Made by a program: the position numbers and the translations under genes. The notes below the pieces were generated by a model. That model was not told the DNA's origin. It saw nothing but the letters and a program-made list of their open reading frames with translations, and made no database searches. From Enterobacter hormaechei subsp. xiangfangensis (GTDB lineage Bacteria > Pseudomonadota > Gammaproteobacteria > Enterobacterales > Enterobacteriaceae), in contig NZ_CP017183.1 of assembly GCF_001729785.1 (NCBI RefSeq), forward strand, positions 1,798,001 to 1,862,000: 64,000 bases of DNA, read 5' to 3'. Every line of letters begins with the position of its first letter. Within the stretch, counting starts at the first letter, position 1. This document shows positions 1 through 64,000 of the stretch, in pieces.

Positions 1-51
1 TGGACTTCCGCCGATATGAAATATTCAATCACTTACGAAATGTGAGGAAAC

Positions 52-645
52 ATGCCAACACCAAATCCACTTGCTCCTGTAAAAGGGGCCGGTACTACGC
101 TCTGGCTTTACACCGGAACGGGCAACGCTTTCGCTAACCCACTCTCTGATATCGACTGGAATCGCCTGGCGAAAATCAAAGAACTTACCCCGGGTGAAAT
201 GACCGCCGAATCTTATGACGACACTTACCTCGACGACGAGGATGCCGACTGGAACGCCACCGCCCAAGGGGCAAAATCTGCTGGCGATACCTCGTTCACC
301 CTCGCCTGGAAGCCGGGCGAAGAAGGGCAAAAAGACCTGGTCGCATGGTTTATTGATGGCTCAGTACGCTATTACAAAATCAAATACCCTAACGGTACCG
401 TCGACGTTTTCCGCGGCTGGTGCAGCAGCCTGGGTAAAGCCATTCCGGCAAAAGAGGTCATTACCCGTACAGCGAAAATCACCAATACCGGCAAGCCGGA
501 GCTGGCTGAAGAAAGCGGGACCCCGAATATCCCCGTGACCGGCGTTACGCTCGATAAAGCCACGGCAAGCGTGGTCGTGGGCGCAACCACAACGCTCAAT
601 GTGACGGTTACCCGGCCCGCCCAAGCCAAAATCTCCCCGGGATAA
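52..645 (+). CDS. Lambda V-like major tail tube protein, C-terminally truncated
   Basis: The 197-residue protein resembles the lambda gpV tail tube subunit, which polymerises around the tape measure to form the tail shaft. An N-terminal tube domain covers about residues 1-155. After it a bacterial Ig-like (Big2) domain begins at [13 protein letters not shown]. That Ig domain normally runs about 80-90 residues, but here the frame stops after about 40, with a non-Ig tail (PAQAKISPG). Lambda gpV is 246 residues. The start has a good Shine-Dalgarno sequence (gaggaaac). The truncation and the lack of downstream tail genes indicate a decayed prophage segment. Confidence 0.75.
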
Positions 646-684
646 CACCTGTCCTGTCGAGCTGTAAGCATCCCGTGTCGCGCT

Positions 685-710
685 ACTTCCTAAACCGACG
701 TTTTATAGAT
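685..710. other. Candidate gix/hix-like invertase crossover site
   Basis: A 26-bp stretch has the layout of DNA-invertase crossover sites: two 12-bp half sites (acttcctaaacc and cgttttatagat) around a central GA dinucleotide. The inner half-site bases (AAACC then an inverted GTTTT) match the conserved core of gix and hix sites. It lies about 65 bp upstream of the invertase gene, the usual place for one of the two sites. No second copy was found by eye in the window, so no invertible segment can be drawn. Confidence 0.5.
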
Positions 711-775
711 TGCCCCGAGGTAGCCTTGCCGATAACTTCACCTGATTTTTTTGCAGAAATGAGTGGGTGAAAAAT

Positions 776-1333
776 ATGCAAATCGGCTATGTAAGGGTGT
801 CAACAAATGACCAAAATACGGATCTCCAGCGACAAGCACTCGAACGCGCAGGATGTGAACAGATTTTCGAAGAAAAAATGAGCGGAACGGTAGCAAACCG
901 ACCAGCGCTCAAAAAGCTTCTGCGAACGCTGGGTGAGGGCGACACGCTGGTGGTATGGAAGCTGGATCGCCTCGGGCGAAGCATGCGAAATCTGGTGCTG
1001 CTGGTGGACGAGCTTCGACAGCGCGGTATTCACTTCAAGAGCCTTACGGACAGCATTGACACCTCAAGCCCGATGGGGCGTTTCATTTTTCACATCATGT
1101 CAGCACTGGCGGAAATGGAAAGAGAGCTGATTGGTGAACGCACCCGGGCTGGTCTGGCGGCTGCGAGGGAAAAAGGCCGGATCGGCGGCAGGCGCTCGAA
1201 GTTAACTCCTGAACAATGGGCGCAGGCCGGGAGGCTCATTTCAAATGGTGTTGAAAGGAAGCAGGTAGCAATAATTTATGACGTGGCAGTTTGCACGCTA
1301 TATAAAAAATTTCCTGTATCTAAGCTGATTTAA
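776..1333 (+). CDS. pin: Serine DNA invertase (Pin/Gin/Hin family)
   Basis: This is a small serine recombinase of the type that inverts tail-fibre segments. The N-terminal catalytic domain starts IGYVRVSTNDQNTDLQ, with the catalytic serine in YVRVS. LDRLGRSMRNL carries the conserved arginines, and the long E helix follows (SALAEMERELIGERTRAGL). The C-terminal helix-turn-helix is present (GVERKQVAIIYDVAVCTLYKKFP). The length is that of Pin. The ATG at 776 is chosen because family members begin exactly there; a GTG at 767 is possible. In e14 the same gene sits close to the icdC end, as here. Confidence 0.88.
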   Translation: MQIGYVRVSTNDQNTDLQRQALERAGCEQIFEEKMSGTVANRPALKKLLRTLGEGDTLVVWKLDRLGRSMRNLVLLVDELRQRGIHFKSLTDSIDTSSPMGRFIFHIMSALAEMERELIGERTRAGLAAAREKGRIGGRRSKLTPEQWAQAGRLISNGVERKQVAIIYDVAVCTLYKKFPVSKLI

Positions 1334-1535
1334 CCCTTAAACGAGCCTTAGCCGTGGGACTTTCAACAATTGTGATGAGAGAGTATTACCGCATACATAA
1401 TCGGAGAAAGCCTATGAGAATATAACCACGACGTGACTTCTGATTATATGCCCCATTTACTGCTCATTTTTTGCTACTATATGAGAGGCAATGCCTATCA
1501 TCTTAAGCGGATCTAAGTTAATGGAATGAATAATT

Positions 1536-3533
1536 ATGAGTGAAAATGATACTATCCCAAAGAAGTCTAAAAGCCAGATTAACAAAGCGGTATTCTTTAC
1601 ATCTGCTTTGTTAATTTTCCTTCTTGTTGCTTTTGCCGCTGTATTCCCGGATGTAGCCGACAAAAATTTTAAATTACTTCAGCAACAAATATTCACGAAT
1701 GCCAGTTGGTTCTACATCCTTGCTGTAGCACTGATTTTACTAAGTGTCACTTTTCTGGGGCTCTCACGCTACGGTGATATCAAGCTGGGTCCGGACCATG
1801 CGCAACCTGATTTCAGCTATCACTCCTGGTTTGCGATGCTCTTTTCGGCAGGGATGGGGATCGGTCTTATGTTCTTTGGCGTTGCCGAACCTGTGATGCA
1901 TTATCTTTCACCTCCCGTCGGCACACCAGAGACTGTTGCGGCAGCGAAGGAAGCAATGCGTCTGACATTCTTTCACTGGGGTCTGCATGCATGGGCAATC
2001 TATGCCATTGTGGCGCTGATCCTGGCCTTCTTCAGTTATCGTCACGGCCTGCCTTTAACGCTACGTTCTGCACTCTATCCCATTATCGGAGATCGAATTT
2101 ATGGGCCTATAGGCCATGCAGTTGATATTTTCGCCGTTATAGGCACGGTCTTTGGCGTTGCAACATCGCTTGGGTACGGCGTTTTGCAGGTAAATGCCGG
2201 TTTGAACCATCTTTTCGGGGTACCCATTAATGAAACGGTGCAGGTTATTCTGATCGTCGTCATCACGGGGTTAGCGACGATTTCGGTGGTGTCCGGCCTG
2301 GACAAAGGAATACGTATTCTTTCTGAGCTCAACCTTGGCCTGGCGGTGCTGCTGCTAGCGCTGGTTCTGTGTCTCGGACCAACCGTGCTTCTGCTGAAGT
2401 CGTTTGTGGAAAATACGGGCGGTTATCTTTCGGAACTGGTAAGTAAAACCTTCAACCTTTACGCGTATGAGCCCAAGTCGAGTAACTGGCTGGGCGGGTG
2501 GACATTATTGTATTGGGGATGGTGGCTTTCATGGTCGCCGTTTGTGGGGATGTTCATCGCAAGGGTTTCCCGTGGCCGAACCATTCGCGAGTTTGTCACT
2601 GGCGTGCTGTTTGTTCCCGCCGGTTTTACGCTCATGTGGATGACGGTGTTTGGTAACAGCGCGATCTATCTCATTATGAACCAGGGGGCGACTGACCTCG
2701 CCAATACAGTTCAGCAGGATGTCGCGCTGGCCCTGTTCAATTTCCTAGAGCATTTCCCGTTCTCCTCCGTGCTGTCATTTATTGCAATGGCGATGGTCAT
2801 CGTCTTCTTTGTAACGTCTGCTGATTCAGGAGCAATGGTTGTGGATACTCTGGCATCAGGTGGGGTAGCAAACACACCGGTCTGGCAGCGAATTTTCTGG
2901 GCCTCGCTCATGGGAATTGTTGCTATTGCACTTCTCCTTGCGGGAGGGCTAAGCGCGTTGCAAACGGTGACAATAGCAAGTGCATTACCCTTCTCCGCTA
3001 TCTTATTGATATCCATATACGGACTTTTAAAAGCGCTCCGTCGGGATTTGACTAAGCGTGAAAGTCTGAGCATGGCGACTATTGCCCCAACAGCTGCACG
3101 AAACCCAATTCCATGGCAGAGAAGGCTGCGCAATATTGCTTATCTACCGAAACGTTCCCTTGTGAAACGCTTTATGGATGACGTTATCCAGCCTGCCATG
3201 ACGCTGGTTCAAGAAGAACTGAACAAGCAAGGGACGATAAGCCATATCAGTGACGCAGCTGACGATCGTATCCGACTTGAGGTCGATTTGGGCAACGAGC
3301 TGAATTATATTTATGAAGTGAGGCTTCGCGGGTATAACTCACCGACCTTCGCTCTGGCTGCGATTGATAATGATGAGCAGCAGGCTGAGCAGCATCGATA
3401 TTATCGCGCTGAGGTCTATCTTAAAGAGGGCGGACAAAACTATGATGTGATGGGCTGGAACCAGGAACAGCTTATTAATGACATGCTCGACCAGTACGAA
3501 AAACATCTGCACTTCCTGCATCTGGTTCGTTAA
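1536..3533 (+). CDS. betT: BetT-type choline/betaine transporter (BCCT family)
   Basis: The 665-residue inner-membrane BCCT transporter imports choline, the precursor of glycine betaine, using the proton gradient. Twelve hydrophobic segments fill about residues 15-500. The family signature lies in the LYWGWWLSWSPFVGMFIAR stretch, with the glycine-rich FSAGMGIGLMFFGVAEP motif near residue 105. A long hydrophilic C-terminal domain (about residues 510-665) is typical of BetT, where it tunes the osmotic response. No betIBA genes lie nearby. The gene is inside the icd-linked element, so it is probably a second, acquired copy. A hairpin terminator follows directly. Confidence 0.85.
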   Translation: MSENDTIPKKSKSQINKAVFFTSALLIFLLVAFAAVFPDVADKNFKLLQQQIFTNASWFYILAVALILLSVTFLGLSRYGDIKLGPDHAQPDFSYHSWFAMLFSAGMGIGLMFFGVAEPVMHYLSPPVGTPETVAAAKEAMRLTFFHWGLHAWAIYAIVALILAFFSYRHGLPLTLRSALYPIIGDRIYGPIGHAVDIFAVIGTVFGVATSLGYGVLQVNAGLNHLFGVPINETVQVILIVVITGLATISVVSGLDKGIRILSELNLGLAVLLLALVLCLGPTVLLLKSFVENTGGYLSELVSKTFNLYAYEPKSSNWLGGWTLLYWGWWLSWSPFVGMFIARVSRGRTIREFVTGVLFVPAGFTLMWMTVFGNSAIYLIMNQGATDLANTVQQDVALALFNFLEHFPFSSVLSFIAMAMVIVFFVTSADSGAMVVDTLASGGVANTPVWQRIFWASLMGIVAIALLLAGGLSALQTVTIASALPFSAILLISIYGLLKALRRDLTKRESLSMATIAPTAARNPIPWQRRLRNIAYLPKRSLVKRFMDDVIQPAMTLVQEELNKQGTISHISDAADDRIRLEVDLGNELNYIYEVRLRGYNSPTFALAAIDNDEQQAEQHRYYRAEVYLKEGGQNYDVMGWNQEQLINDMLDQYEKHLHFLHLVR

Positions 3534-3540
3534 TATCCCC

Positions 3541-3570
3541 ATGCCGCTCTAAGGGCGGCATTTATTTTTC
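3541..3570 (+). terminator. Intrinsic terminator after betT
   Basis: A perfect inverted repeat (ATGCCGC / GCGGCAT around a short loop) is followed by a T-rich run (ttatttttc). It lies 8 bp after the betT stop codon and separates betT from the next gene, so the two are probably transcribed independently. Confidence 0.7.
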
Positions 3571-3596
3571 TCGGCTACAATACGAGGGAATGCAGT

Positions 3597-4895
3597 ATGA
3601 TTTCGCGTTGGCAATGGATTCTGAGGCAAATATTTAAAAAACTATGGTTCAGGGCAGCGTTATTCGCAATTGTAGCAATAATAACTGCTCTATTATCTAT
3701 TCTTTTTAAATCAATGATCCCTGAGTCGGTATCAGTTAAGGTTGGCGCAGAAGCAGTGGATAACATTCTAAACATACTGGCATCGAGTATGTTAGCTGTT
3801 ACCACCTTTTCGCTGAGCATCATGGTCACAGCATATGGTTCAGCTACCACTAATGTAACGCCAAGAGCAACACGTTTAGTTGTTGAAGACGTAACCACAC
3901 AAAATGTATTGGCCACCTTCATCGGTTCATTTCTCTTCAGCCTGGTAGGAATCATTGCCCTTAATATGGGAGCCTACGGAGAAAGGGGCAGAGTCATTTT
4001 ATTCGTTGTCACACTGGTGGTCATTGCCTTAATCCTCATCACATTGCTTCGTTGGATACAGCATTTGACCTCTCTGGGAAGGGTTGGCGAGACGACAGCA
4101 AAGGTGGAACAGGCAGCAACCGAAACATTTATTCAAAGAGCAAAAAGTCCATATTTAGACGGATATCCATGGCTTGAGAACAATGAACAGCCAAACGGAA
4201 CGGTTGCCGTTTATCCGGAGATGATTGGCTATGTTGAATATATTGATATGCTGAAACTCAGCAGGCTGCTGACTGAGGATCATCGACATGTATATCTTGT
4301 GGCACAGCCAGGCAGCTTCATACATCCTTCGATGCCAGTTTTGTATCTGAGTCAGGGGCAGGGGCCATTAATCAGTAAAGATTTGCTAGATACAATCAAT
4401 GTGTCGGATGTACGTTCATTTTCTCAGGATCCCCGATTTTGTCTTAGCGTTATGGCTGAAATAGCCTGCAGGGCTCTTTCACCAGCAGTGAACGATCCTG
4501 GCACCGCAATTGATGTCATTGGCAGAGGTGTGCGAATACTATCCGCTTATGCGCAGAATAAATCTGATGAAATTAGAGTGACATATCCTTCAATACATGT
4601 TGCGCCACTTCAGAACAGCGAGTTACTGGAAGACTTTTTCTTACCTATTGCCCGTGATGGTGCCGGTATGAGTGAGATCCAAAGGAGAGTGCTCAAAGGA
4701 CTTTCTATGTTAGGAAGTAGTTGGCCCCACGAGTTTGAAGAAGCTGCACTTATTTTGGCTCGAGAAACATTAGAGTATGTAAATCGTGCCGATCACACCG
4801 ATTCCGATAAGGCTCGGATTCAGTCAGTCTATAAAAGTTTATTTTCTATCAAACATACAGAAACTATCGATGACAAACCTAACAAGACGACCTAA
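3597..4895 (+). CDS. DUF2254 membrane protein
   Basis: The 432-residue protein matches the DUF2254 family by its N-terminal layout. Four hydrophobic segments lie at about residues 15-40, 58-80, 105-130 and 135-160, with the conserved stretch NILASSMLAVTTFSLSIMV and a following Y-G-S-A-T motif. A soluble C-terminal half includes RALSPAVNDPGTAIDVI, a hallmark of the family. The biochemical function of DUF2254 is not known to me. It begins 63 bp after betT behind a GAGGGAA ribosome site. Together with betT it forms the cargo between the invertase and the icd remnant. Confidence 0.75.
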   Translation: MISRWQWILRQIFKKLWFRAALFAIVAIITALLSILFKSMIPESVSVKVGAEAVDNILNILASSMLAVTTFSLSIMVTAYGSATTNVTPRATRLVVEDVTTQNVLATFIGSFLFSLVGIIALNMGAYGERGRVILFVVTLVVIALILITLLRWIQHLTSLGRVGETTAKVEQAATETFIQRAKSPYLDGYPWLENNEQPNGTVAVYPEMIGYVEYIDMLKLSRLLTEDHRHVYLVAQPGSFIHPSMPVLYLSQGQGPLISKDLLDTINVSDVRSFSQDPRFCLSVMAEIACRALSPAVNDPGTAIDVIGRGVRILSAYAQNKSDEIRVTYPSIHVAPLQNSELLEDFFLPIARDGAGMSEIQRRVLKGLSMLGSSWPHEFEEAALILARETLEYVNRADHTDSDKARIQSVYKSLFSIKHTETIDDKPNKTT

Positions 4896-5066
4896 TGAGT
4901 TAGGGATGAGTTTCCTAAGTGAATTTTGTTAAAAAGAGGTTATCAAAACCCAAATTTGATATAGCTTAATCAATGGGTTAGCCGAAGGTTTAACACGCGT
5001 GATAAGAACTATAATTATGGTTTTTTTTCTCGAAAATCAATGGGTCATGTTGGCTTCAATGATATA

Positions 5067-5231
5067 CTGCTGCGTCATATGGAATGGTTCGAAGCCGCAG
5101 ACCTGATCGTTAAGGGTATGGAAGGCGCGATTAACGCGAAAACCGTCACCTATGACTTTGAACGTCTGATGGAAGGCGCTAAACTGCTGAAATGCTCAGA
5201 GTTTGGCGACGCGATTATCGCGAACATGTAA
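5067..5231 (+). pseudogene. icd: Duplicated 3' end of isocitrate dehydrogenase (icdC-like remnant, attR)
   Basis: The reading frame ending at 5231 encodes [22 protein letters not shown] and continues to the end of Icd ([15 protein letters not shown]). It covers only the last 50 or so residues of the 416-residue enzyme. Upstream of about 5067 similarity to Icd stops. This is the classic footprint of an e14-type integrase acting inside icd: the phage restores the gene at attL and strands the old 3' end at attR. The crossover should lie at or just after 5067. The fragment cannot make active enzyme, although a short frame starting at 5040 stays open. Confidence 0.85.
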
Positions 5232-5253
5232 TCCACTCGCTGGGTTAAATGAC

Positions 5254-5281
5254 AACGGGAGCCTGAGGGTTCCCGTTTTTT
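5254..5281 (+). terminator. icd: Intrinsic terminator of icd
   Basis: AACGGGA and TCCCGTT pair around a 10-nt loop and are followed by TTTTT. The hairpin lies 23 bp after the icd remnant stop codon, so it is the original icd terminator left on the host side of attR. Confidence 0.75.
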
Positions 5282-5306
5282 ATGCACACAAGACGGAAAC
5301 AACGCT

Positions 5307-5552
5307 ATGACCCATGATATCCCGCTCAAGTATTATGACATCGTCGACGAGTATGCGACTGAAACGGCGAAACCGGTAGAAGAGGCAGAGCGTACGCCGC
5401 TGGCACACTATTTCCAGCTGCTGCTCACTCGCTTATACAACAATGAGGAAATCAGTGAAGAGGCGCAGCGGGAGATGGCTGTCCAGGCGGAGATAGACGA
5501 AGCGCGCATTGACGATATTGCGAACTTCCTGAATCAGTGGGGCAATGAATAA
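5307..5552 (+). CDS. ymjA: YmjA-like DUF2543 small protein
   Basis: The 81-residue acidic soluble protein matches my memory of E. coli YmjA (DUF2543) over its whole length. It has a [16 protein letters not shown] start, a central [17 protein letters not shown] helix, and the FLNQWGNE end. The function is unknown. It has its own start behind a GACGGAA ribosome site and lies convergent with, and only 4 bp from, the 3' end of the next gene on the minus strand. Confidence 0.75.
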
Positions 5553-5556
5553 CGCG

Positions 5557-7056
5557 TCATCGCGCTGAGTCTGCCAGCAGCCTGGCGAGGTCGTGCCGGG
5601 TTAGCGACTTTGAAAAGTACCAGCCTTGTACGAGGGCATCGGGGTATCTCTGCGCGATGAACTGAAATTGTGTTTCGCTTTCAACCCCTTCAAAAACCAG
5701 GGTTTTGTTCAGTTTAGCGAGCGCGTCGCTGAAGATCACCAGGATATCCTGTTTATAGTGCTCGCTGATGCCGTCCACTAACGACTTATCTACCTTGATT
5801 TCGTCATATTTGAGATTTGTGAGCCTGGCAAGATTAGAGTTTTGCACGCCAAAATCGTCTATTGAAATTTTGACGCCTGCCGATTTAAGCTCCTCACAAA
5901 ACTCTTCAAGGATGGCCGAGGTGGAAACGCCATTCTCGGATAACTCAACTTTGATTAACGATAAAGGAATCGCGTTCTCTGAGCATGCATGACGTAATAC
6001 CGACAGGAATTTGCCGTCTTCAATTTCCGTCCGGCCAACGTTCAGTGAAATCATTAACTGATGTTCAGCGGCCAGCGCGGCAATTTCCGCCAGGGATTTC
6101 TTTATCATGTTCTGATAATAAACGTTATACAGGCCAATTTTTTTGATTAACGGGATAAACAGCTCAGGAGAAACCTCTTTGTGATTGTTATCCTGCCATC
6201 TTGATAACACTTCAACCCCGACGATTTTCTTATCAGCAACCCGAATAACAGGCTGAAAATGAACGCTGATGGTATTCGCTTTTACCGCTTTGACCAGCGT
6301 TCGTTCCAGAGAACGTCGGTCTTCATAAAGTCGAAGAGAAAACAGCGTCAGGGATACCCAGATAAAGTATAAAAACAAGCACAGAAGCACCATCACTACG
6401 TGGGAGAGCGAAGCCAGTCCGGCATCGTGGTGTGTGACGGTAACGCACAAATCCCAGCGTGTACTGCACTCTGTCACAGCCAGCGTAAATAACAGAGACT
6501 GTAAGCGGCTGAAGTTTTCTGATGGCGGCGTAACGGTGAAAAAGGTGCGGCCGAAATCTTTAGTGGAAGAACGAAGCGAATAGTTGGCGGTAACGGGGGC
6601 AAATTTATCGTAGGCTGAACGGGAGGTGAAAATAATAAGGTGGTTATAAATTGTCGCATTACCGATAAAGAAATCTTTCTGCGAAAACTGCGCCAGACTG
6701 AATCCGTTCTGGGTTTTATGCAGCTCAGGGGGAAGGGCGATGGGATTTGCCAGCTTGCCCCAAAACGCGGTGCAGGTGATTTTCCCCTTTTCAATAAACC
6801 CCACATCGGCGAAATAGAGACTACGCATCTTTAATTTTCGGTAGACGTTCAGACTGGCGCTATCGCATCCCTGCGCGGAGGTATTTTTAAGCGTACTGGC
6901 GATATTTTGCGTTAACTCTTCGGAATAGCTTAAGAGCGTGTGGGAGATCTCCCTCTGCCGGTTCTTTTGCTGCTCAACGATAATGGCGTTAACCGCATAC
7001 AGCGACAGGACGACCATTAGGGTTGAGATGATAGCAACGGCAATGGCCTTCTTCAT
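5557..7056 (-). CDS. CSS-motif EAL cyclic-di-GMP phosphodiesterase (PdeG-like)
   Basis: The protein is membrane bound and degrades c-di-GMP. An N-terminal transmembrane helix is followed by a periplasmic CSS domain (a cysteine in QGCDSAS and another in KITCTAFWG), a second transmembrane helix, and a C-terminal EAL domain over about the last 250 residues. The catalytic signature is largely intact: VEVLSRW at the EAL site, SLNVGR, KVELSENG, IDDFG, IKVDKSL and FEGVE. In characterised CSS phosphodiesterases the periplasmic disulfide state tunes activity. Length and architecture fit E. coli PdeG (YcgG) but paralogues are similar. The ATG at 7056 is preferred over a GTG at 7101 because it follows an AGGAA motif. 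Confidence 0.8.
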   Translation of the reverse strand: MKKAIAVAIISTLMVVLSLYAVNAIIVEQQKNRQREISHTLLSYSEELTQNIASTLKNTSAQGCDSASLNVYRKLKMRSLYFADVGFIEKGKITCTAFWGKLANPIALPPELHKTQNGFSLAQFSQKDFFIGNATIYNHLIIFTSRSAYDKFAPVTANYSLRSSTKDFGRTFFTVTPPSENFSRLQSLLFTLAVTECSTRWDLCVTVTHHDAGLASLSHVVMVLLCLFLYFIWVSLTLFSLRLYEDRRSLERTLVKAVKANTISVHFQPVIRVADKKIVGVEVLSRWQDNNHKEVSPELFIPLIKKIGLYNVYYQNMIKKSLAEIAALAAEHQLMISLNVGRTEIEDGKFLSVLRHACSENAIPLSLIKVELSENGVSTSAILEEFCEELKSAGVKISIDDFGVQNSNLARLTNLKYDEIKVDKSLVDGISEHYKQDILVIFSDALAKLNKTLVFEGVESETQFQFIAQRYPDALVQGWYFSKSLTRHDLARLLADSAR

Positions 7057-7361
7057 TTTCCTGCTGTCCCGCCACGTCCTGAGGTGCAGGGATCTTATCA
7101 CAGGTCATAAAAGCTACAAGTATGAGAGTTGAGCCGGCGCGGAATCGGAAGGAAATCCACCCTGCCAGGCTCCTTTCAACTCAGAACCACTCAAACCGTG
7201 TTGAGAGCAGTAACAGTAGCGTACTGGCAGAAACAAGATTAAGGCAGATGACGAACTTGCTCGATACGTTCATGTTATCAACGCTTTTTGGTTATTCAGA
7301 AGCCACAGAGAATAGCGTTTCACCTCCACAGAAAAAACGCCAGATTTTGGTGGGTTGAGGC

Positions 7362-7390
7362 AAAAAAAAAAAGCCCACTAAAAAGTGGGC
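7362..7390 (-). terminator. Intrinsic terminator on the minus strand
   Basis: GCCCAC and GTGGGC enclose a 6-nt loop and are followed on the minus strand by an uninterrupted run of about 11 T. No minus-strand coding sequence ends here, which suggests that it terminates a non-coding transcript. Confidence 0.75.
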
Positions 7391-7527
7391 AAGAAATACT
7401 GGAAGCAATGTGAGCAATGTCGTACTGAATACCTGAGTTATTTGCTCAACTATTCAGTAATGAGAAAGATAATCTTTCTCAGTAGAAGATGCAACCCCAG
7501 GATGAGTGTGGATCGACATTTTTTACT
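7362..7527 (-). ncRNA. Candidate structured small RNA, possibly CRP-controlled
   Basis: The minus strand here carries three consecutive secondary structures. One is a near-perfect palindrome (GAGAAAGA / TCTTTCTC, 7462-7480). The second is a long hairpin at 7423-7459 with TACTGAATA arms. The third is a strong intrinsic terminator at 7373-7390 with a T11 tail. A promoter-like TAAAAT lies at 7539-7534, with a CRP site just upstream. No credible open frame covers the stretch. I do not recognise it as a named enterobacterial small RNA. The region 7057-7361 upstream of the phosphodiesterase gene showed nothing else. Confidence 0.5.
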
Positions 7528-7552
7528 GCTCATATTTTACTCAAACGAGCCG

Positions 7553-7568
7553 TGTGATTCTTATCACA
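7553..7568. promoter_or_regulatory. CRP binding site between yeaQ and a minus-strand RNA
   Basis: TGTGATTCTTATCACA has both half sites of the CRP consensus perfect, with 6-bp spacing. Its centre is about 42-45 bp upstream of a TATCCT -10 candidate for yeaQ and about 33-42 bp upstream of the likely start of the minus-strand RNA. It could serve either or both. Confidence 0.7.
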
Positions 7569-7646
7569 AATTTCCTTTCTCAGATCCTGTGCTATCCTTT
7601 TCTGTGTCGTTGATTTAATGACAAAAACCATACAGAGAGGAAAGCT

Positions 7647-7895
7647 ATGGGAATTTTATCCTGGATTATCTTTGGGCTGATTGCGGGGATCCTGGCGAAG
7701 TGGATTATGCCGGGCAAAGATGGCGGCGGTTTCATCGTCACGATCATTCTGGGGATTGTGGGTGCAGTCGTCGGCGGCTGGATCAGTACCCTGTTCGGCT
7801 TTGGCAGAGTTGATGGCTTCAACTTCGGCAGCTTTGTCGTCGCGGTGATTGGCGCGCTGGTTGTTCTGTTTATCTACAGAAAAATCAAAAGCTAA
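7647..7895 (+). CDS. yeaQ: GlsB/YeaQ/YmgE family small membrane protein
   Basis: The 82-residue protein has three hydrophobic helices (about residues 5-20, 28-50 and 57-77). It nearly matches E. coli YeaQ, including the ILAKWIMPGKDGGG loop and the final FIYRKIKS. Members of this transglycosylase-associated family sit in the inner membrane and are stress-associated; the biochemical role is unclear. A good ribosome site (GAGAGGAAAG) precedes the ATG. It lies convergent with yoaKJ and dgcP, the same arrangement as in E. coli. Confidence 0.9.
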   Translation: MGILSWIIFGLIAGILAKWIMPGKDGGGFIVTIILGIVGAVVGGWISTLFGFGRVDGFNFGSFVVAVIGALVVLFIYRKIKS

Positions 7896-7908
7896 ATCTG
7901 ACCTGTGT

Positions 7909-7938
7909 TAAAAAAGGCTGCCTGACGGCGGCCTTTTT
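7909..7938. terminator. Bidirectional terminator between yeaQ and yoaJ
   Basis: AAAAAGGCTGCC pairs with GGCGGCCTTTTT around a TGAC loop. Runs of A and T on both sides let it stop yeaQ on the plus strand and yoaKJ on the minus strand. Confidence 0.75.
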
Positions 7939-7948
7939 ACTTTGGGCG

Positions 7949-8023
7949 TTACCACCAGCCTAACTGCGTACCGGCGACGGCCACGATGGCGACAATCAGC
8001 ATGATGATGGTCGTTTTTCTCAT
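7949..8023 (-). CDS. yoaJ: YoaJ, 24-residue membrane peptide
   Basis: This tiny gene encodes MRKTTIIMLIVAIV and ends GTQLGWW, 24 residues in all. It fits E. coli YoaJ in length, sequence pattern and position. A single hydrophobic helix spans almost the whole peptide, so it should be an inner-membrane miniprotein of unknown function. Its ATG directly follows the yoaK stop codon with no gap, suggesting translational coupling. Confidence 0.88.
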   Translation of the reverse strand: MRKTTIIMLIVAIVAVAGTQLGWW

Positions 8024-8122
8024 TTATGCCCCCGGCGCGGCGTAACCGCCAAGGAAAAACCAGCCTAAAAACACCACCGCTGTGATAAAAATAACCACCG
8101 GAAAGAGGATCCCTATTCTCAT
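8024..8122 (-). CDS. yoaK: YoaK, 32-residue membrane peptide
   Basis: The 32-residue peptide starts MRIGILFPVVIFITAV and ends GGYAAPGA, fitting E. coli YoaK. One transmembrane helix covers about residues 4-25. It is the first cistron of the yoaK-yoaJ pair, downstream of dgcP on the same strand. The function is unknown. A Shine-Dalgarno candidate (CAGGTGATGGC) sits just upstream. Confidence 0.88.
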   Translation of the reverse strand: MRIGILFPVVIFITAVVFLGWFFLGGYAAPGA

Positions 8123-8167
8123 GCCATCACCTGTTTGAGTTTGTATAAGGCCGTAGAGTGTACGGTT

Positions 8168-9196
8168 TTAATCTAACGCGACAAAGCCTGTTTTGCTTTT
8201 TCCTTTTTTATCCTGATACATCGCGAGGTCCGCGGTGCGCAGGGCGCTATCTTCATCCGTGCTGTGAGGATCAACAATAACGACGCCAAGGCTTGCACCG
8301 GGATAAAGAATGGTGGCATTGCCTAACCCGTATTCGCCCGCAATAAGACCATTGAGGCGGGTTTTGATTGCGTTGATCTCTGTACTGGTGTCGCCATCAT
8401 CGCTGTGACTCAGGCTGGCAACCAGAAATTCATCGCCGCCGAGCCGGCCAATAATCTCATCCTGCGTTTGCTCGTGAGTCAGTCGCTTGCCGACCTGTAC
8501 GAGGAAGCGATCGCCCGCCTCATGCCCGTACTGGTCATTGATTCGCTTGAAATCATCGAGGTCAATAAAGGCAATCATGACGTTGCGGCTAAGATGGCGC
8601 GCCAGTGAGAACAGGGTGGTAAGGTTTTCAAAAATGGCGCGACGATTCGGCAGGCCGGTAAGGGCGTCGGTGTAAGAGTGGGTAATGAGCGCCGCATTTG
8701 CTTCACGAAGCTGAAGCACAAGCGACTCTTTCTGAATATACTGACCAATTAACCCGGCAAAGAGCCTGATCACCTGCTCGCCACGCTCGCTGAACTGTTT
8801 CTGTGCGGTGCTGGCAGCGCAAAGCGTGCCGTACAGAGAACCGTCAGCCAGGTGAACCGGCACGCTCATATAGGTTGTAATACCCAGTGCTTTTGCCGCT
8901 TCACACTCCGGCCAGCGGTCAGGCACCTCGTTACTGAACAAAGTGTCGCTATCCATGGCGCGCTTACAGAGCGTTTCGTCCCAGGGCACGCTGAACCCTT
9001 CCGGGATTTGCATTTGCTTGCTGTTACGGGCATATAAAATGTGCTGCAAACGCGCGTTAATATCGATTTTGGTCAGGTAGGTTGATTCCATATCCGTCAC
9101 AATTTCCAGCATTTCCAGTAGCTGACGCACAAGACTGTCGAGAGATTGCTCAGTGGAGAGGGTTTCTGAAACACGGGCAAGAATGATATCTGACAT
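8168..9196 (-). CDS. dgcP: DgcP, GAF-GGDEF diguanylate cyclase
   Basis: The enzyme makes cyclic di-GMP from two GTP. An N-terminal GAF sensor domain covers about residues 20-155. A GGDEF cyclase domain follows (about 175-340) with an intact RLGGDEF active site at residues 252-257 and the FIDLDDFKRIND metal/GTP motif. No RxxD inhibitory site lies directly before the active site. E. coli DgcP (YeaP) has the same layout and localises to the cell pole. The internal ATG at 9196 (MSDIILARVS) is used because the E. coli protein begins there. A longer frame to 9277 lacks similarity. Confidence 0.9.
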   Translation of the reverse strand: MSDIILARVSETLSTEQSLDSLVRQLLEMLEIVTDMESTYLTKIDINARLQHILYARNSKQMQIPEGFSVPWDETLCKRAMDSDTLFSNEVPDRWPECEAAKALGITTYMSVPVHLADGSLYGTLCAASTAQKQFSERGEQVIRLFAGLIGQYIQKESLVLQLREANAALITHSYTDALTGLPNRRAIFENLTTLFSLARHLSRNVMIAFIDLDDFKRINDQYGHEAGDRFLVQVGKRLTHEQTQDEIIGRLGGDEFLVASLSHSDDGDTSTEINAIKTRLNGLIAGEYGLGNATILYPGASLGVVIVDPHSTDEDSALRTADLAMYQDKKGKSKTGFVALD

Positions 9197-9327
9197 GAGG
9201 CAGGTTGACTCCCATGCAGAAGACCTCTGTATCTGCATGTTATGCTGAAAATTTAGACTCCGGTCATAGTAAAACATGAACAGGATTAATTTTATAGATT
9301 CTTCTGAAAGCGGATGAGGGAGAGGCT

Positions 9328-9404
9328 AAAAAAAAGCCCCGATGTTGAGATCGGGGCAAAACATCTTGATTACGGAATGATGTTCTCTGGTCAGTGTGAG
9401 AACA
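9328..9404 (-). ncRNA. Candidate ~75-nt small RNA upstream of dgcP
   Basis: A minus-strand promoter candidate (TTAAAC, 16 bp, TATAGT) would start RNA at about 9404. That is exactly where a hairpin begins (TGTTCTC paired with GAGAACA, 9381-9404). It is followed by a short linker and a strong intrinsic terminator (GCCCCGAT / ATCGGGGC, 9336-9357) with a T8 tail. The layout is typical of Hfq-type small RNAs. It could instead be a transcription attenuator for dgcP, which lies downstream on the same strand. I do not recognise the sequence. Confidence 0.5.
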
Positions 9405-9410
9405 GGTATC

Positions 9411-9438
9411 ACTATAAGAGGGAATCGTGCAGGTTTAA
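9411..9438 (-). promoter_or_regulatory. Sigma-70-like promoter for the small RNA candidate
   Basis: Read on the minus strand, TTAAAC at 9438-9433 and TATAGT at 9416-9411 are separated by 16 bp. The predicted start falls on the first base of the 9381-9404 hairpin. Confidence 0.45.
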
Positions 9439-9508
9439 TGGAGAAATCATGGAGAAAACGGCGATGACCCGTTACTCTGACGTTTTTACACCCTGAAGGA
9501 TCATGATA

Positions 9509-9763
9509 ATGAAATATCTTCTCCTGGCGCTGGTTGTACCGCTGGCCGCCTGCTCAACAAAGACCACCCCTCCTGATGCGCCTCAACCGCCGCACGCTAT
9601 TGGTATGGCAAACCCGGCGTCAGTGTACTGTCTGGAGAAAGGGGGAGAGCAAATCCCTGTTCAAAGCCCGCAGGGTGTACGTACCGAGTGCAAATTACCA
9701 GGCGGGGAAGTGATCGATGAATGGGATCTCTACCGACGCGATCACCCGCAACCAACCAGATGA
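9509..9763 (+). CDS. yoaF: YoaF, DUF333 outer-membrane lipoprotein
   Basis: The protein is about 84 residues long. A lipoprotein signal peptide (MKYLLLALVVPLAAC) places the lipidated cysteine near residue 15 in the lipobox LAAC. The DUF333 core follows (IGMANPASVYCLEKGG and TECKLPGGEVIDEWDLYR). In E. coli yoaF is likewise next to dgcP. An alternative ATG six bases upstream is closer to the AAGGA ribosome site. The role is unknown. Confidence 0.85.
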   Translation: MKYLLLALVVPLAACSTKTTPPDAPQPPHAIGMANPASVYCLEKGGEQIPVQSPQGVRTECKLPGGEVIDEWDLYRRDHPQPTR

Positions 9764-9843
9764 CAAGGGCAATAAAACTGCGATACACTTCTCTTTAGGA
9801 TTATTCTTAGCCAGTTTCTGGCAGTACGTTTGCGAGAAGAAGT

Positions 9844-10149
9844 ATGTTTCAGTTAAAACCGGGCAGCATGGCGATGATCGTGGGTGCGCGTACGGCGGCA
9901 GGCCGTCGAAATATCGGTAAATCCGTGGAGCTGTTTGGCCTTTGTCAGCCGGGCCAGCGTTTTGTAAACCCGGTTAACGGCGTCATGACGCAATTACCTG
10001 ATACATCAGCACGTGCGCTGTGGCTGGTCACCGGTGATGTTTACGCCTTTGATAACCAGCACGGTTTTGCGTTTGTTCGCCCGGAACATTTGATGCCGCT
10101 AACTCCCGACGAGATGCCACACAACGTGGATGAGCTGGCGATCGGTTAA
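9844..10149 (+). CDS. Hypothetical protein, 101 residues
   Basis: I do not recognise the family. The protein is soluble, without a signal peptide or membrane segment. It begins FQLKPGSMAMIVGARTAAGRRNIGK in spirit, with a basic GRRNIG turn and a VNPVNG motif. The start follows a GAGAAGA ribosome site. It lies between yoaF and the convergent yeaO, with only one base between the two stop codons. Its length and pattern suggest a small barrel-like domain, but no function can be inferred. Confidence 0.6.
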   Translation: MFQLKPGSMAMIVGARTAAGRRNIGKSVELFGLCQPGQRFVNPVNGVMTQLPDTSARALWLVTGDVYAFDNQHGFAFVRPEHLMPLTPDEMPHNVDELAIG

Positions 10150-10494
10150 TCACAGTTTACGTAGCCAGTCCGCCAGTACCCGCGCGTGATTCTGCTCCCT
10201 GTTTTTCGCCCCGTAGAGTAGCGTCACGGTCTGCTGTCGGGCGAGGGCCGCCAGGCGTTTGCCTTCATCCTGATGCTGCGCCAGCTCTTTACGATAGGCT
10301 TCACTGAACGCAGTGAAATCTATCGTTTCACTGTGAAAAGCTTTTCGCAGTTCGCTGGACGGCGTTAGCGATTTACACCACTCATCACAGGCGAGGTCGG
10401 TCTTTTTTATTCCTCGCGGCCAGAGTCTGTCTACCAGCACCCGGTAACCATCGTCTGACGTTGCCTGTTCATATACGCGCTTACATTGAATCAT
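10150..10494 (-). CDS. yeaO: YeaO, DUF488 protein
   Basis: The 114-residue protein closely follows E. coli YeaO. It starts IQCKRVYE and carries the DUF488 signature VDRLWPRGIKK, a conserved LRKAFH motif, and the TLLYGAKN and NHARVLADWL segments near the end. DUF488 proteins have no settled biochemical role. The ATG is preceded by a strong GGAGGAAAA ribosome site. It is divergent from the next gene. Confidence 0.88.
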   Translation of the reverse strand: MIQCKRVYEQATSDDGYRVLVDRLWPRGIKKTDLACDEWCKSLTPSSELRKAFHSETIDFTAFSEAYRKELAQHQDEGKRLAALARQQTVTLLYGAKNREQNHARVLADWLRKL

Positions 10495-10644
10495 CCGTTT
10501 TCCTCCTGCCGTGCGACGTTCGGCAAGAACACTATAGCACCCGGCTTTTATCCACCCAATTTAAGGTATTGTGATAATTGCAAAAGATCGGTAGTCTGAG
10601 GCTCCTTATGTTATCTGAAAATCCTCCGGCATAAGGAATCTCTC

Positions 10645-11352
10645 ATGGAACTCTCCCCGGTTAAAACGACGCTGCGCATTGCGCTGGTTGGTGATTTCAA
10701 TCCTGATGTTATTACGCTCCAGGCGATCCCGCTGGCGATTGACGACGCCGCTGCGGTTCTGGATCTCACCGCTGATTATGACTGGCTCGCCACGCCTGAG
10801 CTGACCAGCCCCGAAGACCTCGTCGGGTATGATGCCATCTGGCTGGTACCGGCAAGCCCGTATAAAAACACCGAGGCGGCGTTTATTGCGGCGCGTTACG
10901 CGCGTGAGAATAGCATCCCCTTTCTCGGCACCTGCGGCGGGTTCCAGCATGCGCTGATTGAGTATGCGCGTAATGTACTGGGCTGGCACGATGCAGGCCA
11001 TGCCGAAACCGATACCGAGGGAAGGATGGTGATTGCGCCGCTGACCTGCTCGCTGGTAGAAAAAACCGACGCGATAGAGCTGCGGAATAACACGCTGATT
11101 GCCAAAGCGTATGGCAAGCCGGAAATTCAGGAGGGGTATCACTGCAATTACGGTGTCTCGTCTGAGTTTGCCAGCCAGCTTGAGCGGGGCGACATGCGCG
11201 TAACGGGCTGGGACGAGCAGGGCGAGATCCGCGCGGCAGAGCTGATAACCCATCCTTTCTTTGTCATCACCCTGTTCCAGCATGAGCGGGCTGCGCTTCA
11301 AGGGCGACCTGTCGTGCTGGTACAGGCCATGCTGCGGGCGGCGCAGGGATAA
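10645..11352 (+). CDS. CTP synthase C-terminal-like (pseudo)amidotransferase
   Basis: The 235-residue protein has a class I glutamine amidotransferase fold like the C-terminal half of CTP synthase. The nucleophile elbow is GTCGGFQHA, with the cysteine at about residue 94. Where CTP synthase has the triad motif FHPE, this protein has FQHE after HPFFVITL, so the catalytic histidine is shifted or replaced by glutamine. Known relatives are often annotated as CTP synthase C-terminal region-related (seleno)proteins. No synthetase domain is present. It may bind or modify a substrate without glutaminase activity. The start follows an AAGGAA ribosome site. Confidence 0.7.
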   Translation: MELSPVKTTLRIALVGDFNPDVITLQAIPLAIDDAAAVLDLTADYDWLATPELTSPEDLVGYDAIWLVPASPYKNTEAAFIAARYARENSIPFLGTCGGFQHALIEYARNVLGWHDAGHAETDTEGRMVIAPLTCSLVEKTDAIELRNNTLIAKAYGKPEIQEGYHCNYGVSSEFASQLERGDMRVTGWDEQGEIRAAELITHPFFVITLFQHERAALQGRPVVLVQAMLRAAQG

Positions 11353-11375
11353 AAAAAGCAGACCGTCAGGTCTGC
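11351..11375 (-). terminator. Terminator after nimT
   Basis: GCAGACC and GGTCTGC enclose a short loop and are followed on the minus strand by TTTTTTT. It ends nimT transcription and may also act weakly on the converging gene. Confidence 0.7.
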
Positions 11376-11383
11376 CTTGAATG

Positions 11384-12571
11384 TCAGCGGGGTGTGATCT
11401 CCCGGTCACGCCCGGCCAGCATGCCGCACAGGGCCATCACTACCGCAGCCAGCGCACAGGCCAGCAGCGGAATGCGCCAGTCTCCGGCGGTATCGTGAAT
11501 TTTCCCCATCAGCGGTGGGCCACAGGCCGCCAGAAGATAGCCAATCGACTGTGCCATGCCGGAGAGCGCGGCGGCCTGATGTGCCGAGCTGGCCCGCAGT
11601 CCGATAAACGTCAGGCCGAGGATCATGGTGGCGCCGGATCCAAAGCCAAACACCAGCGTCCAGACGACGGCCAGCCCCGGCGCGAACCAGAACCCGGCCG
11701 CACTGACAGCGCACATCAGAGCGACAAGCCCGGCTATGCCACGCTGATCGTTAAGACGGTGCAGGATCAGCGGAATGGCGAGACCGGGAACAGCGGTTGC
11801 CAGCTGGAGAAGCCCGTGCATGGAGCCAGCCTGCGTTTCGCTGTAGCCGTGGCTAAGCAAAATCGCGGGTAACCAGCCGATAATGACATAGTAAATCAGC
11901 GAGTTAATGCCCATAAAAAGCGTCACCTGCCAGGCGAGTGCCGAGTGCCAGATAGCCCGGTTGTGCAACGCGCCCGCGCCGGTCAGGGTGGCGGCCGGCC
12001 TCTGGCGCCATTGCGGTAACCACAGCAGCAGCGCCACCAGCGGGAAGAACATCAGCATCAACAGCGCTCCGTGCCAGCCACCACTCCCCAGCGACAGCGG
12101 GACGATCAGCGCCGACCCTGCGGCAGCGGCGGCCCCCATCGTCAGCGAATACGCCCCCGTGAGTTTTGCGACCTGGCCCGGAAAATCACGTTTGATTAAG
12201 CCAGGTAACAGGACATTGCCCAGCGCAATCCCACAGCCCACGATCGCCGTACCGATAAACAGCAGCGCGGCCGACGGCAGCGAACGTACGCCAATCCCGA
12301 TGCAAATCAGCAGCAGAGCGATAAAAAGGCTGCGCTCCATGCCCAGGCGCCGGGCGACGCCTGCGGCAAGGGGAGAGATAAAGGCGAAGGCAAGCAGGGG
12401 CAGCGTTGTGAGCAGGCCGGTTTGCGCCGTGCTTAAGCCATAGTCCTGTCGGATGGTGTCGAGCAGGGGGGCGACACCGGTAAAGGTGACGCGCAGCGTC
12501 GTGGCGATCATCAGGATGCCTGCAACCAGCAGCGCACCCTGTTTCCCGGAAGGTTGAATAGCAGTAGTCAT
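11384..12571 (-). CDS. nimT: NimT-like MFS exporter (CynX/NimT family)
   Basis: The 395-residue protein has twelve predicted membrane helices. The RLGMERSLF loop after helix 2 and the FPGQVAKLTGAYSLTMG motif are typical of the CynX/NimT branch of the major facilitator superfamily. E. coli NimT (YeaN) exports 2-nitroimidazole and is controlled by the neighbouring AraC-type regulator NimR. Here the regulator gene is divergent, with about 100 bp between the starts, the same arrangement as in E. coli. Substrate is inferred from that synteny. Confidence 0.85.
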   Translation of the reverse strand: MTTAIQPSGKQGALLVAGILMIATTLRVTFTGVAPLLDTIRQDYGLSTAQTGLLTTLPLLAFAFISPLAAGVARRLGMERSLFIALLLICIGIGVRSLPSAALLFIGTAIVGCGIALGNVLLPGLIKRDFPGQVAKLTGAYSLTMGAAAAAGSALIVPLSLGSGGWHGALLMLMFFPLVALLLWLPQWRQRPAATLTGAGALHNRAIWHSALAWQVTLFMGINSLIYYVIIGWLPAILLSHGYSETQAGSMHGLLQLATAVPGLAIPLILHRLNDQRGIAGLVALMCAVSAAGFWFAPGLAVVWTLVFGFGSGATMILGLTFIGLRASSAHQAAALSGMAQSIGYLLAACGPPLMGKIHDTAGDWRIPLLACALAAVVMALCGMLAGRDREITPR

Positions 12572-12670
12572 TATTGTCTCTTACGTTCAGGCGAGCGCAT
12601 ACCATACCGATTTAAGTTGTGGTTGAAATCAGGCTAAAATGACAGTTTATCGCTAATATCGGACAACTTT

Positions 12671-13462
12671 ATGTACGGACTGGGGCTCGACGGCTACGAT
12701 CCCGATAGCCAGCACGACGCGGCGGTGGCCTTTCGCATCCGGGTGGTGGCACAGGAACAATTTATTCCGCTGCATCAGCACCGCAAAGGGCAGCTGATTA
12801 TGGCGCTGGGTGGAGCGATCACCTGTGAAGTGGAGAGCGCGATGTTGATGGTGCCGCCCCAGTATGCGGTGTGGATCCCAGGACAAACGCCGCACAGCAA
12901 CAAGGCGACGCCCGGCGCGCAGCTTTGCCTGCTGTTTATTGAACCCGGTGCGCTCGAATTGCCGACGCGTACCTGTACGCTGAAAATATCGCCCCTGGTG
13001 CGGGAGCTGGTGCTGGCGCTTGCGGACAGGTCACGGGAAGAGTTGCCTCTTCCCGCTACCGGAAGGCTGGTAGACGTCCTGTTTGATGAACTGCCCCTGC
13101 AACCGCAGGAGCATCTACAGCTGCCGGTATCTCCGCATCCAAAAATTCGCCTGATGAGTGAGACCATGGCAAACGAACCTGCCGCCTGGCAGACGCTGGC
13201 GCAGTGGGCCAGCCACTTTGCCATGAGCGAACGCAATCTGGCGCGGCTGGTGGTGAAAGAGACCGGCTTAAGCTTTCGCCGCTGGCGGCACCAGCTCCAG
13301 CTGATTGTCGCATTGCAGTTTTTGATCGGCGGGAAGTCGGTTCAGCAGGCGGCGCAGGCGCTGGGGTATGACTCCACCACCGCCTTCATCACCATGTTTA
13401 AGAAAGGACTGGGACAGACGCCCGCCCGCTATATCGCCAGCCTGACTACGACTTCCCGATAA
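12671..13462 (+). CDS. nimR: NimR-like AraC-family transcription regulator
   Basis: The 263-residue regulator has an N-terminal cupin sensor domain ([10 protein letters not shown] near residue 37, and [15 protein letters not shown]). A C-terminal AraC DNA-binding region has two helix-turn-helix units ([21 protein letters not shown] and [23 protein letters not shown]). E. coli NimR (YeaM) represses the divergent exporter gene nimT. The shared intergenic region of about 100 bp should hold its operator. Its 3' end overlaps the convergent yeaL stop by 17 bp. Confidence 0.87.
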
Positions 13463-13892
13463 ACAGCGAAACCAGACCGGCAGCAATCAGCGGGCCAACC
13501 GGCACGCCACGAAACAGCGCCACGCCTAACACGGTGCCCACCAGCAGCCCGGCCACCAGCGAAGGCTGGCTGCTCATCAGCGTCACGCCGCGACCGCCAA
13601 GCCACGAGACAAAAACGCCCACCGCAATCGCCACCAGCGATTTCCAGTTTACAAAGGAGTGCAGCAGCGTTGAGGCCGGTAGCGTTCCGCTGGCAATCGG
13701 GGCCATCACGCCGATGGTCAAAATAATGATCCCGATGGTAAGCCCCTGTTTTTCTATCCACGGGAAGAAGGTGTTCAACGGTGTGACGCGAACGATGATC
13801 AGGACCAGAATGGAAATCGCGACGGTGGTGTTGTGGCTGACAAAACCCAGTGCAGCCAGGGCCAGAAGTATGAGCAGTGTAGGGTCGAACAT
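13446..13892 (-). CDS. yeaL: YeaL, DUF441 inner-membrane protein
   Basis: The 148-residue protein is very hydrophobic, with four to five helices. It corresponds to E. coli YeaL (DUF441), including [26 protein letters not shown] and [21 protein letters not shown] in shortened form. The function is unknown. It converges on and slightly overlaps nimR. Confidence 0.88.
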
Positions 13893-13998
13893 GACGGGAT
13901 CCTTGCCAAAAATAGTAAGCCTGCTTACTTTACGCGCAAACGCGACGGCAGGCAGGCTTTACTGAAAAAATTGTCTATTTTTGGGCACTTGCCTGACG

Positions 13999-16035
13999 TC
14001 AGTCCACCAGCTGCTGGATAAGCGGACTTCCTTCGCGGATAAACACCGGGATGGTTTCCAGCGCCGCAGGCACCCTGATATGCTCCCCACCGGCGTAGCG
14101 CTCACCGTTGAGAGCGACCCAGCTATTGCCCGTCGGCAACCAGACATCGCGCTCACGCTGGCCGGCCTGCATAACCGGTGCCACCAGAAGATCTTCGCCA
14201 AACAGATACTGATCTTCACACGCCCAGCTCTGCTTGTCCTGCGGATAGTGCCAGAACAGCGGACGCATGAGCGGGTCTCCGTGCAGATGAGCCTGCTGGT
14301 ACAACGCGTCAATATACGGGCGCAGGGTTTCGCGCACGGTAAGCCAGTGCTGCATGATGGCGTAATTCTCTTCTCCGTAACTCCACAGCTCATTAGGCGA
14401 ACCGCTGTTACACTGAGGAATGCCGTCACGGTAGCGCTCCGGAGGCTGGATCTGCGGTTCGCGATAGCCGTGCATGCGCAGAACCGGTGTAAACACCGCC
14501 CACTGGAACCAACGGATCAGTAATTCGTGGAACGCCGGGTCGTTAACGTTCCCTCCCTGGAAGCCGCCGATATCGGTCGTCCACCATGGGATCCCCGCCA
14601 GGCCCATATTCAGTCCCGCGGCGAGTTGATTGCGAAAAGCATGGAATGAGGAGTGGACATCACCCGACCACGCCAGCACGCCGAATCGCTGGCTGCCTGC
14701 CCAGGCGCAGCGTACAAGGTTAACAATGTCGGTTTCACCGTTTGCCTGGAGCCCATCGTAAAAGCCCTGCGCAAAATCACGCGGGTAGCGATTGCCCACT
14801 TCCAGTACCGGACCGGCATGGTAGCGATAGTTGTCAAAATCATAGGCGCGGTATTCCGGTTCCGCTTCGTCCAGCCAGAACAGCTTAATGCCCATGTCGT
14901 AGTAATTTTTCTTCACCGTATCCCAGACGAATTTCCGCGCCTCAGGATGGGTCGCATCAAAGAAGGTGGTATTGCCCATAAAGTCGAGGTTGACCTGCAC
15001 GCCACGTTCACTGCTGACCAGCCAGCCTTTGGCTTTCATCAGCGGATAGAGAGGGCTGCGCGCCTCTACCGTTGGCCACACCGACACCATCAGCGCAATA
15101 CCCATTTCGCGCAGCTCGTCGACCATCCCTTCAGGGTCGGGCCAGTCTACGGGGTCGAAGCACCAGGTGCCCTGATTCGGCCAGTGGAAAAAGTCGATGA
15201 CCATCACCGACAGCGGCAGATTACGGCGGCGATACTCCCGCGCAACCTCCAGCACCTCCTGCTGGGTGCGGTAGCGTAATTTGCACTGCCACAGCCCGCT
15301 GATAAACGCCGGGGCGGCGGGCGGAGTTCCGGTGGCTTTTACATACTGGCGGGTGATATCCACCACCGTGTCAGCGGCGGTGATCCAGTAGTCCATTTCT
15401 CCCGTCACGCGGGCGCGCCATTCCGTCTGATTTTTTGCAAAGCTGGCTTCACCAATCGCCGGGTTGTTCCACAGCAGGCCATAGCCAAGGCTGGACTGCA
15501 TAAAGGGCACGCTGGCCTGGGAGTTGCGCTGTGCCAGTTCCAGCGTACAGCCTTTCAGATCCAGCCACGGCTGTTGATACTGACCCATGCCATAGATGTG
15601 TTCATCCGGACGCGATTCAAACCGGACGGTGAGCTGATATTTTCCCCCCATTAGCGGCTTAAATTCACGGCCATCCAGCTTCAGGGCGCTGACATATTTA
15701 TCCTGACTCTTCTCGCTGGCACCGATACCCACCGTTGAACGCTGGCGCCACATCTCTTCCAGCAGCAGTTCGCCGCGCTGATTGTAGAAGGCCAGCTGAC
15801 CTTTAAGGTTCAGCGTCGCGGTAATATTGCCGTTGCGCAGCGTCAGGCTTTCCGCTTCGGCGATAATCTCAGCCTGGCAAGGGGCGGCGGGCAACAGTGC
15901 CTGTAAGGCGTCCTCAAAAGCCGGGGAGCAGGTGGCCCTGACGCGCAGGCTGTTTTCTCCCCACGGTTCAATACGCAGGATCTGGCGTTCAAAACGCCAT
16001 TCGATGCTGTTGGAATGTTGAATCAGCTCACTCAT
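13999..16035 (-). CDS. GH31 alpha-xylosidase-like glycosidase (YicI-related)
   Basis: The 678-residue cytoplasmic glycoside hydrolase belongs to family 31. An N-terminal beta-sandwich (about 1-230) is followed by a TIM barrel. The nucleophile aspartate lies in KLFWLDEAEPE and the acid/base aspartate in AWSGDVHSSF. IDFFHWP and WPDPEGMV are typical of the YicI alpha-xylosidase branch. Substrate is probably an alpha-xyloside such as isoprimeverose, or a related oligosaccharide. It is not YihQ. The gene lies 15 bp downstream of a GPH-family sugar transporter gene in the same direction, so uptake and hydrolysis are likely coupled. Confidence 0.82.
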   Translation of the reverse strand: MSELIQHSNSIEWRFERQILRIEPWGENSLRVRATCSPAFEDALQALLPAAPCQAEIIAEAESLTLRNGNITATLNLKGQLAFYNQRGELLLEEMWRQRSTVGIGASEKSQDKYVSALKLDGREFKPLMGGKYQLTVRFESRPDEHIYGMGQYQQPWLDLKGCTLELAQRNSQASVPFMQSSLGYGLLWNNPAIGEASFAKNQTEWRARVTGEMDYWITAADTVVDITRQYVKATGTPPAAPAFISGLWQCKLRYRTQQEVLEVAREYRRRNLPLSVMVIDFFHWPNQGTWCFDPVDWPDPEGMVDELREMGIALMVSVWPTVEARSPLYPLMKAKGWLVSSERGVQVNLDFMGNTTFFDATHPEARKFVWDTVKKNYYDMGIKLFWLDEAEPEYRAYDFDNYRYHAGPVLEVGNRYPRDFAQGFYDGLQANGETDIVNLVRCAWAGSQRFGVLAWSGDVHSSFHAFRNQLAAGLNMGLAGIPWWTTDIGGFQGGNVNDPAFHELLIRWFQWAVFTPVLRMHGYREPQIQPPERYRDGIPQCNSGSPNELWSYGEENYAIMQHWLTVRETLRPYIDALYQQAHLHGDPLMRPLFWHYPQDKQSWACEDQYLFGEDLLVAPVMQAGQRERDVWLPTGNSWVALNGERYAGGEHIRVPAALETIPVFIREGSPLIQQLVD

Positions 16036-16050
16036 GGATAACGCGTCCTT

Positions 16051-17382
16051 CTAAACAGGGTTTTTGGCGAGATGGATGGATTGCATTGTGCTGTCGTCGA
16101 GCTTATACCAGCGCAGCGTGGCAAACGCGCAGAGTGACAAGACGCCAGGCACGACGGTGAAGAGGGCGATGATGCAGTACATGGCCGTGTTGGTCTGCTC
16201 CGGGGCATTGGCAACATAACCGCTTAAGCCCAGCGTCCAGCCAACAATCGCGCCGCTGATCGCCATCCCCAACTTGAGTACGGCGAGGAAGGTGGAGAAG
16301 ATCACGCCGTCCATGCGTTTGCCCTGTTTCCATTCGCCGTAATCGGCGACGTCCGCCATCATTACCCACATCAGCGTGGTGGTGGCCTGGTAAAGGGTGG
16401 AGACGATAAACGTCATGGGCACCAGAATAAGCACCGACTTAGGCGCAAAGAACAGAGCGATGCTGAGTACCCCCGCCAGTACGGAACAGTATCCAAACAT
16501 CTGCACTTTGCTGACGTTCTGCGTCAGACGTTTGGCCAGCGCGCTGCCTGCGGCTTTCCCGAGAATATGCGCCCCGAGCATCCACATAAAATAGCTTGCG
16601 CTACCGAGATAATAAGTGACGAAATACATCATTGCGCCAAGGCGAATAACGCCAAAACCAATGTTGGTTAATACCAGGACGGCGACAATCCGCCATTGGT
16701 CGTTTCGTAATAAATCCCGCAGTTCCGCAAGATAATTATTGTGGGTAGCGGGAGCCTTAATACGTTCACGCGTATTGGCGAAGCAGATCCAGAACATGAC
16801 GACCGCGACGGTCGCCATAATGGCCATTGCCCAGCGGTAGCCCAGTAATTTATCGTCGCCACCTAAAAACTCTGCCAGCGGCATCATAAAGAATGTCGAC
16901 AGCGCGCCACCCAAAGTGGCAAGGAAAAAGCGATAAGACTGTAGGGAAATTCGCGCATCGTTGTCGGGCGTAATCACCGCGCCCATGGAGCAATAGGGAA
17001 TATTGATTGCGGTATACATCAGCATCATCAGGGTATAACTGACGGTGGCGAAAATCATTTTACCGTGCAGATCGAGGGACGCCGGCACGGCGTAGGTCAG
17101 CAGACAACTTGCGCCAAAGGGCAGCGCCAGCCACAGCATCCAGGGACGGAATTTGCCCCAGCGCGTGCGCGTCCTGTCAGCGATATAGCCCATCGCCGGG
17201 TCTATTATGGCATCGGCGGTTCTCGCCAGAAGAAACATGGTGCCCACGAATGCGGCAGGTAGCCCCACCACGTCCGTATAGTAAAACGTCAGAAAAATAA
17301 TGACGTTATCCAGCCCAATATGGCTCGCCATATCGCCTAACCCATAACTGATCTTTTCTTTACGGGTAATTATCTCGGTCAT
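16051..17382 (-). CDS. GPH-family glycoside:cation symporter (YicJ/MelB-like)
   Basis: The 443-residue protein has twelve membrane helices. MTEIITRKEKISYGLGDMAS is the characteristic GPH start, and FLLARTADAIIDPAMGYIAD carries the conserved cation-site aspartates. The partner of E. coli YicI, YicJ, is of the same family. It probably imports the substrate of the downstream GH31 enzyme. The ATG at 17382 has an AAGGTGA ribosome site; an upstream extension to 17460 lacks family similarity. The 290 bp upstream, to yoaI, is A+T-rich and should contain the operon promoter. Confidence 0.83.
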   Translation of the reverse strand: MTEIITRKEKISYGLGDMASHIGLDNVIIFLTFYYTDVVGLPAAFVGTMFLLARTADAIIDPAMGYIADRTRTRWGKFRPWMLWLALPFGASCLLTYAVPASLDLHGKMIFATVSYTLMMLMYTAINIPYCSMGAVITPDNDARISLQSYRFFLATLGGALSTFFMMPLAEFLGGDDKLLGYRWAMAIMATVAVVMFWICFANTRERIKAPATHNNYLAELRDLLRNDQWRIVAVLVLTNIGFGVIRLGAMMYFVTYYLGSASYFMWMLGAHILGKAAGSALAKRLTQNVSKVQMFGYCSVLAGVLSIALFFAPKSVLILVPMTFIVSTLYQATTTLMWVMMADVADYGEWKQGKRMDGVIFSTFLAVLKLGMAISGAIVGWTLGLSGYVANAPEQTNTAMYCIIALFTVVPGVLSLCAFATLRWYKLDDSTMQSIHLAKNPV

Positions 17383-17669
17383 TGTATTCACCTTGCCAGT
17401 GTAAGGTTTATTTTTGAGGTGCTCCGTAAACAGGGTTAACCAGGATGAAAAGGTTAACAATTGCGAGATCTGGCATCGGGGTTACGTAAATTTCTTTTCG
17501 TGATACCGGTAACAAATAAAGTATTTAAACAGTGACTTTATACGGAGAAGGATAGTTAACAGCGAATCGTTTCAGCGAAAAAAATCGTCTTTTCGCGGAC
17601 GCGTCATTGTCATTTAGCTGTCATTGTGGGGGAGTAAAAAAGAGGTAAATGGGCAAAGCAGAGGGCATC

Positions 17670-17771
17670 ATGAACGATCCTATGTTTGTCGAAACGCTAA
17701 TTATTTCCTCATCATTTTTTATCATCGCGATTATTTTGATTGCTTCCGTGCTGCTGCTGGAAAACGGCTGA
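17670..17771 (+). CDS. yoaI: YoaI, 33-residue membrane peptide
   Basis: The small gene encodes [17 protein letters not shown], then a hydrophobic stretch, and ends ENG. Length and start match E. coli YoaI (34 residues), and the position next to yeaK is the same as in E. coli. It is a single-helix inner-membrane peptide of unknown function. A GAGGG ribosome site precedes the ATG. Confidence 0.85.
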
Positions 17772-17791
17772 CCGTTAGCCAGCCGCTGTAT

Positions 17792-18292
17792 TTATTGTTT
17801 ACGGAACGTCACCAGTTCAGGACGGGCGATACGCAGATAGTCCTGGGTATCCATAATCACCGACTTTTCCAGCAGGCCGGCGTTAAAGGCGATCTCATCG
17901 AAGCGCTCAAACAGCAGCGGATCGGCGACCAGCGTCAGATCCGGATGAAAGCTGAAGGGGGGAATGGCGCCGAAAACGCAGCCGGTAAGCGCATCCACTT
18001 CTGCCGGACTGGCGAGAGAGGCCTTTAGCCCACCGAAATGGCTGGCCAGCAGGCTCAGATCGGCCTGCCGATCGGCGGCAAGGATTGCCAGAATATGTTT
18101 CTTAACGCCGTTGCCTTTTACCTTGCAGACCAGTGCTTTTGCACCCTGCCGGAGATCGGTCCCGCGAATTTCACTGACCGCTTCGCATTTCCCAACGGCC
18201 TCATGCGCCACCACGCGAAAGCGCGCCTCCTGCTCGGTTAATAAGCTGATTAGCCGCTGATGGGTCGTCGTCCCGGTCACGTCATCAGACAT
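17792..18292 (-). CDS. yeaK: YeaK, YbaK/ProX-type mischarged aminoacyl-tRNA deacylase
   Basis: The 166-residue protein has the YbaK editing-domain fold. Visible motifs are the ALVCKVKGNG core with its catalytic lysine, the TGCVFGAIPPF loop and the C-terminal VIMDTQDYLRIARPELVTF in shortened form. E. coli YeaK hydrolyses wrongly charged tRNA such as Ser-tRNA(Thr). It is the last host gene before the large prophage; in E. coli the yeaJ, yeaI and yeaH genes would follow. Confidence 0.87.
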   Translation of the reverse strand: MSDDVTGTTTHQRLISLLTEQEARFRVVAHEAVGKCEAVSEIRGTDLRQGAKALVCKVKGNGVKKHILAILAADRQADLSLLASHFGGLKASLASPAEVDALTGCVFGAIPPFSFHPDLTLVADPLLFERFDEIAFNAGLLEKSVIMDTQDYLRIARPELVTFRKQ

Positions 18293-18362
18293 AACGATTT
18301 CACCTGTGATTTGCCAATACGTAGCTTGCTACATTAGCACGGGACGGAGAGGGCTGAAAGAA

Positions 18363-18388
18363 AACAGCCAGCGGGAGCGCTGGCTGTT
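18363..18388 (-). terminator. Terminator between the prophage left end and yeaK
   Basis: AACAGCCAGCG pairs perfectly with CGCTGGCTGTT around a 4-nt loop. On the minus strand it is followed by TTTTCTTTC. It would stop int-strand transcripts leaving the prophage, or in an uninfected chromosome transcripts from the yeaH side. Confidence 0.7.
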
Positions 18389-18434
18389 GGGTCATGCGTT
18401 GCTGGTGGATGACTGTTTCTGGAGCAATTCGCTA

Positions 18435-18503
18435 AAATCTAAGTGACTGAATTTAATTCGTAAAACTCTTTCCCCAAAACATCCCCAAAATAATTCCCCA
18501 AAA
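18435..18503. other. Candidate attL: core plus three arm-type repeats
   Basis: AAATCTAAGTGACTGAA (18435-18451) resembles AAATTTAAGTGAATGAA at the right end; they share TAAGTGA exactly. Just inside, TCCCCAAAA occurs three times (18471, 18482, 18495), like arm-type integrase sites. The int stop codon lies 9 bp further in. Confidence 0.55.
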
Positions 18504-18511
18504 CTCCCTGT

Positions 18512-19654
18512 TTAAATCACAACTTTTTTCCATTCTAGACCACGATCATCTCCATACATTACGCTCATTGCTTCGGTTTTATGCCCTAAAAGAGTTTTGA
18601 CATCTATACCCTGAGCTTTGTATGTTCTTGATGAAAGCGAGCGCTGTTCATGAAACGGCGGGAGGGCAGTGCAATCCTTAGGCCAGGTAATATTTGCTTT
18701 ATCTCTTGCCTCCTTAAAATATCTTGATATCGTTTTTTCTGGAACGTGAGATCCCGCTTTACCGTAAGCGTGATGCTTAACATGGTGGATCAGATAAGGG
18801 CTTACTACTCTATCGCGACACTTACTAATAACATCAGCCAGAGTCAACCCGATTGCATCGCACCTTAAATTTAAGGGGATAGCTAACTTCATTCCGGTTT
18901 TATTTTGGGTAACATGAAGGTGATTATCCCAAATGTCACTAAACTTCATCTCGACTATGTCACCTATCCTTTGCCCGGTTACTAAAGCCAAAAGCATAGA
19001 ATTTTGAGCGCAAGGCGGTAAAGAGCCTGCGCTTTCAAAAATCAACTTCCATTGTTCAATGCTAAGTCTGCTTCGTTTCACTTTGGCTATTGGATTTTTT
19101 ACAGCTAAGGCTGGGTTGTAGCCAGGATCAACCTCGCCAGCATGCTGCGCCTCTTTGAACACGTCGTTTAGTACGCTTCTTATCAGTTGGCCCATTCTGT
19201 GCTTTCCCTCTGCCTTATATTCATCAATAATTTTTGCAATGAGTCTTGTATCAACATCCTTCAGGCGAAGGTTTGGCACTCTATCTGCGAGAATCTGAGA
19301 ACATAATCGTCTGGATTTTACAGTAGGGTTTTTTATCTCACCATCACGCAACCTTTCCATCTGAATTTCGATGTATTTTTTAATCCACTCAGAAACACGT
19401 ATACCTTGATCCTTTTTCCCTGAGCTCTTCATTGCCATATCAATCAGAGCATAAGATTGCTGAGTTTCTTGTTCTGCGGTTATACGGTTCATCTCGATTG
19501 CAGCAGCTTTTGCCGCTTCATCATCTGTTCCGAATCCAATAAATGAACCTGTTACAGGGTGGCGATATTGCCAATAAATTTTTGAAGTACGCTTATCTAA
19601 CTTACAGTAAAGGTTGGGTATTTTGACATTATGTTTTCTGGGGCGAGCTGCCAT
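18512..19654 (-). CDS. int: Tyrosine integrase
   Basis: The 380-residue phage integrase catalyses site-specific insertion and excision. An N-terminal arm-binding domain and a SAM-like core-binding domain (about 85-185) precede the catalytic domain. The catalytic set is complete: R229 in TGQRIGD, K252, H335 and R338 in HEQRSLSS, H358 in LLGHKT and the nucleophile Y367 in SVMYGDD. It lies at the left end next to attL, as in lambda. Its start overlaps the end of xis by 26 bp, so the two are probably cotranscribed and their expression linked. Confidence 0.93.
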   Translation of the reverse strand: MAARPRKHNVKIPNLYCKLDKRTSKIYWQYRHPVTGSFIGFGTDDEAAKAAAIEMNRITAEQETQQSYALIDMAMKSSGKKDQGIRVSEWIKKYIEIQMERLRDGEIKNPTVKSRRLCSQILADRVPNLRLKDVDTRLIAKIIDEYKAEGKHRMGQLIRSVLNDVFKEAQHAGEVDPGYNPALAVKNPIAKVKRSRLSIEQWKLIFESAGSLPPCAQNSMLLALVTGQRIGDIVEMKFSDIWDNHLHVTQNKTGMKLAIPLNLRCDAIGLTLADVISKCRDRVVSPYLIHHVKHHAYGKAGSHVPEKTISRYFKEARDKANITWPKDCTALPPFHEQRSLSSRTYKAQGIDVKTLLGHKTEAMSVMYGDDRGLEWKKVVI

Positions 19655-19892
19655 TTATTGCTTTCTCCACTAACTGGCGGGCCTTGTCTGATAATGAAGT
19701 TGAAATATCAACACTGCCAACCATGCCAACAAAACGAGCATCTTCATCTATAACCCAGCGTCGACCTTGCTTTAAGGCTGGCGGATAAGTCTGTTTGGTC
19801 TTTGCTATTTTGTTTAATGCTGAGTTGCTTAATGGATATTTGAATCCATTAGGACCAGATGCCCACTCATGAAGTGTTACTAACTGCCCCAT
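19629..19892 (-). CDS. xis: Excisionase (Xis-like)
   Basis: The 87-residue protein has a winged-helix layout typical of phage excisionases. LVTLHEWASG and a PLSNSALNKIAKTKQTYPPA helix are followed by a basic GRRWVIDEDARFVG strand-turn. Position and 26-bp overlap with int are as in lambdoid phages. It should bind the att region and direct Int to excision. The start follows GTGGAGAGAAA. Confidence 0.8.
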   Translation of the reverse strand: MGQLVTLHEWASGPNGFKYPLSNSALNKIAKTKQTYPPALKQGRRWVIDEDARFVGMVGSVDISTSLSDKARQLVEKAINGSSPQKT

Positions 19893-19927
19893 GCGTTTCT
19901 CTCCACTTAACCGGCTGCACCCGGTGT

Positions 19928-20410
19928 TTATTTCTGCAATTTATCCTTCATGCTCTTAACTGTTACCGTAAGCAGATCGATATCAGTCACTTTGCCATGA
20001 ATTATTTCAGCTATCCGCTCAACGATAGCGCGGTAGTTTGTTTGTTTGGCACCCTGAAGCATGGCGGAACACATGGCGTCATATTCAGATATTGGCTGCA
20101 ATCTGTATCCAGCTGGCACAGCTACCAGCGCTGGAGGCTCGGTGAAGAGTCGCTCAATCACACAGCTCTCAAGTTCGAAAGCATCTGGCTGTCGATGATC
20201 CGTATAATCCCAGTGCTCGCTACCGATAGCAGATGGTGGCTTTAGCTTTGATCTGAACGCCACAGGCTCCGCTTCGAGCGATGCCAACGCCCGCTTCATT
20301 GCCGCCAGCGCCATAGCCGCATCTTCGTTTACTGCGCCTGGCGTCGCATCGCGCTCTTCTTCAAGCTCTGCGATTGTTTTCAGGAGCCATTCTTGGGTAA
20401 GTGTGCTCAT
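19928..20410 (-). CDS. Phage left-operon hypothetical protein (Ea22-like C-terminus)
   Basis: The 160-residue soluble protein has an N-terminal coiled helix (ETEWLLKTIAELEEERDA-like) and a middle segment of the sort found in Ead/Ea22-like phage proteins (EPVAFRSK followed by HWDYTDHRQP). Function is unknown. It is part of the minus-strand early operon between xis and the small genes, with a GGAGAG ribosome site. Confidence 0.6.
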   Translation of the reverse strand: MSTLTQEWLLKTIAELEEERDATPGAVNEDAAMALAAMKRALASLEAEPVAFRSKLKPPSAIGSEHWDYTDHRQPDAFELESCVIERLFTEPPALVAVPAGYRLQPISEYDAMCSAMLQGAKQTNYRAIVERIAEIIHGKVTDIDLLTVTVKSMKDKLQK

Positions 20411-20413
20411 GGG

Positions 20414-20695
20414 TTAGCTCTCCACTTTAGCGGCATTTTTACGGTTTGAACGACACACCAGAGCCCAAAAATTCATTTCGCAAATCAGCGCCGCCGTTGT
20501 TTCTGCCCGGCGACGAAATCCCAATTTATTAGACTTACCAACAGAGCGTTTACGCTGACGCATTACTTTTCTCGTGTGCGCCGCCTGTACTTCATCACGG
20601 CGCTGTTTTGATGCATAAACGCCCTTTGCTGGCACCTTACGCGCCTGTTTTTGATAAGCCGTTAACAGGTCGTGTACGTCAGTAAATTTAGCCAT
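20414..20695 (-). CDS. Basic phage hypothetical protein
   Basis: About 93 residues long, it is rich in lysine and arginine (KQRRDEVQAAHTRKVMRQRKR), which suggests nucleic-acid contact, but no family is recognised. The ATG at 20695 is chosen for its AAAGGAGATT ribosome site; that site overlaps the end of the preceding gene, so translation is probably coupled. Confidence 0.55.
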   Translation of the reverse strand: MAKFTDVHDLLTAYQKQARKVPAKGVYASKQRRDEVQAAHTRKVMRQRKRSVGKSNKLGFRRRAETTAALICEMNFWALVCRSNRKNAAKVES

Positions 20696-20697
20696 GC

Positions 20698-21006
20698 TCA
20701 ATCTCCTTTACCGGCTGCGGCCAGAGCCGACTTAGAAGCATCAATATTCCACTGCGCATCACCACAGCACAGAATCCCGTTTGAGGCTTCGTAGCCAAAC
20801 GCCTCTGTATGTTCGATAAAGGCGTGCGCGCATTGCAGGTGGTGTGATAGCTCAGCAATCCGCTTCTCTGCTGCTTCCAGCTCATCCATCAACGTCACCG
20901 CATCTAGAGCCATCTGCTGTATGATTTCAACGTCAGCGTGACCTAGGGTGTAACCAGCTTTCAAATCGGCAACTGCTTGCACGGCCCGTTTGTCGATGTT
21001 GCTCAT
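20698..21006 (-). CDS. Phage hypothetical protein with coiled-coil
   Basis: From the ATG at 21006 the protein is 102 residues long. A helical segment (LMDELEAAEKRIAELSHHLQ) is followed by a cysteine pair (GILCCGD) and a C-terminal helix. The start overlaps the stop codon of the upstream gene (ATGA), so it belongs to a tightly coupled operon. Function is unknown. Confidence 0.55.
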   Translation of the reverse strand: MSNIDKRAVQAVADLKAGYTLGHADVEIIQQMALDAVTLMDELEAAEKRIAELSHHLQCAHAFIEHTEAFGYEASNGILCCGDAQWNIDASKSALAAAGKGD

Positions 21007-21206
21007 TGGGCGGACTCCTGCTTCTGCTTGTTGTATACGGCCCAACTCAGAGAATCGAGCTTGTCACGGCCTGCTTTGTCGTACATGTGGATGCCGTCTT
21101 TGCAGGCGTGTTCGAGTTTCACCTGCTCCTCAAGCTGATTGAGTTCGTCGTATGACAGGGTCGCCAGCTTCAGGCGATTCCAGCCAAAGTTGCGGATGCG
21201 TGTCAT
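21003..21206 (-). CDS. Small phage hypothetical protein
   Basis: The 67-residue basic and helical protein (NRLKLATLSYDELNQLEEQ) has no recognised domain. Both ends overlap neighbours by 4 bp. It has a clear AAAGGAGTG ribosome site. Confidence 0.55.
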   Translation of the reverse strand: MTRIRNFGWNRLKLATLSYDELNQLEEQVKLEHACKDGIHMYDKAGRDKLDSLSWAVYNKQKQESAQ

Positions 21207-21766
21207 GACTGCACTCCTTTGCGAAGCTCGTCGGCGAATTCACGGATAGTGTCATCAAGGTCTGGACACAGCAGGCTGTCAGCGAACATCTCCACACCCT
21301 GGGCCCGCACTTCAGCCAGGAAAGCGTCGGTGGCTGGGCATTCAGCTCGGATTTTCACCTCGGCCTCTACCCGCGTCAGGAATCCGCTCTTACCGTCATT
21401 GCTGACCATATTGCTTTCGAACCATTCATGCAGTTCACCAACGGAAATATCATCAGGAATTTCAGCACCGGCTTCGTCCGTTGTTCCTTCCAGCCATTCG
21501 CGAGCTGCAGCCTGATATCCATGTGAGAGGCACACCAAGGCAGCCTGAGCGCCGAGCATGGTCTTATGGAACATCCAAGAGGTGTTGAGTTCACGTGCGG
21601 CTCCGTTTAGCAGATACGCATTCTCAGCAGCCAGCGCAGCGAGCTTGGCTTCCGATTCGGCAAGTTTCTTACGCAAACCAGTTTCACAGCTATGCGCACC
21701 GCTGCGCCCCCTCTCAAAGGAGAATCCGCAGTCACAATAAAAAACGTTTTCTTTTTCGGTAATCAT
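21203..21766 (-). CDS. Ead/Ea22-like phage protein with N-terminal Cys cluster
   Basis: The 187-residue protein has a short zinc-ribbon-like start (FYCDCGFSFERG then HSC). A coiled-coil (LRKKLAESEAKLAALAAEN) and an Ea22-type C-terminal region with AEVRAQGVEMFAD follow, common in lambdoid left-operon proteins. Metal binding is inferred from cysteine spacing only. It overlaps both neighbours by 4 bp. Confidence 0.6.
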   Translation of the reverse strand: MITEKENVFYCDCGFSFERGRSGAHSCETGLRKKLAESEAKLAALAAENAYLLNGAARELNTSWMFHKTMLGAQAALVCLSHGYQAAAREWLEGTTDEAGAEIPDDISVGELHEWFESNMVSNDGKSGFLTRVEAEVKIRAECPATDAFLAEVRAQGVEMFADSLLCPDLDDTIREFADELRKGVQS

Positions 21767-22590
21767 GATGCTGCTCCATGACGCTGAACGGCGATAGCTT
21801 TGTGCTCGTCGATGATTTCCACGACTTCTGCATGGACCAATCCTTCGAGATAGATAACACCTGTGTCGCTTATACCCGCCAGGCTGATCAGCTCTACAAG
21901 GCGACGCGCTTTCTTAATGCTAATTTCTGGCGCTATAACGCTGCGGGTGACTTTCTTCTTACCTTTGGCAGCAGCAGAAGCTTTATCCTTCTGAAGAACC
22001 TCACCGGCCTTTTCGCCAAACTCTTTTACTCGGTCAACGGCCACATCTACAGACACGGTCCCGGACTTAACTTCTTTCTGAACGTCGTGATTGGCTGTGC
22101 TAAGAAGCAGAAGCTTTTCGACAGTAGGGACAGACTTATTCACCAGTTTTGCTATCTCGCTGGTGGTCTGGTTAAAGGCGTTATGTAGCTCCTGAATAAC
22201 AGCTGCCTGTTCCATATCGGATAGCGGAAGCTGGTTATTACTGGTCATGATGCGCGCCAGGCGCTGAACATCGTTACCGTTGAACGGCATGATATGGATG
22301 CGGTCTACTGGCTTACCAGCTTCTGCACAGCGTGCATAGCAGCGACGCCGACGGTGGCCTTCAACAACCCACACTCCACCTTCATCACGGGCGATAACCT
22401 CCAGCGGGGGAACGGAGCCACCGTTCATCAGGTAGTTGAAGAGGTCATCATCTGCCTGGCGGGTTCGTTCATCATCTTCGCGTTTGTTGAAACCTTCCCG
22501 CACATGGATTTGGTCAAGGCTGATGAACATCCCGGTATCGGTGCGCTTGATGGTCCCGTCACGGGTCATTTGCTTGAATGAGTTAGCCAT
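21763..22590 (-). CDS. ParB/Spo0J-like nuclease-domain protein
   Basis: The 275-residue protein has a ParB N-terminal domain: the ISLDQIHVREGFNKR strand, PPLEVIARDEGGVWVVEG, and the HRRRRCYARC box that binds nucleotide in ParB proteins. A central helix-turn-helix follows (TTSEIAKLVNKSVPTVEKLLLL). Some phage homologues are annotated as chromosome-partitioning or DNA-methylation-related proteins. No ParA partner or parS is visible, so a role in plasmid partition is unlikely. It could be a DNA-binding or CTP-dependent regulator of the early region. Confidence 0.75.
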   Translation of the reverse strand: MANSFKQMTRDGTIKRTDTGMFISLDQIHVREGFNKREDDERTRQADDDLFNYLMNGGSVPPLEVIARDEGGVWVVEGHRRRRCYARCAEAGKPVDRIHIMPFNGNDVQRLARIMTSNNQLPLSDMEQAAVIQELHNAFNQTTSEIAKLVNKSVPTVEKLLLLSTANHDVQKEVKSGTVSVDVAVDRVKEFGEKAGEVLQKDKASAAAKGKKKVTRSVIAPEISIKKARRLVELISLAGISDTGVIYLEGLVHAEVVEIIDEHKAIAVQRHGAAS

Positions 22591-22949
22591 CAGAGAGCCA
22601 CCTCGTTATTTTGGGAAATAACGACGGTAGACAACTCACGCAGTTCTCGCTGGGCTTCCAGTAAATGCATATTGGTTCTGATCTTCGTGTGGCGTTCAAC
22701 AATGCGGTCACACTCTTTGGCCCAGCTTGCGACATCTTCACGCAAGGTGACGTTCTGAGCAGCCAGTTCCTTACGCTGAGCCATCGCTTCACAAAGCGCG
22801 ACGCTGGTATAGTCCAGGCGGTTAGCCAGTTCGGTCATAATGCCGCGATAAGCTGGCGGAAGGAGAGGGGCGGCCTTACGCGCTGCGTCGATCAGCTGCT
22901 CCCGGGTCATGTGTGGTTGTAACTCGGTGACGTTCTGTGTGTTCGTCAT
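22590..22949 (-). CDS. Phage early hypothetical protein with coiled-coil
   Basis: The ATG at 22949 has a GGAGAAAC ribosome site, giving 119 residues. Helices predominate (AQRKELAAQNVTLREDVASW) and no family is certain. The open frame continues upstream to 23093 with a segment reading NPLYFLSPTGEGFVQPKF, reminiscent of short leader peptides repeatedly seen before early genes in lambdoid phages. That extension may be a separate leader or an N-terminal form. Confidence 0.55.
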   Translation of the reverse strand: MTNTQNVTELQPHMTREQLIDAARKAAPLLPPAYRGIMTELANRLDYTSVALCEAMAQRKELAAQNVTLREDVASWAKECDRIVERHTKIRTNMHLLEAQRELRELSTVVISQNNEVAL

Positions 22950-23109
22950 GGATAGTTTCTCCGTGTTATACGCGCTCTGCACAGCGCTGAATTTTGGTTG
23001 CACGAATCCCTCGCCGGTTGGCGACAAAAAATAAAGGGGGTTCGTTTTAGTAAGCACCCAACCAGGGCACTTAGTGAAACGGGCGGCTGCCACCGCCAGT
23101 CAGCTTCTC

Positions 23110-23356
23110 CACAATTGAGAGCGCGTTCTCCTGAGTTGATTTAACGACTACGGCCTCTCAAGTTGAACGCTGAACGCGCTTTCAGTTGTGTAAAAGGGGC
23201 GGTCGACATTAAGGACATTCAAAACTGCCGACCGCCAAGACTACACACAGCATCTGGTACAGCTACTACGGTTAACACAACTGGAAGCGCACTCCGTTCG
23301 TTTACTTATCTGTCATCCACAACCGATAGTTGATGAAGTGCGCTTTCATGTTGTGT
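23110..23356 (-). promoter_or_regulatory. Structured leader of the left early operon with a four-copy motif
   Basis: This non-coding stretch lies between the pL promoter and the first large early genes. A motif near GCGCTTTCAGTTGTG occurs four times in alternating orientation (23110-23127, 23173-23190, 23274-23293, 23337-23356). The copies pair into two long hairpins, and a third hairpin (GGCGGTCG / CGACCGCC, 23198-23236) lies between them. In lambdoid phages this position holds nut or put antitermination RNA elements. Which, if either, applies here is not known. Confidence 0.6.
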
Positions 23357-23385
23357 GCCGGGATTCCACCGGCTCCCATCTGTTT

Positions 23386-23574
23386 TTATAGCCACTCAGA
23401 TATCGTCTGGGCTGTCACCTGATCGCCACGCTGGTGAAACGTCTCTGGCCGTCGTGCTTGCCTGGCTTGCACATTCCGGCTACCCGCTGGATCTGGATAC
23501 TTGAAGGAATCCCCGGACCGCTGCGGCATATGTACCATATACCGTACTGCTAACCTACCGATGGTCTTAAACAT
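23386..23574 (-). CDS. Possible first ORF after pL, small basic protein
   Basis: About 62 residues long and rich in Arg and Gln (SRNVQARQARRPETFHQRGD). The ATG triplet lies only about 8-15 bp downstream of the predicted pL start, with a weak CGGGG ribosome site, so expression is uncertain. The position corresponds to lambda N, but no N-type arginine-rich motif can be asserted. Confidence 0.35.
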   Translation of the reverse strand: MFKTIGRLAVRYMVHMPQRSGDSFKYPDPAGSRNVQARQARRPETFHQRGDQVTAQTISEWL

Positions 23575-23594
23575 CATCACCCCGGCGCATATTG

Positions 23595-23659
23595 AGTATC
23601 ACCAATAGTAATTAATTGGTCAACACCTGTAGTGATAAAAACATCATCAGTAGTGTTAA
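23595..23659 (-). promoter_or_regulatory. pL promoter with three CI/Cro operators (oL)
   Basis: On the minus strand TTGACC (23623-23618) and GATACT (23600-23595) are 17 bp apart. Three 17-bp sites fit ATCACCNNTAGTGNTAA and start at 23598, 23622 and 23643. Two of them cover the -10 and -35 boxes, so repressor binding should block the promoter. Confidence 0.8.
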
Positions 23660-23713
23660 CTTTATGATTGTTAAGGTGAAAAAAGATGCAAAAAAAAGGA
23701 GCCGGATGGCTCC

Positions 23714-24427
23714 TTATTCGAAGATATTTTCAGGCCATTGGGCCTTAACAACTTTGCCTATTATCCTGCAATTCTCATTACATTCAATCGCCTGATAGCG
23801 AGGGCTGGGGTTTAGAGGTTCAAGCCATGGCTTCCCATCTTCTCGAACATATTTTTTAAAAGTTACCTCTGAATCGTTGAAGATACCTGCAACACAGAAA
23901 TCACCAGGCTCAACATCCTGTTCTGGATCTATGAGTATAAGCATTCCCTCAGGAAAACTCGGTTTTACTCCTGGCGGGGCAGTCATCGAATGACCTGATA
24001 CCTCAAGCCAAAAGGCAGAATCACTGGCTTTAACAGTCGTTGAAACCCATTCCTTCGCGTCTCGTTCTGTGTATGTATTAACCGGGCAAAATGAGCCAGC
24101 CTGTACTTCGGTTAATAGCGGGTACTCATACACAGAGGAATGATTCCTTCCGTTCGCAATCGCCTCAAACATAGCTGATATCTCAGCTGCAAGGGATGGG
24201 CTGAAATCATCGACTTTTACTCCGAGAATTTTAGCGAACTGTGCAGCATGGGTAGCGTTGATAGCATTTGTGCCATTCAGTAGCTGAGCGACACCACTTT
24301 GTCCCATACCCATTTGTTCAGCCAAAAGCTCCTGTGAGAGCCCCAGCGCTTTTTTCTTGGACTCAAAGATAGCTTTCAGCCTGTTGGCATCGGCAATTTG
24401 TTCGGCGGTCAATGGTTTCTTTTTCAT
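23714..24427 (-). CDS. cI: CI-type repressor with S24 autoprotease domain
   Basis: The 237-residue prophage repressor has an N-terminal helix-turn-helix ([21 protein letters not shown], within about 28-50) followed by a LexA/CI peptidase domain. The cleavage site is A110-G111 in EVQAGSF, the catalytic serine is S147 in SGHSMTAP, and the lysine lies in TFKKYV at about 191. It should be RecA-sensitive, so the prophage is SOS-inducible. It is transcribed leftward from the oR region, between oL and oR as in lambda. The ATG at 24427 is preferred over 24433. Confidence 0.93.
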
Positions 24428-24438
24428 TCTCATAATTT

Positions 24439-24503
24439 ATCACCGCACGGCATAATCACCAATCACCGCTAGTGTTGACATAGTTATCACTAACAGTGAT
24501 ACT
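24439..24503 (+). promoter_or_regulatory. pR promoter with three CI/Cro operators (oR)
   Basis: TTGACA (24475-24480) and GATACT (24498-24503) have a 17-bp spacer. Operator-like 17-mers start at 24439, 24462 and 24486, with 23- and 24-bp steps. The site nearest cro covers the -10 box, the middle one the -35 box, and the third sits near the cI start where pRM is expected. The same consensus is used at oL. Confidence 0.82.
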
Positions 24504-24531
24504 CCTTATGTGCAAACCACGAGGAAAACCA

Positions 24532-24750
24532 ATGAAGATTATTCCGCTATCTGAATATGTTTTGGAAAACGGTCAGGCCAAAACAGCTGAAGCTCTTGGG
24601 GTATACCAAAGTGCCATCAGTAAAGCCCTCAAGCGTAATCGCAGGGTAAACATCCTGGTTAATGAAGACGGGAAAATTGAAGCCGAGGAAGTACGACCAT
24701 TCCCTAACAAAAACAAACCTGCTGATCCTGACGTTGCAGTAACACCGTAA
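24532..24750 (+). CDS. cro: Cro-like repressor
   Basis: The 72-residue protein opens MKIIPLSEYVLENGQAKTAE. A helix-turn-helix (AKTAEALGVYQSAISKAL) and a basic wing follow, as in lambdoid Cro. It is the first gene of the rightward operon, behind a GAGGAAAA ribosome site, and should bind the six operators in competition with CI. Confidence 0.85.
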   Translation: MKIIPLSEYVLENGQAKTAEALGVYQSAISKALKRNRRVNILVNEDGKIEAEEVRPFPNKNKPADPDVAVTP

Positions 24751-24791
24751 CCCAGAAATCAGCATTTCGTAACTACCAAAGGAAAAACTAC

Positions 24792-25262
24792 ATGGTAGAG
24801 CCAAGTCTGAAAGAAGTAGTTAAAGCGATGTGCAAAGCGTACCCAGGAGGCCGTGAAGCTATGGCCGGTGCTCTTGGCATGTCAGTAACGCAGTTCAACA
24901 ACAACCTGTATGAGAAGAATGGTTGCCGGTTCTTCGAAGTGAACGAGCTGGAGGCCATGGAAGACATCTCGAATACGTCCCTCCTGGCGGATTACTTTGC
25001 CCGTCGCCGTGGCGCGCTGCTGGTGGACGTTCCTCAACTTGAAGACCTTGATCGTGTCGACCTGTTTGATCGTGCCATGAGAACGTCAGCAGCGCGTGGA
25101 CGTGTTGATACCGTGATCCAGAGAGCTCTCGAAGATGGAGTAATCGAACGTCATGAAGCTGAAGAAATCAACGAATATCACCGCCGTCATCTGGCCGCGC
25201 GTGAAGAAGAAATCCGCGCGATTGTCGCGCTGTTTAGCCGTAAGAAAAGCCAAAAGAAGTGA
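24792..25262 (+). CDS. CII-like regulator (YmfL/CP76 family)
   Basis: The 156-residue protein begins with VKAMCKAYPGGREAMAGALG and a MSVTQFNNNLYEKNG helix-turn-helix, the hallmark of the phage CII/CP76 family that includes e14 YmfL. The C-terminal half is helical and charged. By position right after cro it should act in the lysis-lysogeny decision, but binding sites were not identified. It is longer than lambda CII (97 residues). Confidence 0.75.
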   Translation: MVEPSLKEVVKAMCKAYPGGREAMAGALGMSVTQFNNNLYEKNGCRFFEVNELEAMEDISNTSLLADYFARRRGALLVDVPQLEDLDRVDLFDRAMRTSAARGRVDTVIQRALEDGVIERHEAEEINEYHRRHLAAREEEIRAIVALFSRKKSQKK

Positions 25263-25323
25263 CGCCCGCGAGTGTGCAGCTCCGGGCGTCGTGGCGTGTC
25301 GTATTCAGTGGAGAAACTAACGC

Positions 25324-25662
25324 ATGAACAGTTTAAACCGATTAAGACCAGCGAAGCAATTCAGATGCCTTCCACTGGTGGGAAAAGACTCCCCGTTCGG
25401 CTATGTGGAGAGATTAAACAACCAGGCGGATCAAAACAACTACCAGCCTGAGAACGCGATGGTAGAGGCATTTGCACTGATGAACGAGAAGGGGCGTGAG
25501 GAATGGCTGAAGTTGACCGGCGATTCAGAGACCACAGAGGCATCACCGTCCACGTCATCAGATGGGAGCCCGAGACTCGACGCGTTATATACCTTCGCGA
25601 AGGGTACGATCATGAGTGCTTCAGCCCTCTTGAGCAATTCCAGCGTAAATTTACAGAGTTAA
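25324..25662 (+). CDS. YmfM-like hypothetical protein
   Basis: The 112-residue protein sits directly after the YmfL-like gene, as e14 YmfM does, and has about the same length. YmfM is known as an SOS-induced cell-division inhibitor. The identity here rests on position, length and the general pattern (NAMVEAFALMNEKGREEWLKL), not on a search. The last 50 residues overlap another frame and look less conserved in composition (Ser/Thr-rich). Confidence 0.45.
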   Translation: MNSLNRLRPAKQFRCLPLVGKDSPFGYVERLNNQADQNNYQPENAMVEAFALMNEKGREEWLKLTGDSETTEASPSTSSDGSPRLDALYTFAKGTIMSASALLSNSSVNLQS

Positions 25663-25709
25663 AGGACGACCATGAGCCTATTAATGCCATCCCGCCCGAT
25701 AGTGATTAA
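25503..25709 (+). CDS. DUF4222 small phage protein
   Basis: The 68-residue protein has the DUF4222 pattern FRDHRGITVHVI, then RVIYLREGYDHECFSPLEQF and RKFTEL. Its function is unknown. It overlaps the preceding gene by 160 bp in another frame and the replication gene by 38 bp. Both overlapping frames look protein-like, which is discussed as a finding. Confidence 0.65.
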   Translation: MAEVDRRFRDHRGITVHVIRWEPETRRVIYLREGYDHECFSPLEQFQRKFTELKDDHEPINAIPPDSD

Positions 25710-26598
25710 CCCTGACCTTGCGTACAGCATTGGGCTGAACGAGGCCATTGCGTTGCAGCAGGTTAATTACTGGCTGAAAGAAACCACCTCCGGACTGGAG
25801 CGTGACGGCGTGCGCTGGATTTACAACACTAATGAGCAGTGGCTGGAGCAGTTCCCGTTCTGGTCTGAATCCACCCTGAAGCGCACATTCACCCGCCTGA
25901 AAAACCTTGGCGTGCTCAAAGTTGAGCAGTTGAACAAGTCTCAGCGCGACATGACGAACTATTACACGATCAACTACGAAAGTGAGCTTTTAGATGAGGT
26001 CAAAGTGACCAAATCGAAGAGTTCAAAATGCACTCTTCCATCAGGTCAAAATGAACCGATGGAAGAGGTCAAAGTGGAACGTTCCATCGGGTCAAAACGA
26101 ACCGCTCTCATCAGGTCAAATTGCACTGATGTTCTTACAGAGAATACAACAGAGAATACTACAGATATTAAAAACCCTATTTGTCCGGTTGCACCGCAAC
26201 CAGACCGTGATGTGTTGATCACTGATCAGGCTAAACAGGTTTTAACCCATCTGAATCATGTGACCAGTTCGCGTTATCAGGTTTCAACAACCTCGCTGCA
26301 AAACATTCGTGCCCGAATCGGGGAGGGCTTCTCCGTTGAAGAGCTGTCGCTGGTGGTGGACTACTGCAACGCCAAGTGGAGTGACGATTTAACAATGGCG
26401 GCCTACCTGCGCCCGCAGACACTTTTCCAGCCAACGAAGTTTCCAGCTTACCTGAAGTCCGCTACCAACTGGGCGAATGCCGGAAGGCCAGCGCGAGTTA
26501 ACGGCAAGTGGGAGCGTGAGGATGGAATCTTCAAATCCAGCTTCCAGAATACCGACTACAGCAAAGTCCCGGCGGGCTTCAGAGGAGCGAACTCATGA
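25672..26598 (+). CDS. Phage replication initiation protein
   Basis: The 308-residue protein fits the O-like replication proteins. It has an N-terminal winged helix (GLNEAIALQQVNYWLKETT, then SESTLKRTFTRLKNLG) and a C-terminal phage replication domain ending YLRPQTLFQPTKFPAYLKSA, a conserved C-terminal motif of this group. The linker between the domains is encoded by DNA carrying six iterons, so the gene probably contains the origin, as lambda O does. The following gene overlaps by 4 bp. Confidence 0.8.
   Translation: MSLLMPSRPIVINPDLAYSIGLNEAIALQQVNYWLKETTSGLERDGVRWIYNTNEQWLEQFPFWSESTLKRTFTRLKNLGVLKVEQLNKSQRDMTNYYTINYESELLDEVKVTKSKSSKCTLPSGQNEPMEEVKVERSIGSKRTALIRSNCTDVLTENTTENTTDIKNPICPVAPQPDRDVLITDQAKQVLTHLNHVTSSRYQVSTTSLQNIRARIGEGFSVEELSLVVDYCNAKWSDDLTMAAYLRPQTLFQPTKFPAYLKSATNWANAGRPARVNGKWEREDGIFKSSFQNTDYSKVPAGFRGANS
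25996..26126. repeat. Six iterons, probable phage replication origin
   Basis: Six 15-bp repeats near GAGGTCAAAGTGAAC start at 25996, 26019, 26042, 26065, 26088 and 26112. The steps are 23, 23, 23, 23 and 24 bp, about two helical turns. The step is not a multiple of three, so the repeats are selected as DNA, not protein. An A+T-rich tract follows (26127-26180), as beside the lambda ori iterons. Confidence 0.75.
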
Positions 26599-27089
26599 GC
26601 CTTCTGAAAGATATTCAAATATTCATCGCTGATAATCCTGGTTTAACGAACAAACAGATCGCAGCTTCAATGCCTCAATACGACGTTCACGCTGTTCAGC
26701 GCGGTGTATGCCATCTGGTCAAACTGAATCGCGCAACCCGCCAGCATAACGGCAAGTGCTACCAGTATTTTGCCAAAGCACCGGGTGGGGAGGTTGGCGA
26801 GGGGCGTTCTGCACTGAAAATCAACCGGGCTGATAAACCAGCTGTATCGGAACAGGAAGAAGCGCCGAATCCAGCTGTAACCAGGATGATGGATAAGGCT
26901 CAAGGCCTGTTTGAAAAAGGGCTCTACCAGCGTGCGGCCACAGTTCTGTTGGATGCCTTTAATCGCTCTAAGAACGAAGAGCAGCGGATGAAGATACTGA
27001 TTGAGCGTCAGCGTTGCCTGAGCATGGCGCCGAAAGTGAAAGCACCCTCTGATGCATGGTGTCTGGCTGGCCGAGCGAGGAATATCTGA
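26595..27089 (+). CDS. Phage protein with N-terminal winged helix
   Basis: The 164-residue protein has LTNKQIAASMPQYDVHAVQRG, a helix-turn-helix-like start, then a linker and a helical C-terminal part (MMDKAQGLFEKGLYQRAATV) resembling a TPR pair. It lies in the P position after the replication initiator and overlaps both neighbours. A role in helicase loading is only a positional guess. Confidence 0.6.
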   Translation: MSLLKDIQIFIADNPGLTNKQIAASMPQYDVHAVQRGVCHLVKLNRATRQHNGKCYQYFAKAPGGEVGEGRSALKINRADKPAVSEQEEAPNPAVTRMMDKAQGLFEKGLYQRAATVLLDAFNRSKNEEQRMKILIERQRCLSMAPKVKAPSDAWCLAGRARNI

Positions 27090-27748
27090 TGAAATACTCA
27101 CTGATTTACGCTGACCCAGCCTGGCTTTATGACAACAAAGCCAGTAACGGTGCAGCAGAAGATCACTACGACACGATGAAACTGATCGACATGAAGCGCT
27201 TACCGGTTTGGGACCTGGCTGCCGATGATGCAGTTCTGGCTATGTGGTTTACCGGAACCCACACCCGCGAGGCTATCGAACTGGCTGAAGCGTGGGGCTT
27301 TAAGGTCCGCACGATGAAGGGCTTTACCTGGGTAAAGTTCAACCCACTGGCAGAGCAGCATATCAACAAAGCACTTCAGGCTGGCCGTGTGGAGGATTTT
27401 TACGACTTCCTTGAACTGCTGAACGCACAAACACGCATGAACGGCGGGAACTACACCCGAGCCAATACCGAAGACCTGTTGATCGCCACCAGGGGAAATG
27501 GACTTGAACGCAAGTGCGCCAGCATCAAGCAGGTTATCTACAGTCCACTCGGTAAGCACAGCCAGAAGCCAGCAGAGGCGCGTTTCCGTCTGGAGAAGCT
27601 TTACGGTGATGTTCCACGCATCGAACTATTCAGCCGTTGCGGTGCGCCTGGCTGGGACCACTGGGGAAATCAATCTGAATCACCAGATGTTGAGCTTATA
27701 CCGGCAGTTGCCGTTCCCATGAAAAAACCTCAGGAGCGCGCCGCATGA
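27089..27748 (+). CDS. MT-A70 family adenine-N6 DNA methyltransferase
   Basis: The 219-residue protein opens MKYSLIYADPAWLYDNK, where DPAW stands at the DPPW catalytic motif of N6-adenine methylases. The MT-A70 pattern WFTGTHTREAIELAEAWGF and KHSQKPAEARFRLEKLYG follow. It likely methylates phage DNA and may protect it from host restriction. The DPPW-to-DPAW change is tolerated in many phage members. The start is coupled (TGATG) to the previous stop. Confidence 0.85.
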   Translation: MKYSLIYADPAWLYDNKASNGAAEDHYDTMKLIDMKRLPVWDLAADDAVLAMWFTGTHTREAIELAEAWGFKVRTMKGFTWVKFNPLAEQHINKALQAGRVEDFYDFLELLNAQTRMNGGNYTRANTEDLLIATRGNGLERKCASIKQVIYSPLGKHSQKPAEARFRLEKLYGDVPRIELFSRCGAPGWDHWGNQSESPDVELIPAVAVPMKKPQERAA

Positions 27749-27972
27749 AAAAGTTATCTACCGAGCATGAGAACGCTGTGCGTGATGTAGCCCGTCAATG
27801 CAACGATGCCATCAAAAAAGCCCTAAAGCAGAAGCCAAAGCCAAGCTGGAATGTCGTAGTGCCTCCGATCCTGAAGGAGTACCACGAGAAGGTTAAACCG
27901 ATGGGCGTAAGCCTGGTGATGTTTAACAGCGTAATCGGACGCCTGAACGGGCGTTATGGAGTCGAGTCATGA
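27745..27972 (+). CDS. Small phage hypothetical protein
   Basis: The 75-residue basic protein (KKALKQKPKPSWNVVVPPIL) has no recognised domain. Its start and stop overlap neighbours by 4 bp, so it is an integral cistron of the replication operon. Confidence 0.6.
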   Translation: MKKLSTEHENAVRDVARQCNDAIKKALKQKPKPSWNVVVPPILKEYHEKVKPMGVSLVMFNSVIGRLNGRYGVES

Positions 27973-28289
27973 TCGAATTAACGCCGCGTCAGAATGAAGT
28001 GTTCGAAGCTATCAAGGTTCATATCGAAAAGGCTGGCTTCCCACCTACGATGCTGGAGCTTGCCGGATTAATTGGCTGCGCATCACCGAACGCTGCTGTA
28101 GCGCACGTGAAGTCACTTAAGAAAAAGGGTTACATAACTGTTGCTCCTGGCGCAGCCAGGGGCATTACCGTCGTCAAAACGGAATGGGATGCAGATCCAG
28201 TGACGATCATCAAAGACTTGCTATCCGGTGAGGATAAGGCCAGAGATAACGCTGTTGAATGGCTGAAAAAACAGGGAGTGACGTTATGA
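27969..28289 (+). CDS. LexA-type winged-helix protein without protease domain
   Basis: The 106-residue protein has the LexA DNA-binding domain: LTPRQNEVFEAIKVHIEKAG, then FPPTMLELAGLIGCASPN, and a KGYITVAPGAARGI wing. The serine-protease half is missing, so it cannot be inactivated like LexA. It may bind LexA-like sites or act as a phage-specific regulator. Both ends overlap neighbours by 4 bp. Confidence 0.75.
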   Translation: MIELTPRQNEVFEAIKVHIEKAGFPPTMLELAGLIGCASPNAAVAHVKSLKKKGYITVAPGAARGITVVKTEWDADPVTIIKDLLSGEDKARDNAVEWLKKQGVTL

Positions 28290-28675
28290 AGCTGGTGCTC
28301 CCGTTCCCACCGAGCGTAAACACATACTGGCGAGCCCCGAATAAGGGGCCGTTAAAGGGCCGCCATTTGATCAGCGCCAAAGGCAGGGCATATCAAAGCG
28401 CGGCCTGTGTCGCCATTGTCGAGCAGCTTCGCTTCCTTCCAAAGCCATCAACAGCCCCGGCTGCCGTCGAAATTATATTGTACCCACCAGACGAACGCCG
28501 CCGCGACATCGACAACTACAACAAGGCTTTGTTTGACGCGCTCACGCACGCAGGCATCTGGGAGGATGACAGCCAGGTGCAGAAAATGCTGGTGGAGTGG
28601 GGACCGAAGGTACCGGGTGGACGTGTAGAAATATCGATCAAGAAACATGAACCTCTGGCGGGTGCAGCCGCCTGA
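28286..28675 (+). CDS. rusA: RusA-family Holliday junction resolvase
   Basis: The 129-residue protein opens MKLVLPFPPSVNTYWR, the RusA start. The metal-binding aspartates are in place (D74 and D76 in RRRDIDNYNKAL, D94/D95 in GIWEDDSQV). It cleaves four-way junctions formed in phage recombination or replication. The ATG at 28286 overlaps the previous stop. Confidence 0.9.
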   Translation: MKLVLPFPPSVNTYWRAPNKGPLKGRHLISAKGRAYQSAACVAIVEQLRFLPKPSTAPAAVEIILYPPDERRRDIDNYNKALFDALTHAGIWEDDSQVQKMLVEWGPKVPGGRVEISIKKHEPLAGAAA

Positions 28676-28690
28676 TAAGTGGAGAAGAGC

Positions 28691-29416
28691 ATGAATCAGA
28701 TGAACATCACCGTAACGTGTCCGACAAACCATGCTGCCGCGATAGGTCAGCAGATAACGATGTCCAGTCGTGAAATTGCGAAGCTGGTCGATTCACGTCA
28801 CAGCAATGTCTGTGTAACCATCGAGCGTCTGATGAAATCCGGCGTTATTGGGGGGTATGCTGCAATGCAGTACACCCATCCTCAGAACCAGCAGACTTAC
28901 CATTACTACGAAGTTAACAAGCGAGACAGCTATGTGATCGTCGCGCAGCTGTGCCCGGAGTTTACTGCCCGTCTGGTTGATCGCTGGCAGGAACTGGAGA
29001 GCGGGGCCGGGATGGTTGTTCCCCAATCACTCCCTGAAGCACTCCGGCTCGCCGCTGATCTTGCTGAACAGAAGCAACGTCTGAGTGAAGAGCTGGCAAT
29101 TGCCGCACCGAAGGCTGAATTTGTTGATCGCTACGTCAAAGCCACCGGGTCAATGACATTCCGGCAGGTTGCCAAGCTCCTTAACGCCAAAGAACCCGAG
29201 TTCGCCATGTTCCTCATTGAGAACGGCATCATGTACCGCCTGAACCGCGTGCTTACTCCGAAGAGTAAACACATCGAAGCAGGCCGATTTGAAGTTAAGA
29301 CCGGGACCACCAACCAGACCAACTATGCGTTCAATCAGTCTCGTTTCACGGCGAAAGGGGTGCGCTGGATAGGTGGACTTTGGGCAGAGTATGTCGCTAA
29401 GGGGCAAATTGCGTGA
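28691..29416 (+). CDS. Rha-type regulator with KilAC (antirepressor) domain
   Basis: The 241-residue protein has an N-terminal Rha-like domain (MSSREIAKLVDSRHSNVCVT and RDSYVIVAQLCPEFTARLVDRW). A C-terminal KilAC/ANT domain follows (KAEFVDRYVKATGSMTFRQV to GLWAEY). Such proteins modulate phage gene expression or interfere with repressors. It follows a GTGGAGAAGAG ribosome site, a sequence reused before several genes of this phage. Confidence 0.8.
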   Translation: MNQMNITVTCPTNHAAAIGQQITMSSREIAKLVDSRHSNVCVTIERLMKSGVIGGYAAMQYTHPQNQQTYHYYEVNKRDSYVIVAQLCPEFTARLVDRWQELESGAGMVVPQSLPEALRLAADLAEQKQRLSEELAIAAPKAEFVDRYVKATGSMTFRQVAKLLNAKEPEFAMFLIENGIMYRLNRVLTPKSKHIEAGRFEVKTGTTNQTNYAFNQSRFTAKGVRWIGGLWAEYVAKGQIA

Positions 29417-30402
29417 GAGCCATACTGACGCCTGAAATTGCGCCGATGTCCGGGGTGGTTCTGTTCCGCCCTGGTACCGAACTGCTCTGGCTATTCCGTC
29501 AGGGAAGGGTAGTTATTGAGCCACCATCCGAAGCCATACAGCATCTGCCATCTGGATTAATCCCTGAAGCCCACCAGCCCCTGACTGACGATGCCAATAT
29601 GCAGGCTATTTTCGTTAACGAGAGGGTCATTCAGCGAGCCGGTGGATTGAGTAGCCTTGATGCCTGGCTGGAGAGAAAATTTGAATGCCAGTGGCCTCAC
29701 ACTGACTGGCATGCCAGTGACTTTACGGTAATGCGCCACGCTCCGGGGAGCATTCGTCTTTGCTGGTCGTGTGATAACCATTTACGTGAGCAAACCACTG
29801 AAAGACTGGCAGGAATTGCCATGCAGAACCTGGTAAAATGGCTGCTGGAAAGGGTAAATATTGATTTAGGTTTCAGCCCTGACCACACTCTTTCGCTTCC
29901 TGAGTTCTGCTGGTGGATGGTACGTAATGATCTGGCTGACCTTGTTCCTGAATCAGTGGCGAGTAAAGCACTCAGAATCAAGCCAGAACAGCACAGTTCA
30001 GTGATGAGGGAAAGCGACATTGTCCCGTCATTACCGGCTACGCAAATCTTTCAGGAGAAGGCAAAAAAGATAGTGGTGGTGAAGGTTGATCCTGAAACTC
30101 CGGAATCTTTCATGCTGAGGCCAAAGCGCCGACGCTGGGAAAACGAGAAATACACCCGCTGGGTGAAGTCGCAGCAGTGCTGTTGCTGTAATAACCCGGC
30201 AGACGACCCCCACCACCTGATAGGCCACGGGCAGGGTGGAATGGGTACTAAGGCGCATGACCTTTTTGTGATACCGCTGTGCAGAGCGCATCACGACGAG
30301 TTACACGCTGATCCTGTGGCATTTGAAGCGAAATACGGCGACCAGTTAACGCTGCTGTTTCGATTTTTAGATCGTGCGCTGGCAATCGGCGTATTAGCAT
30401 GA
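29413..30402 (+). CDS. DUF968 phage protein
   Basis: The 329-residue protein starts at GTG, overlapping the previous stop. The C-terminal DUF968 region contains a zinc-binding HNH-like arrangement: CCCCNNPADDPHHLIGHGQGG followed in part by HDLFVIPLCRAHHDELH. DUF968 genes lie between recombination genes and Q in many lambdoid phages and are thought to be nuclease-related. The N-terminal part is of unknown role. Confidence 0.8.
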   Translation: MRAILTPEIAPMSGVVLFRPGTELLWLFRQGRVVIEPPSEAIQHLPSGLIPEAHQPLTDDANMQAIFVNERVIQRAGGLSSLDAWLERKFECQWPHTDWHASDFTVMRHAPGSIRLCWSCDNHLREQTTERLAGIAMQNLVKWLLERVNIDLGFSPDHTLSLPEFCWWMVRNDLADLVPESVASKALRIKPEQHSSVMRESDIVPSLPATQIFQEKAKKIVVVKVDPETPESFMLRPKRRRWENEKYTRWVKSQQCCCCNNPADDPHHLIGHGQGGMGTKAHDLFVIPLCRAHHDELHADPVAFEAKYGDQLTLLFRFLDRALAIGVLA

Positions 30403-30416
30403 AAAGTGGAGAAAAC

Positions 30417-30782
30417 ATGCGTGACATTCAGAAGGTATTAGAGCGTTGGGGAGGTTGGGCCGCGAGCGATAGTTCTGGTGTGGATTACTCACCAATCGCA
30501 GCTGGTTTCAAAGGGCTTCTTTCTCAAACAAGTAAATCCCGCTTATCTTGCACTGACGACGACGCCCTGATTATAGAAGGGTGTTTGGCTCGGCTTCGAA
30601 AACGAAAACCATATGAGCATTCGCTCTTGGTTGCTCATTATTTATATGGCATCTCAAAACGGAAAATCGCGAAAGCGAGAAAGAAGGATGAGAAACTTAT
30701 TCGCATAGAGATACAGATGGCTGAAGGGTTTATTGAAGGTTGCCTTAGTATGCTAGAAATCAGACTGGAAATGGATGAGTAG
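30417..30782 (+). CDS. Q: Late antiterminator Q
   Basis: The 121-residue protein starts MRDIQKVLERWGGWAASDSS, a signature of the smaller Q family (Phage_antitermQ). A basic helical region (KRKIAKARKKDEKLIR) follows. It should bind at the late promoter and let RNA polymerase pass the terminators upstream of the lysis and structural genes. The ATG at 30417 is chosen for its GTGGAGAAAAC ribosome site. Confidence 0.88.
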   Translation: MRDIQKVLERWGGWAASDSSGVDYSPIAAGFKGLLSQTSKSRLSCTDDDALIIEGCLARLRKRKPYEHSLLVAHYLYGISKRKIAKARKKDEKLIRIEIQMAEGFIEGCLSMLEIRLEMDE

Positions 30783-30819
30783 GATAAAAACGCTTTATAC
30801 TTATTTGAAGGAAGCCTGA

Positions 30820-31332
30820 TTAATCGGGCTTCTTATTCATGCTGTCTAGAATATCTTTTTTCCTCTTTTCAGTCTCCGCTCTATGAATGAGAATACTTTT
30901 AAATCTTTGTGCTTCATCCATGTTCGCCTTTATAAAGAAAAAAGTATGTAATGAAGAAAGTACCAAGCCACCAGTTAAAGTGAAAAATAAAGTAAAATAT
31001 TTAGAGGTTGCATTTATGCTGAAGAATCCAATCGCAACAACGACTGCGGAAATAACATGGTAAGCTAATATTGTGCTAAGTCTTTTTCGTTTTAGGGATA
31101 TTATCGGCCTCAATCTCCTGAGTTCATCCGAGGTGAGTGATGGATGCTCGTCAGTCTCAGGGATTTTGAACATTGCTTGGATGCAATAGCTTGAGCAGAA
31201 TAACAATAATGTAAGTATAATCCATGGGGTAGGGGCAAGCTTTAAATTCGTATTGCACACTATGAAATAAAACAAAGTAGAACCTATGAAGAAGGCTAAA
31301 ATAAATTGACATAAGAATGATTTGTAACTCAT
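30820..31332 (-). CDS. Four-helix membrane protein of a two-gene cargo operon
   Basis: The 170-residue protein has four hydrophobic segments (about residues 8-25, 35-53, 85-105 and 112-132) and a charged C-terminal tail (HRAETEKRKKDILDSMNKK). It is the second gene of an A+T-rich pair on the strand opposite to the phage late genes. The stop codon lies within a GAAGCC hairpin that may terminate the transcript. Family is not recognised. The layout (soluble protein followed by a small four-helix membrane protein) recalls RexA-RexB or, with reversed order, Kiwa, but no sequence relation is claimed. Confidence 0.65.
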   Translation of the reverse strand: MSYKSFLCQFILAFFIGSTLFYFIVCNTNLKLAPTPWIILTLLLFCSSYCIQAMFKIPETDEHPSLTSDELRRLRPIISLKRKRLSTILAYHVISAVVVAIGFFSINATSKYFTLFFTLTGGLVLSSLHTFFFIKANMDEAQRFKSILIHRAETEKRKKDILDSMNKKPD

Positions 31333-31353
31333 TTTAACCTCCTTATAGCTGAA

Positions 31354-32421
31354 CTATTTAACTGCGACTTCACCTGCGCCAATCTTGGCGTGAAGCCATT
31401 TGTGCATCTGCAAATATAAATGATTTTCGTCTATTAGTCCATTATTATATTGTACGTTAATTGAACCAGATAGCTTCAAATCACCACCTTTAATGGTTCC
31501 GCCTCCCTTAAGAGTTATTTCAATGTCATCTTCATCCATGTTGCGTAAAGAGGTTGCTAGAGTATCCATTAGCAATTGCCCATCTTTATTAGTTTTTCTA
31601 AAGTAAGTAATTTCCAAGTTTACCTGTAGGTTTGATTCGTCCAAAGAGTCTTCTAGTTTTAAATCATCAAACCATTTTTCACCGAATGCTGCCTTTAATA
31701 TGTTCCCACCTTTACCAGTAGGCATGAATTTCATTTTTCTTACTTTTTGAACATTTCCCTCAGAAGGTATGTTCGGGGTTCGAACAATCTCAACTGAAGT
31801 ATCATTTTTACTTTTTATAGGGACGCTGCCCAAGTTAATTTTGCTTACCGGGTTTTTCTCAAGTTTTTGAATTGTTTCTTCAGTTGGTTTATCTTTCAGC
31901 ATTAAAATGCTGTCATCGGAAAATGAATTTCCAAAGCTATGAATAAGCCAATTAAGGTGAGTCTCTAAGTCTTTGGATCTCAGGGCGCTAGACTGTACGA
32001 TTATAAGGTGATTTTTAAGCACGCCAAAATATAATATAGAGTCAATGAATTCTCTTTTAATCTTCTCTTTGTGCTCATCTGAAACATTCTCATCAACTTC
32101 AAGCTTTATTTGTTCAGAAGTGATGGCATTTATATCGTAGAAACTTACGTCATCACTTATAGTCATTAGCGCTTGGCTTTTCCCTTGCTCAAATAGAATT
32201 AACTGACCAAACAAAATCGTCTGATAAGTACTACTTCTGTTTATTAGGCGATATCCACTCGAACTATCCGATGGAGTGATCTGCTCACGCCTCATGCCAA
32301 CCTTGGGAGCAGTCCCATTTGTAGAGATTATCGATTCCAGAATCGACTGAAGGTCAGCGTCGCAGTTAGCTATTGCAGCTCTTTTGTAGTGAATCGCTTT
32401 TTGACGATTTTGCCTTGACAT
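31354..32421 (-). CDS. Soluble 355-residue protein of unknown function, cargo operon
   Basis: No signal peptide or membrane segment is visible. The N-terminal region is basic (SRQNRQKAIHYKRAA). A middle part is alpha/beta-like (TILFGQLILFEQGKSQALM). A linker around residues 195-225 precedes a C-terminal region with glycine-rich strands (TLKGGGTIKGGDLKLSGSIN). Codon and base use are clearly more A+T-rich than in the flanking phage genes, indicating recent acquisition. It is 21 bp upstream of the membrane-protein gene. The region just upstream has an AATGATAAAAAATCATT palindrome (32506-32522), a possible operator. Confidence 0.65.
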   Translation of the reverse strand: MSRQNRQKAIHYKRAAIANCDADLQSILESIISTNGTAPKVGMRREQITPSDSSSGYRLINRSSTYQTILFGQLILFEQGKSQALMTISDDVSFYDINAITSEQIKLEVDENVSDEHKEKIKREFIDSILYFGVLKNHLIIVQSSALRSKDLETHLNWLIHSFGNSFSDDSILMLKDKPTEETIQKLEKNPVSKINLGSVPIKSKNDTSVEIVRTPNIPSEGNVQKVRKMKFMPTGKGGNILKAAFGEKWFDDLKLEDSLDESNLQVNLEITYFRKTNKDGQLLMDTLATSLRNMDEDDIEITLKGGGTIKGGDLKLSGSINVQYNNGLIDENHLYLQMHKWLHAKIGAGEVAVK

Positions 32422-32625
32422 CCATAATCCTTAATGATAACCAAATCAGTAACTACCAGCTCAAAGCCATAAGAACTGGCACCATTTCAAAAACGATATA
32501 AGAAAAATGATAAAAAATCATTAGCGCGGTCCGCATTTTATCATTTACTGTGTTAAGAGTGGTATCTACGCCACGGACTTAAAACGATTCGAAAATCTCG
32601 CTACAACGGGGTTTTGTCATTTTAG

Positions 32626-32649
32626 AGGCTGCCTAAAGGCGGCCTTTTT
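32626..32649 (+). terminator. Terminator upstream of the lysis region (tR'-like)
   Basis: AGGCTGCC pairs with GGCGGCCT (one G-U) and is followed by TTTTT. It lies between Q and the lysis genes, where Q-dependent readthrough is expected. Between 32422 and 32625 I see only the palindrome described with the cargo operon. Confidence 0.65.
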
Positions 32650-32781
32650 CATATCCGCGCCACGCTCGGCGCAATTCAACCACAGAGCCTTTCAGGGGGG
32701 AGCCATAGGGAACGGTCGGTGTGACTGTCTTTGCGGACTGATCATTCCTGATGGCCTTTGACAGAGTGAATTTTTCATCGG

Positions 32782-32790
32782 TGCTATAGT
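32782..32790 (+). promoter_or_regulatory. Possible extended -10 promoter upstream of the tRNA
   Basis: TGCTATAGT is an extended -10 element. A TTGACA hexamer lies upstream at a spacing of 21 bp, too far for a normal pairing. It could transcribe the tRNA or be part of the late promoter region; support is weak. Confidence 0.3.
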
Positions 32791-32874
32791 TAATGTGGCA
32801 TTCGATAATGCTCTCGATACTGTTAACACTTGGTGGGGATACACCTGCTTCGCAGAGACAACTGCATGACCCAT

Positions 32875-32904
32875 GACCAGCAACCCAATGCTGGTCTTTT
32901 TTTT
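32875..32904 (+). terminator. Strong terminator immediately before the tRNA gene
   Basis: GACCAGCA pairs perfectly with TGCTGGTC around ACCCAA and is followed by eight T. The last T touches the first base of the tRNA, so the tRNA is made only on readthrough, presumably by Q-modified polymerase, or from a promoter inside the hairpin region. Confidence 0.8.
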
Positions 32905-32981
32905 CCGCCATTAGCTCAACTGGAAAGAGCACGGAGCTTCTACCTCTGTGGTTCGGGGTTCGAATCCTCGATGGCGGACCA
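32905..32981 (+). tRNA. tRNA-Arg (anticodon UCU)
   Basis: A full cloverleaf can be drawn. The acceptor CCGCCAT pairs with ATGGCGG. D-stem GCTC pairs with GAGC, and the anticodon stem CGGAG pairs with CTCTG around loop CTTCTAC (anticodon TCT). The T-arm is CGGGG-TTCGAAT-CCTCG, the discriminator is A, and CCA is encoded. It reads AGA, a rare codon in enterobacteria. Lambdoid and Shiga-toxin phages often carry such tRNAs between Q and lysis genes. Confidence 0.93.
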
Positions 32982-33070
32982 GATATTTACTTCACTAACG
33001 ATTTAGTATTTTTAACGCCAACACTCTCACCGCTGCCATATAATCAAATCCTCACAAGGAGGAGACGGCC

Positions 33071-33262
33071 ATGAAAGAAGGTTTCTACTGGATACAGCAC
33101 AACGGCACAGTCCAGGTAGCTTACTACACCGATGGTGTCACTGAGGATCTTGAAACGGGTAAGACAATAACTGGTGTCTGGCATCTGACACGAGGTGATG
33201 ATATTTGCCACAACGGTGAGGCTGAAGTGATTGAAGGCCCACTGTCTGTGCCATTGAAATGA
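33071..33262 (+). CDS. Small conserved phage protein
   Basis: The 63-residue protein starts MKEGFYWIQHNGTVQVAYY and has the TGVWHLTRGDDICHNGEAEV pattern common in lambdoid phages. Function is unknown. It has a very strong AAGGAGGAGAC ribosome site and is the first coding gene after the tRNA. Confidence 0.7.
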   Translation: MKEGFYWIQHNGTVQVAYYTDGVTEDLETGKTITGVWHLTRGDDICHNGEAEVIEGPLSVPLK

Positions 33263-33441
33263 ATATATTCATCTGATTACTTGGCAGATTCTTTGTACTG
33301 CACATATGCTATTTAAGCATCCTGCGGAATGGATGTGTTCTGAAAGCATTTTGGTGGTGAATTCCCTATGCGGAGGGGTGTTCCAGAAGATACCTGAAAA
33401 GGAAACCTCTCAGACGCGGGAATGTTTGCTGGAGTAATTCT

Positions 33442-33464
33442 CACCGGGAGGCACCCGGCACCAC
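33442..33464. repeat. 23-bp hairpin repeat, copy 1
   Basis: CACCGGGAGGCACCCGGC, followed by ACCAC, forms a CCGGG-AGGCA-CCCGG hairpin. A second copy, with one mismatch, lies 218 bp downstream. The stretch 33263-33720 between the two small genes has no convincing ORF; it holds these repeats and one terminator. Confidence 0.65.
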
Positions 33465-33494
33465 TCTCTCAGCTATTGCCAAATTAGCAACTAT

Positions 33495-33521
33495 GCCTGC
33501 TGTCCGAGCAGGCTTTTTTTT
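33495..33521 (+). terminator. Intrinsic terminator in the pre-lysis region
   Basis: GCCTGCT and AGCAGGC pair around GTCCG and are followed by TTTTTTTT. Confidence 0.8.
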
Positions 33522-33659
33522 GTCGATACAGATAAACTATTGACCGCGTGAATATATCCTGAGTAAGTTATGCATGTGGCGAATCCCATCTAAGCGGTGG
33601 GGCGTCTGGTTAACTGCTATTTGCAGGTATGCGCGCGACTTTGATAACCAGAGATAAGT

Positions 33660-33682
33660 CACCGGGAGGCACCCGGCGCCAC
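33660..33682. repeat. 23-bp hairpin repeat, copy 2
   Basis: This repeats the hairpin at 33442-33464 with a single A-to-G change. It lies about 40 bp upstream of the small lipoprotein gene. Confidence 0.65.
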
Positions 33683-33720
33683 AAATTTTTCAAACTTTCG
33701 TCCCATTGGAAGGGTATAGA

Positions 33721-33930
33721 GTGTTCAAGTTTAATTCATCCTTACTTGCGATTTTTCTACTGTCAGGTTGTAGTTCTGATCTGGTTTTAAGCCCACCTGA
33801 ACAACCTGATTACAAACCAATGCCTGACATCACCCAATCTGTGACGCCGACGCAACAGCGTGCGATCATGGCTGGAGAGAGGCCTGATTGGTCAGAAAGA
33901 ACACCAGTAAGCGCTGCGAAGCGATATTAA
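33721..33930 (+). CDS. Small phage lipoprotein in the lysis region
   Basis: From the GTG at 33721 (GGAAGG ribosome site) the protein is 69 residues long. A lipoprotein signal (FNSSLLAIFLLSGC) ends in the lipobox LSGC, and the mature part is proline-rich (SPPEQPDYKPMPD). It precedes the holins. It could be a surface-exclusion or lysis-accessory lipoprotein, but it is not the Rz1 equivalent, which lies further on. Confidence 0.6.
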   Translation: MFKFNSSLLAIFLLSGCSSDLVLSPPEQPDYKPMPDITQSVTPTQQRAIMAGERPDWSERTPVSAAKRY

Positions 33931-33946
33931 TAAACGCTTATCTGAT

Positions 33947-33973
33947 AAGGCTGCCATTGGGTGGCCTTTTTTT
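33947..33973 (+). terminator. Terminator after the small lipoprotein gene
   Basis: AAGGCTGCC pairs with GGTGGCCTT with two G-U pairs, followed by TTTTTTT. Confidence 0.65.
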
Positions 33974-34023
33974 ATTTCCCCTCAAATTTACTGAGAGGAT
34001 TCACAGCAATATGAGGGTGACAG

Positions 34024-34410
34024 ATGTCCGATCCATTTTCTGGGACGGGGCTGGCCGGTTTAGCTTTGACTGGAGCCAGTGTCTACGGCCTATTGACCGG
34101 AACTGACTACGGTGTTGTTTTTGGTGCATTTGCGGGCGCCGTATTTTACATAGCGACAGCGGCTGACCTGAGTGTGTTACGTCGCCTGGCATACTTCTTC
34201 GTGTCGTATATCGTCGGCATTCTTTCTTCGGGGCTGTTGGGTTCAAAACTCACATCCTGGACGGGGTACACCGAGAAGCCTCTGGATGCTATCGGTGCCG
34301 TAATAGCTTCTGCGTTAGCCGTTCAAATCCTTACGTTCCTGAACAAGCAGGACATCGGCTCGCTGGTGGCGCTGATAACGCGCCGGGGAGGTTCAGGTGG
34401 TACTAAATGA
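34024..34410 (+). CDS. Putative holin (Phage_holin_2_3-like)
   Basis: The 128-residue protein has three or four hydrophobic segments (about 8-25, 30-48, 55-75 and 88-108) and a charged C-terminus (ITRRGGSGGTK). It precedes another small membrane protein and the endolysin, the classic lysis cassette layout. It would form pores to trigger release of the endolysin. Confidence 0.75.
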   Translation: MSDPFSGTGLAGLALTGASVYGLLTGTDYGVVFGAFAGAVFYIATAADLSVLRRLAYFFVSYIVGILSSGLLGSKLTSWTGYTEKPLDAIGAVIASALAVQILTFLNKQDIGSLVALITRRGGSGGTK

Positions 34411-34678
34411 TCCAACAGCAACTATCAACGCGCTGCTCTGCGCCGGAGTTGTAATTACTCTGATGTTTTACCGCCGTGGTGATTCGCGGCATCGGCCATG
34501 GATTTCGCGTTTAGCCTGGCTGATTACCGTCACTTACAGCGCTGTACCGCTGGCGTACCTGTGTGGGATTTACCCGCATTCATCATGGGCCACCATTGCG
34601 GCCAATATCATATTCCTTTCAGTGCTGGTGGCCGTCAAAGGCAACGTTGCACGTCTGGTTGATCATCTGAGGCACTAA
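34397..34678 (+). CDS. Second holin-family membrane protein (Phage_holin_3_7-like)
   Basis: The 93-residue protein has three hydrophobic segments (about 8-25, 37-55 and 63-82) with SRLAWLITVTYSAVPLAYL as a family-like stretch. It starts at GTG within the end of the preceding gene and its stop overlaps the endolysin ATG (TAATG). It may be a holin or antiholin partner. Confidence 0.72.
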   Translation: MVLNDPTATINALLCAGVVITLMFYRRGDSRHRPWISRLAWLITVTYSAVPLAYLCGIYPHSSWATIAANIIFLSVLVAVKGNVARLVDHLRH

Positions 34679-35307
34679 TGGACAAAGCACAATTTCAGAA
34701 GGCGGCTGGTATAAGCGCCGGGTTAGCTGCGCGCTGGTTTCCACATATCGACGCCGCCATGAAGGAATACGGCATCACTGCACCGCTTGACCAGGCCATG
34801 TTTATTGCCCAGATGGGGCATGAAAGCACCAGGTTTACCCGTGTTGTGGAAAATCTGAATTACGCGGTTGAAAACCTGGTACCGACGTTCGGTAGCCACC
34901 GCATCACTCCACAGCAGGCCGCCGCACTTGGCAGAACGGCAGAGCACCCGGCTAATCAGAGAGCGATCGCCAATCTGGTATACGGTGGTGAGTGGGGAAA
35001 AGAACACCTGGGCAATCAGGTTGCCGGTGATGGATGGAAATATCGCGGTCGCGGCCTGAAGCAAATCACCGGGCTCAGCAATTATCGCAACTGTGGCCAC
35101 GCGCTGAAGCTGGACCTTGTAACCCAGCCTGAATTGCTTGAACAGGATGAATACGCCGCGCGCTCAGCTGCATGGTTCTTTGCCTCCCGCGGTTGCCTGC
35201 TTCATTCCGGCGACGTTGAGCGCGTGACACTATTAATCAATGGCGGCCGTAACGGGCTGGATAAACGCCGCGCGCTGTTTAACCTGGCGAAATCAGTTCT
35301 GTTGTGA
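34678..35307 (+). CDS. GH19 endolysin
   Basis: The 209-residue protein is a glycoside hydrolase family 19 (chitinase-like) lysozyme that cleaves peptidoglycan. The catalytic glutamates lie in FIAQMGHESTRF and GGEWGKEHLGN, and the family signature GWKYRGRGLKQITGLSNY is present. No signal peptide is present, so release depends on the holins. Length is typical for phage GH19 endolysins. Confidence 0.9.
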   Translation: MDKAQFQKAAGISAGLAARWFPHIDAAMKEYGITAPLDQAMFIAQMGHESTRFTRVVENLNYAVENLVPTFGSHRITPQQAAALGRTAEHPANQRAIANLVYGGEWGKEHLGNQVAGDGWKYRGRGLKQITGLSNYRNCGHALKLDLVTQPELLEQDEYAARSAAWFFASRGCLLHSGDVERVTLLINGGRNGLDKRRALFNLAKSVLL

Positions 35308-35314
35308 GGTGAAT

Positions 35315-35584
35315 GTGGGGATCGAAACGATAATCGGGCTGGCCGCACTGGTTATTTCCGCTATTGCCGGCGCTTTTGGCCTGGGCCATATTCGCGGCAC
35401 CAGCAAAGCGGAAGCGAAAGCAGACCAGCAGCGCACTGAAGAGAAGGCCGCCGCCACTGAAGCAGTAGCAGAGCGCCGTGTTGAAGCAACGAAAGAGGCC
35501 AGCAATGTACAGCAGACTGTTAACCATATGTCTGGCGACGATGTTGATCGCGAGCTGCGGGACAACTGGACCCGTAAGGGTTGA
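35315..35584 (+). CDS. Rz-like i-spanin
   Basis: The 89-residue protein has an N-terminal transmembrane anchor (TIIGLAALVISAIAGAF) and a long periplasmic coiled-coil (KAEAKADQQRTEEKAAATEA). It starts at GTG 35315 behind an AGGTG site. The o-spanin gene is nested near its end in another frame, the typical Rz/Rz1 arrangement for disrupting the outer membrane. Confidence 0.8.
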   Translation: MGIETIIGLAALVISAIAGAFGLGHIRGTSKAEAKADQQRTEEKAAATEAVAERRVEATKEASNVQQTVNHMSGDDVDRELRDNWTRKG

Positions 35585-35723
35585 GGTAGTGGACACGGCT
35601 TGCGACTGGGTTAAACCCATTTACGGCACCGCTCATGACTGGGATGTTCTGGACCGCCAGACGAAGAAAGACATCCTGGCGCATAACAAAGCGTGGCAGG
35701 CTAACTGCCAGAAACAGGAGTGA
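35505..35723 (+). CDS. Rz1-like o-spanin lipoprotein
   Basis: The 72-residue lipoprotein starts MYSRLLTICLATMLIASCG with lipobox IASC. The mature part (VEVVDTACDWVKPIYGTAHD) is not as proline-rich as lambda Rz1, but the family of spanins with this DTAC-W-PI motif is common. It overlaps the Rz gene by 80 bp in a different frame. Confidence 0.78.
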   Translation: MYSRLLTICLATMLIASCGTTGPVRVEVVDTACDWVKPIYGTAHDWDVLDRQTKKDILAHNKAWQANCQKQE

Positions 35724-35789
35724 AGCATGCTGCTGTGTTCACATTCAATAGCGGGGATATTTCCATACCCACCCAAGAGAGAGCCACAG

Positions 35790-36026
35790 ATGAAAGTTCA
35801 GGATTTAAGTCATGCCTATAGCATCTGGGAAAACATTCGAGAACTGCAAAAACAGCGCGATCTCATCGCTGGCGGAGGTGGTCTCGGTGTGACTATCCAG
35901 TCAGCATATCAGGATGCTGCCTTTGAAGAGGCAATCCGGCCTCATGCTGTAGCAGAGCTGGAACGTCGTATTGAGAAACAGAAAAAAGTCATCATCGACC
36001 TCGGTGTTTCTTTTTCTGACGGCTAG
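35790..36026 (+). CDS. Phage hypothetical protein, helical
   Basis: The 78-residue charged protein is probably mostly helical (SIWENIRELQKQRDLIAG and ELERRIEKQKKVIIDLG). The ATG at 35790 follows a purine-rich GAGAGAGCC. Function is unknown. It follows the spanins in the same direction. Confidence 0.55.
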   Translation: MKVQDLSHAYSIWENIRELQKQRDLIAGGGGLGVTIQSAYQDAAFEEAIRPHAVAELERRIEKQKKVIIDLGVSFSDG

Positions 36027-36094
36027 GCATTGCAGCAGGCATTCACTGAGTGCCTGTGATAATGTTTTCGGACATATTTTTCAAGGAGCTTTAC

Positions 36095-36289
36095 ATGTCC
36101 GAATATCTTTTAACCTGGGAATATTATGACCAGGACTGGAATTTGTGTGAGAAAGGAAATTTTGTGATGAGGGTTAATAAAGGTGATTCTTTCTTAGATA
36201 GCCTGACTGGTTACACCGAAGCGATGGCTGAAGCCAGAGGTGCAGAAAAGAACAGGGTAGTGGTTAGCTACTGCACAAAAATAAATTAG
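36095..36289 (+). CDS. Small phage hypothetical protein
   Basis: The 64-residue protein starts MSEYLLTWEYYDQDWNLCEK, behind a strong AAGGAG ribosome site. It is acidic with aromatic-rich strands; no family is recognised. A terminator follows it. Confidence 0.6.
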   Translation: MSEYLLTWEYYDQDWNLCEKGNFVMRVNKGDSFLDSLTGYTEAMAEARGAEKNRVVVSYCTKIN

Positions 36290-36306
36290 CTCTTAAACCA
36301 ACCTAT

Positions 36307-36332
36307 AGCCTCGCAATAGCGGGGCTTTTTAT
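36307..36332 (+). terminator. Intrinsic terminator
   Basis: AGCCTCGC pairs with GCGGGGCT (one G-U) and is followed by TTTTT. Confidence 0.7.
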
Positions 36333-36354
36333 TACCAGAAGAAGGAGAAGAAGC

Positions 36355-36582
36355 ATGTTAACAGTAAAAGTAATGTCGCCAGGTGGCGGCGAAGAGATTC
36401 ATTGCGGGTTGAGTGTAGGGTTCAATCCGGGGCAGCAGAGCATCGCGGTATCGGGAATGGACAAAAATGTATTCCTGAAACCCGGCGAGGTCGCCTATGT
36501 GATGAACCAGAATGGAAAGACGGTATCTCGTTACGAGCATATTGCCAGTCAGGAAGCACTGCATAACGCGGTGGATTCGTAG
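36355..36582 (+). CDS. Small phage hypothetical protein
   Basis: The 75-residue protein (MLTVKVMSPGGGEEIHCGLS) probably forms a beta-rich fold. It has an AGAAGGAGAAGAAG ribosome site. Function is unknown; similar small genes fill the interval between lysis and packaging genes in HK97-type phages. Confidence 0.55.
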   Translation: MLTVKVMSPGGGEEIHCGLSVGFNPGQQSIAVSGMDKNVFLKPGEVAYVMNQNGKTVSRYEHIASQEALHNAVDS

Positions 36583-36706
36583 CCATTACAAAGCTCACCT
36601 GCTGGTGGGCTTGATAATAGTTGTCCCCACAACCGGATAATGTTGGCGGCATCCCCTGTGAGATATGGGGAAGAGCAGGCAACGATTGACTACCTGCTCT
36701 TATCTT

Positions 36707-36898
36707 TTAAAGACTAAATCCAAGCTTTTTGGCAAGGTTTTTAATCAAACTATTGGTATTGAGATATTCCGTTGTTCCTACAGCAGCGCCGCAAGAAGCG
36801 CACTGGATGAAAAGGATACGAAAATTACTGTTCGAGACAGGATGCTCCTTCATTTCGAACCTTGTAGATGAGCACTTTGGGCAAGAAGTTGTAGCCAT
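36707..36898 (-). CDS. Zinc-ribbon small protein
   Basis: The 63-residue protein has two CxxC pairs, CPKCSSTRF near residue 6 and CASCGAAVG near residue 33, a zinc-ribbon pattern. It is the only minus-strand gene between the cargo operon and the right end, so it is likely an independently expressed moron. Its target is unknown. Confidence 0.6.
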   Translation of the reverse strand: MATTSCPKCSSTRFEMKEHPVSNSNFRILFIQCASCGAAVGTTEYLNTNSLIKNLAKKLGFSL

Positions 36899-37064
36899 AA
36901 AAATCCTTATAAGAGGTAATCAGCCATCCCTCTTGTTTAGGTTCGCTGATGTCCCACCATCAACGGACTGAGTAGTCAACATATCCAAAATTAATAATCC
37001 TAGCAATTACATGGTTTTGGTTTTATGCGCATCGCACGCGCACATCAAAGAAAGTCTTTCAGCT

Positions 37065-37118
37065 GTGAGCCTGGGCAAACCGTTAACTTTCGGCGGCTTT
37101 GCCGTGCGACAGGCTCAC
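37065..37118 (+). other. Conserved-looking leader hairpin before the DUF1983 gene
   Basis: GTGAGCCTG pairs perfectly with CAGGCTCAC, and an inner GGCAAA pairs with TTTGCC. The stem ends 19 bp before the next ATG, so in the mRNA it sits just upstream of the ribosome site. The rest of 36899-37137 showed no ORF. Confidence 0.5.
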
Positions 37119-37137
37119 GTCTAAAAGGAAAATTAAA

Positions 37138-37863
37138 ATGTCAGAATCTTCAATCGTCCCTTACGTAAAAACCACTCCCAAACCTTTTGGTGTGAACGTC
37201 GAATGGAAATGGCCGGGTGGATGCGCGGTGCTAGAAATGCAATGCCTTCATGAAGATGGCCGACTTGTGAAAGAACGCATCTTCTGGCCAGCTACCGTAT
37301 ACCTTATTTCCGGGCTCAAAACTGGTGAGCGAGTTCAGGTGCGTCTGCGTCCAATTGCAGAGGATGGCTCAGCACGAGATTGGCGAGCCAGTGACTGGAT
37401 CGAAGGCGTTTCTTCTGTCGATGCCGAAGAAATGGTTCAAGCGCTGCAAGACGATATTCGCAGCAACGCAATGTTCGACGCCCTGAGTTGTGATGGTGGT
37501 ATTTCCCCAGAAGAAATGCGGGATGCCGTGGAGCACATCAAGCGCACCAGGATGGCGAAAGCTTTAGGCAAGTCGCTGGCTGAACTGTCTCCATTCACCA
37601 TGAAGAACGGACAAGTGTTTATCAATGATGCGTTTATCGGGAATGGCATTACGTCAGAGAGCGGCCGTATATATGCTTCTGGTATGGGTGTTTCTGTAGA
37701 CAATGGAAAAGAGCAGGTTGAGTTTGAAGCTGAAAAGTTTGAAATTGCTGCCAGTTCCAAAGGCCCGCTAGATAGCGCCTTACAAGAGGCCATCAAAAAG
37801 ATAGTGAACGAAGCCCTGCAGAAAGCTACTCAGCCAGGTGGCCTGCTGCATTCTCGGAAGTAG
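37138..37863 (+). CDS. DUF1983-type protein related to the gpJ C-terminus
   Basis: The 241-residue protein has a fibronectin-like N-terminal half (PKPFGVNVEWKWPGG, then ERVQVRLRPI) and a C-terminal segment with FTMKNGQVFINDAFIGNGI. That motif also occurs at the end of the central tail fibre gpJ of this phage. It sits far from the tail genes, just before HNH and terminase. Comparable orphan genes occur near cos in other lambdoid phages. It may be a tail-tip accessory or an alternative J segment. Confidence 0.65.
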   Translation: MSESSIVPYVKTTPKPFGVNVEWKWPGGCAVLEMQCLHEDGRLVKERIFWPATVYLISGLKTGERVQVRLRPIAEDGSARDWRASDWIEGVSSVDAEEMVQALQDDIRSNAMFDALSCDGGISPEEMRDAVEHIKRTRMAKALGKSLAELSPFTMKNGQVFINDAFIGNGITSESGRIYASGMGVSVDNGKEQVEFEAEKFEIAASSKGPLDSALQEAIKKIVNEALQKATQPGGLLHSRK

Positions 37864-37867
37864 TTTT

Positions 37868-38158
37868 ATGGCATCCAATTCACCCTGGCATAATCTCTAC
37901 AACACGAAGCGCTGGTATCGACTCCGCTATCACCAGCTGCAAAAGCAGCCCCTTTGCGAGTTCCACCTCAAACGAAACCAGATCGTGTCAGCGCTGGTGG
38001 TAGACCACATCATCCCGCATAAAGGCGATGAGGCGCTCTTTCATAACCCAGAAAATCTTCAGTCGCTTTGCAAACGCTGTCACGACTCAGTGAAGCAGCG
38101 CATGGAGAAGGGCGGAACGGTAACGGAGTTCGACAATGATGGTCGGGTTATCTGGTAA
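37868..38158 (+). CDS. HNH endonuclease (HK97 gp74-like)
   Basis: The 96-residue protein has the HNH core VVDHIIPHKGDEALFHNPEN followed by LQSLCKRCHDSVKQ, with paired cysteines for zinc. In HK97-type phages the HNH protein next to terminase stimulates cos cleavage by the large subunit and is needed for packaging. The ATG at 37868 is the first in the conserved region. Confidence 0.88.
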   Translation: MASNSPWHNLYNTKRWYRLRYHQLQKQPLCEFHLKRNQIVSALVVDHIIPHKGDEALFHNPENLQSLCKRCHDSVKQRMEKGGTVTEFDNDGRVIW

Positions 38159-38170
38159 CAGGAGTATGCA

Positions 38171-38380
38171 ATGCAAGATATGAAGATTGAATACCGGGGC
38201 GGTAAGCTTGTTGAACTGAGCATTGATGGCGTGAGTTTCAGCTCTGTTACCGCCATCAACTTCAACCACGAGGTGGGCGAGACGCTACCTACGGTCAGCC
38301 TGACCTTCCCGCTCGGTGTCGGAGAAAGACTGGTGCCCGCCACCCTCTCCCGCGAAAACCTGCGAATCATCGAGAAATGA
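38171..38380 (+). CDS. Small phage hypothetical protein
   Basis: The 69-residue beta-rich protein (KIEYRGGKLVELSIDGVSF) has an AACAGGAG ribosome site. It lies between the HNH and terminase genes. Function is unknown. Confidence 0.6.
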   Translation: MQDMKIEYRGGKLVELSIDGVSFSSVTAINFNHEVGETLPTVSLTFPLGVGERLVPATLSRENLRIIEK

Positions 38381-38501
38381 TATTAATTCTCATTTGCATA
38401 CCTGAGGGCTGGGGGGAGGGGTAAAACTCTGGCGGCAAAATCTTAAAGACCGCGCTCCCCCATTTCATTTTAAAAACGTCCAGAAAAAAAGGAAAAAAGC
38501 G
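38381..38501. other. Possible cos region
   Basis: The 121-bp gap between the small gene and the terminase small subunit holds a G-run (GGGCTGGGGGGAGGGG) and a complementary C-run (CGCGCTCCCCC). Cos in HK97-type phages lies just upstream of the terminase genes. The cut site itself cannot be recognised by eye. Confidence 0.35.
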
Positions 38502-38936
38502 ATGGCACAGCGAGGCAGAAAGTCTCTGGCTGCGACGTCTGCTGTCTCGCTGCCGGCACTGGCTGAAAGCAGGCTACAGCCGTCCATTCATCTGAGCGAT
38601 CCGGAAATAAACGTCTGGGTCCGGTTGGTCAATGACAACCCCGCCAGCTCATTTACCGAAACGCACCGCGACATGCTGGAAATGTACTGCCGCCATGTTG
38701 TGCAGGCTCGGTTGCTCACCACCCAGATTGAAGAATTCGAACTGGAGTGGTTGTCCAGAGAAGATGGGCTGAAGCGTTACGACAAACTGCTCACGATGCG
38801 CGAGCGTGAAGTGCGCTCTGCGTCCTCACTGGCGACGCGGCTGCGGATCACCCGGCAGGCGACTGCCGATCCCAAAACGGTAGGTCGTGCCAACAACAAT
38901 CTGCCACGGGAGAGAAAACCCTGGGAAATTGAATAA
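38502..38936 (+). CDS. Terminase small subunit (P27 family)
   Basis: The 144-residue protein starts with a basic segment (AQRGRKSLAATSAVS) and is then helical (THRDMLEMYCRHVVQARLL and LATRLRITRQATAD). Length and position before the large subunit match P27-type small terminases, which bind cos or pac DNA. It starts behind AGGAAAAAAG. Confidence 0.82.
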   Translation: MAQRGRKSLAATSAVSLPALAESRLQPSIHLSDPEINVWVRLVNDNPASSFTETHRDMLEMYCRHVVQARLLTTQIEEFELEWLSREDGLKRYDKLLTMREREVRSASSLATRLRITRQATADPKTVGRANNNLPRERKPWEIE

Positions 38937-38945
38937 GGCTCTTCG

Positions 38946-40478
38946 ATGGCTAAAAAAACTCTGACAAGAGCCGAGAGGAATATCCTCTGGTGCGAAAGAA
39001 ATATCGTTATCCCTGAAGGTAAGTTTGTTGGCCAGCCCCTGAAAATGGCTGAGTTCATGAAAGACGACTTCAGGGCTATCTTTGACAACAAGCATGGCAC
39101 TCGCCGCGCCATCATCAGCCGCGGGCGCAAGAACGCCAAGACCGTTGAAACCGCCATGCTGATGCTGCTCTATCTGGTGGGGCCAGAAGCGGCGCCGAAC
39201 TCGCAGCTGTATTCTGCCGCACGTTCGCGTGACCAGGCGGCCATTCTGTTTAACCTGGCCTCCAAGATGTGCCGGATGAATCCGGTGCTTATGCAGTATG
39301 TTGCGATCAAGGATTCAGCAAAAGAAATTCACTGCCCTGAACTGGGTTCTTATTATCGCGCACTGAGCGCAGAAGCCACCACGGCCTACGGTTTCTCGCC
39401 GCGATTTGTCGCCCACGATGAGCTGGGGCAGGTTCGTGGGCCGCGTGACCCTCTTTATGAAGCGCTGGAAACGGCGACCGCTGCTCAGGATAACCCTATC
39501 TCGGTAATCATCAGCACCCAGGCACCCGATGCGAGCGACCTGCTCAGCCTGCTGATTGATGATGGCCTGACCGGGGCCGATCCGCGAACGGTGGTCAGGC
39601 TCCAGACCGCGCCGGAAGATATCGATCCTTTCTCTGTTGAAGCCATCAGGCTGGCAAACCCCGCCTTCGATGTATTCATGAACCAGAAAGAAGTGCTGGA
39701 TATGGCCGCCAGCGCAAAACGCCTGCCGTCGCGCCAGGCAGAGTTTGAGAACCTTGTACTAAACCGCAGGGTTGAGGCGAAAAGCCCGTTCGTGAGTCAG
39801 ACCGTATGGCACATGAATAAAGAGGAACCCGGCGAACTGGCGGGCGCTACCGTCTGGGGCGGCCTGGACCTTTCCAGCGTGTCGGACCTCACCGCGCTTA
39901 TTCTCAACACAACCCATGGCGATGTGCACTGTAAGTTCTGGCTACCTGAGGAAGGGCTGGCAGACAAAGCGCGTAACGATCGCGTGCCTTATGACATCTG
40001 GGCGAGGCAGGGCTGGCTGAACACGACACCGGGAAAAGCCATTGAGTATGCCTTTATCGCCAGGGAGCTGCGGCGCGTTTTTGATATCTGTAACGTCAGG
40101 GTGCTGGCGTTCGACCGCTATAACATGCGCTTCCTTCGCCCTCATCTCATCGACGCCGGATTCACTGAAGCGGAGCTTGAGCGGTTTGTGGAATTTGGCC
40201 AGGGCTTTGTTTCTATGTCTCCCGCACTCAGGGAGCTTGAGGCCAGATTGCTCGGTGCGCAGCTGAAGCACGGCAACCATCCGATCCTCGAAATGTGCGC
40301 CAAAAACGCCACGGTAATCACCGACCCCGCCGGTAACCGCAAATTTGTAAAAGGCAAGTCGAGTGGCCGTATCGACGGCATGGTAGCACTGGCAATGTCC
40401 ATCGGGGCACAGTCCAGTGACGATGTAGAGGACCCGGGAGATGTTAACGATTTTATCTATAACTTTTTGAGCGTGTAA
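38946..40478 (+). CDS. Terminase large subunit
   Basis: The 510-residue packaging ATPase-nuclease has the Walker A variant SRGRKNAKT at 58-66 and Walker B FVAHDE with D158-E159. A C-terminal RNase H-like nuclease has acidic residues in WGGLDLSS, LAFDRYN and RIDGMVALAM. It cuts concatemers at cos and drives DNA into the prohead. All motifs look intact. Confidence 0.93.
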   Translation: MAKKTLTRAERNILWCERNIVIPEGKFVGQPLKMAEFMKDDFRAIFDNKHGTRRAIISRGRKNAKTVETAMLMLLYLVGPEAAPNSQLYSAARSRDQAAILFNLASKMCRMNPVLMQYVAIKDSAKEIHCPELGSYYRALSAEATTAYGFSPRFVAHDELGQVRGPRDPLYEALETATAAQDNPISVIISTQAPDASDLLSLLIDDGLTGADPRTVVRLQTAPEDIDPFSVEAIRLANPAFDVFMNQKEVLDMAASAKRLPSRQAEFENLVLNRRVEAKSPFVSQTVWHMNKEEPGELAGATVWGGLDLSSVSDLTALILNTTHGDVHCKFWLPEEGLADKARNDRVPYDIWARQGWLNTTPGKAIEYAFIARELRRVFDICNVRVLAFDRYNMRFLRPHLIDAGFTEAELERFVEFGQGFVSMSPALRELEARLLGAQLKHGNHPILEMCAKNATVITDPAGNRKFVKGKSSGRIDGMVALAMSIGAQSSDDVEDPGDVNDFIYNFLSV

Positions 40479-40480
40479 AA

Positions 40481-41758
40481 ATGGCAGATACCGATTACAG
40501 CATTGACCTGCGAACGCGATCGCCATTCTGGGCGCGCATGGCCTCCATCCTGACCGGTGGCAGACTGGTTACACCAGAGAAAGGCTCTCAGATGGCTGGC
40601 ACCTCTGCGCACGGCGTTGTTGGTGAATCCGTTGTCACTGATGAGCGAAACATGCAAATCAGCACGGTGTGGGCCTGTATCCGTCTCATTTCTACAGTCA
40701 CTGCATCTTTACCGCTTGATGTTTACGAGACCAAAGACGATCAGCGCAGCAAGGTTCCTGGCAACCATCCTCTCGCAAAACTACTGAGGTTCCGGCCAAA
40801 CAATTTCATGACCGCTCTGGAGTTCCGCGAAGCCATGACCATGCAGTTGTGCGCCTACGGTAATGCTTACGCGCATGTGGAGCGAAACAGCGTCGGCGAC
40901 GTTATCAGTATGGTTCCTCTGATGAGCGCCAATATGGAAGTGCGGCTCAGTGAAAACGGCAAAACCATTATCTACCGCTATCGTCGTGACACGGAATACG
41001 CCAACTTTTCACAGAAAGAAATTTTCCATCTCAAGGGATTTGGCTTCAACGGGCTAACCGGCCTGTCTCCGCTGGCGTTCAGCGCGAAGTCTGCAGGTGT
41101 CGCCATTGCCATGGAAGATAATCAGCGTGAGTTCTTCGCGAACGGCGCGAAGTCTCCGCAGATCCTGATGACTGATGGCAAGGTGCTGACTAAAGAGCAG
41201 CGCGGTCAGCTGGAGGAGAACTTTAAGGAGATTGCAGGCGGACCGGTTAAAAAGCGGTTGTGGATCCTGGAGAGCGGGTTTACTACGCAGGCTATAGGGG
41301 TTTCGCCTCAGGATTCGGAAATACTGGCTGCACGAAAATTTCAGGTCGCCGAACTGGCCCGCTTTTACGGTGTGCCTCCGCATCTGGTAGGCGATGTTGA
41401 TAAAACCACCTCCTGGGGCTCGGGAATTGAGCATCAAAACCTGGGTTTTCTTCAGTACACGCTAAAACCCTACCTTGACCGTTGGGAGTACAGCATTGAG
41501 CGCTGGCTGGTGAAAGAGTCAGAACAGGGCGCTATTCATGCCGAACATAACCTCGACGGGCTGTTACGCGGCGACTCAACAAGCCGGGCATCATTCATGC
41601 AGATCATGGTCAATACCGGCATTCGCACCGTTAACGAGGTTCGACGGCTGGATAACCTGCCACCACTGCCTGGCGGTGACGTGGCGACGCGCCAGTCGCA
41701 GAACGTACCCATTACCGATCTTGGATCAAGCAAAGAGCCCCGCAATGACGGGGCTTAA
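40481..41758 (+). CDS. HK97-family portal protein
   Basis: The 425-residue protein forms the dodecameric portal at the unique capsid vertex. Family signatures include STVWACIRLISTVTASLPLD near residue 65, PNNFMTALEFREAMTMQLCAYGNAY in shortened form, and the late RFYGVPPHLVGDVDKTT. It starts 3 bp after the terminase stop. The stop codon overlaps a terminator hairpin. Confidence 0.93.
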   Translation: MADTDYSIDLRTRSPFWARMASILTGGRLVTPEKGSQMAGTSAHGVVGESVVTDERNMQISTVWACIRLISTVTASLPLDVYETKDDQRSKVPGNHPLAKLLRFRPNNFMTALEFREAMTMQLCAYGNAYAHVERNSVGDVISMVPLMSANMEVRLSENGKTIIYRYRRDTEYANFSQKEIFHLKGFGFNGLTGLSPLAFSAKSAGVAIAMEDNQREFFANGAKSPQILMTDGKVLTKEQRGQLEENFKEIAGGPVKKRLWILESGFTTQAIGVSPQDSEILAARKFQVAELARFYGVPPHLVGDVDKTTSWGSGIEHQNLGFLQYTLKPYLDRWEYSIERWLVKESEQGAIHAEHNLDGLLRGDSTSRASFMQIMVNTGIRTVNEVRRLDNLPPLPGGDVATRQSQNVPITDLGSSKEPRNDGA

Positions 41759-41763
41759 TTTTT
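41736..41763 (+). terminator. Terminator hairpin overlapping the portal stop codon
   Basis: AGCCCCG and CGGGGCT pair around a 6-nt loop, then TAATTTTTA. It sits within the head operon, so passage must rely on Q antitermination, or it acts as an mRNA-stabilising hairpin. Confidence 0.55.
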
Positions 41764-41772
41764 ATGGGGGCC

Positions 41773-42444
41773 ATGATGCCTGAAATTCAAAAGACGCTGG
41801 CGTTCGACCAGACCGAAATCAAGTTTACCGGTGACGGCAGTAAGGGAACGTTTGAAGGGTACGCCTCGGTTTTCAATAACACCGATTCCGATGGCGACAT
41901 TATTTTGCCCGGCGCTTTCGCTGGTGTGGTCGCTAACCAGAGCCGCAAGGTGGCTATGTTCTTTAACCACCAGACGCGAGCCATCCCGGTTGGCAAGTGG
42001 GATGCCATGCACGAAGACGAGAAGGGGCTTTTTGTACGTGGGCAACTCACTCCGGGGTTAAGCCTGGCCGAAGATCTGAAGGCCGCCATGCAGCATGGCA
42101 CGGTTGAAGGCATGTCGGTCGGTTTTTCAGTCGGCCCCGATGATTACACCGTCGGCACGTCAGGCCTGATTTTCAAAAACATTTCTTACCTGCGGGAAAT
42201 CAGTGTCTGCACCTTCCCGGCAAACGAACTGGCAGGCGTAACTGCCATGAAGAGCATCGACGGCATTAAAACCATTCGTGACGCGGAGGCCTGGCTGAGG
42301 GATTCAGTCGGCCTTACGCGCGCTGAAGCGCAGGCGTTTATCGCCCGCGTGAAGTCCGCAGGCCGAAGCGAGTTCGGCGGCGGCGACATTGACGCGCTGG
42401 CACAGCGCATAACTTCCTTTGCCGCTAACCTGCGGAATCCTTAA
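41773..42444 (+). CDS. HK97-family prohead protease
   Basis: The protease of about 223 residues cleaves the capsid scaffold domain during maturation. The start region is typical (FEGYASVFNNTDSDGDIILPG). The catalytic histidine is in MFFNHQTR and the serine in GMSVGFS. Three close ATG codons exist (41764, 41773, 41776); the GGGGGCC ribosome site suits 41773 or 41776. Confidence 0.9.
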   Translation: MMPEIQKTLAFDQTEIKFTGDGSKGTFEGYASVFNNTDSDGDIILPGAFAGVVANQSRKVAMFFNHQTRAIPVGKWDAMHEDEKGLFVRGQLTPGLSLAEDLKAAMQHGTVEGMSVGFSVGPDDYTVGTSGLIFKNISYLREISVCTFPANELAGVTAMKSIDGIKTIRDAEAWLRDSVGLTRAEAQAFIARVKSAGRSEFGGGDIDALAQRITSFAANLRNP

Positions 42445-42455
42445 CGGAGCAAAAC

Positions 42456-43619
42456 ATGTCTGAATTAGCAACCCTGGAAAAAGCGATCGAGAACTCCCAG
42501 AAAGAAGTGAAGGAGCTTATCGAGGAGCAGCGTAAATCCATCAACCAGAACGGCGAAATCAACAAGCAGCTGCAGACCGATCTGGCTAAAGCCCAGGATG
42601 AACTGAAAACGACCGGTACCCGCCTGTTCGATCTTGAGCAGAAGCTGGCTGGCAACTCGCCTGAACAGACCGCCAAGAAGTCCTTTGCAGAGCGCGTATC
42701 CGAAGACCTGATGAAAGGCTGGGACGGCTCACGCACCAAAGCGAAAGTGACCAGTTTTGATAAAGCGATTGGGTCTGGCGCCAACTCCGCCGGCGCCCTG
42801 GTTCTGCCGCAGCAGAATCCTGGTATCTTGATGCCTGGCCTGCGCCGACTGACTGTCCGTGACCTTCTGGCCCAGGGCCGAATTTCCAGTAACGCGCTTG
42901 AATACGTGCGAGAAAACGTCTTCACCAATGCCGCCGCTCCTGTGGCCGAGGGCACCCTGAAGCCGGAAAGTAACATCACCTTCACCAAAGAGACGGCGAA
43001 CGTCAAAACCATCGCCCACTGGATCCAGGCATCGCGCCAGATTATGGACGATGCGCCAGCGCTTCAGTCCTATATCAATACCCGCATGATGTATGGCCTG
43101 GCGCTGGCGGAAGAAAACCAGATGCTCAACGGCGACGGTACCGGCGATAATCTGGAAGGACTCAACGTGGTTGCAAATGATTATGAGACTGCGCTGAATG
43201 CCTCGGGTGATACTGGTGCGGATGTGCTGGCGCACGCTATCTATCAGGTATCACTGAGTGAATTTGAAGCCGATGGCATCGTCCTTAACCCGGCAGACTG
43301 GCACCGGATTGCGTTGCTGAAAGACGCCAACGGCAACTACATCCTCGGTGGCCCACAGGCGTTTGCGTCAAAAGTGCTGTGGGGGCTGCCTGTTGTCTCC
43401 ACCACGGCGCAGGCGGCGGGTAAATTTACCGTTGGCGCGTTCGGCCTGGCCTCTCAGGTCTGGGATCGCATGGATGCAACTATCGAAATCAGCAACCAGG
43501 ACCGCGACAACTTTATCCGCAACATGCTGACCATTCTGTGCGAAGAGCGCCTGGCGCTGGCGCACTACCGTCCTGCCGCCATCGTCACCGGCGATATTGC
43601 GGTTTCTTCCGGCGAATAA
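42456..43619 (+). CDS. HK97-type major capsid protein
   Basis: The 387-residue protein closely follows HK97 gp5 (385 residues). The N-terminal coiled-coil delta scaffold ends at K103, where the protease should cut before AIGSGANSAG. The residues that form the HK97 covalent chainmail are at the same positions: K169 in TLKPES, N356 in IRNMLT and catalytic E363 in LCEER. Capsids of this phage are therefore likely cross-linked. Confidence 0.95.
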   Translation: MSELATLEKAIENSQKEVKELIEEQRKSINQNGEINKQLQTDLAKAQDELKTTGTRLFDLEQKLAGNSPEQTAKKSFAERVSEDLMKGWDGSRTKAKVTSFDKAIGSGANSAGALVLPQQNPGILMPGLRRLTVRDLLAQGRISSNALEYVRENVFTNAAAPVAEGTLKPESNITFTKETANVKTIAHWIQASRQIMDDAPALQSYINTRMMYGLALAEENQMLNGDGTGDNLEGLNVVANDYETALNASGDTGADVLAHAIYQVSLSEFEADGIVLNPADWHRIALLKDANGNYILGGPQAFASKVLWGLPVVSTTAQAAGKFTVGAFGLASQVWDRMDATIEISNQDRDNFIRNMLTILCEERLALAHYRPAAIVTGDIAVSSGE

Positions 43620-43655
43620 CAGAAGGGCGCGGTCAGCAATGGCCGCGTTTAACCT

Positions 43656-43961
43656 ATGAAAATTAAAGCTCTCCGTATGTTCTCGCATTATCACCTGGGC
43701 ACTGTATCCCAGGGCGAAACCCGCATCGTGAAAAAAGAGGTTGGCGAGATGCTGGTAAAAATGTACCTGGCTGAAGAGGTTGAACCTGAGAAGGTGAAAA
43801 ACTCCAGTCCTGAACAGCCTGAACAGCCTGAACAGCCTGAACAGCCTGAACAGCCTGAACAGCCTGAACAGCCTGAACAGCCACAAAAAGCCAAAACCGG
43901 GGGTAAAGGTGGAAATAAGCGCGGAGCAGATGGCGCTGATAAAGACGCATCTGAGGGTTGA
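43656..43961 (+). CDS. Hypothetical head-region protein with (PEQ)n repeat
   Basis: The 101-residue protein has a short N-terminal domain (MKIKALRMFSHYHLGTVSQG, then IVKKEVGEMLVKMYLAEEV). Eight tandem Pro-Glu-Gln repeats and a basic Gly/Lys-rich tail follow. The position between capsid and connector genes is typical for small accessory head proteins. The repeat is encoded by a perfect 9-bp DNA repeat. Confidence 0.65.
   Translation: MKIKALRMFSHYHLGTVSQGETRIVKKEVGEMLVKMYLAEEVEPEKVKNSSPEQPEQPEQPEQPEQPEQPEQPEQPQKAKTGGKGGNKRGADGADKDASEG
43809..43880 (+). repeat. 9-bp tandem repeat, eight perfect copies
   Basis: CCTGAACAG is repeated eight times without change. Each unit adds Pro-Glu-Gln in frame, so copy-number change alters linker length without a frameshift. 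Confidence 0.95.
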
Positions 43962-44235
43962 TAACGACGCCGAAGACTCTCTTATCACTGCCTACACCAC
44001 GGCGGCCGTCGATTATGTTGAGAAATTTTGCGACGGTTCGCTGGTGGAATCCCTTTCGCCGCCCCCTGAAGACAAAGAGCCTCCCCGGGAGGTTCTTTTT
44101 ACGCCCGGGATCTGGGCGGCAATGCTTCTGCTGATTGGCCACTGGTATGCGAACCGGGAAGCCGCGTCGCAGAATCTGGCGGAAACCCCGCTGGGCGTTG
44201 AGGCGTTGCTGATACAGCACCGTCGGTGGCACTGA
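43909..44235 (+). CDS. Head-tail connector protein (gp6-like)
   Basis: The 108-residue protein has the HK97 gp6 pattern ALIKTHLRVDNDAEDSLITA, then YTTAAVDYVEKFCD, and WAAMLLLIGHWYANREAAS. It forms the adaptor ring below the portal. It starts at GTG within the end of the preceding gene. Confidence 0.88.
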   Translation: MEISAEQMALIKTHLRVDNDAEDSLITAYTTAAVDYVEKFCDGSLVESLSPPPEDKEPPREVLFTPGIWAAMLLLIGHWYANREAASQNLAETPLGVEALLIQHRRWH

Positions 44236-44426
44236 TGGCCTGCTCCGGATGCGCCGCCCGGCGTGAATGGCTTAAAAAGTGGATGAAAATCGCCTATGAA
44301 CGAGCAACAGGTAAGCCAGCTGCTGGCAGCAATGGCAGCCCAGACAGCAGCAATGAACCGACTGGCGGAGTCAAACGAGGCTCTGACGGCGGTGATCTAC
44401 CAGTCGATGGTAGTGGAAGAGAGTGA
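44235..44426 (+). CDS. Small phage protein with CxxC motif
   Basis: The 63-residue protein starts MACSGCAARREWLKKWMKIA, coupled by a TGATG overlap to the connector gene. The conserved start is typical of a small protein found in this place in HK97-type phages. Its C-terminal part overlaps another small gene in a different frame and looks low in complexity. Confidence 0.55.
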   Translation: MACSGCAARREWLKKWMKIAYERATGKPAAGSNGSPDSSNEPTGGVKRGSDGGDLPVDGSGRE

Positions 44427-44475
44427 CGCTGAACTTCCACAGCATACTTATCTCAGCGGAAATCCCAGGGGGTGA
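44296..44475 (+). CDS. Nested 59-residue phage protein
   Basis: This ORF encodes MNEQQVSQLLAAMAAQTAAM and ends TYLSGNPRG. It overlaps the preceding small gene by 131 bp in another frame, and its stop overlaps the next start (GTGA). The amphipathic helical sequence and the coupling on the 3' side suggest that it is real. Function is unknown. Confidence 0.6.
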   Translation: MNEQQVSQLLAAMAAQTAAMNRLAESNEALTAVIYQSMVVEESDAELPQHTYLSGNPRG

Positions 44476-44810
44476 GCATGCAGGCCGGAAAACTTCGTCA
44501 CCGCGTTACATTGCAGAGGCCTGTTAAAACCCAGAATCCGGCTACCGGAGCCATCATTAACGGCTGGGCTGACGTTGCTACCCTGTGGGCCAGTGTTGTC
44601 GATCTGTCCGCGCGTGAGTTTGTAGCGGCCCAGGCAGGGCAGAGCGAAGTCACGACGCGGATCACTATTCGCTGGCGCGATGATGTAACCAGTAAGCACC
44701 GAATCCTTTATCTCGGCCGTGTTTATAACGTCCATGGCGTTCTGTCCGACGATAAAAGCGGGCGCGAATATCTGACACTTCCATGTTCGCAGGGGGTTAA
44801 CGATGGCTGA
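44472..44810 (+). CDS. Head closure / head-tail adaptor protein
   Basis: The 112-residue protein has the SPP1 gp16-like pattern MQAGKLRHRVTLQRPVKTQN, and RITIRWRDDVTSKHRILYLG. It seals the connector after packaging. GTG 44472 or ATG 44478 can start it. Confidence 0.87.
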   Translation: MSMQAGKLRHRVTLQRPVKTQNPATGAIINGWADVATLWASVVDLSAREFVAAQAGQSEVTTRITIRWRDDVTSKHRILYLGRVYNVHGVLSDDKSGREYLTLPCSQGVNDG

Positions 44811-45288
44811 TGGTATTGAGTTCAGCATTACTGGCGTCGATTCTTTGCTGGGAAAACTGGATGCCGTCAGCGTCGATCTGCGTCGCAAAGGTGGCAGGGC
44901 TGCGCTCAGGCGTGCCGGCAACATCATCGTCGAGAAAGCGAAGACTAACGCCCGTCGCGTTGATGACCCGGGCACCGGCAGGAGCATCGCAGATAACATC
45001 GCCATGCGCTGGAATGGCCGTCTTTTTAAGCGTACGGGCGATCTCAGTTTTCGCATTGGCGTTCTTCACGGCGCGGTCCTTAAAAAGCACCCCGATCTTG
45101 GCAGGAATGCACCCACTCCTCACTGGCGCCTTATTGAGTTCGGTACCGAAAATGTTCGTGCCCAGCCAATTATGCGCCCGGCAGCGGAAAGCAGCATCGG
45201 CGAGGTGATAAATACCTTTGGCACTGATTATGAAAAGGCCATTGACCGTGCCATTAAGCGCGCTCAGAAAAAAGGAATACCACCATGA
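44803..45288 (+). CDS. HK97 gp10-family tail completion protein
   Basis: The 161-residue protein has LRRKGGRAALRRAGNIIVEKAK, shown here in part, and HWRLIEFGTENVRAQPIMRP, which is the family signature. It lies at the head-tail joining interface. It overlaps both neighbours. Confidence 0.88.
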   Translation: MADGIEFSITGVDSLLGKLDAVSVDLRRKGGRAALRRAGNIIVEKAKTNARRVDDPGTGRSIADNIAMRWNGRLFKRTGDLSFRIGVLHGAVLKKHPDLGRNAPTPHWRLIEFGTENVRAQPIMRPAAESSIGEVINTFGTDYEKAIDRAIKRAQKKGIPP

Positions 45289-45650
45289 TTGCGCCCATAT
45301 TTGGTGTATGCGCGGCAAGTGCGGCGGTAACCGCGCTAATCGGCTCTGATCCTGTTCGACTATACCCCTTCGGCCAGCAGGATGATGCTGTCGTTTACCC
45401 GTATGCGGTGTGGCAGAACGTCACTGGCTTGACGGAAAACTATCTGGCGCATCGGCCGGATGCAGACTCCTTTTCGCTGCAGGTAGATGCGTACGCCGAC
45501 ACGGTGGACGAGGTTATCGCCGTCGCCTCTGCGCTGCGTGATGCCATTGAGCCGCACGCGTACATCACACGCCTTGGCGAGCAGGAGAAAGACCCGGAAA
45601 CAAAGCGCTATCGCTACTCATTCGATGTTGACTGGATAGTCACTAGATAA
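45285..45650 (+). CDS. DUF3168 tail terminator-like protein
   Basis: The 121-residue protein has the DUF3168 pattern VCAASAAVTALIGSDPVRLYP, with FSLQVDAYADTVDEVIAVAS. Proteins of this family cap the tail tube (gpU-like). It is coupled to the previous gene by a 4-bp overlap. Confidence 0.88.
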   Translation: MIAPIFGVCAASAAVTALIGSDPVRLYPFGQQDDAVVYPYAVWQNVTGLTENYLAHRPDADSFSLQVDAYADTVDEVIAVASALRDAIEPHAYITRLGEQEKDPETKRYRYSFDVDWIVTR

Positions 45651-45665
45651 ACGTATTATTCAACC

Positions 45666-45688
45666 ACCGGCCTTGAGCCGGTTTTTTT
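45666..45688 (+). terminator. Terminator before the tail tube gene
   Basis: ACCGGC and GCCGGT enclose CTTGA and are followed by TTTTTTT. Confidence 0.7.
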
Positions 45689-45704
45689 ATGACCGGAGAT
45701 AACA

Positions 45705-46205
45705 ATGTCTGTATTGACGCAAGGTACGCAGCTCTTTGTGCTCGCAAAAGGCGCGGTGAGCGAAGTTGAATGTATCACTGCATTCTCACCCGGCAGCAAC
45801 CCGGCGGACCAGATTGAAGACACCTGTCTTTCTGAGCGCTTTGATCGCAGCTATAAGCGTGGTCTTCGAACGCCTGGCACAGCATCACTGACGCTTAACG
45901 CTGATCCTAAAAATACCAGCCACATCATGCTCTACAACCTGTCCATTTCGGACGACGAAGAGGATCAGGACCTGACGTTCGCGATTGGATGGTCAGACGG
46001 AACCGCATCGCCAACTGCGGCTGAAGATGGTGCATCCGGTGCAGTCGATGGCCTGGTGTTACCTGACAGCCGCACATGGTTCGTATTCAAAGGCTATGTG
46101 TCCGACTTCCCGTTTGATTTTGCAGCAAACACGGTTGTTTCTACTTCTGCATCTGTCCAGCGCTCCGGATCTGCTGTTTGGGTGCCAAAAGTCGTGACCC
46201 CATAA
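45705..46205 (+). CDS. Major tail tube protein
   Basis: The 166-residue protein shows a tail-tube pattern (MSVLTQGTQLFVLAKG start, FDRSYKRGLRTPGTASLTL middle). No Ig domain is present, unlike the V-like fragment near base 52. It assembles around the tape measure. It precedes the frameshifted G/GT chaperone gene, as in lambda-type tails. Confidence 0.85.
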   Translation: MSVLTQGTQLFVLAKGAVSEVECITAFSPGSNPADQIEDTCLSERFDRSYKRGLRTPGTASLTLNADPKNTSHIMLYNLSISDDEEDQDLTFAIGWSDGTASPTAAEDGASGAVDGLVLPDSRTWFVFKGYVSDFPFDFAANTVVSTSASVQRSGSAVWVPKVVTP

Positions 46206-46243
46206 AATCAGGGCGGCAACGCCCTCATTAATCAGGATAACTA

Positions 46244-46729
46244 ATGAAATTAACACTTGATGCACTCAAGGAGTCCGGCGCGTTTACCGGTCGCCCGGTT
46301 GAGAAAGAAATCACCTGGACTCAGGGTGATAAAAAAATCACCGCGACCGTGTATGTCCGCCCGATGGGTTATCACACAGCAACGTCCGATGTGCTGGCTT
46401 TTGGGGGTAAGGTCGATGGTGTGGCAGGGCGTATCGCCGCATCCATCTGCGATGAACAGGGTAAACCCATCTTCACCCCGGCTGACATTACTGGTGAGGC
46501 CGATCCTGAACGTGGAGCACTCGATAGTGGCCTGACGGTAGCACTGCTTCTGGCCATTCAGGAAGTTAACGATCTGGGAAAGACTTCGAGCTCAGCGCCG
46601 AAGACGAATTCTGGTGCGAGCTCGTCCTCAACGGAATCGGAGGCAGAACAATCGCCGAAGCGCGGGAATCGCTCTCCTTCAAAGAGTCGCAGCTCTGGGC
46701 AAAGTACCGGGAACGATACGGAAGTCTGA
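46244..46729 (+). CDS. G: Tail assembly chaperone gpG
   Basis: The 161-residue zero-frame product coats the tape measure during tail assembly. The conserved part is residues 1-112. After the slippery site at codons 111-113 the frame continues with a Ser-rich tail (KTNSGASSSSTESEAEQS), while the -1 frame encodes the T domain. Position between tube and tape measure genes is as in lambda. Confidence 0.87.
   Translation: MKLTLDALKESGAFTGRPVEKEITWTQGDKKITATVYVRPMGYHTATSDVLAFGGKVDGVAGRIAASICDEQGKPIFTPADITGEADPERGALDSGLTVALLLAIQEVNDLGKTSSSAPKTNSGASSSSTESEAEQSPKRGNRSPSKSRSSGQSTGNDTEV
46576..46582 (+). other. Programmed -1 frameshift site GGGAAAG
   Basis: GGGAAAG is read as ctG GGA AAG in the gpG frame, the X XXY YYZ slippery heptamer used by lambda G/GT. 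After slipping, translation continues with GAC TTC GAG into the T frame. Confidence 0.92.
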
Positions 46730-46905
46730 ACCCTATGTTGCGGGTTGAGTGGGGTGCCGGGCTGGTGAGCAGCATGATAGCCAACGTTAACAGAGACCCC
46801 AAACGCCCACCATTCAACCCGACCGATTTCACACTGCACTTTACCAAAGTCAAAGCTGCTGATGGACCAATCTCGTTAGAGGAAGCCAGAGCCAGCTGGA
46901 CATAA
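46582..46905 (+). CDS. T: T domain of the gpGT frameshift product
   Basis: This -1-frame segment encodes DFELSAEDEFWCELVLNGIG and onward to RASWT, the phage tail assembly protein T (DUF4035-like) domain. It lacks its own start and is made as a C-terminal extension of gpG by frameshifting. In lambda the T domain recruits tail tube subunits to the tape measure. The stop at 46903-46905 is 19 bp before the tape measure gene. Confidence 0.87.
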   Translation, partial: DFELSAEDEFWCELVLNGIGGRTIAEARESLSFKESQLWAKYRERYGSLNPMLRVEWGAGLVSSMIANVNRDPKRPPFNPTDFTLHFTKVKAADGPISLEEARASWT

Positions 46906-46924
46906 TGCCGCCACCGGAGAGTTT

Positions 46925-49384
46925 ATGGCTTCCAAATCACTTGGTACGCTGACAATCGACCTGATTGCAAAAACGGGCGGTTTTGTCTCCGGCCTTAATC
47001 AGGCAGAACGCGCCTCTGCAAAGTGGAGCAAACAGGTACAGGATGATGCAGCATCCGCCAGCGCTGCACTGGCGGGTATTGGTGCGGCAGCCGTAACTGC
47101 TAGTCTGGGTGTTGGAGCGGCTGGTTTTCAGTTACTGAAAAGCACTTCCAAGCAGATTACCGAAACAGACCGCTGGGCAAAGTCGCTAAGGATATCAACT
47201 CAGGAGCTTTTAGCATGGCAGTTTGCTGCTGAAAAGGCAGGGGTGTCCGGCGATCAGATGGCTGATATTTTTAAGGATATCGGCGATAAGATAGGTGACG
47301 CTGTCCTGAACAAGTCGGGTGAAGCAGTTGATGCCCTTAATTCCCTGGGTTTGTCCGCTGAGAAATTATCCAAAGTAAGTCCTGAAAAACAGCTCCTGGC
47401 AATTGGTGAATCACTTGGCAAGATCGGCACGAATGCCGAAAAGACAACCATACTTGAAAGCCTGGGCAATGACCTTTCAAAACTTCTTCCGTTGTTCGAT
47501 AACAATAATGAGAAACTGAAACGGTTTATTGATCTGGCTAAGGATTATGGGGTAGCGCCAGACCCATCTTCCATTGATGACCTGGTTAAAGTTAACCAGC
47601 TATTCGAAGACATGGAGGCTCAGGTTGCTGGCCTGAAGATGGAGATTGCCGCAGGTCTGGCAAAGGTTGACCTTGGACAACTGCAAAACTCTCTTGATGA
47701 ACTTCACAATGTTTTAACTGATCCTGCTGTCCTGCAGGGTATCTCTGATCTGGTGTCTGAAGTTGCACAGCTTGCTGGATGGCTTGTAAAAGCCGCCGCC
47801 GGCGCTGGTCAACTCGCCGCAAGCACCGGCAACAGATTTGCCGCTCTGAGCGGTAAAATTGACCTCAAAAATATCGATCAGGTAAATGAGCGCATTGCTT
47901 ATTTGCAAAAAAACCTTGAAGGAAGAAAGGGTTTTTATTCGCAGGACAAATCAATGTTCGCCTGGTTCACTGGTGGGAATGATAGTGTAAAAGCACTCAA
48001 CGATGAACTGAACACCCTTATCGAAACCAGAAACAGGCTGTCAAAACCTGCTGTTGGCATTCTTCCGCTTGGTGCTGCTACTGTCGGAATTGGGAAACCA
48101 TTCTCCCTTCCACCGGGCGAGACTAACGGCAAAGTTACGCCTGATGCAAGCGCAAGAAAACTGGAAAGCTCTTTCAAATCCATGGAGATGGGTTACCTGC
48201 GCCAGATTGCGCTCATCGATACCACCGGCAAAAAAACGGTGGAGGTGACCGAGCAACAGAAACTCCAGTTCGATTTGGCGGAGGGAAAGCTCACCGGAAT
48301 TAACAACGCGCAAAAAATACGGCTTCAACAGTTGGCTCAGGAAGTGGATCGCCTGAACGCCGTCAAAAAAGCCAACGAAGAAAATGCCAGGGTGGCGGCG
48401 TTTGTGGCAAATCTGCAGGCACAAAACGAGAATGCACGTGCAAATTTGGGCGTGGATGTGCAGGGTGCCGGAATCGGCAATAAGCAGCGTGAGCGGCTCA
48501 GGGAACGCCTGAGTATTGAGCGCGACTTCCTCGACCAGCAGCGGGAGCTGCAAAAGCAGTATCAGTCCCGTGATATAAGCCAGACGGTTTATGACCGGGA
48601 AACTCAGGCCCTGAAGGATGCGCAGGCCGAAAGGATCGAAGTTCAGGAGGATTACTACAAGAAAGTTGATGCGCTACAGGCTGACTGGGTAACAGGCGCC
48701 CGTGACGGACTTGCCGACTGGGTGGATGATTCCACGAACTATGCAATGCAGGCTGCCGACGTCATGAAAACCGCACTTTCAGGGATCAGCAGCAACATTG
48801 TCGAGATGCTCAACGGCAATAAAGCGAGCTGGAAAGACTGGGGTATCAGCGTTCTGAAAATCATAGAACAGGTGATGGTAAATATGATGATCGCGAACGC
48901 CGCCAGCTCTATCGGTTCGCTGTTTAGCGGTGCCGCCTCATCCTCAGCCAGTAGCGGAACAGCAATCCAGAACTACGGTGCTAACCTGCAATTAAACGCC
49001 AAAGGCGGCGTTTACTCTTCAGCCGATCTCAGTCAGTACAGTAACTCTGTCGTCAGTTCACCGACGCTGTTTGCGTTTGCAAAAGGTGCCGGCCTGATGG
49101 GAGAGGCGGGTCCTGAAGCCATTATGCCTCTTACCCGCGCGTCTGATGGTTCACTGGCTGTCCGCGCCGTGGGAAATGGCGGCGTCACGCCAGGCAGTGG
49201 AGGGGCGCCACAGGTATATATCACTATTGACGGAAACGGCAATACATCTACTCAGGGCTCAGCTGGCTTCGAACAGTTTGGCGCTGAAGTCGGGCGGTTC
49301 GTGGATAAACGATATAAACAAAACATGATGCGCGATATTCGCCCTGGCGGTGATATCTGGAATCTTGCAAAAGGAGGCCGCTGA
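46925..49384 (+). CDS. H: Tail tape measure protein gpH
   Basis: The 819-residue protein has the lambda-like start LGTLTIDLIAKTGGFVSGLN. Long alpha-helical and coiled-coil regions span about 25-600. Hydrophobic segments are seen near residues 45-65 and 650-675, and a C-terminal motif MGEAGPEAIMPLTR is typical of tape measure proteins. Its length sets the tail length: by the lambda ratio it would be close to lambda gpH (853 residues). Confidence 0.93.
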   Translation: MASKSLGTLTIDLIAKTGGFVSGLNQAERASAKWSKQVQDDAASASAALAGIGAAAVTASLGVGAAGFQLLKSTSKQITETDRWAKSLRISTQELLAWQFAAEKAGVSGDQMADIFKDIGDKIGDAVLNKSGEAVDALNSLGLSAEKLSKVSPEKQLLAIGESLGKIGTNAEKTTILESLGNDLSKLLPLFDNNNEKLKRFIDLAKDYGVAPDPSSIDDLVKVNQLFEDMEAQVAGLKMEIAAGLAKVDLGQLQNSLDELHNVLTDPAVLQGISDLVSEVAQLAGWLVKAAAGAGQLAASTGNRFAALSGKIDLKNIDQVNERIAYLQKNLEGRKGFYSQDKSMFAWFTGGNDSVKALNDELNTLIETRNRLSKPAVGILPLGAATVGIGKPFSLPPGETNGKVTPDASARKLESSFKSMEMGYLRQIALIDTTGKKTVEVTEQQKLQFDLAEGKLTGINNAQKIRLQQLAQEVDRLNAVKKANEENARVAAFVANLQAQNENARANLGVDVQGAGIGNKQRERLRERLSIERDFLDQQRELQKQYQSRDISQTVYDRETQALKDAQAERIEVQEDYYKKVDALQADWVTGARDGLADWVDDSTNYAMQAADVMKTALSGISSNIVEMLNGNKASWKDWGISVLKIIEQVMVNMMIANAASSIGSLFSGAASSSASSGTAIQNYGANLQLNAKGGVYSSADLSQYSNSVVSSPTLFAFAKGAGLMGEAGPEAIMPLTRASDGSLAVRAVGNGGVTPGSGGAPQVYITIDGNGNTSTQGSAGFEQFGAEVGRFVDKRYKQNMMRDIRPGGDIWNLAKGGR

Positions 49385-49722
49385 TGGCTCTTGAAACATT
49401 CAGCTGGTGCCCACGCATCAACGCGGAGCAGGAGGTAACGTTCCGCCGGCGCTCCGCAAAATTTGGTGACGGATATGAACAGGTGGCCGGTGACGGATTA
49501 AATCCGCGTTCACAAAAGTGGAATTTACAGTTTACCGGTACCGAAGCGTATATCGGGGCCATTAAAAACTTTCTCGATCGCCATCAGGGAACAAAGTCTT
49601 TTCAGTGGCACCCACCGCTTGAACCACTGGGGTTGTATCGCTGTGATACTTACACTCCTTCGCCGCTTGGCGCTGGGCTCTTCAACCTTTCAGCAACTTT
49701 TGAGCAGACCTATAAACCATGA
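49384..49722 (+). CDS. M: Minor tail protein gpM
   Basis: The 112-residue protein has the gpM pattern FRRRSAKFGDGYEQVAGDGL and the late CDTYTPSPLGAGLFNLSATF. It is a component of the tail tip assembly complex. The ATG overlaps the tape measure stop. Confidence 0.9.
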   Translation: MALETFSWCPRINAEQEVTFRRRSAKFGDGYEQVAGDGLNPRSQKWNLQFTGTEAYIGAIKNFLDRHQGTKSFQWHPPLEPLGLYRCDTYTPSPLGAGLFNLSATFEQTYKP

Positions 49723-50474
49723 GTCTTAACGCAGATTATCAGAAGCTTGAACCCGGCGATGAGGTCAGGCTGTTTGAAGTGGATGGCACTGCATTTGGTA
49801 CAGGTGAGGTGTTACGGTTTCACAGCTACAGCCTCGCACATACTGAAGCAGAAATAACGGCGGCCGGCGGTGACGAAAACAAGCTTCCGGCCAAATCAAT
49901 CTGGTGGCAGGGCGAAGAATATAAAGCGTGGCCATGCCAGATTGAGGGGATCGAGGCTTCTACTTCGGGAAGTAGTGCGCAACCAAAACTTTCGGTTGCT
50001 AACCTCGACAGCTCGATCACCGCCCTTTGCCTGGCTTACGACGATATGCTGCAGGCGAAGGTGACGATACACGACACCCTGGGTAAATATCTCGATGCGA
50101 AAAACTTCACCGGGGGTAACCCGACAGCCGATCCGACCCAGGAAAAGCTGAAGGTTTTCTACATCGATTCAAAGAGTAGCGAAACAAACGAGGTAGTCGA
50201 ATTCACCCTCTCCAGCCCAATGGATCTGCAGGGGCTGATGATACCTACGCGCCAGCTCCATTCGTTGTGCACCTGGTGCATCCGTAACAAGTACCGTACC
50301 GGTGATGGTTGCGACTATGCCGGAACCCGCTATTTCGACAAAAACAATAACCCGGTGAGCGATCCCTCGCTGGATGAATGCAACGGAACGCTGAAAGCAT
50401 GTGAGCTACGTTTTGGCAAAGGTAATGAGCTTTCGCATGGTGGTTTCGTCGGTACATCTTTGATCAGGAGCTGA
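49719..50474 (+). CDS. L: Minor tail protein gpL
   Basis: The 251-residue protein is a tail tip component. The C-terminal cysteine pattern is present: LCTWCIRNKY, GDGCDYAG, DECNGTLKAC. In lambda gpL these cysteines hold an iron-sulfur cluster. It overlaps gpM by 4 bp. Confidence 0.9.
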   Translation: MSLNADYQKLEPGDEVRLFEVDGTAFGTGEVLRFHSYSLAHTEAEITAAGGDENKLPAKSIWWQGEEYKAWPCQIEGIEASTSGSSAQPKLSVANLDSSITALCLAYDDMLQAKVTIHDTLGKYLDAKNFTGGNPTADPTQEKLKVFYIDSKSSETNEVVEFTLSSPMDLQGLMIPTRQLHSLCTWCIRNKYRTGDGCDYAGTRYFDKNNNPVSDPSLDECNGTLKACELRFGKGNELSHGGFVGTSLIRS

Positions 50475-50475
50475 T

Positions 50476-51186
50476 ATGCGCCAGAAAACCATTGATGCCA
50501 TCATGGCGCATGCTGCTGCTGAATATCCTCGTGAGTGCTGTGGTGTGGTGGCGCAAAAAAGCCGTGTTGAACGTTATTTCCCGTGCCGGAATCTTGCCGC
50601 GGCGCCGGAGGAAAATTTTGTCCTCTGCCCTGAAGATTACGCAGCTGCTGAGGACTGGGGTACGGTGATCGCCATCGCTCACAGCCACCCTGACGCCACT
50701 ACGCAGCCGAGCGAACTGGATAAAGCGCAATGCGACGCAACGCTTTTACCCTGGCATATCGTGAGCTGGCCCGAGGGGGATTTACGCACCATTCAGCCGC
50801 GCGGAGAGTTACCACTGCTGGAGCGTCCGTTTGTGCTCGGGCACTTTGACTGCTGGGGGCTGGTAATGAGCTATTTCCGGCAAACGCATGGTATCGAACT
50901 CCACGATTACCGGGTTGATTATCCCTGGTGGGAAAACGAATATCCGGGCAACTTCTATCAGGATTGCTGGTACGAGTGCGGATTCCGTGAATTCGACGGG
51001 CCGCCTAAACCTGGCGATATGGTGATCATGCAGGTGCAGGCTGATAAGTGGAACCACGCGGGTATACTGCTGGAGGGCAATATGCTGCTGCACCACCTGT
51101 ACGGTCACTTGAGTCAGCGAGTACCATATGGCGGTTACTGGCAGGAACGAACGATGAAGATTCTACGTTACAAATCTCTGTGCTAA
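50476..51186 (+). CDS. K: Tail assembly protein gpK (JAB plus NlpC/P60)
   Basis: The 236-residue protein has an N-terminal Mov34/JAB metalloprotease-like domain (AHAAAEYPRECCGVVA and AIAHSHPDATTQPSELD). A C-terminal NlpC/P60 peptidase follows, with catalytic cysteine in GHFDCWGLV and histidine in WNHAGILL. It processes the tail tip or local peptidoglycan. Confidence 0.9.
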   Translation: MRQKTIDAIMAHAAAEYPRECCGVVAQKSRVERYFPCRNLAAAPEENFVLCPEDYAAAEDWGTVIAIAHSHPDATTQPSELDKAQCDATLLPWHIVSWPEGDLRTIQPRGELPLLERPFVLGHFDCWGLVMSYFRQTHGIELHDYRVDYPWWENEYPGNFYQDCWYECGFREFDGPPKPGDMVIMQVQADKWNHAGILLEGNMLLHHLYGHLSQRVPYGGYWQERTMKILRYKSLC

Positions 51187-51215
51187 CCTTTTGTAAAACC
51201 AAAGGGGATAGGGAT

Positions 51216-51557
51216 ATGAAAAAAGCATTTTTGGCACTTTCTTTGTTAGTCATGGCTGGATGTTCGAGCATGCAGGATCTTCGGAATGAGCCAGCGTCAA
51301 ATACTTTTCAAACAAGGAAAAAAATTGATGCGGTATCTGAATGTATACTTGTTGGCTGGCAAGAAGAAAGCCAAAAATACGGAAGCGTTTTTATTCAGCC
51401 TTATGACGGTGGCAAAACTGTTTTTACACAATCTCAACTTGAGATGGTTGATTTAATATCTGAAGGTGGAATTACCAAGATAGAATTTCGACATCAAGGT
51501 GGCCTTTTTGCTTATCGAATCAACAGCCGGATAAAAGTAATAGAACACTGTATCTAA
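51216..51557 (+). CDS. Phage moron lipoprotein between K and I
   Basis: The 113-residue lipoprotein starts MKKAFLALSLLVMAGCSSM with lipobox MAGC. The mature part has WQEESQKYGSVFIQPYDGG and KTVFTQSQLEMVDLISEGG. It interrupts the K-I tail gene pair, has its own terminator, and is less GC-rich than its neighbours. Lipoproteins in this slot are often lysogenic-conversion or superinfection-exclusion factors; the role here is inferred. Confidence 0.65.
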   Translation: MKKAFLALSLLVMAGCSSMQDLRNEPASNTFQTRKKIDAVSECILVGWQEESQKYGSVFIQPYDGGKTVFTQSQLEMVDLISEGGITKIEFRHQGGLFAYRINSRIKVIEHCI

Positions 51558-51566
51558 CCAATACTT

Positions 51567-51590
51567 AACCCGCTTCGGCGGGTTTTTTTA
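51567..51590 (+). terminator. Terminator after the moron lipoprotein
   Basis: AACCCGC and GCGGGTT close a TTCG tetraloop, followed by TTTTT. Confidence 0.8.
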
Positions 51591-51600
51591 TGGTGAGAAT

Positions 51601-52206
51601 ATGAAAGAAGTAATGACAACAATTCAGCTCGGCGGAGTATTAGGAAAGACCTTCGGTAAAACACATAAGCGACTTATATCCCGTACTGGTGAAGCAGCTA
51701 TTGCTTTAAGTAAAACATTACCCGGTTTCGAAAGCTTCATGATCAGCAGTAAGCGTCGTGGATTAACTTTCGCAGTATTTAAAGGAAAAAGGAATATTGC
51801 CGCCGATGAGATGGGTTTTCCGTGTGAAGGCGACGTAGTAAGGATCATGCCAGTTGTTATCGGTAGTAAGCGAGCTGGTCTTTTTCAGACCATATTAGGA
51901 GCAGTTTTAATAGCCGCGGCTGTCTTTGTTTCTGGTGGTGTTGGCGCTGCTTTCGCTGCTGGTGGCTTGACGGGGTTTGCTGCTGCCACTGGTGCCTCGT
52001 TGGTCCTCGGTGGGGTTATTCAGCTGCTTTCACCGCAGCCATCAGGCATAGCCAGTAAACAAAGCGCAGATAACCGTGCATCGTATGCGTTTGGCGGGGT
52101 GACAAATACCGCCGCACAGGGTTACCCGGTTCCGCTCCTTTACGGCCGCCGGCGAATCGGCGGGGCGATTATTTCCGCCGGGATTTATGTCGAAGATCAG
52201 CAGTAG
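51601..52206 (+). CDS. I: Tail assembly protein gpI
   Basis: The 201-residue protein has the lambda gpI layout: an N-terminal ubiquitin-like part (TTIQLGGVLGKTFGKTHK), a glycine-alanine-rich hydrophobic stretch (about 95-150), and a C-terminal GGVTNTAAQGYPVPLLYGRR. It helps assemble the tail tip with gpJ. Confidence 0.88.
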   Translation: MKEVMTTIQLGGVLGKTFGKTHKRLISRTGEAAIALSKTLPGFESFMISSKRRGLTFAVFKGKRNIAADEMGFPCEGDVVRIMPVVIGSKRAGLFQTILGAVLIAAAVFVSGGVGAAFAAGGLTGFAAATGASLVLGGVIQLLSPQPSGIASKQSADNRASYAFGGVTNTAAQGYPVPLLYGRRRIGGAIISAGIYVEDQQ

Positions 52207-52226
52207 ATAACAAACCTTTTTACAAG

Positions 52227-52247
52227 CCACCTTCGGGTGGTTTTTTT
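52227..52247 (+). terminator. Terminator before gpJ
   Basis: CCACC and GGTGG close a TTCG loop, followed by TTTTTTT. Confidence 0.75.
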
Positions 52248-52258
52248 ATGGGCGCGAT

Positions 52259-55200
52259 ATGGCTAAAACAATTACCGGACGAAAAGGGGGGAGCTCCAGC
52301 TCCCGAACTCCTACCGAACAGCCTGATGATCTGCAATCTGTAGCGAAGGCAAAGATCCTCGTTGCGCTTGGTGAAGGGGAGTTTGCTGGACAGCTCACCG
52401 GGAAGGATATCTACCTGGACGGAACGGCGCTGGAGAACGCCGACGGCTCCCAAAACTTCAGTGGCGTTACGTGGGAATTTCGCTCGGGTACTCAGGCCCA
52501 GAAGTACATTCAGGGTATACCCGGCACCGAAAACGAAATTAGGGTGGGTACTGAAGTAACGAGCGCTACAGCATGGACACGAACCTTTACAAATACCCAG
52601 CTTTCGGCGGTACGTTTGCGTCTGCAATGGCCCTCCCTTTTCAAACAGGAGGACGATGGCGATCTGGTCGGATACTCGGTTAATTACGCGATTGACTTGC
52701 AGACTGACGGCGGGACATGGCAGACAGTCCTCAATACCAGCGTGACCGGGAAAACGACCTCAGGTTATGAGCGTAGCCACCGTATTGATTTACCTCAGGC
52801 TGGCAGTACCTGGACAATCAGACTGCGCAAAATTACCGCTGACGCTAACAGCGCGAAAATCGGCGACACGATGACGCTACAGAGCTTCACTGAGGTGATT
52901 GATGCGAAATTGCGATATCCGAATACCGCGCTGCTGTACATTGAATTCGACTCCAGCCAGTTTAATGGTTCTATACCTCAGATCTCCTGTGAGCCTCGTG
53001 GCCGCGTTATTCGGGTTCCTGATACTTACGACCCGGAAACCCGCTCTTACAGCGGGACATGGACCGGGGCGTTTAAGTGGGCATGGACGGATAACCCTGC
53101 GTGGATATTTTACGATCTGGTTGTTTCTGACCGGTTCGGCCTCGGTCACCGTTTGACTGCTGCTAACATCGATAAATGGACGCTTTATCAGGTCGCCCAG
53201 TATTGCGATCAGATGGTGCCGGACGGTAAGGGTGGCGATGGAACAGAACCACGCTATACCTGCAACGTGTACATCCAGGACCGAAACGACGCTTATACAG
53301 TCCTGCGTGATTTTGCGGCCATATTCCGTGGCATGACGTACTGGGGTGGCGATCAGATCGTTGCTCTGGCCGATATGCCCCGTGATGTGGATTACAGCTA
53401 TACGCGCGCTAACGTTGTTGGCGGTCGCTTCACCTATTCAAGCAGCACCACGAAAACCCGCTACACTACAGCGCTAGTTTCATGGTCCGATCCCGGTAAC
53501 GCCTACGCTGACGCGATGGAACCCGTATTCGAGCAGGCGCTGGTGGCGCGGTACGGCTTCAATCAGCTGGAAATGACAGCCATCGGCTGTACCAGACAGT
53601 CAGAAGCGAACCGAAAGGGGCGCTGGGGTATTCTCACCAACAACAAAGATCGCGTTGTTTCGTTCGATGTCGGGCTGGACGGAAACATACCGCAGCCTGG
53701 CTATATCATCGCTGTGGCAGACGAGCTGCTTTCCGGAAAGGTTATGGGCGGCCGCATCAGCGCCGTTAATGGTCGCGTTATCAAACTTGACCGTGTAGCT
53801 GATGCGGCAGCAGGTGATCGCCTTATCCTCAACCTTCCCTCCGGAGCGTCACAGAGCAGGACCATTCAGGCGGTTAACGGGGAATCGGTCACAGTCACCA
53901 CCGCGTACAGTGAGACGCCTCAGGCCGAAGCTGTCTGGGTGGTTGAGTCAAACGAACTCTATGCGCAGCAGTATCGTGTTGTGAGTGTCGCTGATAACGA
54001 TGATGGCACTTTCACCATTACCGGTGCATGGCACGATCCGGATAAATATGCCCGAATCGATACCGGAGCCATCATTGACCAGCGGCCGGTGAGCGTGATC
54101 CCGCCGGGTAATCAGTCACCGCCAGAAAACATCGTAATCAGTTCGTTTTCGGTGGTGCAGCAGAATATCAGCGTCGAAACCATGCGCGTGAGTTGGGACC
54201 AGGCGCAGAACGCTATCGCCTATGAAGCGCAATGGCGCCGCAACGAAGGGAACTGGGTTAACGTGCCGCGCAGCTCCACCACGTCATTCGACGTTCCTGG
54301 GATTTATGCCGGGCGTTATCTGGTACGGGTGCGCGCCATCAATGCCGCAGAAATTTCATCCGGGTGGGGCTATTCAGAAGAGAAAACGCTGACCGGTAAA
54401 GTGGGCAATCCCCCGAAACCGGTCGGCTTCATCGCTTCTGATAATGTGGTTTTCGGTATCGAGCTGAGCTGGGGATTCCCGGCGAACACCGACGACACGC
54501 TGAAGACGGAAATTCAGTACAGCCTGACAGGGACTGAAGACGATGCGATGCTGCTGGCAGACGTACCCTATCCGCAGCGCAAGTATCAGCAGATGGGCCT
54601 TAAGGCAGGGCAAATTTTCTGGTACCGCGCGCAGCTGGTGGACCGCAGCGGAAACGAGTCAGGGTATACAGACTTTGTGCGCGGGCAGGCCAGCATCGAT
54701 GTATCCGATATCACCGATGCGATCCTGGAGGAGATTAAAGATTCCGAGGTATTTAAGGATCTGATTGAAAGTGCTGTAGACAGTAGCGAGAAACTGGCCG
54801 AGCTTTCTGATGCAATTAAGGAGAACGCCGATGGGCTGGCTGCCGCCGTAGGTTCGAATAAGCAGACAGCAGAAGCAATCATCGGCAACGCGCTGGCTAT
54901 TGCCGATGTTATCGTGCGCCAGACAGCCCAACAGGGCGCTAACTCTGCGACATTCGAACAGCTCCGGGAGGTGATCGCTACTGAAACGGAGGCGCGCGTA
55001 ACGGATGTTACCCGTCTTGAGGCAAAAAATGCGCAGAACGAGGCGGGAGTTACCGAGGTAAGGCAGGCTCTGTCAGATGAAGCTCAGGCAAGGGCTACTG
55101 CTGTTGACCAGCTCACTGCGAGTACTCAGGTCATTTCTGATAAAGCTGATTCGGCTTCGAGTAAAGCTGACGCTGCATCAGGTAAGGCAGATGCGGCCGA

Positions 55201-56092
55201 ACAAGCCAGCTCGCAAAATACTGCTGATATCACCACGTTGCGACAGGTTGTCACCGACACGACTTCATCAATGGCATCCCGTCTGGAGGAACTGGGAGCA
55301 AGGACAGATACTGCCAGCGGCGGCATTCAGAGTAACTCCATCGCGCTAATAACGAGTACGCTGGCGCAGGTTGATCAGCAGGTGAGACTCAGCGCGCAGT
55401 ACGGTGACAGTAAAGCCAGCATCGATCGTATTGATAATGTTATGGCAAGCGACAGGGAGGCAACAGCGCGTTCGCTGCTGAGTTTGCAGACTGACGTGAA
55501 CGGCAACAAGGCAGCAATCAACAGCCTGGACCAGACGTTTTCCAATTATCAGCAGGCCACGGCCACGCAGATAAACGGCATTACGGCGACCATCAACGGG
55601 CACACTTCAGCGATCACTACCAACGCGCAGGCCATTGCGAACGTCAATGGCGACCTGAAGGCGATGTACAGCATCAAGGTCGGGTTATCCAGCAACGGTC
55701 AGTATTACGCCGCAGGGATGGGGATAGGCGTGGAGAATACGCCGTCCGGCATGCAGTCGCAGGTTATCTTCCTGGCTGACCGCTTCGCCGTTACTCACCA
55801 GGCCGGAGCGACCGTTACGCTTCCGTTCGTTATTCAGAACGGGCAGGTGTTCATCAGAGACGCGCTGATAGGTGATGGCACCATCAACAACAACAAGATC
55901 GGCAACTACATCCAGTCCAATAACTATGTCGCTGGCTCAGTCGGATGGAGGCTGGATAAGGGAGGTACGTTTGAGAACTACGGTTCGACAGCTGGTGAGG
56001 GGGCCATGAAGCAGACTAATCAAACGATCAGTGTCAAGGATGCCAACAATGTGTTGAGGGTGCAGATAGGGAGAATCACTGGCACATGGTAA
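52259..56092 (+). CDS. J: Host-specificity tail fibre gpJ
   Basis: The 1277-residue central tail fibre binds the outer-membrane receptor. An N-terminal gpJ domain (about 1-600) includes VSDRFGLGHRL and a DUF1983 region later. Two fibronectin III-like domains lie near 620-800. A long alanine-rich coiled-coil (about 830-1110) precedes a C-terminal region with FVIQNGQVFIRDALIGDG. Receptor specificity resides in the last about 150 residues in lambda-type J. The receptor is unknown; the linked cor gene suggests FhuA as one candidate. Confidence 0.93.
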   Translation: MAKTITGRKGGSSSSRTPTEQPDDLQSVAKAKILVALGEGEFAGQLTGKDIYLDGTALENADGSQNFSGVTWEFRSGTQAQKYIQGIPGTENEIRVGTEVTSATAWTRTFTNTQLSAVRLRLQWPSLFKQEDDGDLVGYSVNYAIDLQTDGGTWQTVLNTSVTGKTTSGYERSHRIDLPQAGSTWTIRLRKITADANSAKIGDTMTLQSFTEVIDAKLRYPNTALLYIEFDSSQFNGSIPQISCEPRGRVIRVPDTYDPETRSYSGTWTGAFKWAWTDNPAWIFYDLVVSDRFGLGHRLTAANIDKWTLYQVAQYCDQMVPDGKGGDGTEPRYTCNVYIQDRNDAYTVLRDFAAIFRGMTYWGGDQIVALADMPRDVDYSYTRANVVGGRFTYSSSTTKTRYTTALVSWSDPGNAYADAMEPVFEQALVARYGFNQLEMTAIGCTRQSEANRKGRWGILTNNKDRVVSFDVGLDGNIPQPGYIIAVADELLSGKVMGGRISAVNGRVIKLDRVADAAAGDRLILNLPSGASQSRTIQAVNGESVTVTTAYSETPQAEAVWVVESNELYAQQYRVVSVADNDDGTFTITGAWHDPDKYARIDTGAIIDQRPVSVIPPGNQSPPENIVISSFSVVQQNISVETMRVSWDQAQNAIAYEAQWRRNEGNWVNVPRSSTTSFDVPGIYAGRYLVRVRAINAAEISSGWGYSEEKTLTGKVGNPPKPVGFIASDNVVFGIELSWGFPANTDDTLKTEIQYSLTGTEDDAMLLADVPYPQRKYQQMGLKAGQIFWYRAQLVDRSGNESGYTDFVRGQASIDVSDITDAILEEIKDSEVFKDLIESAVDSSEKLAELSDAIKENADGLAAAVGSNKQTAEAIIGNALAIADVIVRQTAQQGANSATFEQLREVIATETEARVTDVTRLEAKNAQNEAGVTEVRQALSDEAQARATAVDQLTASTQVISDKADSASSKADAASGKADAAEQASSQNTADITTLRQVVTDTTSSMASRLEELGARTDTASGGIQSNSIALITSTLAQVDQQVRLSAQYGDSKASIDRIDNVMASDREATARSLLSLQTDVNGNKAAINSLDQTFSNYQQATATQINGITATINGHTSAITTNAQAIANVNGDLKAMYSIKVGLSSNGQYYAAGMGIGVENTPSGMQSQVIFLADRFAVTHQAGATVTLPFVIQNGQVFIRDALIGDGTINNNKIGNYIQSNNYVAGSVGWRLDKGGTFENYGSTAGEGAMKQTNQTISVKDANNVLRVQIGRITGTW

Positions 56093-56095
56093 CGG

Positions 56096-56123
56096 GAGGC
56101 CTCTTACGGGGCCTCTTTTTTTT
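56096..56123 (+). terminator. Terminator after gpJ
   Basis: GAGGCC and GGCCTC pair around a short loop and are followed by TTTTTTTT. Confidence 0.8.
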
Positions 56124-56135
56124 CAGGAGGACTGG

Positions 56136-56450
56136 ATGGCGGAATATGGTGTTCAGACATGGGACGCCTCAGGCAATGTTAATAATTATGGCGTTAAGCC
56201 TGTCAGCGTTTGTGGCTATCTCCAGCTGGCCCAGAACCAGAAAACAGGCTCTTACACCGTAGCGCTTCCACCGGGTTGCAGGCTGACCTATTTTCAGAGC
56301 ATGAACGGCGAACAGTTTGGTACGAGTCGGAGGAAGATCACCATTTCAGGGGGAACCGCAACAGTGTCAGCAGTAGGCGATACCGACTACTCAGCAGGGA
56401 CTGAGCCTGCGGCAGCGGCTTATCTCATTTTCCAGATCGAGAGGGCATAA
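56136..56450 (+). CDS. Small tail-region protein, DUF6453-like
   Basis: The 104-residue protein begins MAEYGVQTWDASGNVNNYG. The same YG--xWDASG module recurs inside the next gene. Beta-rich composition suggests a virion or tail-tip accessory. The start has an AGGAGG ribosome site. Confidence 0.6.
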   Translation: MAEYGVQTWDASGNVNNYGVKPVSVCGYLQLAQNQKTGSYTVALPPGCRLTYFQSMNGEQFGTSRRKITISGGTATVSAVGDTDYSAGTEPAAAAYLIFQIERA

Positions 56451-57122
56451 ATGGCGGAGTATGGCGTTTTACTGACGACGACCAGCGGGGAAGTATGGGT
56501 GACCGCGAACAGCTCGCCAATCGCTCTACAGGAACGAAAGATAGCGGCACTTCAGGGAACATCGGGGTTTAATACCAAAGTGACGCACACATTCCCCGCA
56601 GGTCAGCCTGTTGTCGCCTTCGTTCATTGCACGGTAGAGGTCGAAATCACTCAAACGATAAGCGGGAACACCATCACGATTGATTTTCTCAGACCGAATG
56701 CAACCGGCACAGCGTACGTTTATTTTTTCTCTATTTTCCCGCAGACAAAGCCAGACTACGGGCTGGCTGTGTGGGATGCATCAGGGACGCTGATTTTAAC
56801 AAACGAAACGCGCACGCTGAGCGATGTTGTCACCCTCGGTACCGCCGGGGTGGATGCCAGCTCAGGATACAACATCAATACAACTCTGGCGGGGAAGTGG
56901 GCCTGTATGCCTGCCATGCTGGGGCTAATTACCGGGGTTATATCGGCTGGCGGTCAGCCGCAGCCATACTCGGCCATATACAAGAGCATGGCAAAACTTG
57001 AGGGAAGCAATACGCGGATATTCGCCAGGCCGCAGACAACCCCCGGCGGCAACCTTCAGAACGTTACGTATTCGAATCTGAGGAACGTGATTATGGCCAT
57101 TAACTGCGCCAATTATGATTGA
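56451..57122 (+). CDS. Tail-region protein with repeated WDASG module
   Basis: The 223-residue protein begins MAEYGVLLTTTSGEVWVTAN and has a second module at residue 103 (DYGLAVWDASGTLILTN), like the start of the previous gene. It is beta-rich and likely a virion protein. Its stop overlaps a perfect ATTGATCGTT / AACGATCAAT inverted repeat that may terminate transcription. Confidence 0.6.
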   Translation: MAEYGVLLTTTSGEVWVTANSSPIALQERKIAALQGTSGFNTKVTHTFPAGQPVVAFVHCTVEVEITQTISGNTITIDFLRPNATGTAYVYFFSIFPQTKPDYGLAVWDASGTLILTNETRTLSDVVTLGTAGVDASSGYNINTTLAGKWACMPAMLGLITGVISAGGQPQPYSAIYKSMAKLEGSNTRIFARPQTTPGGNLQNVTYSNLRNVIMAINCANYD

Positions 57123-57228
57123 TCGTTTTGAACGATCAATTTCGAATAATTGATCTACCAAATCAATTATATCCCGTTGATTCATATTGTTATTGTGTAG
57201 CTTCATGATGCCCTGGGATATAACCCCT

Positions 57229-57462
57229 ATGAAAAATATGATTCTTTGCCTGGCGGTAGCGGTATTGCTCTCCGGTTGCGCTGGCGTTATTGAGAAGCAG
57301 CAACCCGTATGCACCGGAACAGCCCTGGTCGGCGGACAGGAAAGCAGCGTCCAGATCTACGGAGTCCGTAAACAAAACAATCAGACGCAGTACCGCGCCG
57401 GTTATCCCTTTAACTGGTCATGGGTGAGCGCCAACACGTTCACCAGCACCACCTGCCACTAA
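57229..57462 (+). CDS. cor: Cor-like phage-exclusion lipoprotein
   Basis: The 77-residue lipoprotein starts MKNMILCLAVAVLLSGCAG (lipobox LSGC). The mature part has QPVCTGTALVGGQ, QIYGVRK, TQYRAGYPFNWSWVSANTF, STTC, which matches the Cor family pattern of phages T1, N15 and phi80 as I remember it. Cor made by lysogens blocks FhuA and excludes FhuA-dependent phages. It sits between tail genes with its own flanking hairpins, typical of a moron. Confidence 0.78.
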   Translation: MKNMILCLAVAVLLSGCAGVIEKQQPVCTGTALVGGQESSVQIYGVRKQNNQTQYRAGYPFNWSWVSANTFTSTTCH

Positions 57463-57480
57463 CCCATTCAGTTTTGAACA

Positions 57481-57505
57481 AACCCCGCTCCGGCGGGGTT
57501 TTTTA
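57481..57505 (+). terminator. Terminator after cor
   Basis: AACCCCGC and GCGGGGTT pair around TCCG and are followed by TTTTTT. Confidence 0.8.
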
Positions 57506-57520
57506 TTGCCTGGAGAAAAC

Positions 57521-58855
57521 ATGATTTATACTACTGGCACTATCGCCATCAGCGGAAACACCCTTACAGGTACCGGCACAAACTTCACTGCTGCTGGATC
57601 TCTTATTCGTAACGGATGTACCGTTATTGCAATGACCAGCCCTGTGCAGGTATTTCAGATTACCACCATCGGCAGCGCAACAAGTCTCACCGTAACGCCA
57701 GCAGCTAACCCAACTGTTCCCGCTGGAACCCGGTTTGCCATTCTTCTGAGTGACAGTCTGAGCGTGGATGGGCTGGCGCAGGATATCGCTGAAACCTTCA
57801 CGATGTACCAGCGCTACATGAGCGGGTTCGCTGATGTAATGAACGGGACATCTGATGTCACCATTACTATCAACGGCACTGCCCTTACCGTGCCGGGTCA
57901 GAAGTCACTGGCTAAAAAAGGGGCTAACAATGATATAACCAGCCTAAGCGGTCTGACTACCGCACTCAGTATCAGCCAGGGCGGAACAGCTGCAAAGAAT
58001 GCTGCTGACGCTCGCACAAACCTCGGTTTGGGAAGTAGCGCAACGAAAGAGGCTCAATCCTCCACAATTGACACCACAGTCGGGGTTACGTTGATTAACG
58101 GTGCATGGGGTCTTGGCGCTGGAGGTGTAAACTCAATTTCCTGGGGAGATATTGCAAGGCAAGGTAGATCCTCATTCGTTTCCAGTCAGACCGACGCTCC
58201 AGCTCAAAATACATTATTTTTTGGAATAAATGCATCTCACCATACCGATGCAGGTTATGCTGCACAGTTTGCAGCCAGGGGGCAAATTGGTTTCTTTTGG
58301 CGCACTCGAGAGGCTCTCAGTTTCAATGCCTGGCGAAAAGTTTACGATGATGGTAATACCACCAAAGCCAGCGACGGAACTCTTAAGGCTGCTTCACCGG
58401 TTGCCCGTATTGTGAAAAGCCAGGAGGAATGTCAACGCACTGATATAGATGAACCAGGTTTTGTCTGGTGCGGGTGCGGTACGGCGAACGCCGAGGCTGA
58501 AGGGATCAAAATCTCTCGGCTGGAAGTTGGGGTATATATTCTTACCGGTTCGGATGGCCTGGCATCAGAAGGCTGGCAGCTGCTGCCGCCAATGGACCCT
58601 GGCGGTATGGGGGAACTGGGTGTTGTTGAAGCAGAGCAGACAGAAAGCGGTGGGCTGACGATTCGGCTTTTTAAGCGGAAATACATACTCAGCGAAGAAG
58701 GCGAAATTGTTAAAACGAAAGGGGCTCCTATAGATGTTCCTGCCAATAGCTGGATCGACGTTCGCCTCGATATGCCAAAGGATAGCATCTGGAAAACAAG
58801 AGCTTCCGAAGCTTCTCTTGAACTGACAGAGCAGCCTGGGGACATTCAGCCTTAA
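57521..58855 (+). CDS. Side tail fibre-like protein
   Basis: The 444-residue protein has an N-terminal beta-domain (MIYTTGTIAISGNTLTGTGT), then a collar-like segment with LSISQGGTAAKNAADARTNL, the repeat common in lambda-type side tail fibres. A C-terminal domain contains CGCGTANAEAEGIKISRLEV, found at the end of many phage fibres. It likely aids host recognition. The ATG at 57521 follows TGGAGAAAAC. Confidence 0.78.
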   Translation: MIYTTGTIAISGNTLTGTGTNFTAAGSLIRNGCTVIAMTSPVQVFQITTIGSATSLTVTPAANPTVPAGTRFAILLSDSLSVDGLAQDIAETFTMYQRYMSGFADVMNGTSDVTITINGTALTVPGQKSLAKKGANNDITSLSGLTTALSISQGGTAAKNAADARTNLGLGSSATKEAQSSTIDTTVGVTLINGAWGLGAGGVNSISWGDIARQGRSSFVSSQTDAPAQNTLFFGINASHHTDAGYAAQFAARGQIGFFWRTREALSFNAWRKVYDDGNTTKASDGTLKAASPVARIVKSQEECQRTDIDEPGFVWCGCGTANAEAEGIKISRLEVGVYILTGSDGLASEGWQLLPPMDPGGMGELGVVEAEQTESGGLTIRLFKRKYILSEEGEIVKTKGAPIDVPANSWIDVRLDMPKDSIWKTRASEASLELTEQPGDIQP

Positions 58856-58893
58856 AAATTAATAGGCGAACCCAAATTGATCTGCATTCCATT

Positions 58894-58923
58894 TGAAACT
58901 ACTGTATATAAACACAGTAATAA
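58894..58923 (+). promoter_or_regulatory. LexA-controlled promoter (SOS box)
   Basis: TTGAAA (58894) and TAATAA (58918) form a promoter with an 18-bp spacer. Within it lies TACTGTATATAAACACAGTA (58900-58919), matching the LexA consensus at 18 of 20 positions by my alignment. LexA bound there should repress the next two genes until DNA damage. Confidence 0.85.
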
Positions 58924-58937
58924 AGGGAGTGCAGATT

Positions 58938-59177
58938 ATGCCCCGAATTTCAGATATTCAGGCCGCCTTTGTTGCGGCCATAGAGCTTAACCCAAAGGGC
59001 TACCGCTACCTGAGAACAGACAGCTTTATAGAAAAGTTGCGTGGTTTTAACTGGCACTTCACCCGAGCCGACGCCAATGCATGGATAGAGCGCAATCAGC
59101 CAGGCTTCGCTGACAAGACGACAGACGGTAGCGATAACCGGTACTGGATCCTGAGAAACATGGGGAGGGTCCTCTGA
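58938..59177 (+). CDS. SOS-controlled small phage protein
   Basis: The 79-residue protein starts MPRISDIQAAFVAAIELNPK and contains NWHFTRADANAWIERNQPGF. It is mostly helical, with an aromatic-rich C-terminus. No family is recognised. It is the first gene after the SOS box and overlaps the UmuD'-like gene by one base (TGATG). It may be a DNA-damage-induced antirepressor or mutasis-related factor, but that is inference. Confidence 0.7.
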   Translation: MPRISDIQAAFVAAIELNPKGYRYLRTDSFIEKLRGFNWHFTRADANAWIERNQPGFADKTTDGSDNRYWILRNMGRVL

Positions 59178-59497
59178 TGGGATTTGCATCACCTGCTACC
59201 GATTACGTCGAACGCCAACTTTCTCCATCCGTTCTGTGCAACATAGGGGCCGAAAGCAGGGTGCTTGAAACAGATGTTGGGTTTGCAGTCATTGAGCCAG
59301 CCACGAAAAAAAGGCCAGGAGATGTATTGTTAATTTTGTGCGACGGCCACACGCAGTTTGCAAAACTCATTGGCAAGGCGCTAATTACGGATGATGGTGA
59401 AGCGATTGAGGGATCAGCGCTTGAAGAAGTGGAAGTGCTGGGTAGGGTGACGTTCTTCATCAATCGTGCATTAGATGATGATTGCCCTGCAATATAG
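59177..59497 (+). CDS. UmuD'-like protein, SOS-controlled
   Basis: The 106-residue protein starts MGFASPATDYVERQLSPSVL. E. coli UmuD is cut between C24 and G25, and its processed form begins GFPSPAADYVEQ, so this gene encodes what looks like UmuD already in the cleaved form. Further matching parts are RPGDVLLILCDGHTQFAKL, near UmuD HGDIVIAAVDGEFTVKKL, and VLGRVTF near the end. The segment with the UmuD catalytic serine (GDSM) is absent, so it should have no protease activity. P1 HumD is a known phage UmuD' homologue. No umuC gene is adjacent. Confidence 0.7.
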   Translation: MGFASPATDYVERQLSPSVLCNIGAESRVLETDVGFAVIEPATKKRPGDVLLILCDGHTQFAKLIGKALITDDGEAIEGSALEEVEVLGRVTFFINRALDDDCPAI

Positions 59498-59524
59498 AAA
59501 GTTCCCCATGCTTCACTGACGAAT

Positions 59525-59550
59525 AACCAGCCATAAGCGGCTGGTTTTTT
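59525..59550 (+). terminator. Terminator of the SOS operon
   Basis: AACCAGCC and GGCTGGTT pair around ATAAGC and are followed by TTTTTT. It is the last phage element before attR; 59551-59649 shows nothing else. Confidence 0.8.
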
Positions 59551-59649
59551 GTGTGGTTTGGTCGGAACGAGAGAATTTTAACCTCCATCCCATGATGGCA
59601 TCCTAAAGCTCAAAGGAAGTTTTGCATAATCACTTCTTCAAAATCGCAT

Positions 59650-59677
59650 TCCCCAAAATAAAATTTAAGTGAATGAA
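59650..59677. other. Candidate attR
   Basis: TCCCCAAAA (59650-59658) is an arm-site candidate matching the three copies near attL. The core AAATTTAAGTGAATGAA follows (59661-59677), sharing TAAGTGA exactly with the left end. Core identity beyond that is imperfect. Confidence 0.55.
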
Positions 59678-59710
59678 AAACATGGAGAAAAATGAGGATG
59701 GAAATGCAAT

Positions 59711-59745
59711 AAAATCAGCCAGAAAAACAGAGTTAACTGGCTGAT
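59711..59745 (-). terminator. Terminator of yeaGH
   Basis: ATCAGCCAG and CTGGCTGAT pair around a 14-nt loop, and on the minus strand are followed by TTTTATT. It lies 10 bp after the yeaH stop codon, outside the prophage. Confidence 0.7.
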
Positions 59746-59754
59746 TAATAACAT

Positions 59755-63062
<3,308 letters not shown>

Positions 63063-63161
63063 GGCATGCCGTCCTTTCGTTTTTTAGCACAGGATAAGAG
63101 CCGTTCGTATGAGTAGTGGAGGCTCCCGGAAGAGAATTTTTCGCACCTCACTGCCAGAGCA

Positions 63162-63176
63162 GCAACCTGTGTGCCA
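63162..63176 (-). promoter_or_regulatory. Sigma-54 promoter for yeaGH
   Basis: On the minus strand the sequence is TGGCAC-ACAGG-TTGC, a perfect -24/-12 sigma-54 element. It lies about 100 bp upstream of the yeaG start. In E. coli yeaG is NtrC- and sigma-54-dependent, which agrees. The rest of 63063-63494 holds no ORF; no clear NtrC site was found. Confidence 0.85.
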
Positions 63177-63494
63177 GGTCGAAGGCTATGAACCGCAGGG
63201 TGTTCAGCAAAACCTCTTCTTAAATTAAAGCGTAGATGGCAATTGCAAAACTTGCATACGGATAAAATCTACTTTCAATGACATATCAATAACTCATCCA
63301 AAAATTTCCACTGCGGTTATAAGCGAAAAGCGGGTTTTTCATTTATCGGTCACATAAATGAAAGCGGGATGTCATCTGAAAAATGAAAAATAACGGGTTA
63401 ATCAAACGGATTAGTGCGCAAAAAATTTTGGGATGTACGGGAATGGCGGTTACACTTCACCCGCTGATTATTTGACTACAGGAAAGAATGGATT

Positions 63495-64000
63495 GTGACC
63501 AAACTCAAACTTCTGGCATTGGGCATCCTTGCCGCTACCGCAGCGAGCACCGTACAGGCTGAGAGCCAGTGGACTGTTGGCGCGGGTGCTGGCGTGATTA
63601 ACAGCCCGTACAAGCAGTATGACCGCGACGTTTATCCTGTCCCCGTTGTCACCTATGAAGGCGATAACTTCTGGTTCCGTGGGTTGGGCGGCGGCTACTA
63701 TCTGTGGAACGATACGGCCGATAAGCTCTCCATCATGGCCTATTACGACCCAACGCACTTTAAACCAGGCGACAGCGACAGCAATGCGCTTCGTCAACTG
63801 GACAAACGCAGAAGCTCACTGATGGCGGGGCTTTCTTACGTCCATAATACCGAGTATGGCTTCCTGCGCACTGCGCTGGCGGGCGATACCCTGGACAACA
63901 GCAACGGCTTCATCTGGGATCTGGCGTGGCTTTACCGCTATACCAACGGCGCAGTGACGCTGACGCCGGGTATCGGTGTGCAGTACAGCAGCGAAAATTA
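63495..64000 (+). CDS. mipA: MipA, MltA-interacting outer-membrane protein (partial)
   Basis: The gene runs off the window. From GTG 63495 it encodes TKLKLLALGILAATAAS with signal peptide cleavage near VQAES. The mature OmpV/MipA start follows (VYPVPVVTYEGDNFWFRG, then GGYYLWNDTADKLSIMAYY). MipA is an outer-membrane scaffold linking the lytic transglycosylase MltA to the penicillin-binding protein PBP1B. It is divergent from yeaG, as in E. coli. The first 168 residues are visible. Confidence 0.9.
   Translation, partial: MTKLKLLALGILAATAASTVQAESQWTVGAGAGVINSPYKQYDRDVYPVPVVTYEGDNFWFRGLGGGYYLWNDTADKLSIMAYYDPTHFKPGDSDSNALRQLDKRRSSLMAGLSYVHNTEYGFLRTALAGDTLDNSNGFIWDLAWLYRYTNGAVTLTPGIGVQYSSEN

Follow-up and report, generated by a model that had tools for sequence, protein, structure and literature searches.

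A prophage gene pair with RexAB-like anatomy, probably a two-gene phage-exclusion system

The gene pair and its slot between Q and the lysis genes

The window (the whole stretch of DNA analysed, 64,000 nucleotides) contains a prophage in which two minus-strand ORFs, of 355 and 170 codons with 21 bp between them, interrupt the plus-strand region from the Q-like antiterminator gene to the lysis genes. The ORFs and the flanking Q, holin and endolysin genes were found where a sequence-only reading of this DNA had placed them. The first gene encodes a soluble protein, here called the sensor for its proposed role, and the second its membrane partner. The features are:

30399..30782, plus strand: Q-like antiterminator gene (phrog_79, annotated by family), left flank of the slot
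30777..32501: putative exchangeable cargo segment, bounded by homology breaks against phages mEp390 and vB_EcoS-733R5
30811..30832: palindromic hairpin overlapping the last stop codon (14-nt arms, 93% complementary)
30820..31332, minus strand: gene of the predicted four-helix membrane partner (170 aa; phrog_16807), from the ORF list, family search and helix model
31338..31344, minus strand: Shine-Dalgarno-like AAGGAGG 5' of the membrane gene, by sequence reading
31354..32421, minus strand: gene of the sensor with predicted RexA fold (355 aa; phrog_3482), from the ORF list, family search and fold match
32428..32432, minus strand: Shine-Dalgarno-like AAGGA 5' of the sensor gene, by sequence reading
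32502..32649: conserved stretch, outer edge of the exchangeable segment
34024..34410, plus strand: holin, first lysis gene, right flank
34678..35307: endolysin, flank on the lysis side

The CI-like ORF of the window, identified by eye, is at 23714-24433, and the window pair does not stand behind cI. At 32905-32981, past the cargo slot and before the lysis genes, is a tRNA-Arg (TCT) gene; tRNA-Arg is likewise present in the matching stretch of Gifsy-1.

The sequence-only reading had described the pair as richer in A+T than its surroundings, with a hairpin over the last stop codon and a palindrome upstream. The first two descriptions are borne out. The G+C content of the pair is 36.6% versus 51.4% for the window, and of 1248 sliding segments of pair length the eight with a G+C content as low all overlap the pair. 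The hairpin is present where the Q and membrane-protein genes converge. A terminator scan made no terminator call there; in mEp390, terminators are annotated on both strands directly 3' of the Q gene.

The upstream palindrome is also real, an inverted repeat with arms at 32505-32515 and 32536-32546 (11/11 pairs), but its tie to the pair is weaker than its tie to the slot. It is housed in the stretch 32502-32649, probably the Q/late-promoter region, which has 84% identity to mEp390. Given that this stretch is common to a phage with different cargo, and that the TGCGG-CCGC core is conserved among 12 aligned relatives whereas the arms flanking it differ, the repeat appears to be a property of the slot more than of the pair. 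Promoter-like matches were at chance level (5 found versus 6.3 expected).

Homology to mEp390 and vB_EcoS-733R5 ends at 30776, six bases short of the end of Q, and restarts at 32502 and 32510, respectively; homology to E. coli 21AR0133 ends at 30754 and restarts at 32522. With homology to phages of other cargo breaking on both sides, the alignments mark the pair and its leader as one exchangeable cargo segment.

Other phages fill this slot differently. The opposite-strand slot of mEp390 holds a TIR_2 protein (L140:1443-2261; 28.7 bits, cut-off 28), and the Q-lysis slot therefore resembles a site for defence genes. In vB_EcoS-733R5 the occupants are a DUF6731 protein and a 147-aa four-helix protein, with a close copy in cdtI. 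In E. coli 21AR0133, the opposite strand encodes a 257-aa protein assigned to no Pfam family (L143:3707-4480), a candidate for another cargo system, and the slot of Perceval holds a porin. The DUF6731 protein of vB_EcoS-733R5 (L142:2839-3780) bears the label 'portal (connector) protein', apparently a misannotation.

Pairing, distribution and insertion sites

Searches found 120 related proteins for the sensor and 19 for the membrane partner. Further sensor relatives came from 179 viral matches (80 kept), 26 GTDB contigs and 9 of 50,697 phage records. Together with the window, the 80 viral loci, the 26 GTDB loci and five phage records make up the 112 loci examined, many of them near-identical. 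A homologue of the membrane gene lies directly 3' of the sensor gene in 108 of the 112. The remaining four comprise: L032, whose partner is off the contig end; L079 and L096, which are truncated; and L123, in which a TM-rich ORF after the sensor was seen by eye and missed by the profile. The pair is thus a two-gene unit, soluble gene first, that is kept together. Two findings would have spoken against the sequence-only reading by its own account, loss of co-occurrence and a confident match to a metabolic or phage-structural family; neither was encountered.

Grouping at 90% identity, applied to 108 of the 112 sensor proteins (L039, L079, L088 and L096 dropped), gives 52 lineages in the sample. 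Over 49 lineages, the distances of the two proteins correlate at 0.90, a value reached in 0 of 2000 permutations and one of a height that common ancestry by itself would also yield.

The pair moves as a unit between prophage sites. Q lies behind it on the opposite strand in 16 of the 52 lineages, and a same-strand CI-like repressor precedes it by no more than 1.5 kb in 15 (repressor ORFs of 181-344 aa in 14 of them, 124 aa in L066); 19 lineages are at other sites, including five loci with a more distant repressor, and two have no flank. The further sites adjoin head and tail genes. Mapped onto the tree, the site labels imply 11 or more changes, a figure that is indicative given a quick tree with long branches. 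Among named phages, CI and then the pair are found in Perceval, Ab105-3phi, Ab1656-2 and phi1_092021, with one small gene separating them in the three of these that are Acinetobacter phages. In SfIV the pair adjoins Q, and its membrane gene continues into an IS1 element (L002:3501-4324).

Proximity to a repressor is consistent with a role in the lysogeny switch. Here, the RexA-fold protein would bind DNA and shift the CI/Cro balance or tune induction, the membrane protein would restrain it, and exclusion would be secondary. Lambda RexA is described as biasing the bistable switch, and RdgC as binding DNA (both in the accessible part of PMC11077077). However, the pair also occupies the Q slot and sites beside head or tail genes, its membrane gene is present at nearly every locus (108/112), and RexApp of P. 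putida is reported, in the accessible text of PMC12894663, to be without effect on its repressor promoter. Switch modulation is an unlikely principal function.

The sensor family is rare. Among sampled genomes it has matches in 3 of 369 from the class to which the window belongs and in 6 of 295 from its taxonomic family, the window's own genome included in both counts. Among the six, L131 is very distant (E 1e-8, 18% identical) with a TM-rich follower, L132 is a ParBc_2 protein and hence a chance match, and in G650 the sensor gene appears as two neighbouring matches. PF15969, the RexA family, occurs at the same low frequency (6/295, five of these above its cut-off). Two Enterobacteriaceae loci, L137 and L138, encode a very divergent PF15969 RexA, which shares 19% identity with lambda RexA and is neighboured by a four-helix protein.

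Predicted folds and conserved residues

The sensor and the membrane partner fall into phrog_3482 and phrog_16807, both annotated as 'function unknown'. No Pfam family matches the sensor at E values up to 10, the RexA profile PF15969 being among those unmatched, and neither protein reaches a Pfam or NCBIfam cut-off. A PADLOC scan up to E 10 gave no match for the sensor and a single weak one for the partner (E1-E2, E 0.023). The absence of a named family for either protein, as the sequence-only reading had it, therefore stands.

Comparison with RexA at the sequence level is similarly negative. PDB sequence searches returned no RexA, and hhalign gave E 0.37 against a single RexA sequence and E 0.17 against a RexA alignment, neither significant. 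When ten control families were added, a query with the window family placed RexA among the controls, and the reverse query with RexA placed the window family second, barely above the controls (20.0 versus 18.8).

The structural comparison points to RexA. The top Foldseek match of the sensor model is RexA, at low TM-scores (0.24-0.32); the VIA match spans 155 of the 355 residues, and the model itself is middling (pLDDT 68.8, pTM 0.64). On this model, the soluble protein is predicted to have a RexA/RdgC-type fold. Were the match a chance likeness of a poor model, the pair could be holin-like or host-takeover cargo with no defence role. The pLDDT value and the non-significant sequence comparison are compatible with that reading, as is one relative of the membrane protein annotated 'holin-x'; we consider it highly improbable.

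The most conserved stretch of the sensor comprises residues 124-159 (EF..S.LYFG...N.....QS..L.....E.HL.WL), and other conserved positions are Y12, K13, R44, Y273-x-R275-x-T277, R293 and W342. Invariant or near-invariant are this block and Y12, K13, R44, R275, T277, R293 and W342.

For the partner, the helices of the model (3-27, 35-62, 68-105 and 111-166) agree with the four-helix membrane protein of the earlier reading; hydropathy gives three segments at a stricter threshold and four at a laxer one. A fold search with this model found generic helical bundles only. RexB (PF15968) is absent from the Pfam matches of the partner up to E 10, and hhalign against the RexB set gave E 0.23. A UbiA match (E 3.4e-4, 20.4 bits) was rejected as below its cut-off of 34.2.

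Conservation in the partner peaks in the loop that joins helices 2 and 3 (E70-x-R72-R73-L74) and, towards the C-terminus, at F144 and R151. Positions conserved across 80% or more of 49 lineages (E70, R72, R73, L74 and K81; F144, R151 and L162) cluster in the same loop and near the C-terminus. Provided both termini are inside, these conserved regions would be cytoplasmic, and they would form a natural contact for the sensor.

A proposed exclusion mechanism and its relatives

The pair is probably a two-gene phage-exclusion system of the RexAB type, expressed in the lysogen. This reading draws on the fold match of the predicted sensor model, the four-helix model of the partner, and the pairing, co-variation and movement as a unit. 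The sequence-only reading had likewise proposed a RexAB-like pair of soluble and four-helix membrane proteins; it is strengthened by RexA as the top fold match, the pairing in 108/112 loci, the 15/52 lineages close behind a CI-like repressor, and a TIR protein among the alternative cargo of the slot.

Dimerization and DNA sensing, contact between sensor and partner, pore formation and phage exclusion are steps that we infer, and the reaction would proceed in three stages: clamping of DNA, or of a DNA-protein intermediate of the incoming phage, by the 355-aa cytoplasmic RexA-fold protein, probably as a dimer; activation of the 170-aa four-helix inner-membrane protein by the triggered sensor, probably via the conserved ELRRL loop and the C-terminal tail; and formation of an oligomeric pore, or some other breach of the membrane. 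The breach would stop growth, and the infection would abort.

By analogy, the division of labour between sensor and effector in lambda and P. putida would be the simplest reading here. RexA of lambda and of P. putida RexABpp is described as binding DNA without sequence preference, and arrest of growth is attributed in both systems to the four-helix partner as effector. Over-expression of RexApp in P. putida triggers RexBpp and damages the membrane; the two proteins gave no contact in two-hybrid tests (all from the accessible text of PMC12894663). Counting against DNA sensing, the window sensor is acidic (pI 6.3), whereas lambda RexA has a pI of 8.6. The literature searched (rex, DUF6731 and the identifiers; most subscription papers outside its scope) yielded no description of the family and no phage-exclusion phenotype for any member.

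Transcription data for the LF82 prophage Perceval bear on expression in the lysogen. In Table 1 of PMC9928086, CI is 11-fold over local background and LF82_152, 'transmembrane protein', 81-fold in LB. In the Perceval record that name occurs once, for PERCE_42, which encodes the membrane partner and lies two genes from CI; going by the name, LF82_152 is presumably PERCE_42. The sensor gene between CI and PERCE_42 has no entry in the LF82 table as available (PMC9928086).

These data also bear on a reversal of roles, in which the antiviral action would lie with the soluble protein, restrained by the membrane protein. Such an arrangement is described for mycobacteriophage Butters gp30/gp31 (PMC7542560; PMC12894663, accessible parts), and the near-invariable pairing is compatible with either direction. 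However, Butters gp30 has DUF4747 (PMC7542560) whereas the window sensor has no Pfam domain, the membrane protein is regarded as the effector in both lambda and P. putida (PMC12894663), and the strongly transcribed LF82 gene is the matched membrane gene (PMC9928086). Reversed roles are quite unlikely.

Among known systems, lambda RexA-RexB (PF15969, PF15968) resembles the window pair in the predicted RexA fold of its soluble first gene product, in the four-helix membrane protein of the second, and in the position close behind a CI-like repressor that 15/52 window-family lineages share. In contrast, neither window protein has detectable sequence homology to it, lambda RexA is shorter (279 versus 355 aa) and more basic, and the window copy is in the Q-lysis slot. 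The pair is best classed as a new RexAB-type exclusion variant: RexAB by predicted fold and anatomy, and outside Pfam RexA and RexB by sequence. P. putida RexABpp (PP_5643-PP_5644) was set beside the window family by description; tagged RexApp is 37.5 kDa (PMC12894663, accessible text), and the untagged masses of six members from named Pseudomonas contigs are 38.6-41.7 kDa. The Rex-like systems of temperate actinobacteriophages (Sbash gp30/31, CarolAnn gp44/43, Butters gp30/31), also compared by description, share the combination of a soluble and a membrane protein, four-pass in Butters.

Kiwa (KwaA-KwaB) has the same soluble and four-helix anatomy. A Kiwa-like system would again reverse the roles, with a four-helix, KwaA-like membrane sensor and a DNA-binding, KwaB-like effector. 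This general likeness is set against PADLOC, which presumably includes models for KwaA and KwaB and matched neither to the pair at E values up to 10, and against the fold match to RexA; KwaB is not among the fold matches listed for the sensor model, an absence that carries no weight of its own. The Kiwa comparison of the sequence-only reading finds no support in the scan, and a Kiwa-like system is very unlikely.

A further parallel to the exclusion system proposed here may be the pairing of DUF6731 (PF20505) genes with a helix-rich membrane gene. The DUF6731 loci are:

L142:2392-3780: vB_EcoS-733R5
L149:2501-3889: cdtI
L151:1998-3282: AUS531phi
L153-L198: further loci

Pairs such as those of vB_EcoS-733R5 and cdtI have the Q-lysis slot, gene order and strand of the window pair, and some stand close behind a CI-like repressor, as in the window family. 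The directly following ORF has at least three predicted helices in 44 of 46 viral DUF6731 loci (40, plus four with an overlap of more than 90 bases), Q lies behind in 37/46, and a CI-like repressor lies within 1.5 kb in front in 5/46. The sequence family differs, and its comparison with the window family is not significant; DUF6731 versus RexA is the best pair of the hhalign comparison, though weak (E 0.012). DUF6731 looks like a further RexAB-like branch, and the literature searched, with most subscription papers outside its scope, makes no mention of it.

RexAB may be one branch of a broad class that joins RexA-fold sensors to four-helix membrane effectors, a proposal for which and against which the case is about equal. 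The class would hold at least three families without detectable homology (PF15969, phrog_3482 and DUF6731), swapping between two prophage sites (close behind cI; on the opposite strand beside Q). The window pair would be its second branch, mostly in gammaproteobacterial hosts and in a few betaproteobacterial ones. If so, RexAB would be no lambda curiosity; how it senses infection is a question of seventy years' standing, and five RexAB-like systems have been described according to a 2026 paper (PMC12894663, accessible text). The family has no Pfam, NCBIfam or PADLOC assignment, yet it spans 52 lineages. The pair can be cloned directly into E. coli K-12, and the alignments flag candidate residues for a part in sensing and in the coupling with the membrane partner. 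In a set of 5426 complete E. coli genomes, 42 match one subtype, the Perceval-type pair, and in 41 of these the match extends across at least 80% of the pair's length. In E. coli T309.Ta3, an IS3 lies inside the stretch matching the pair.
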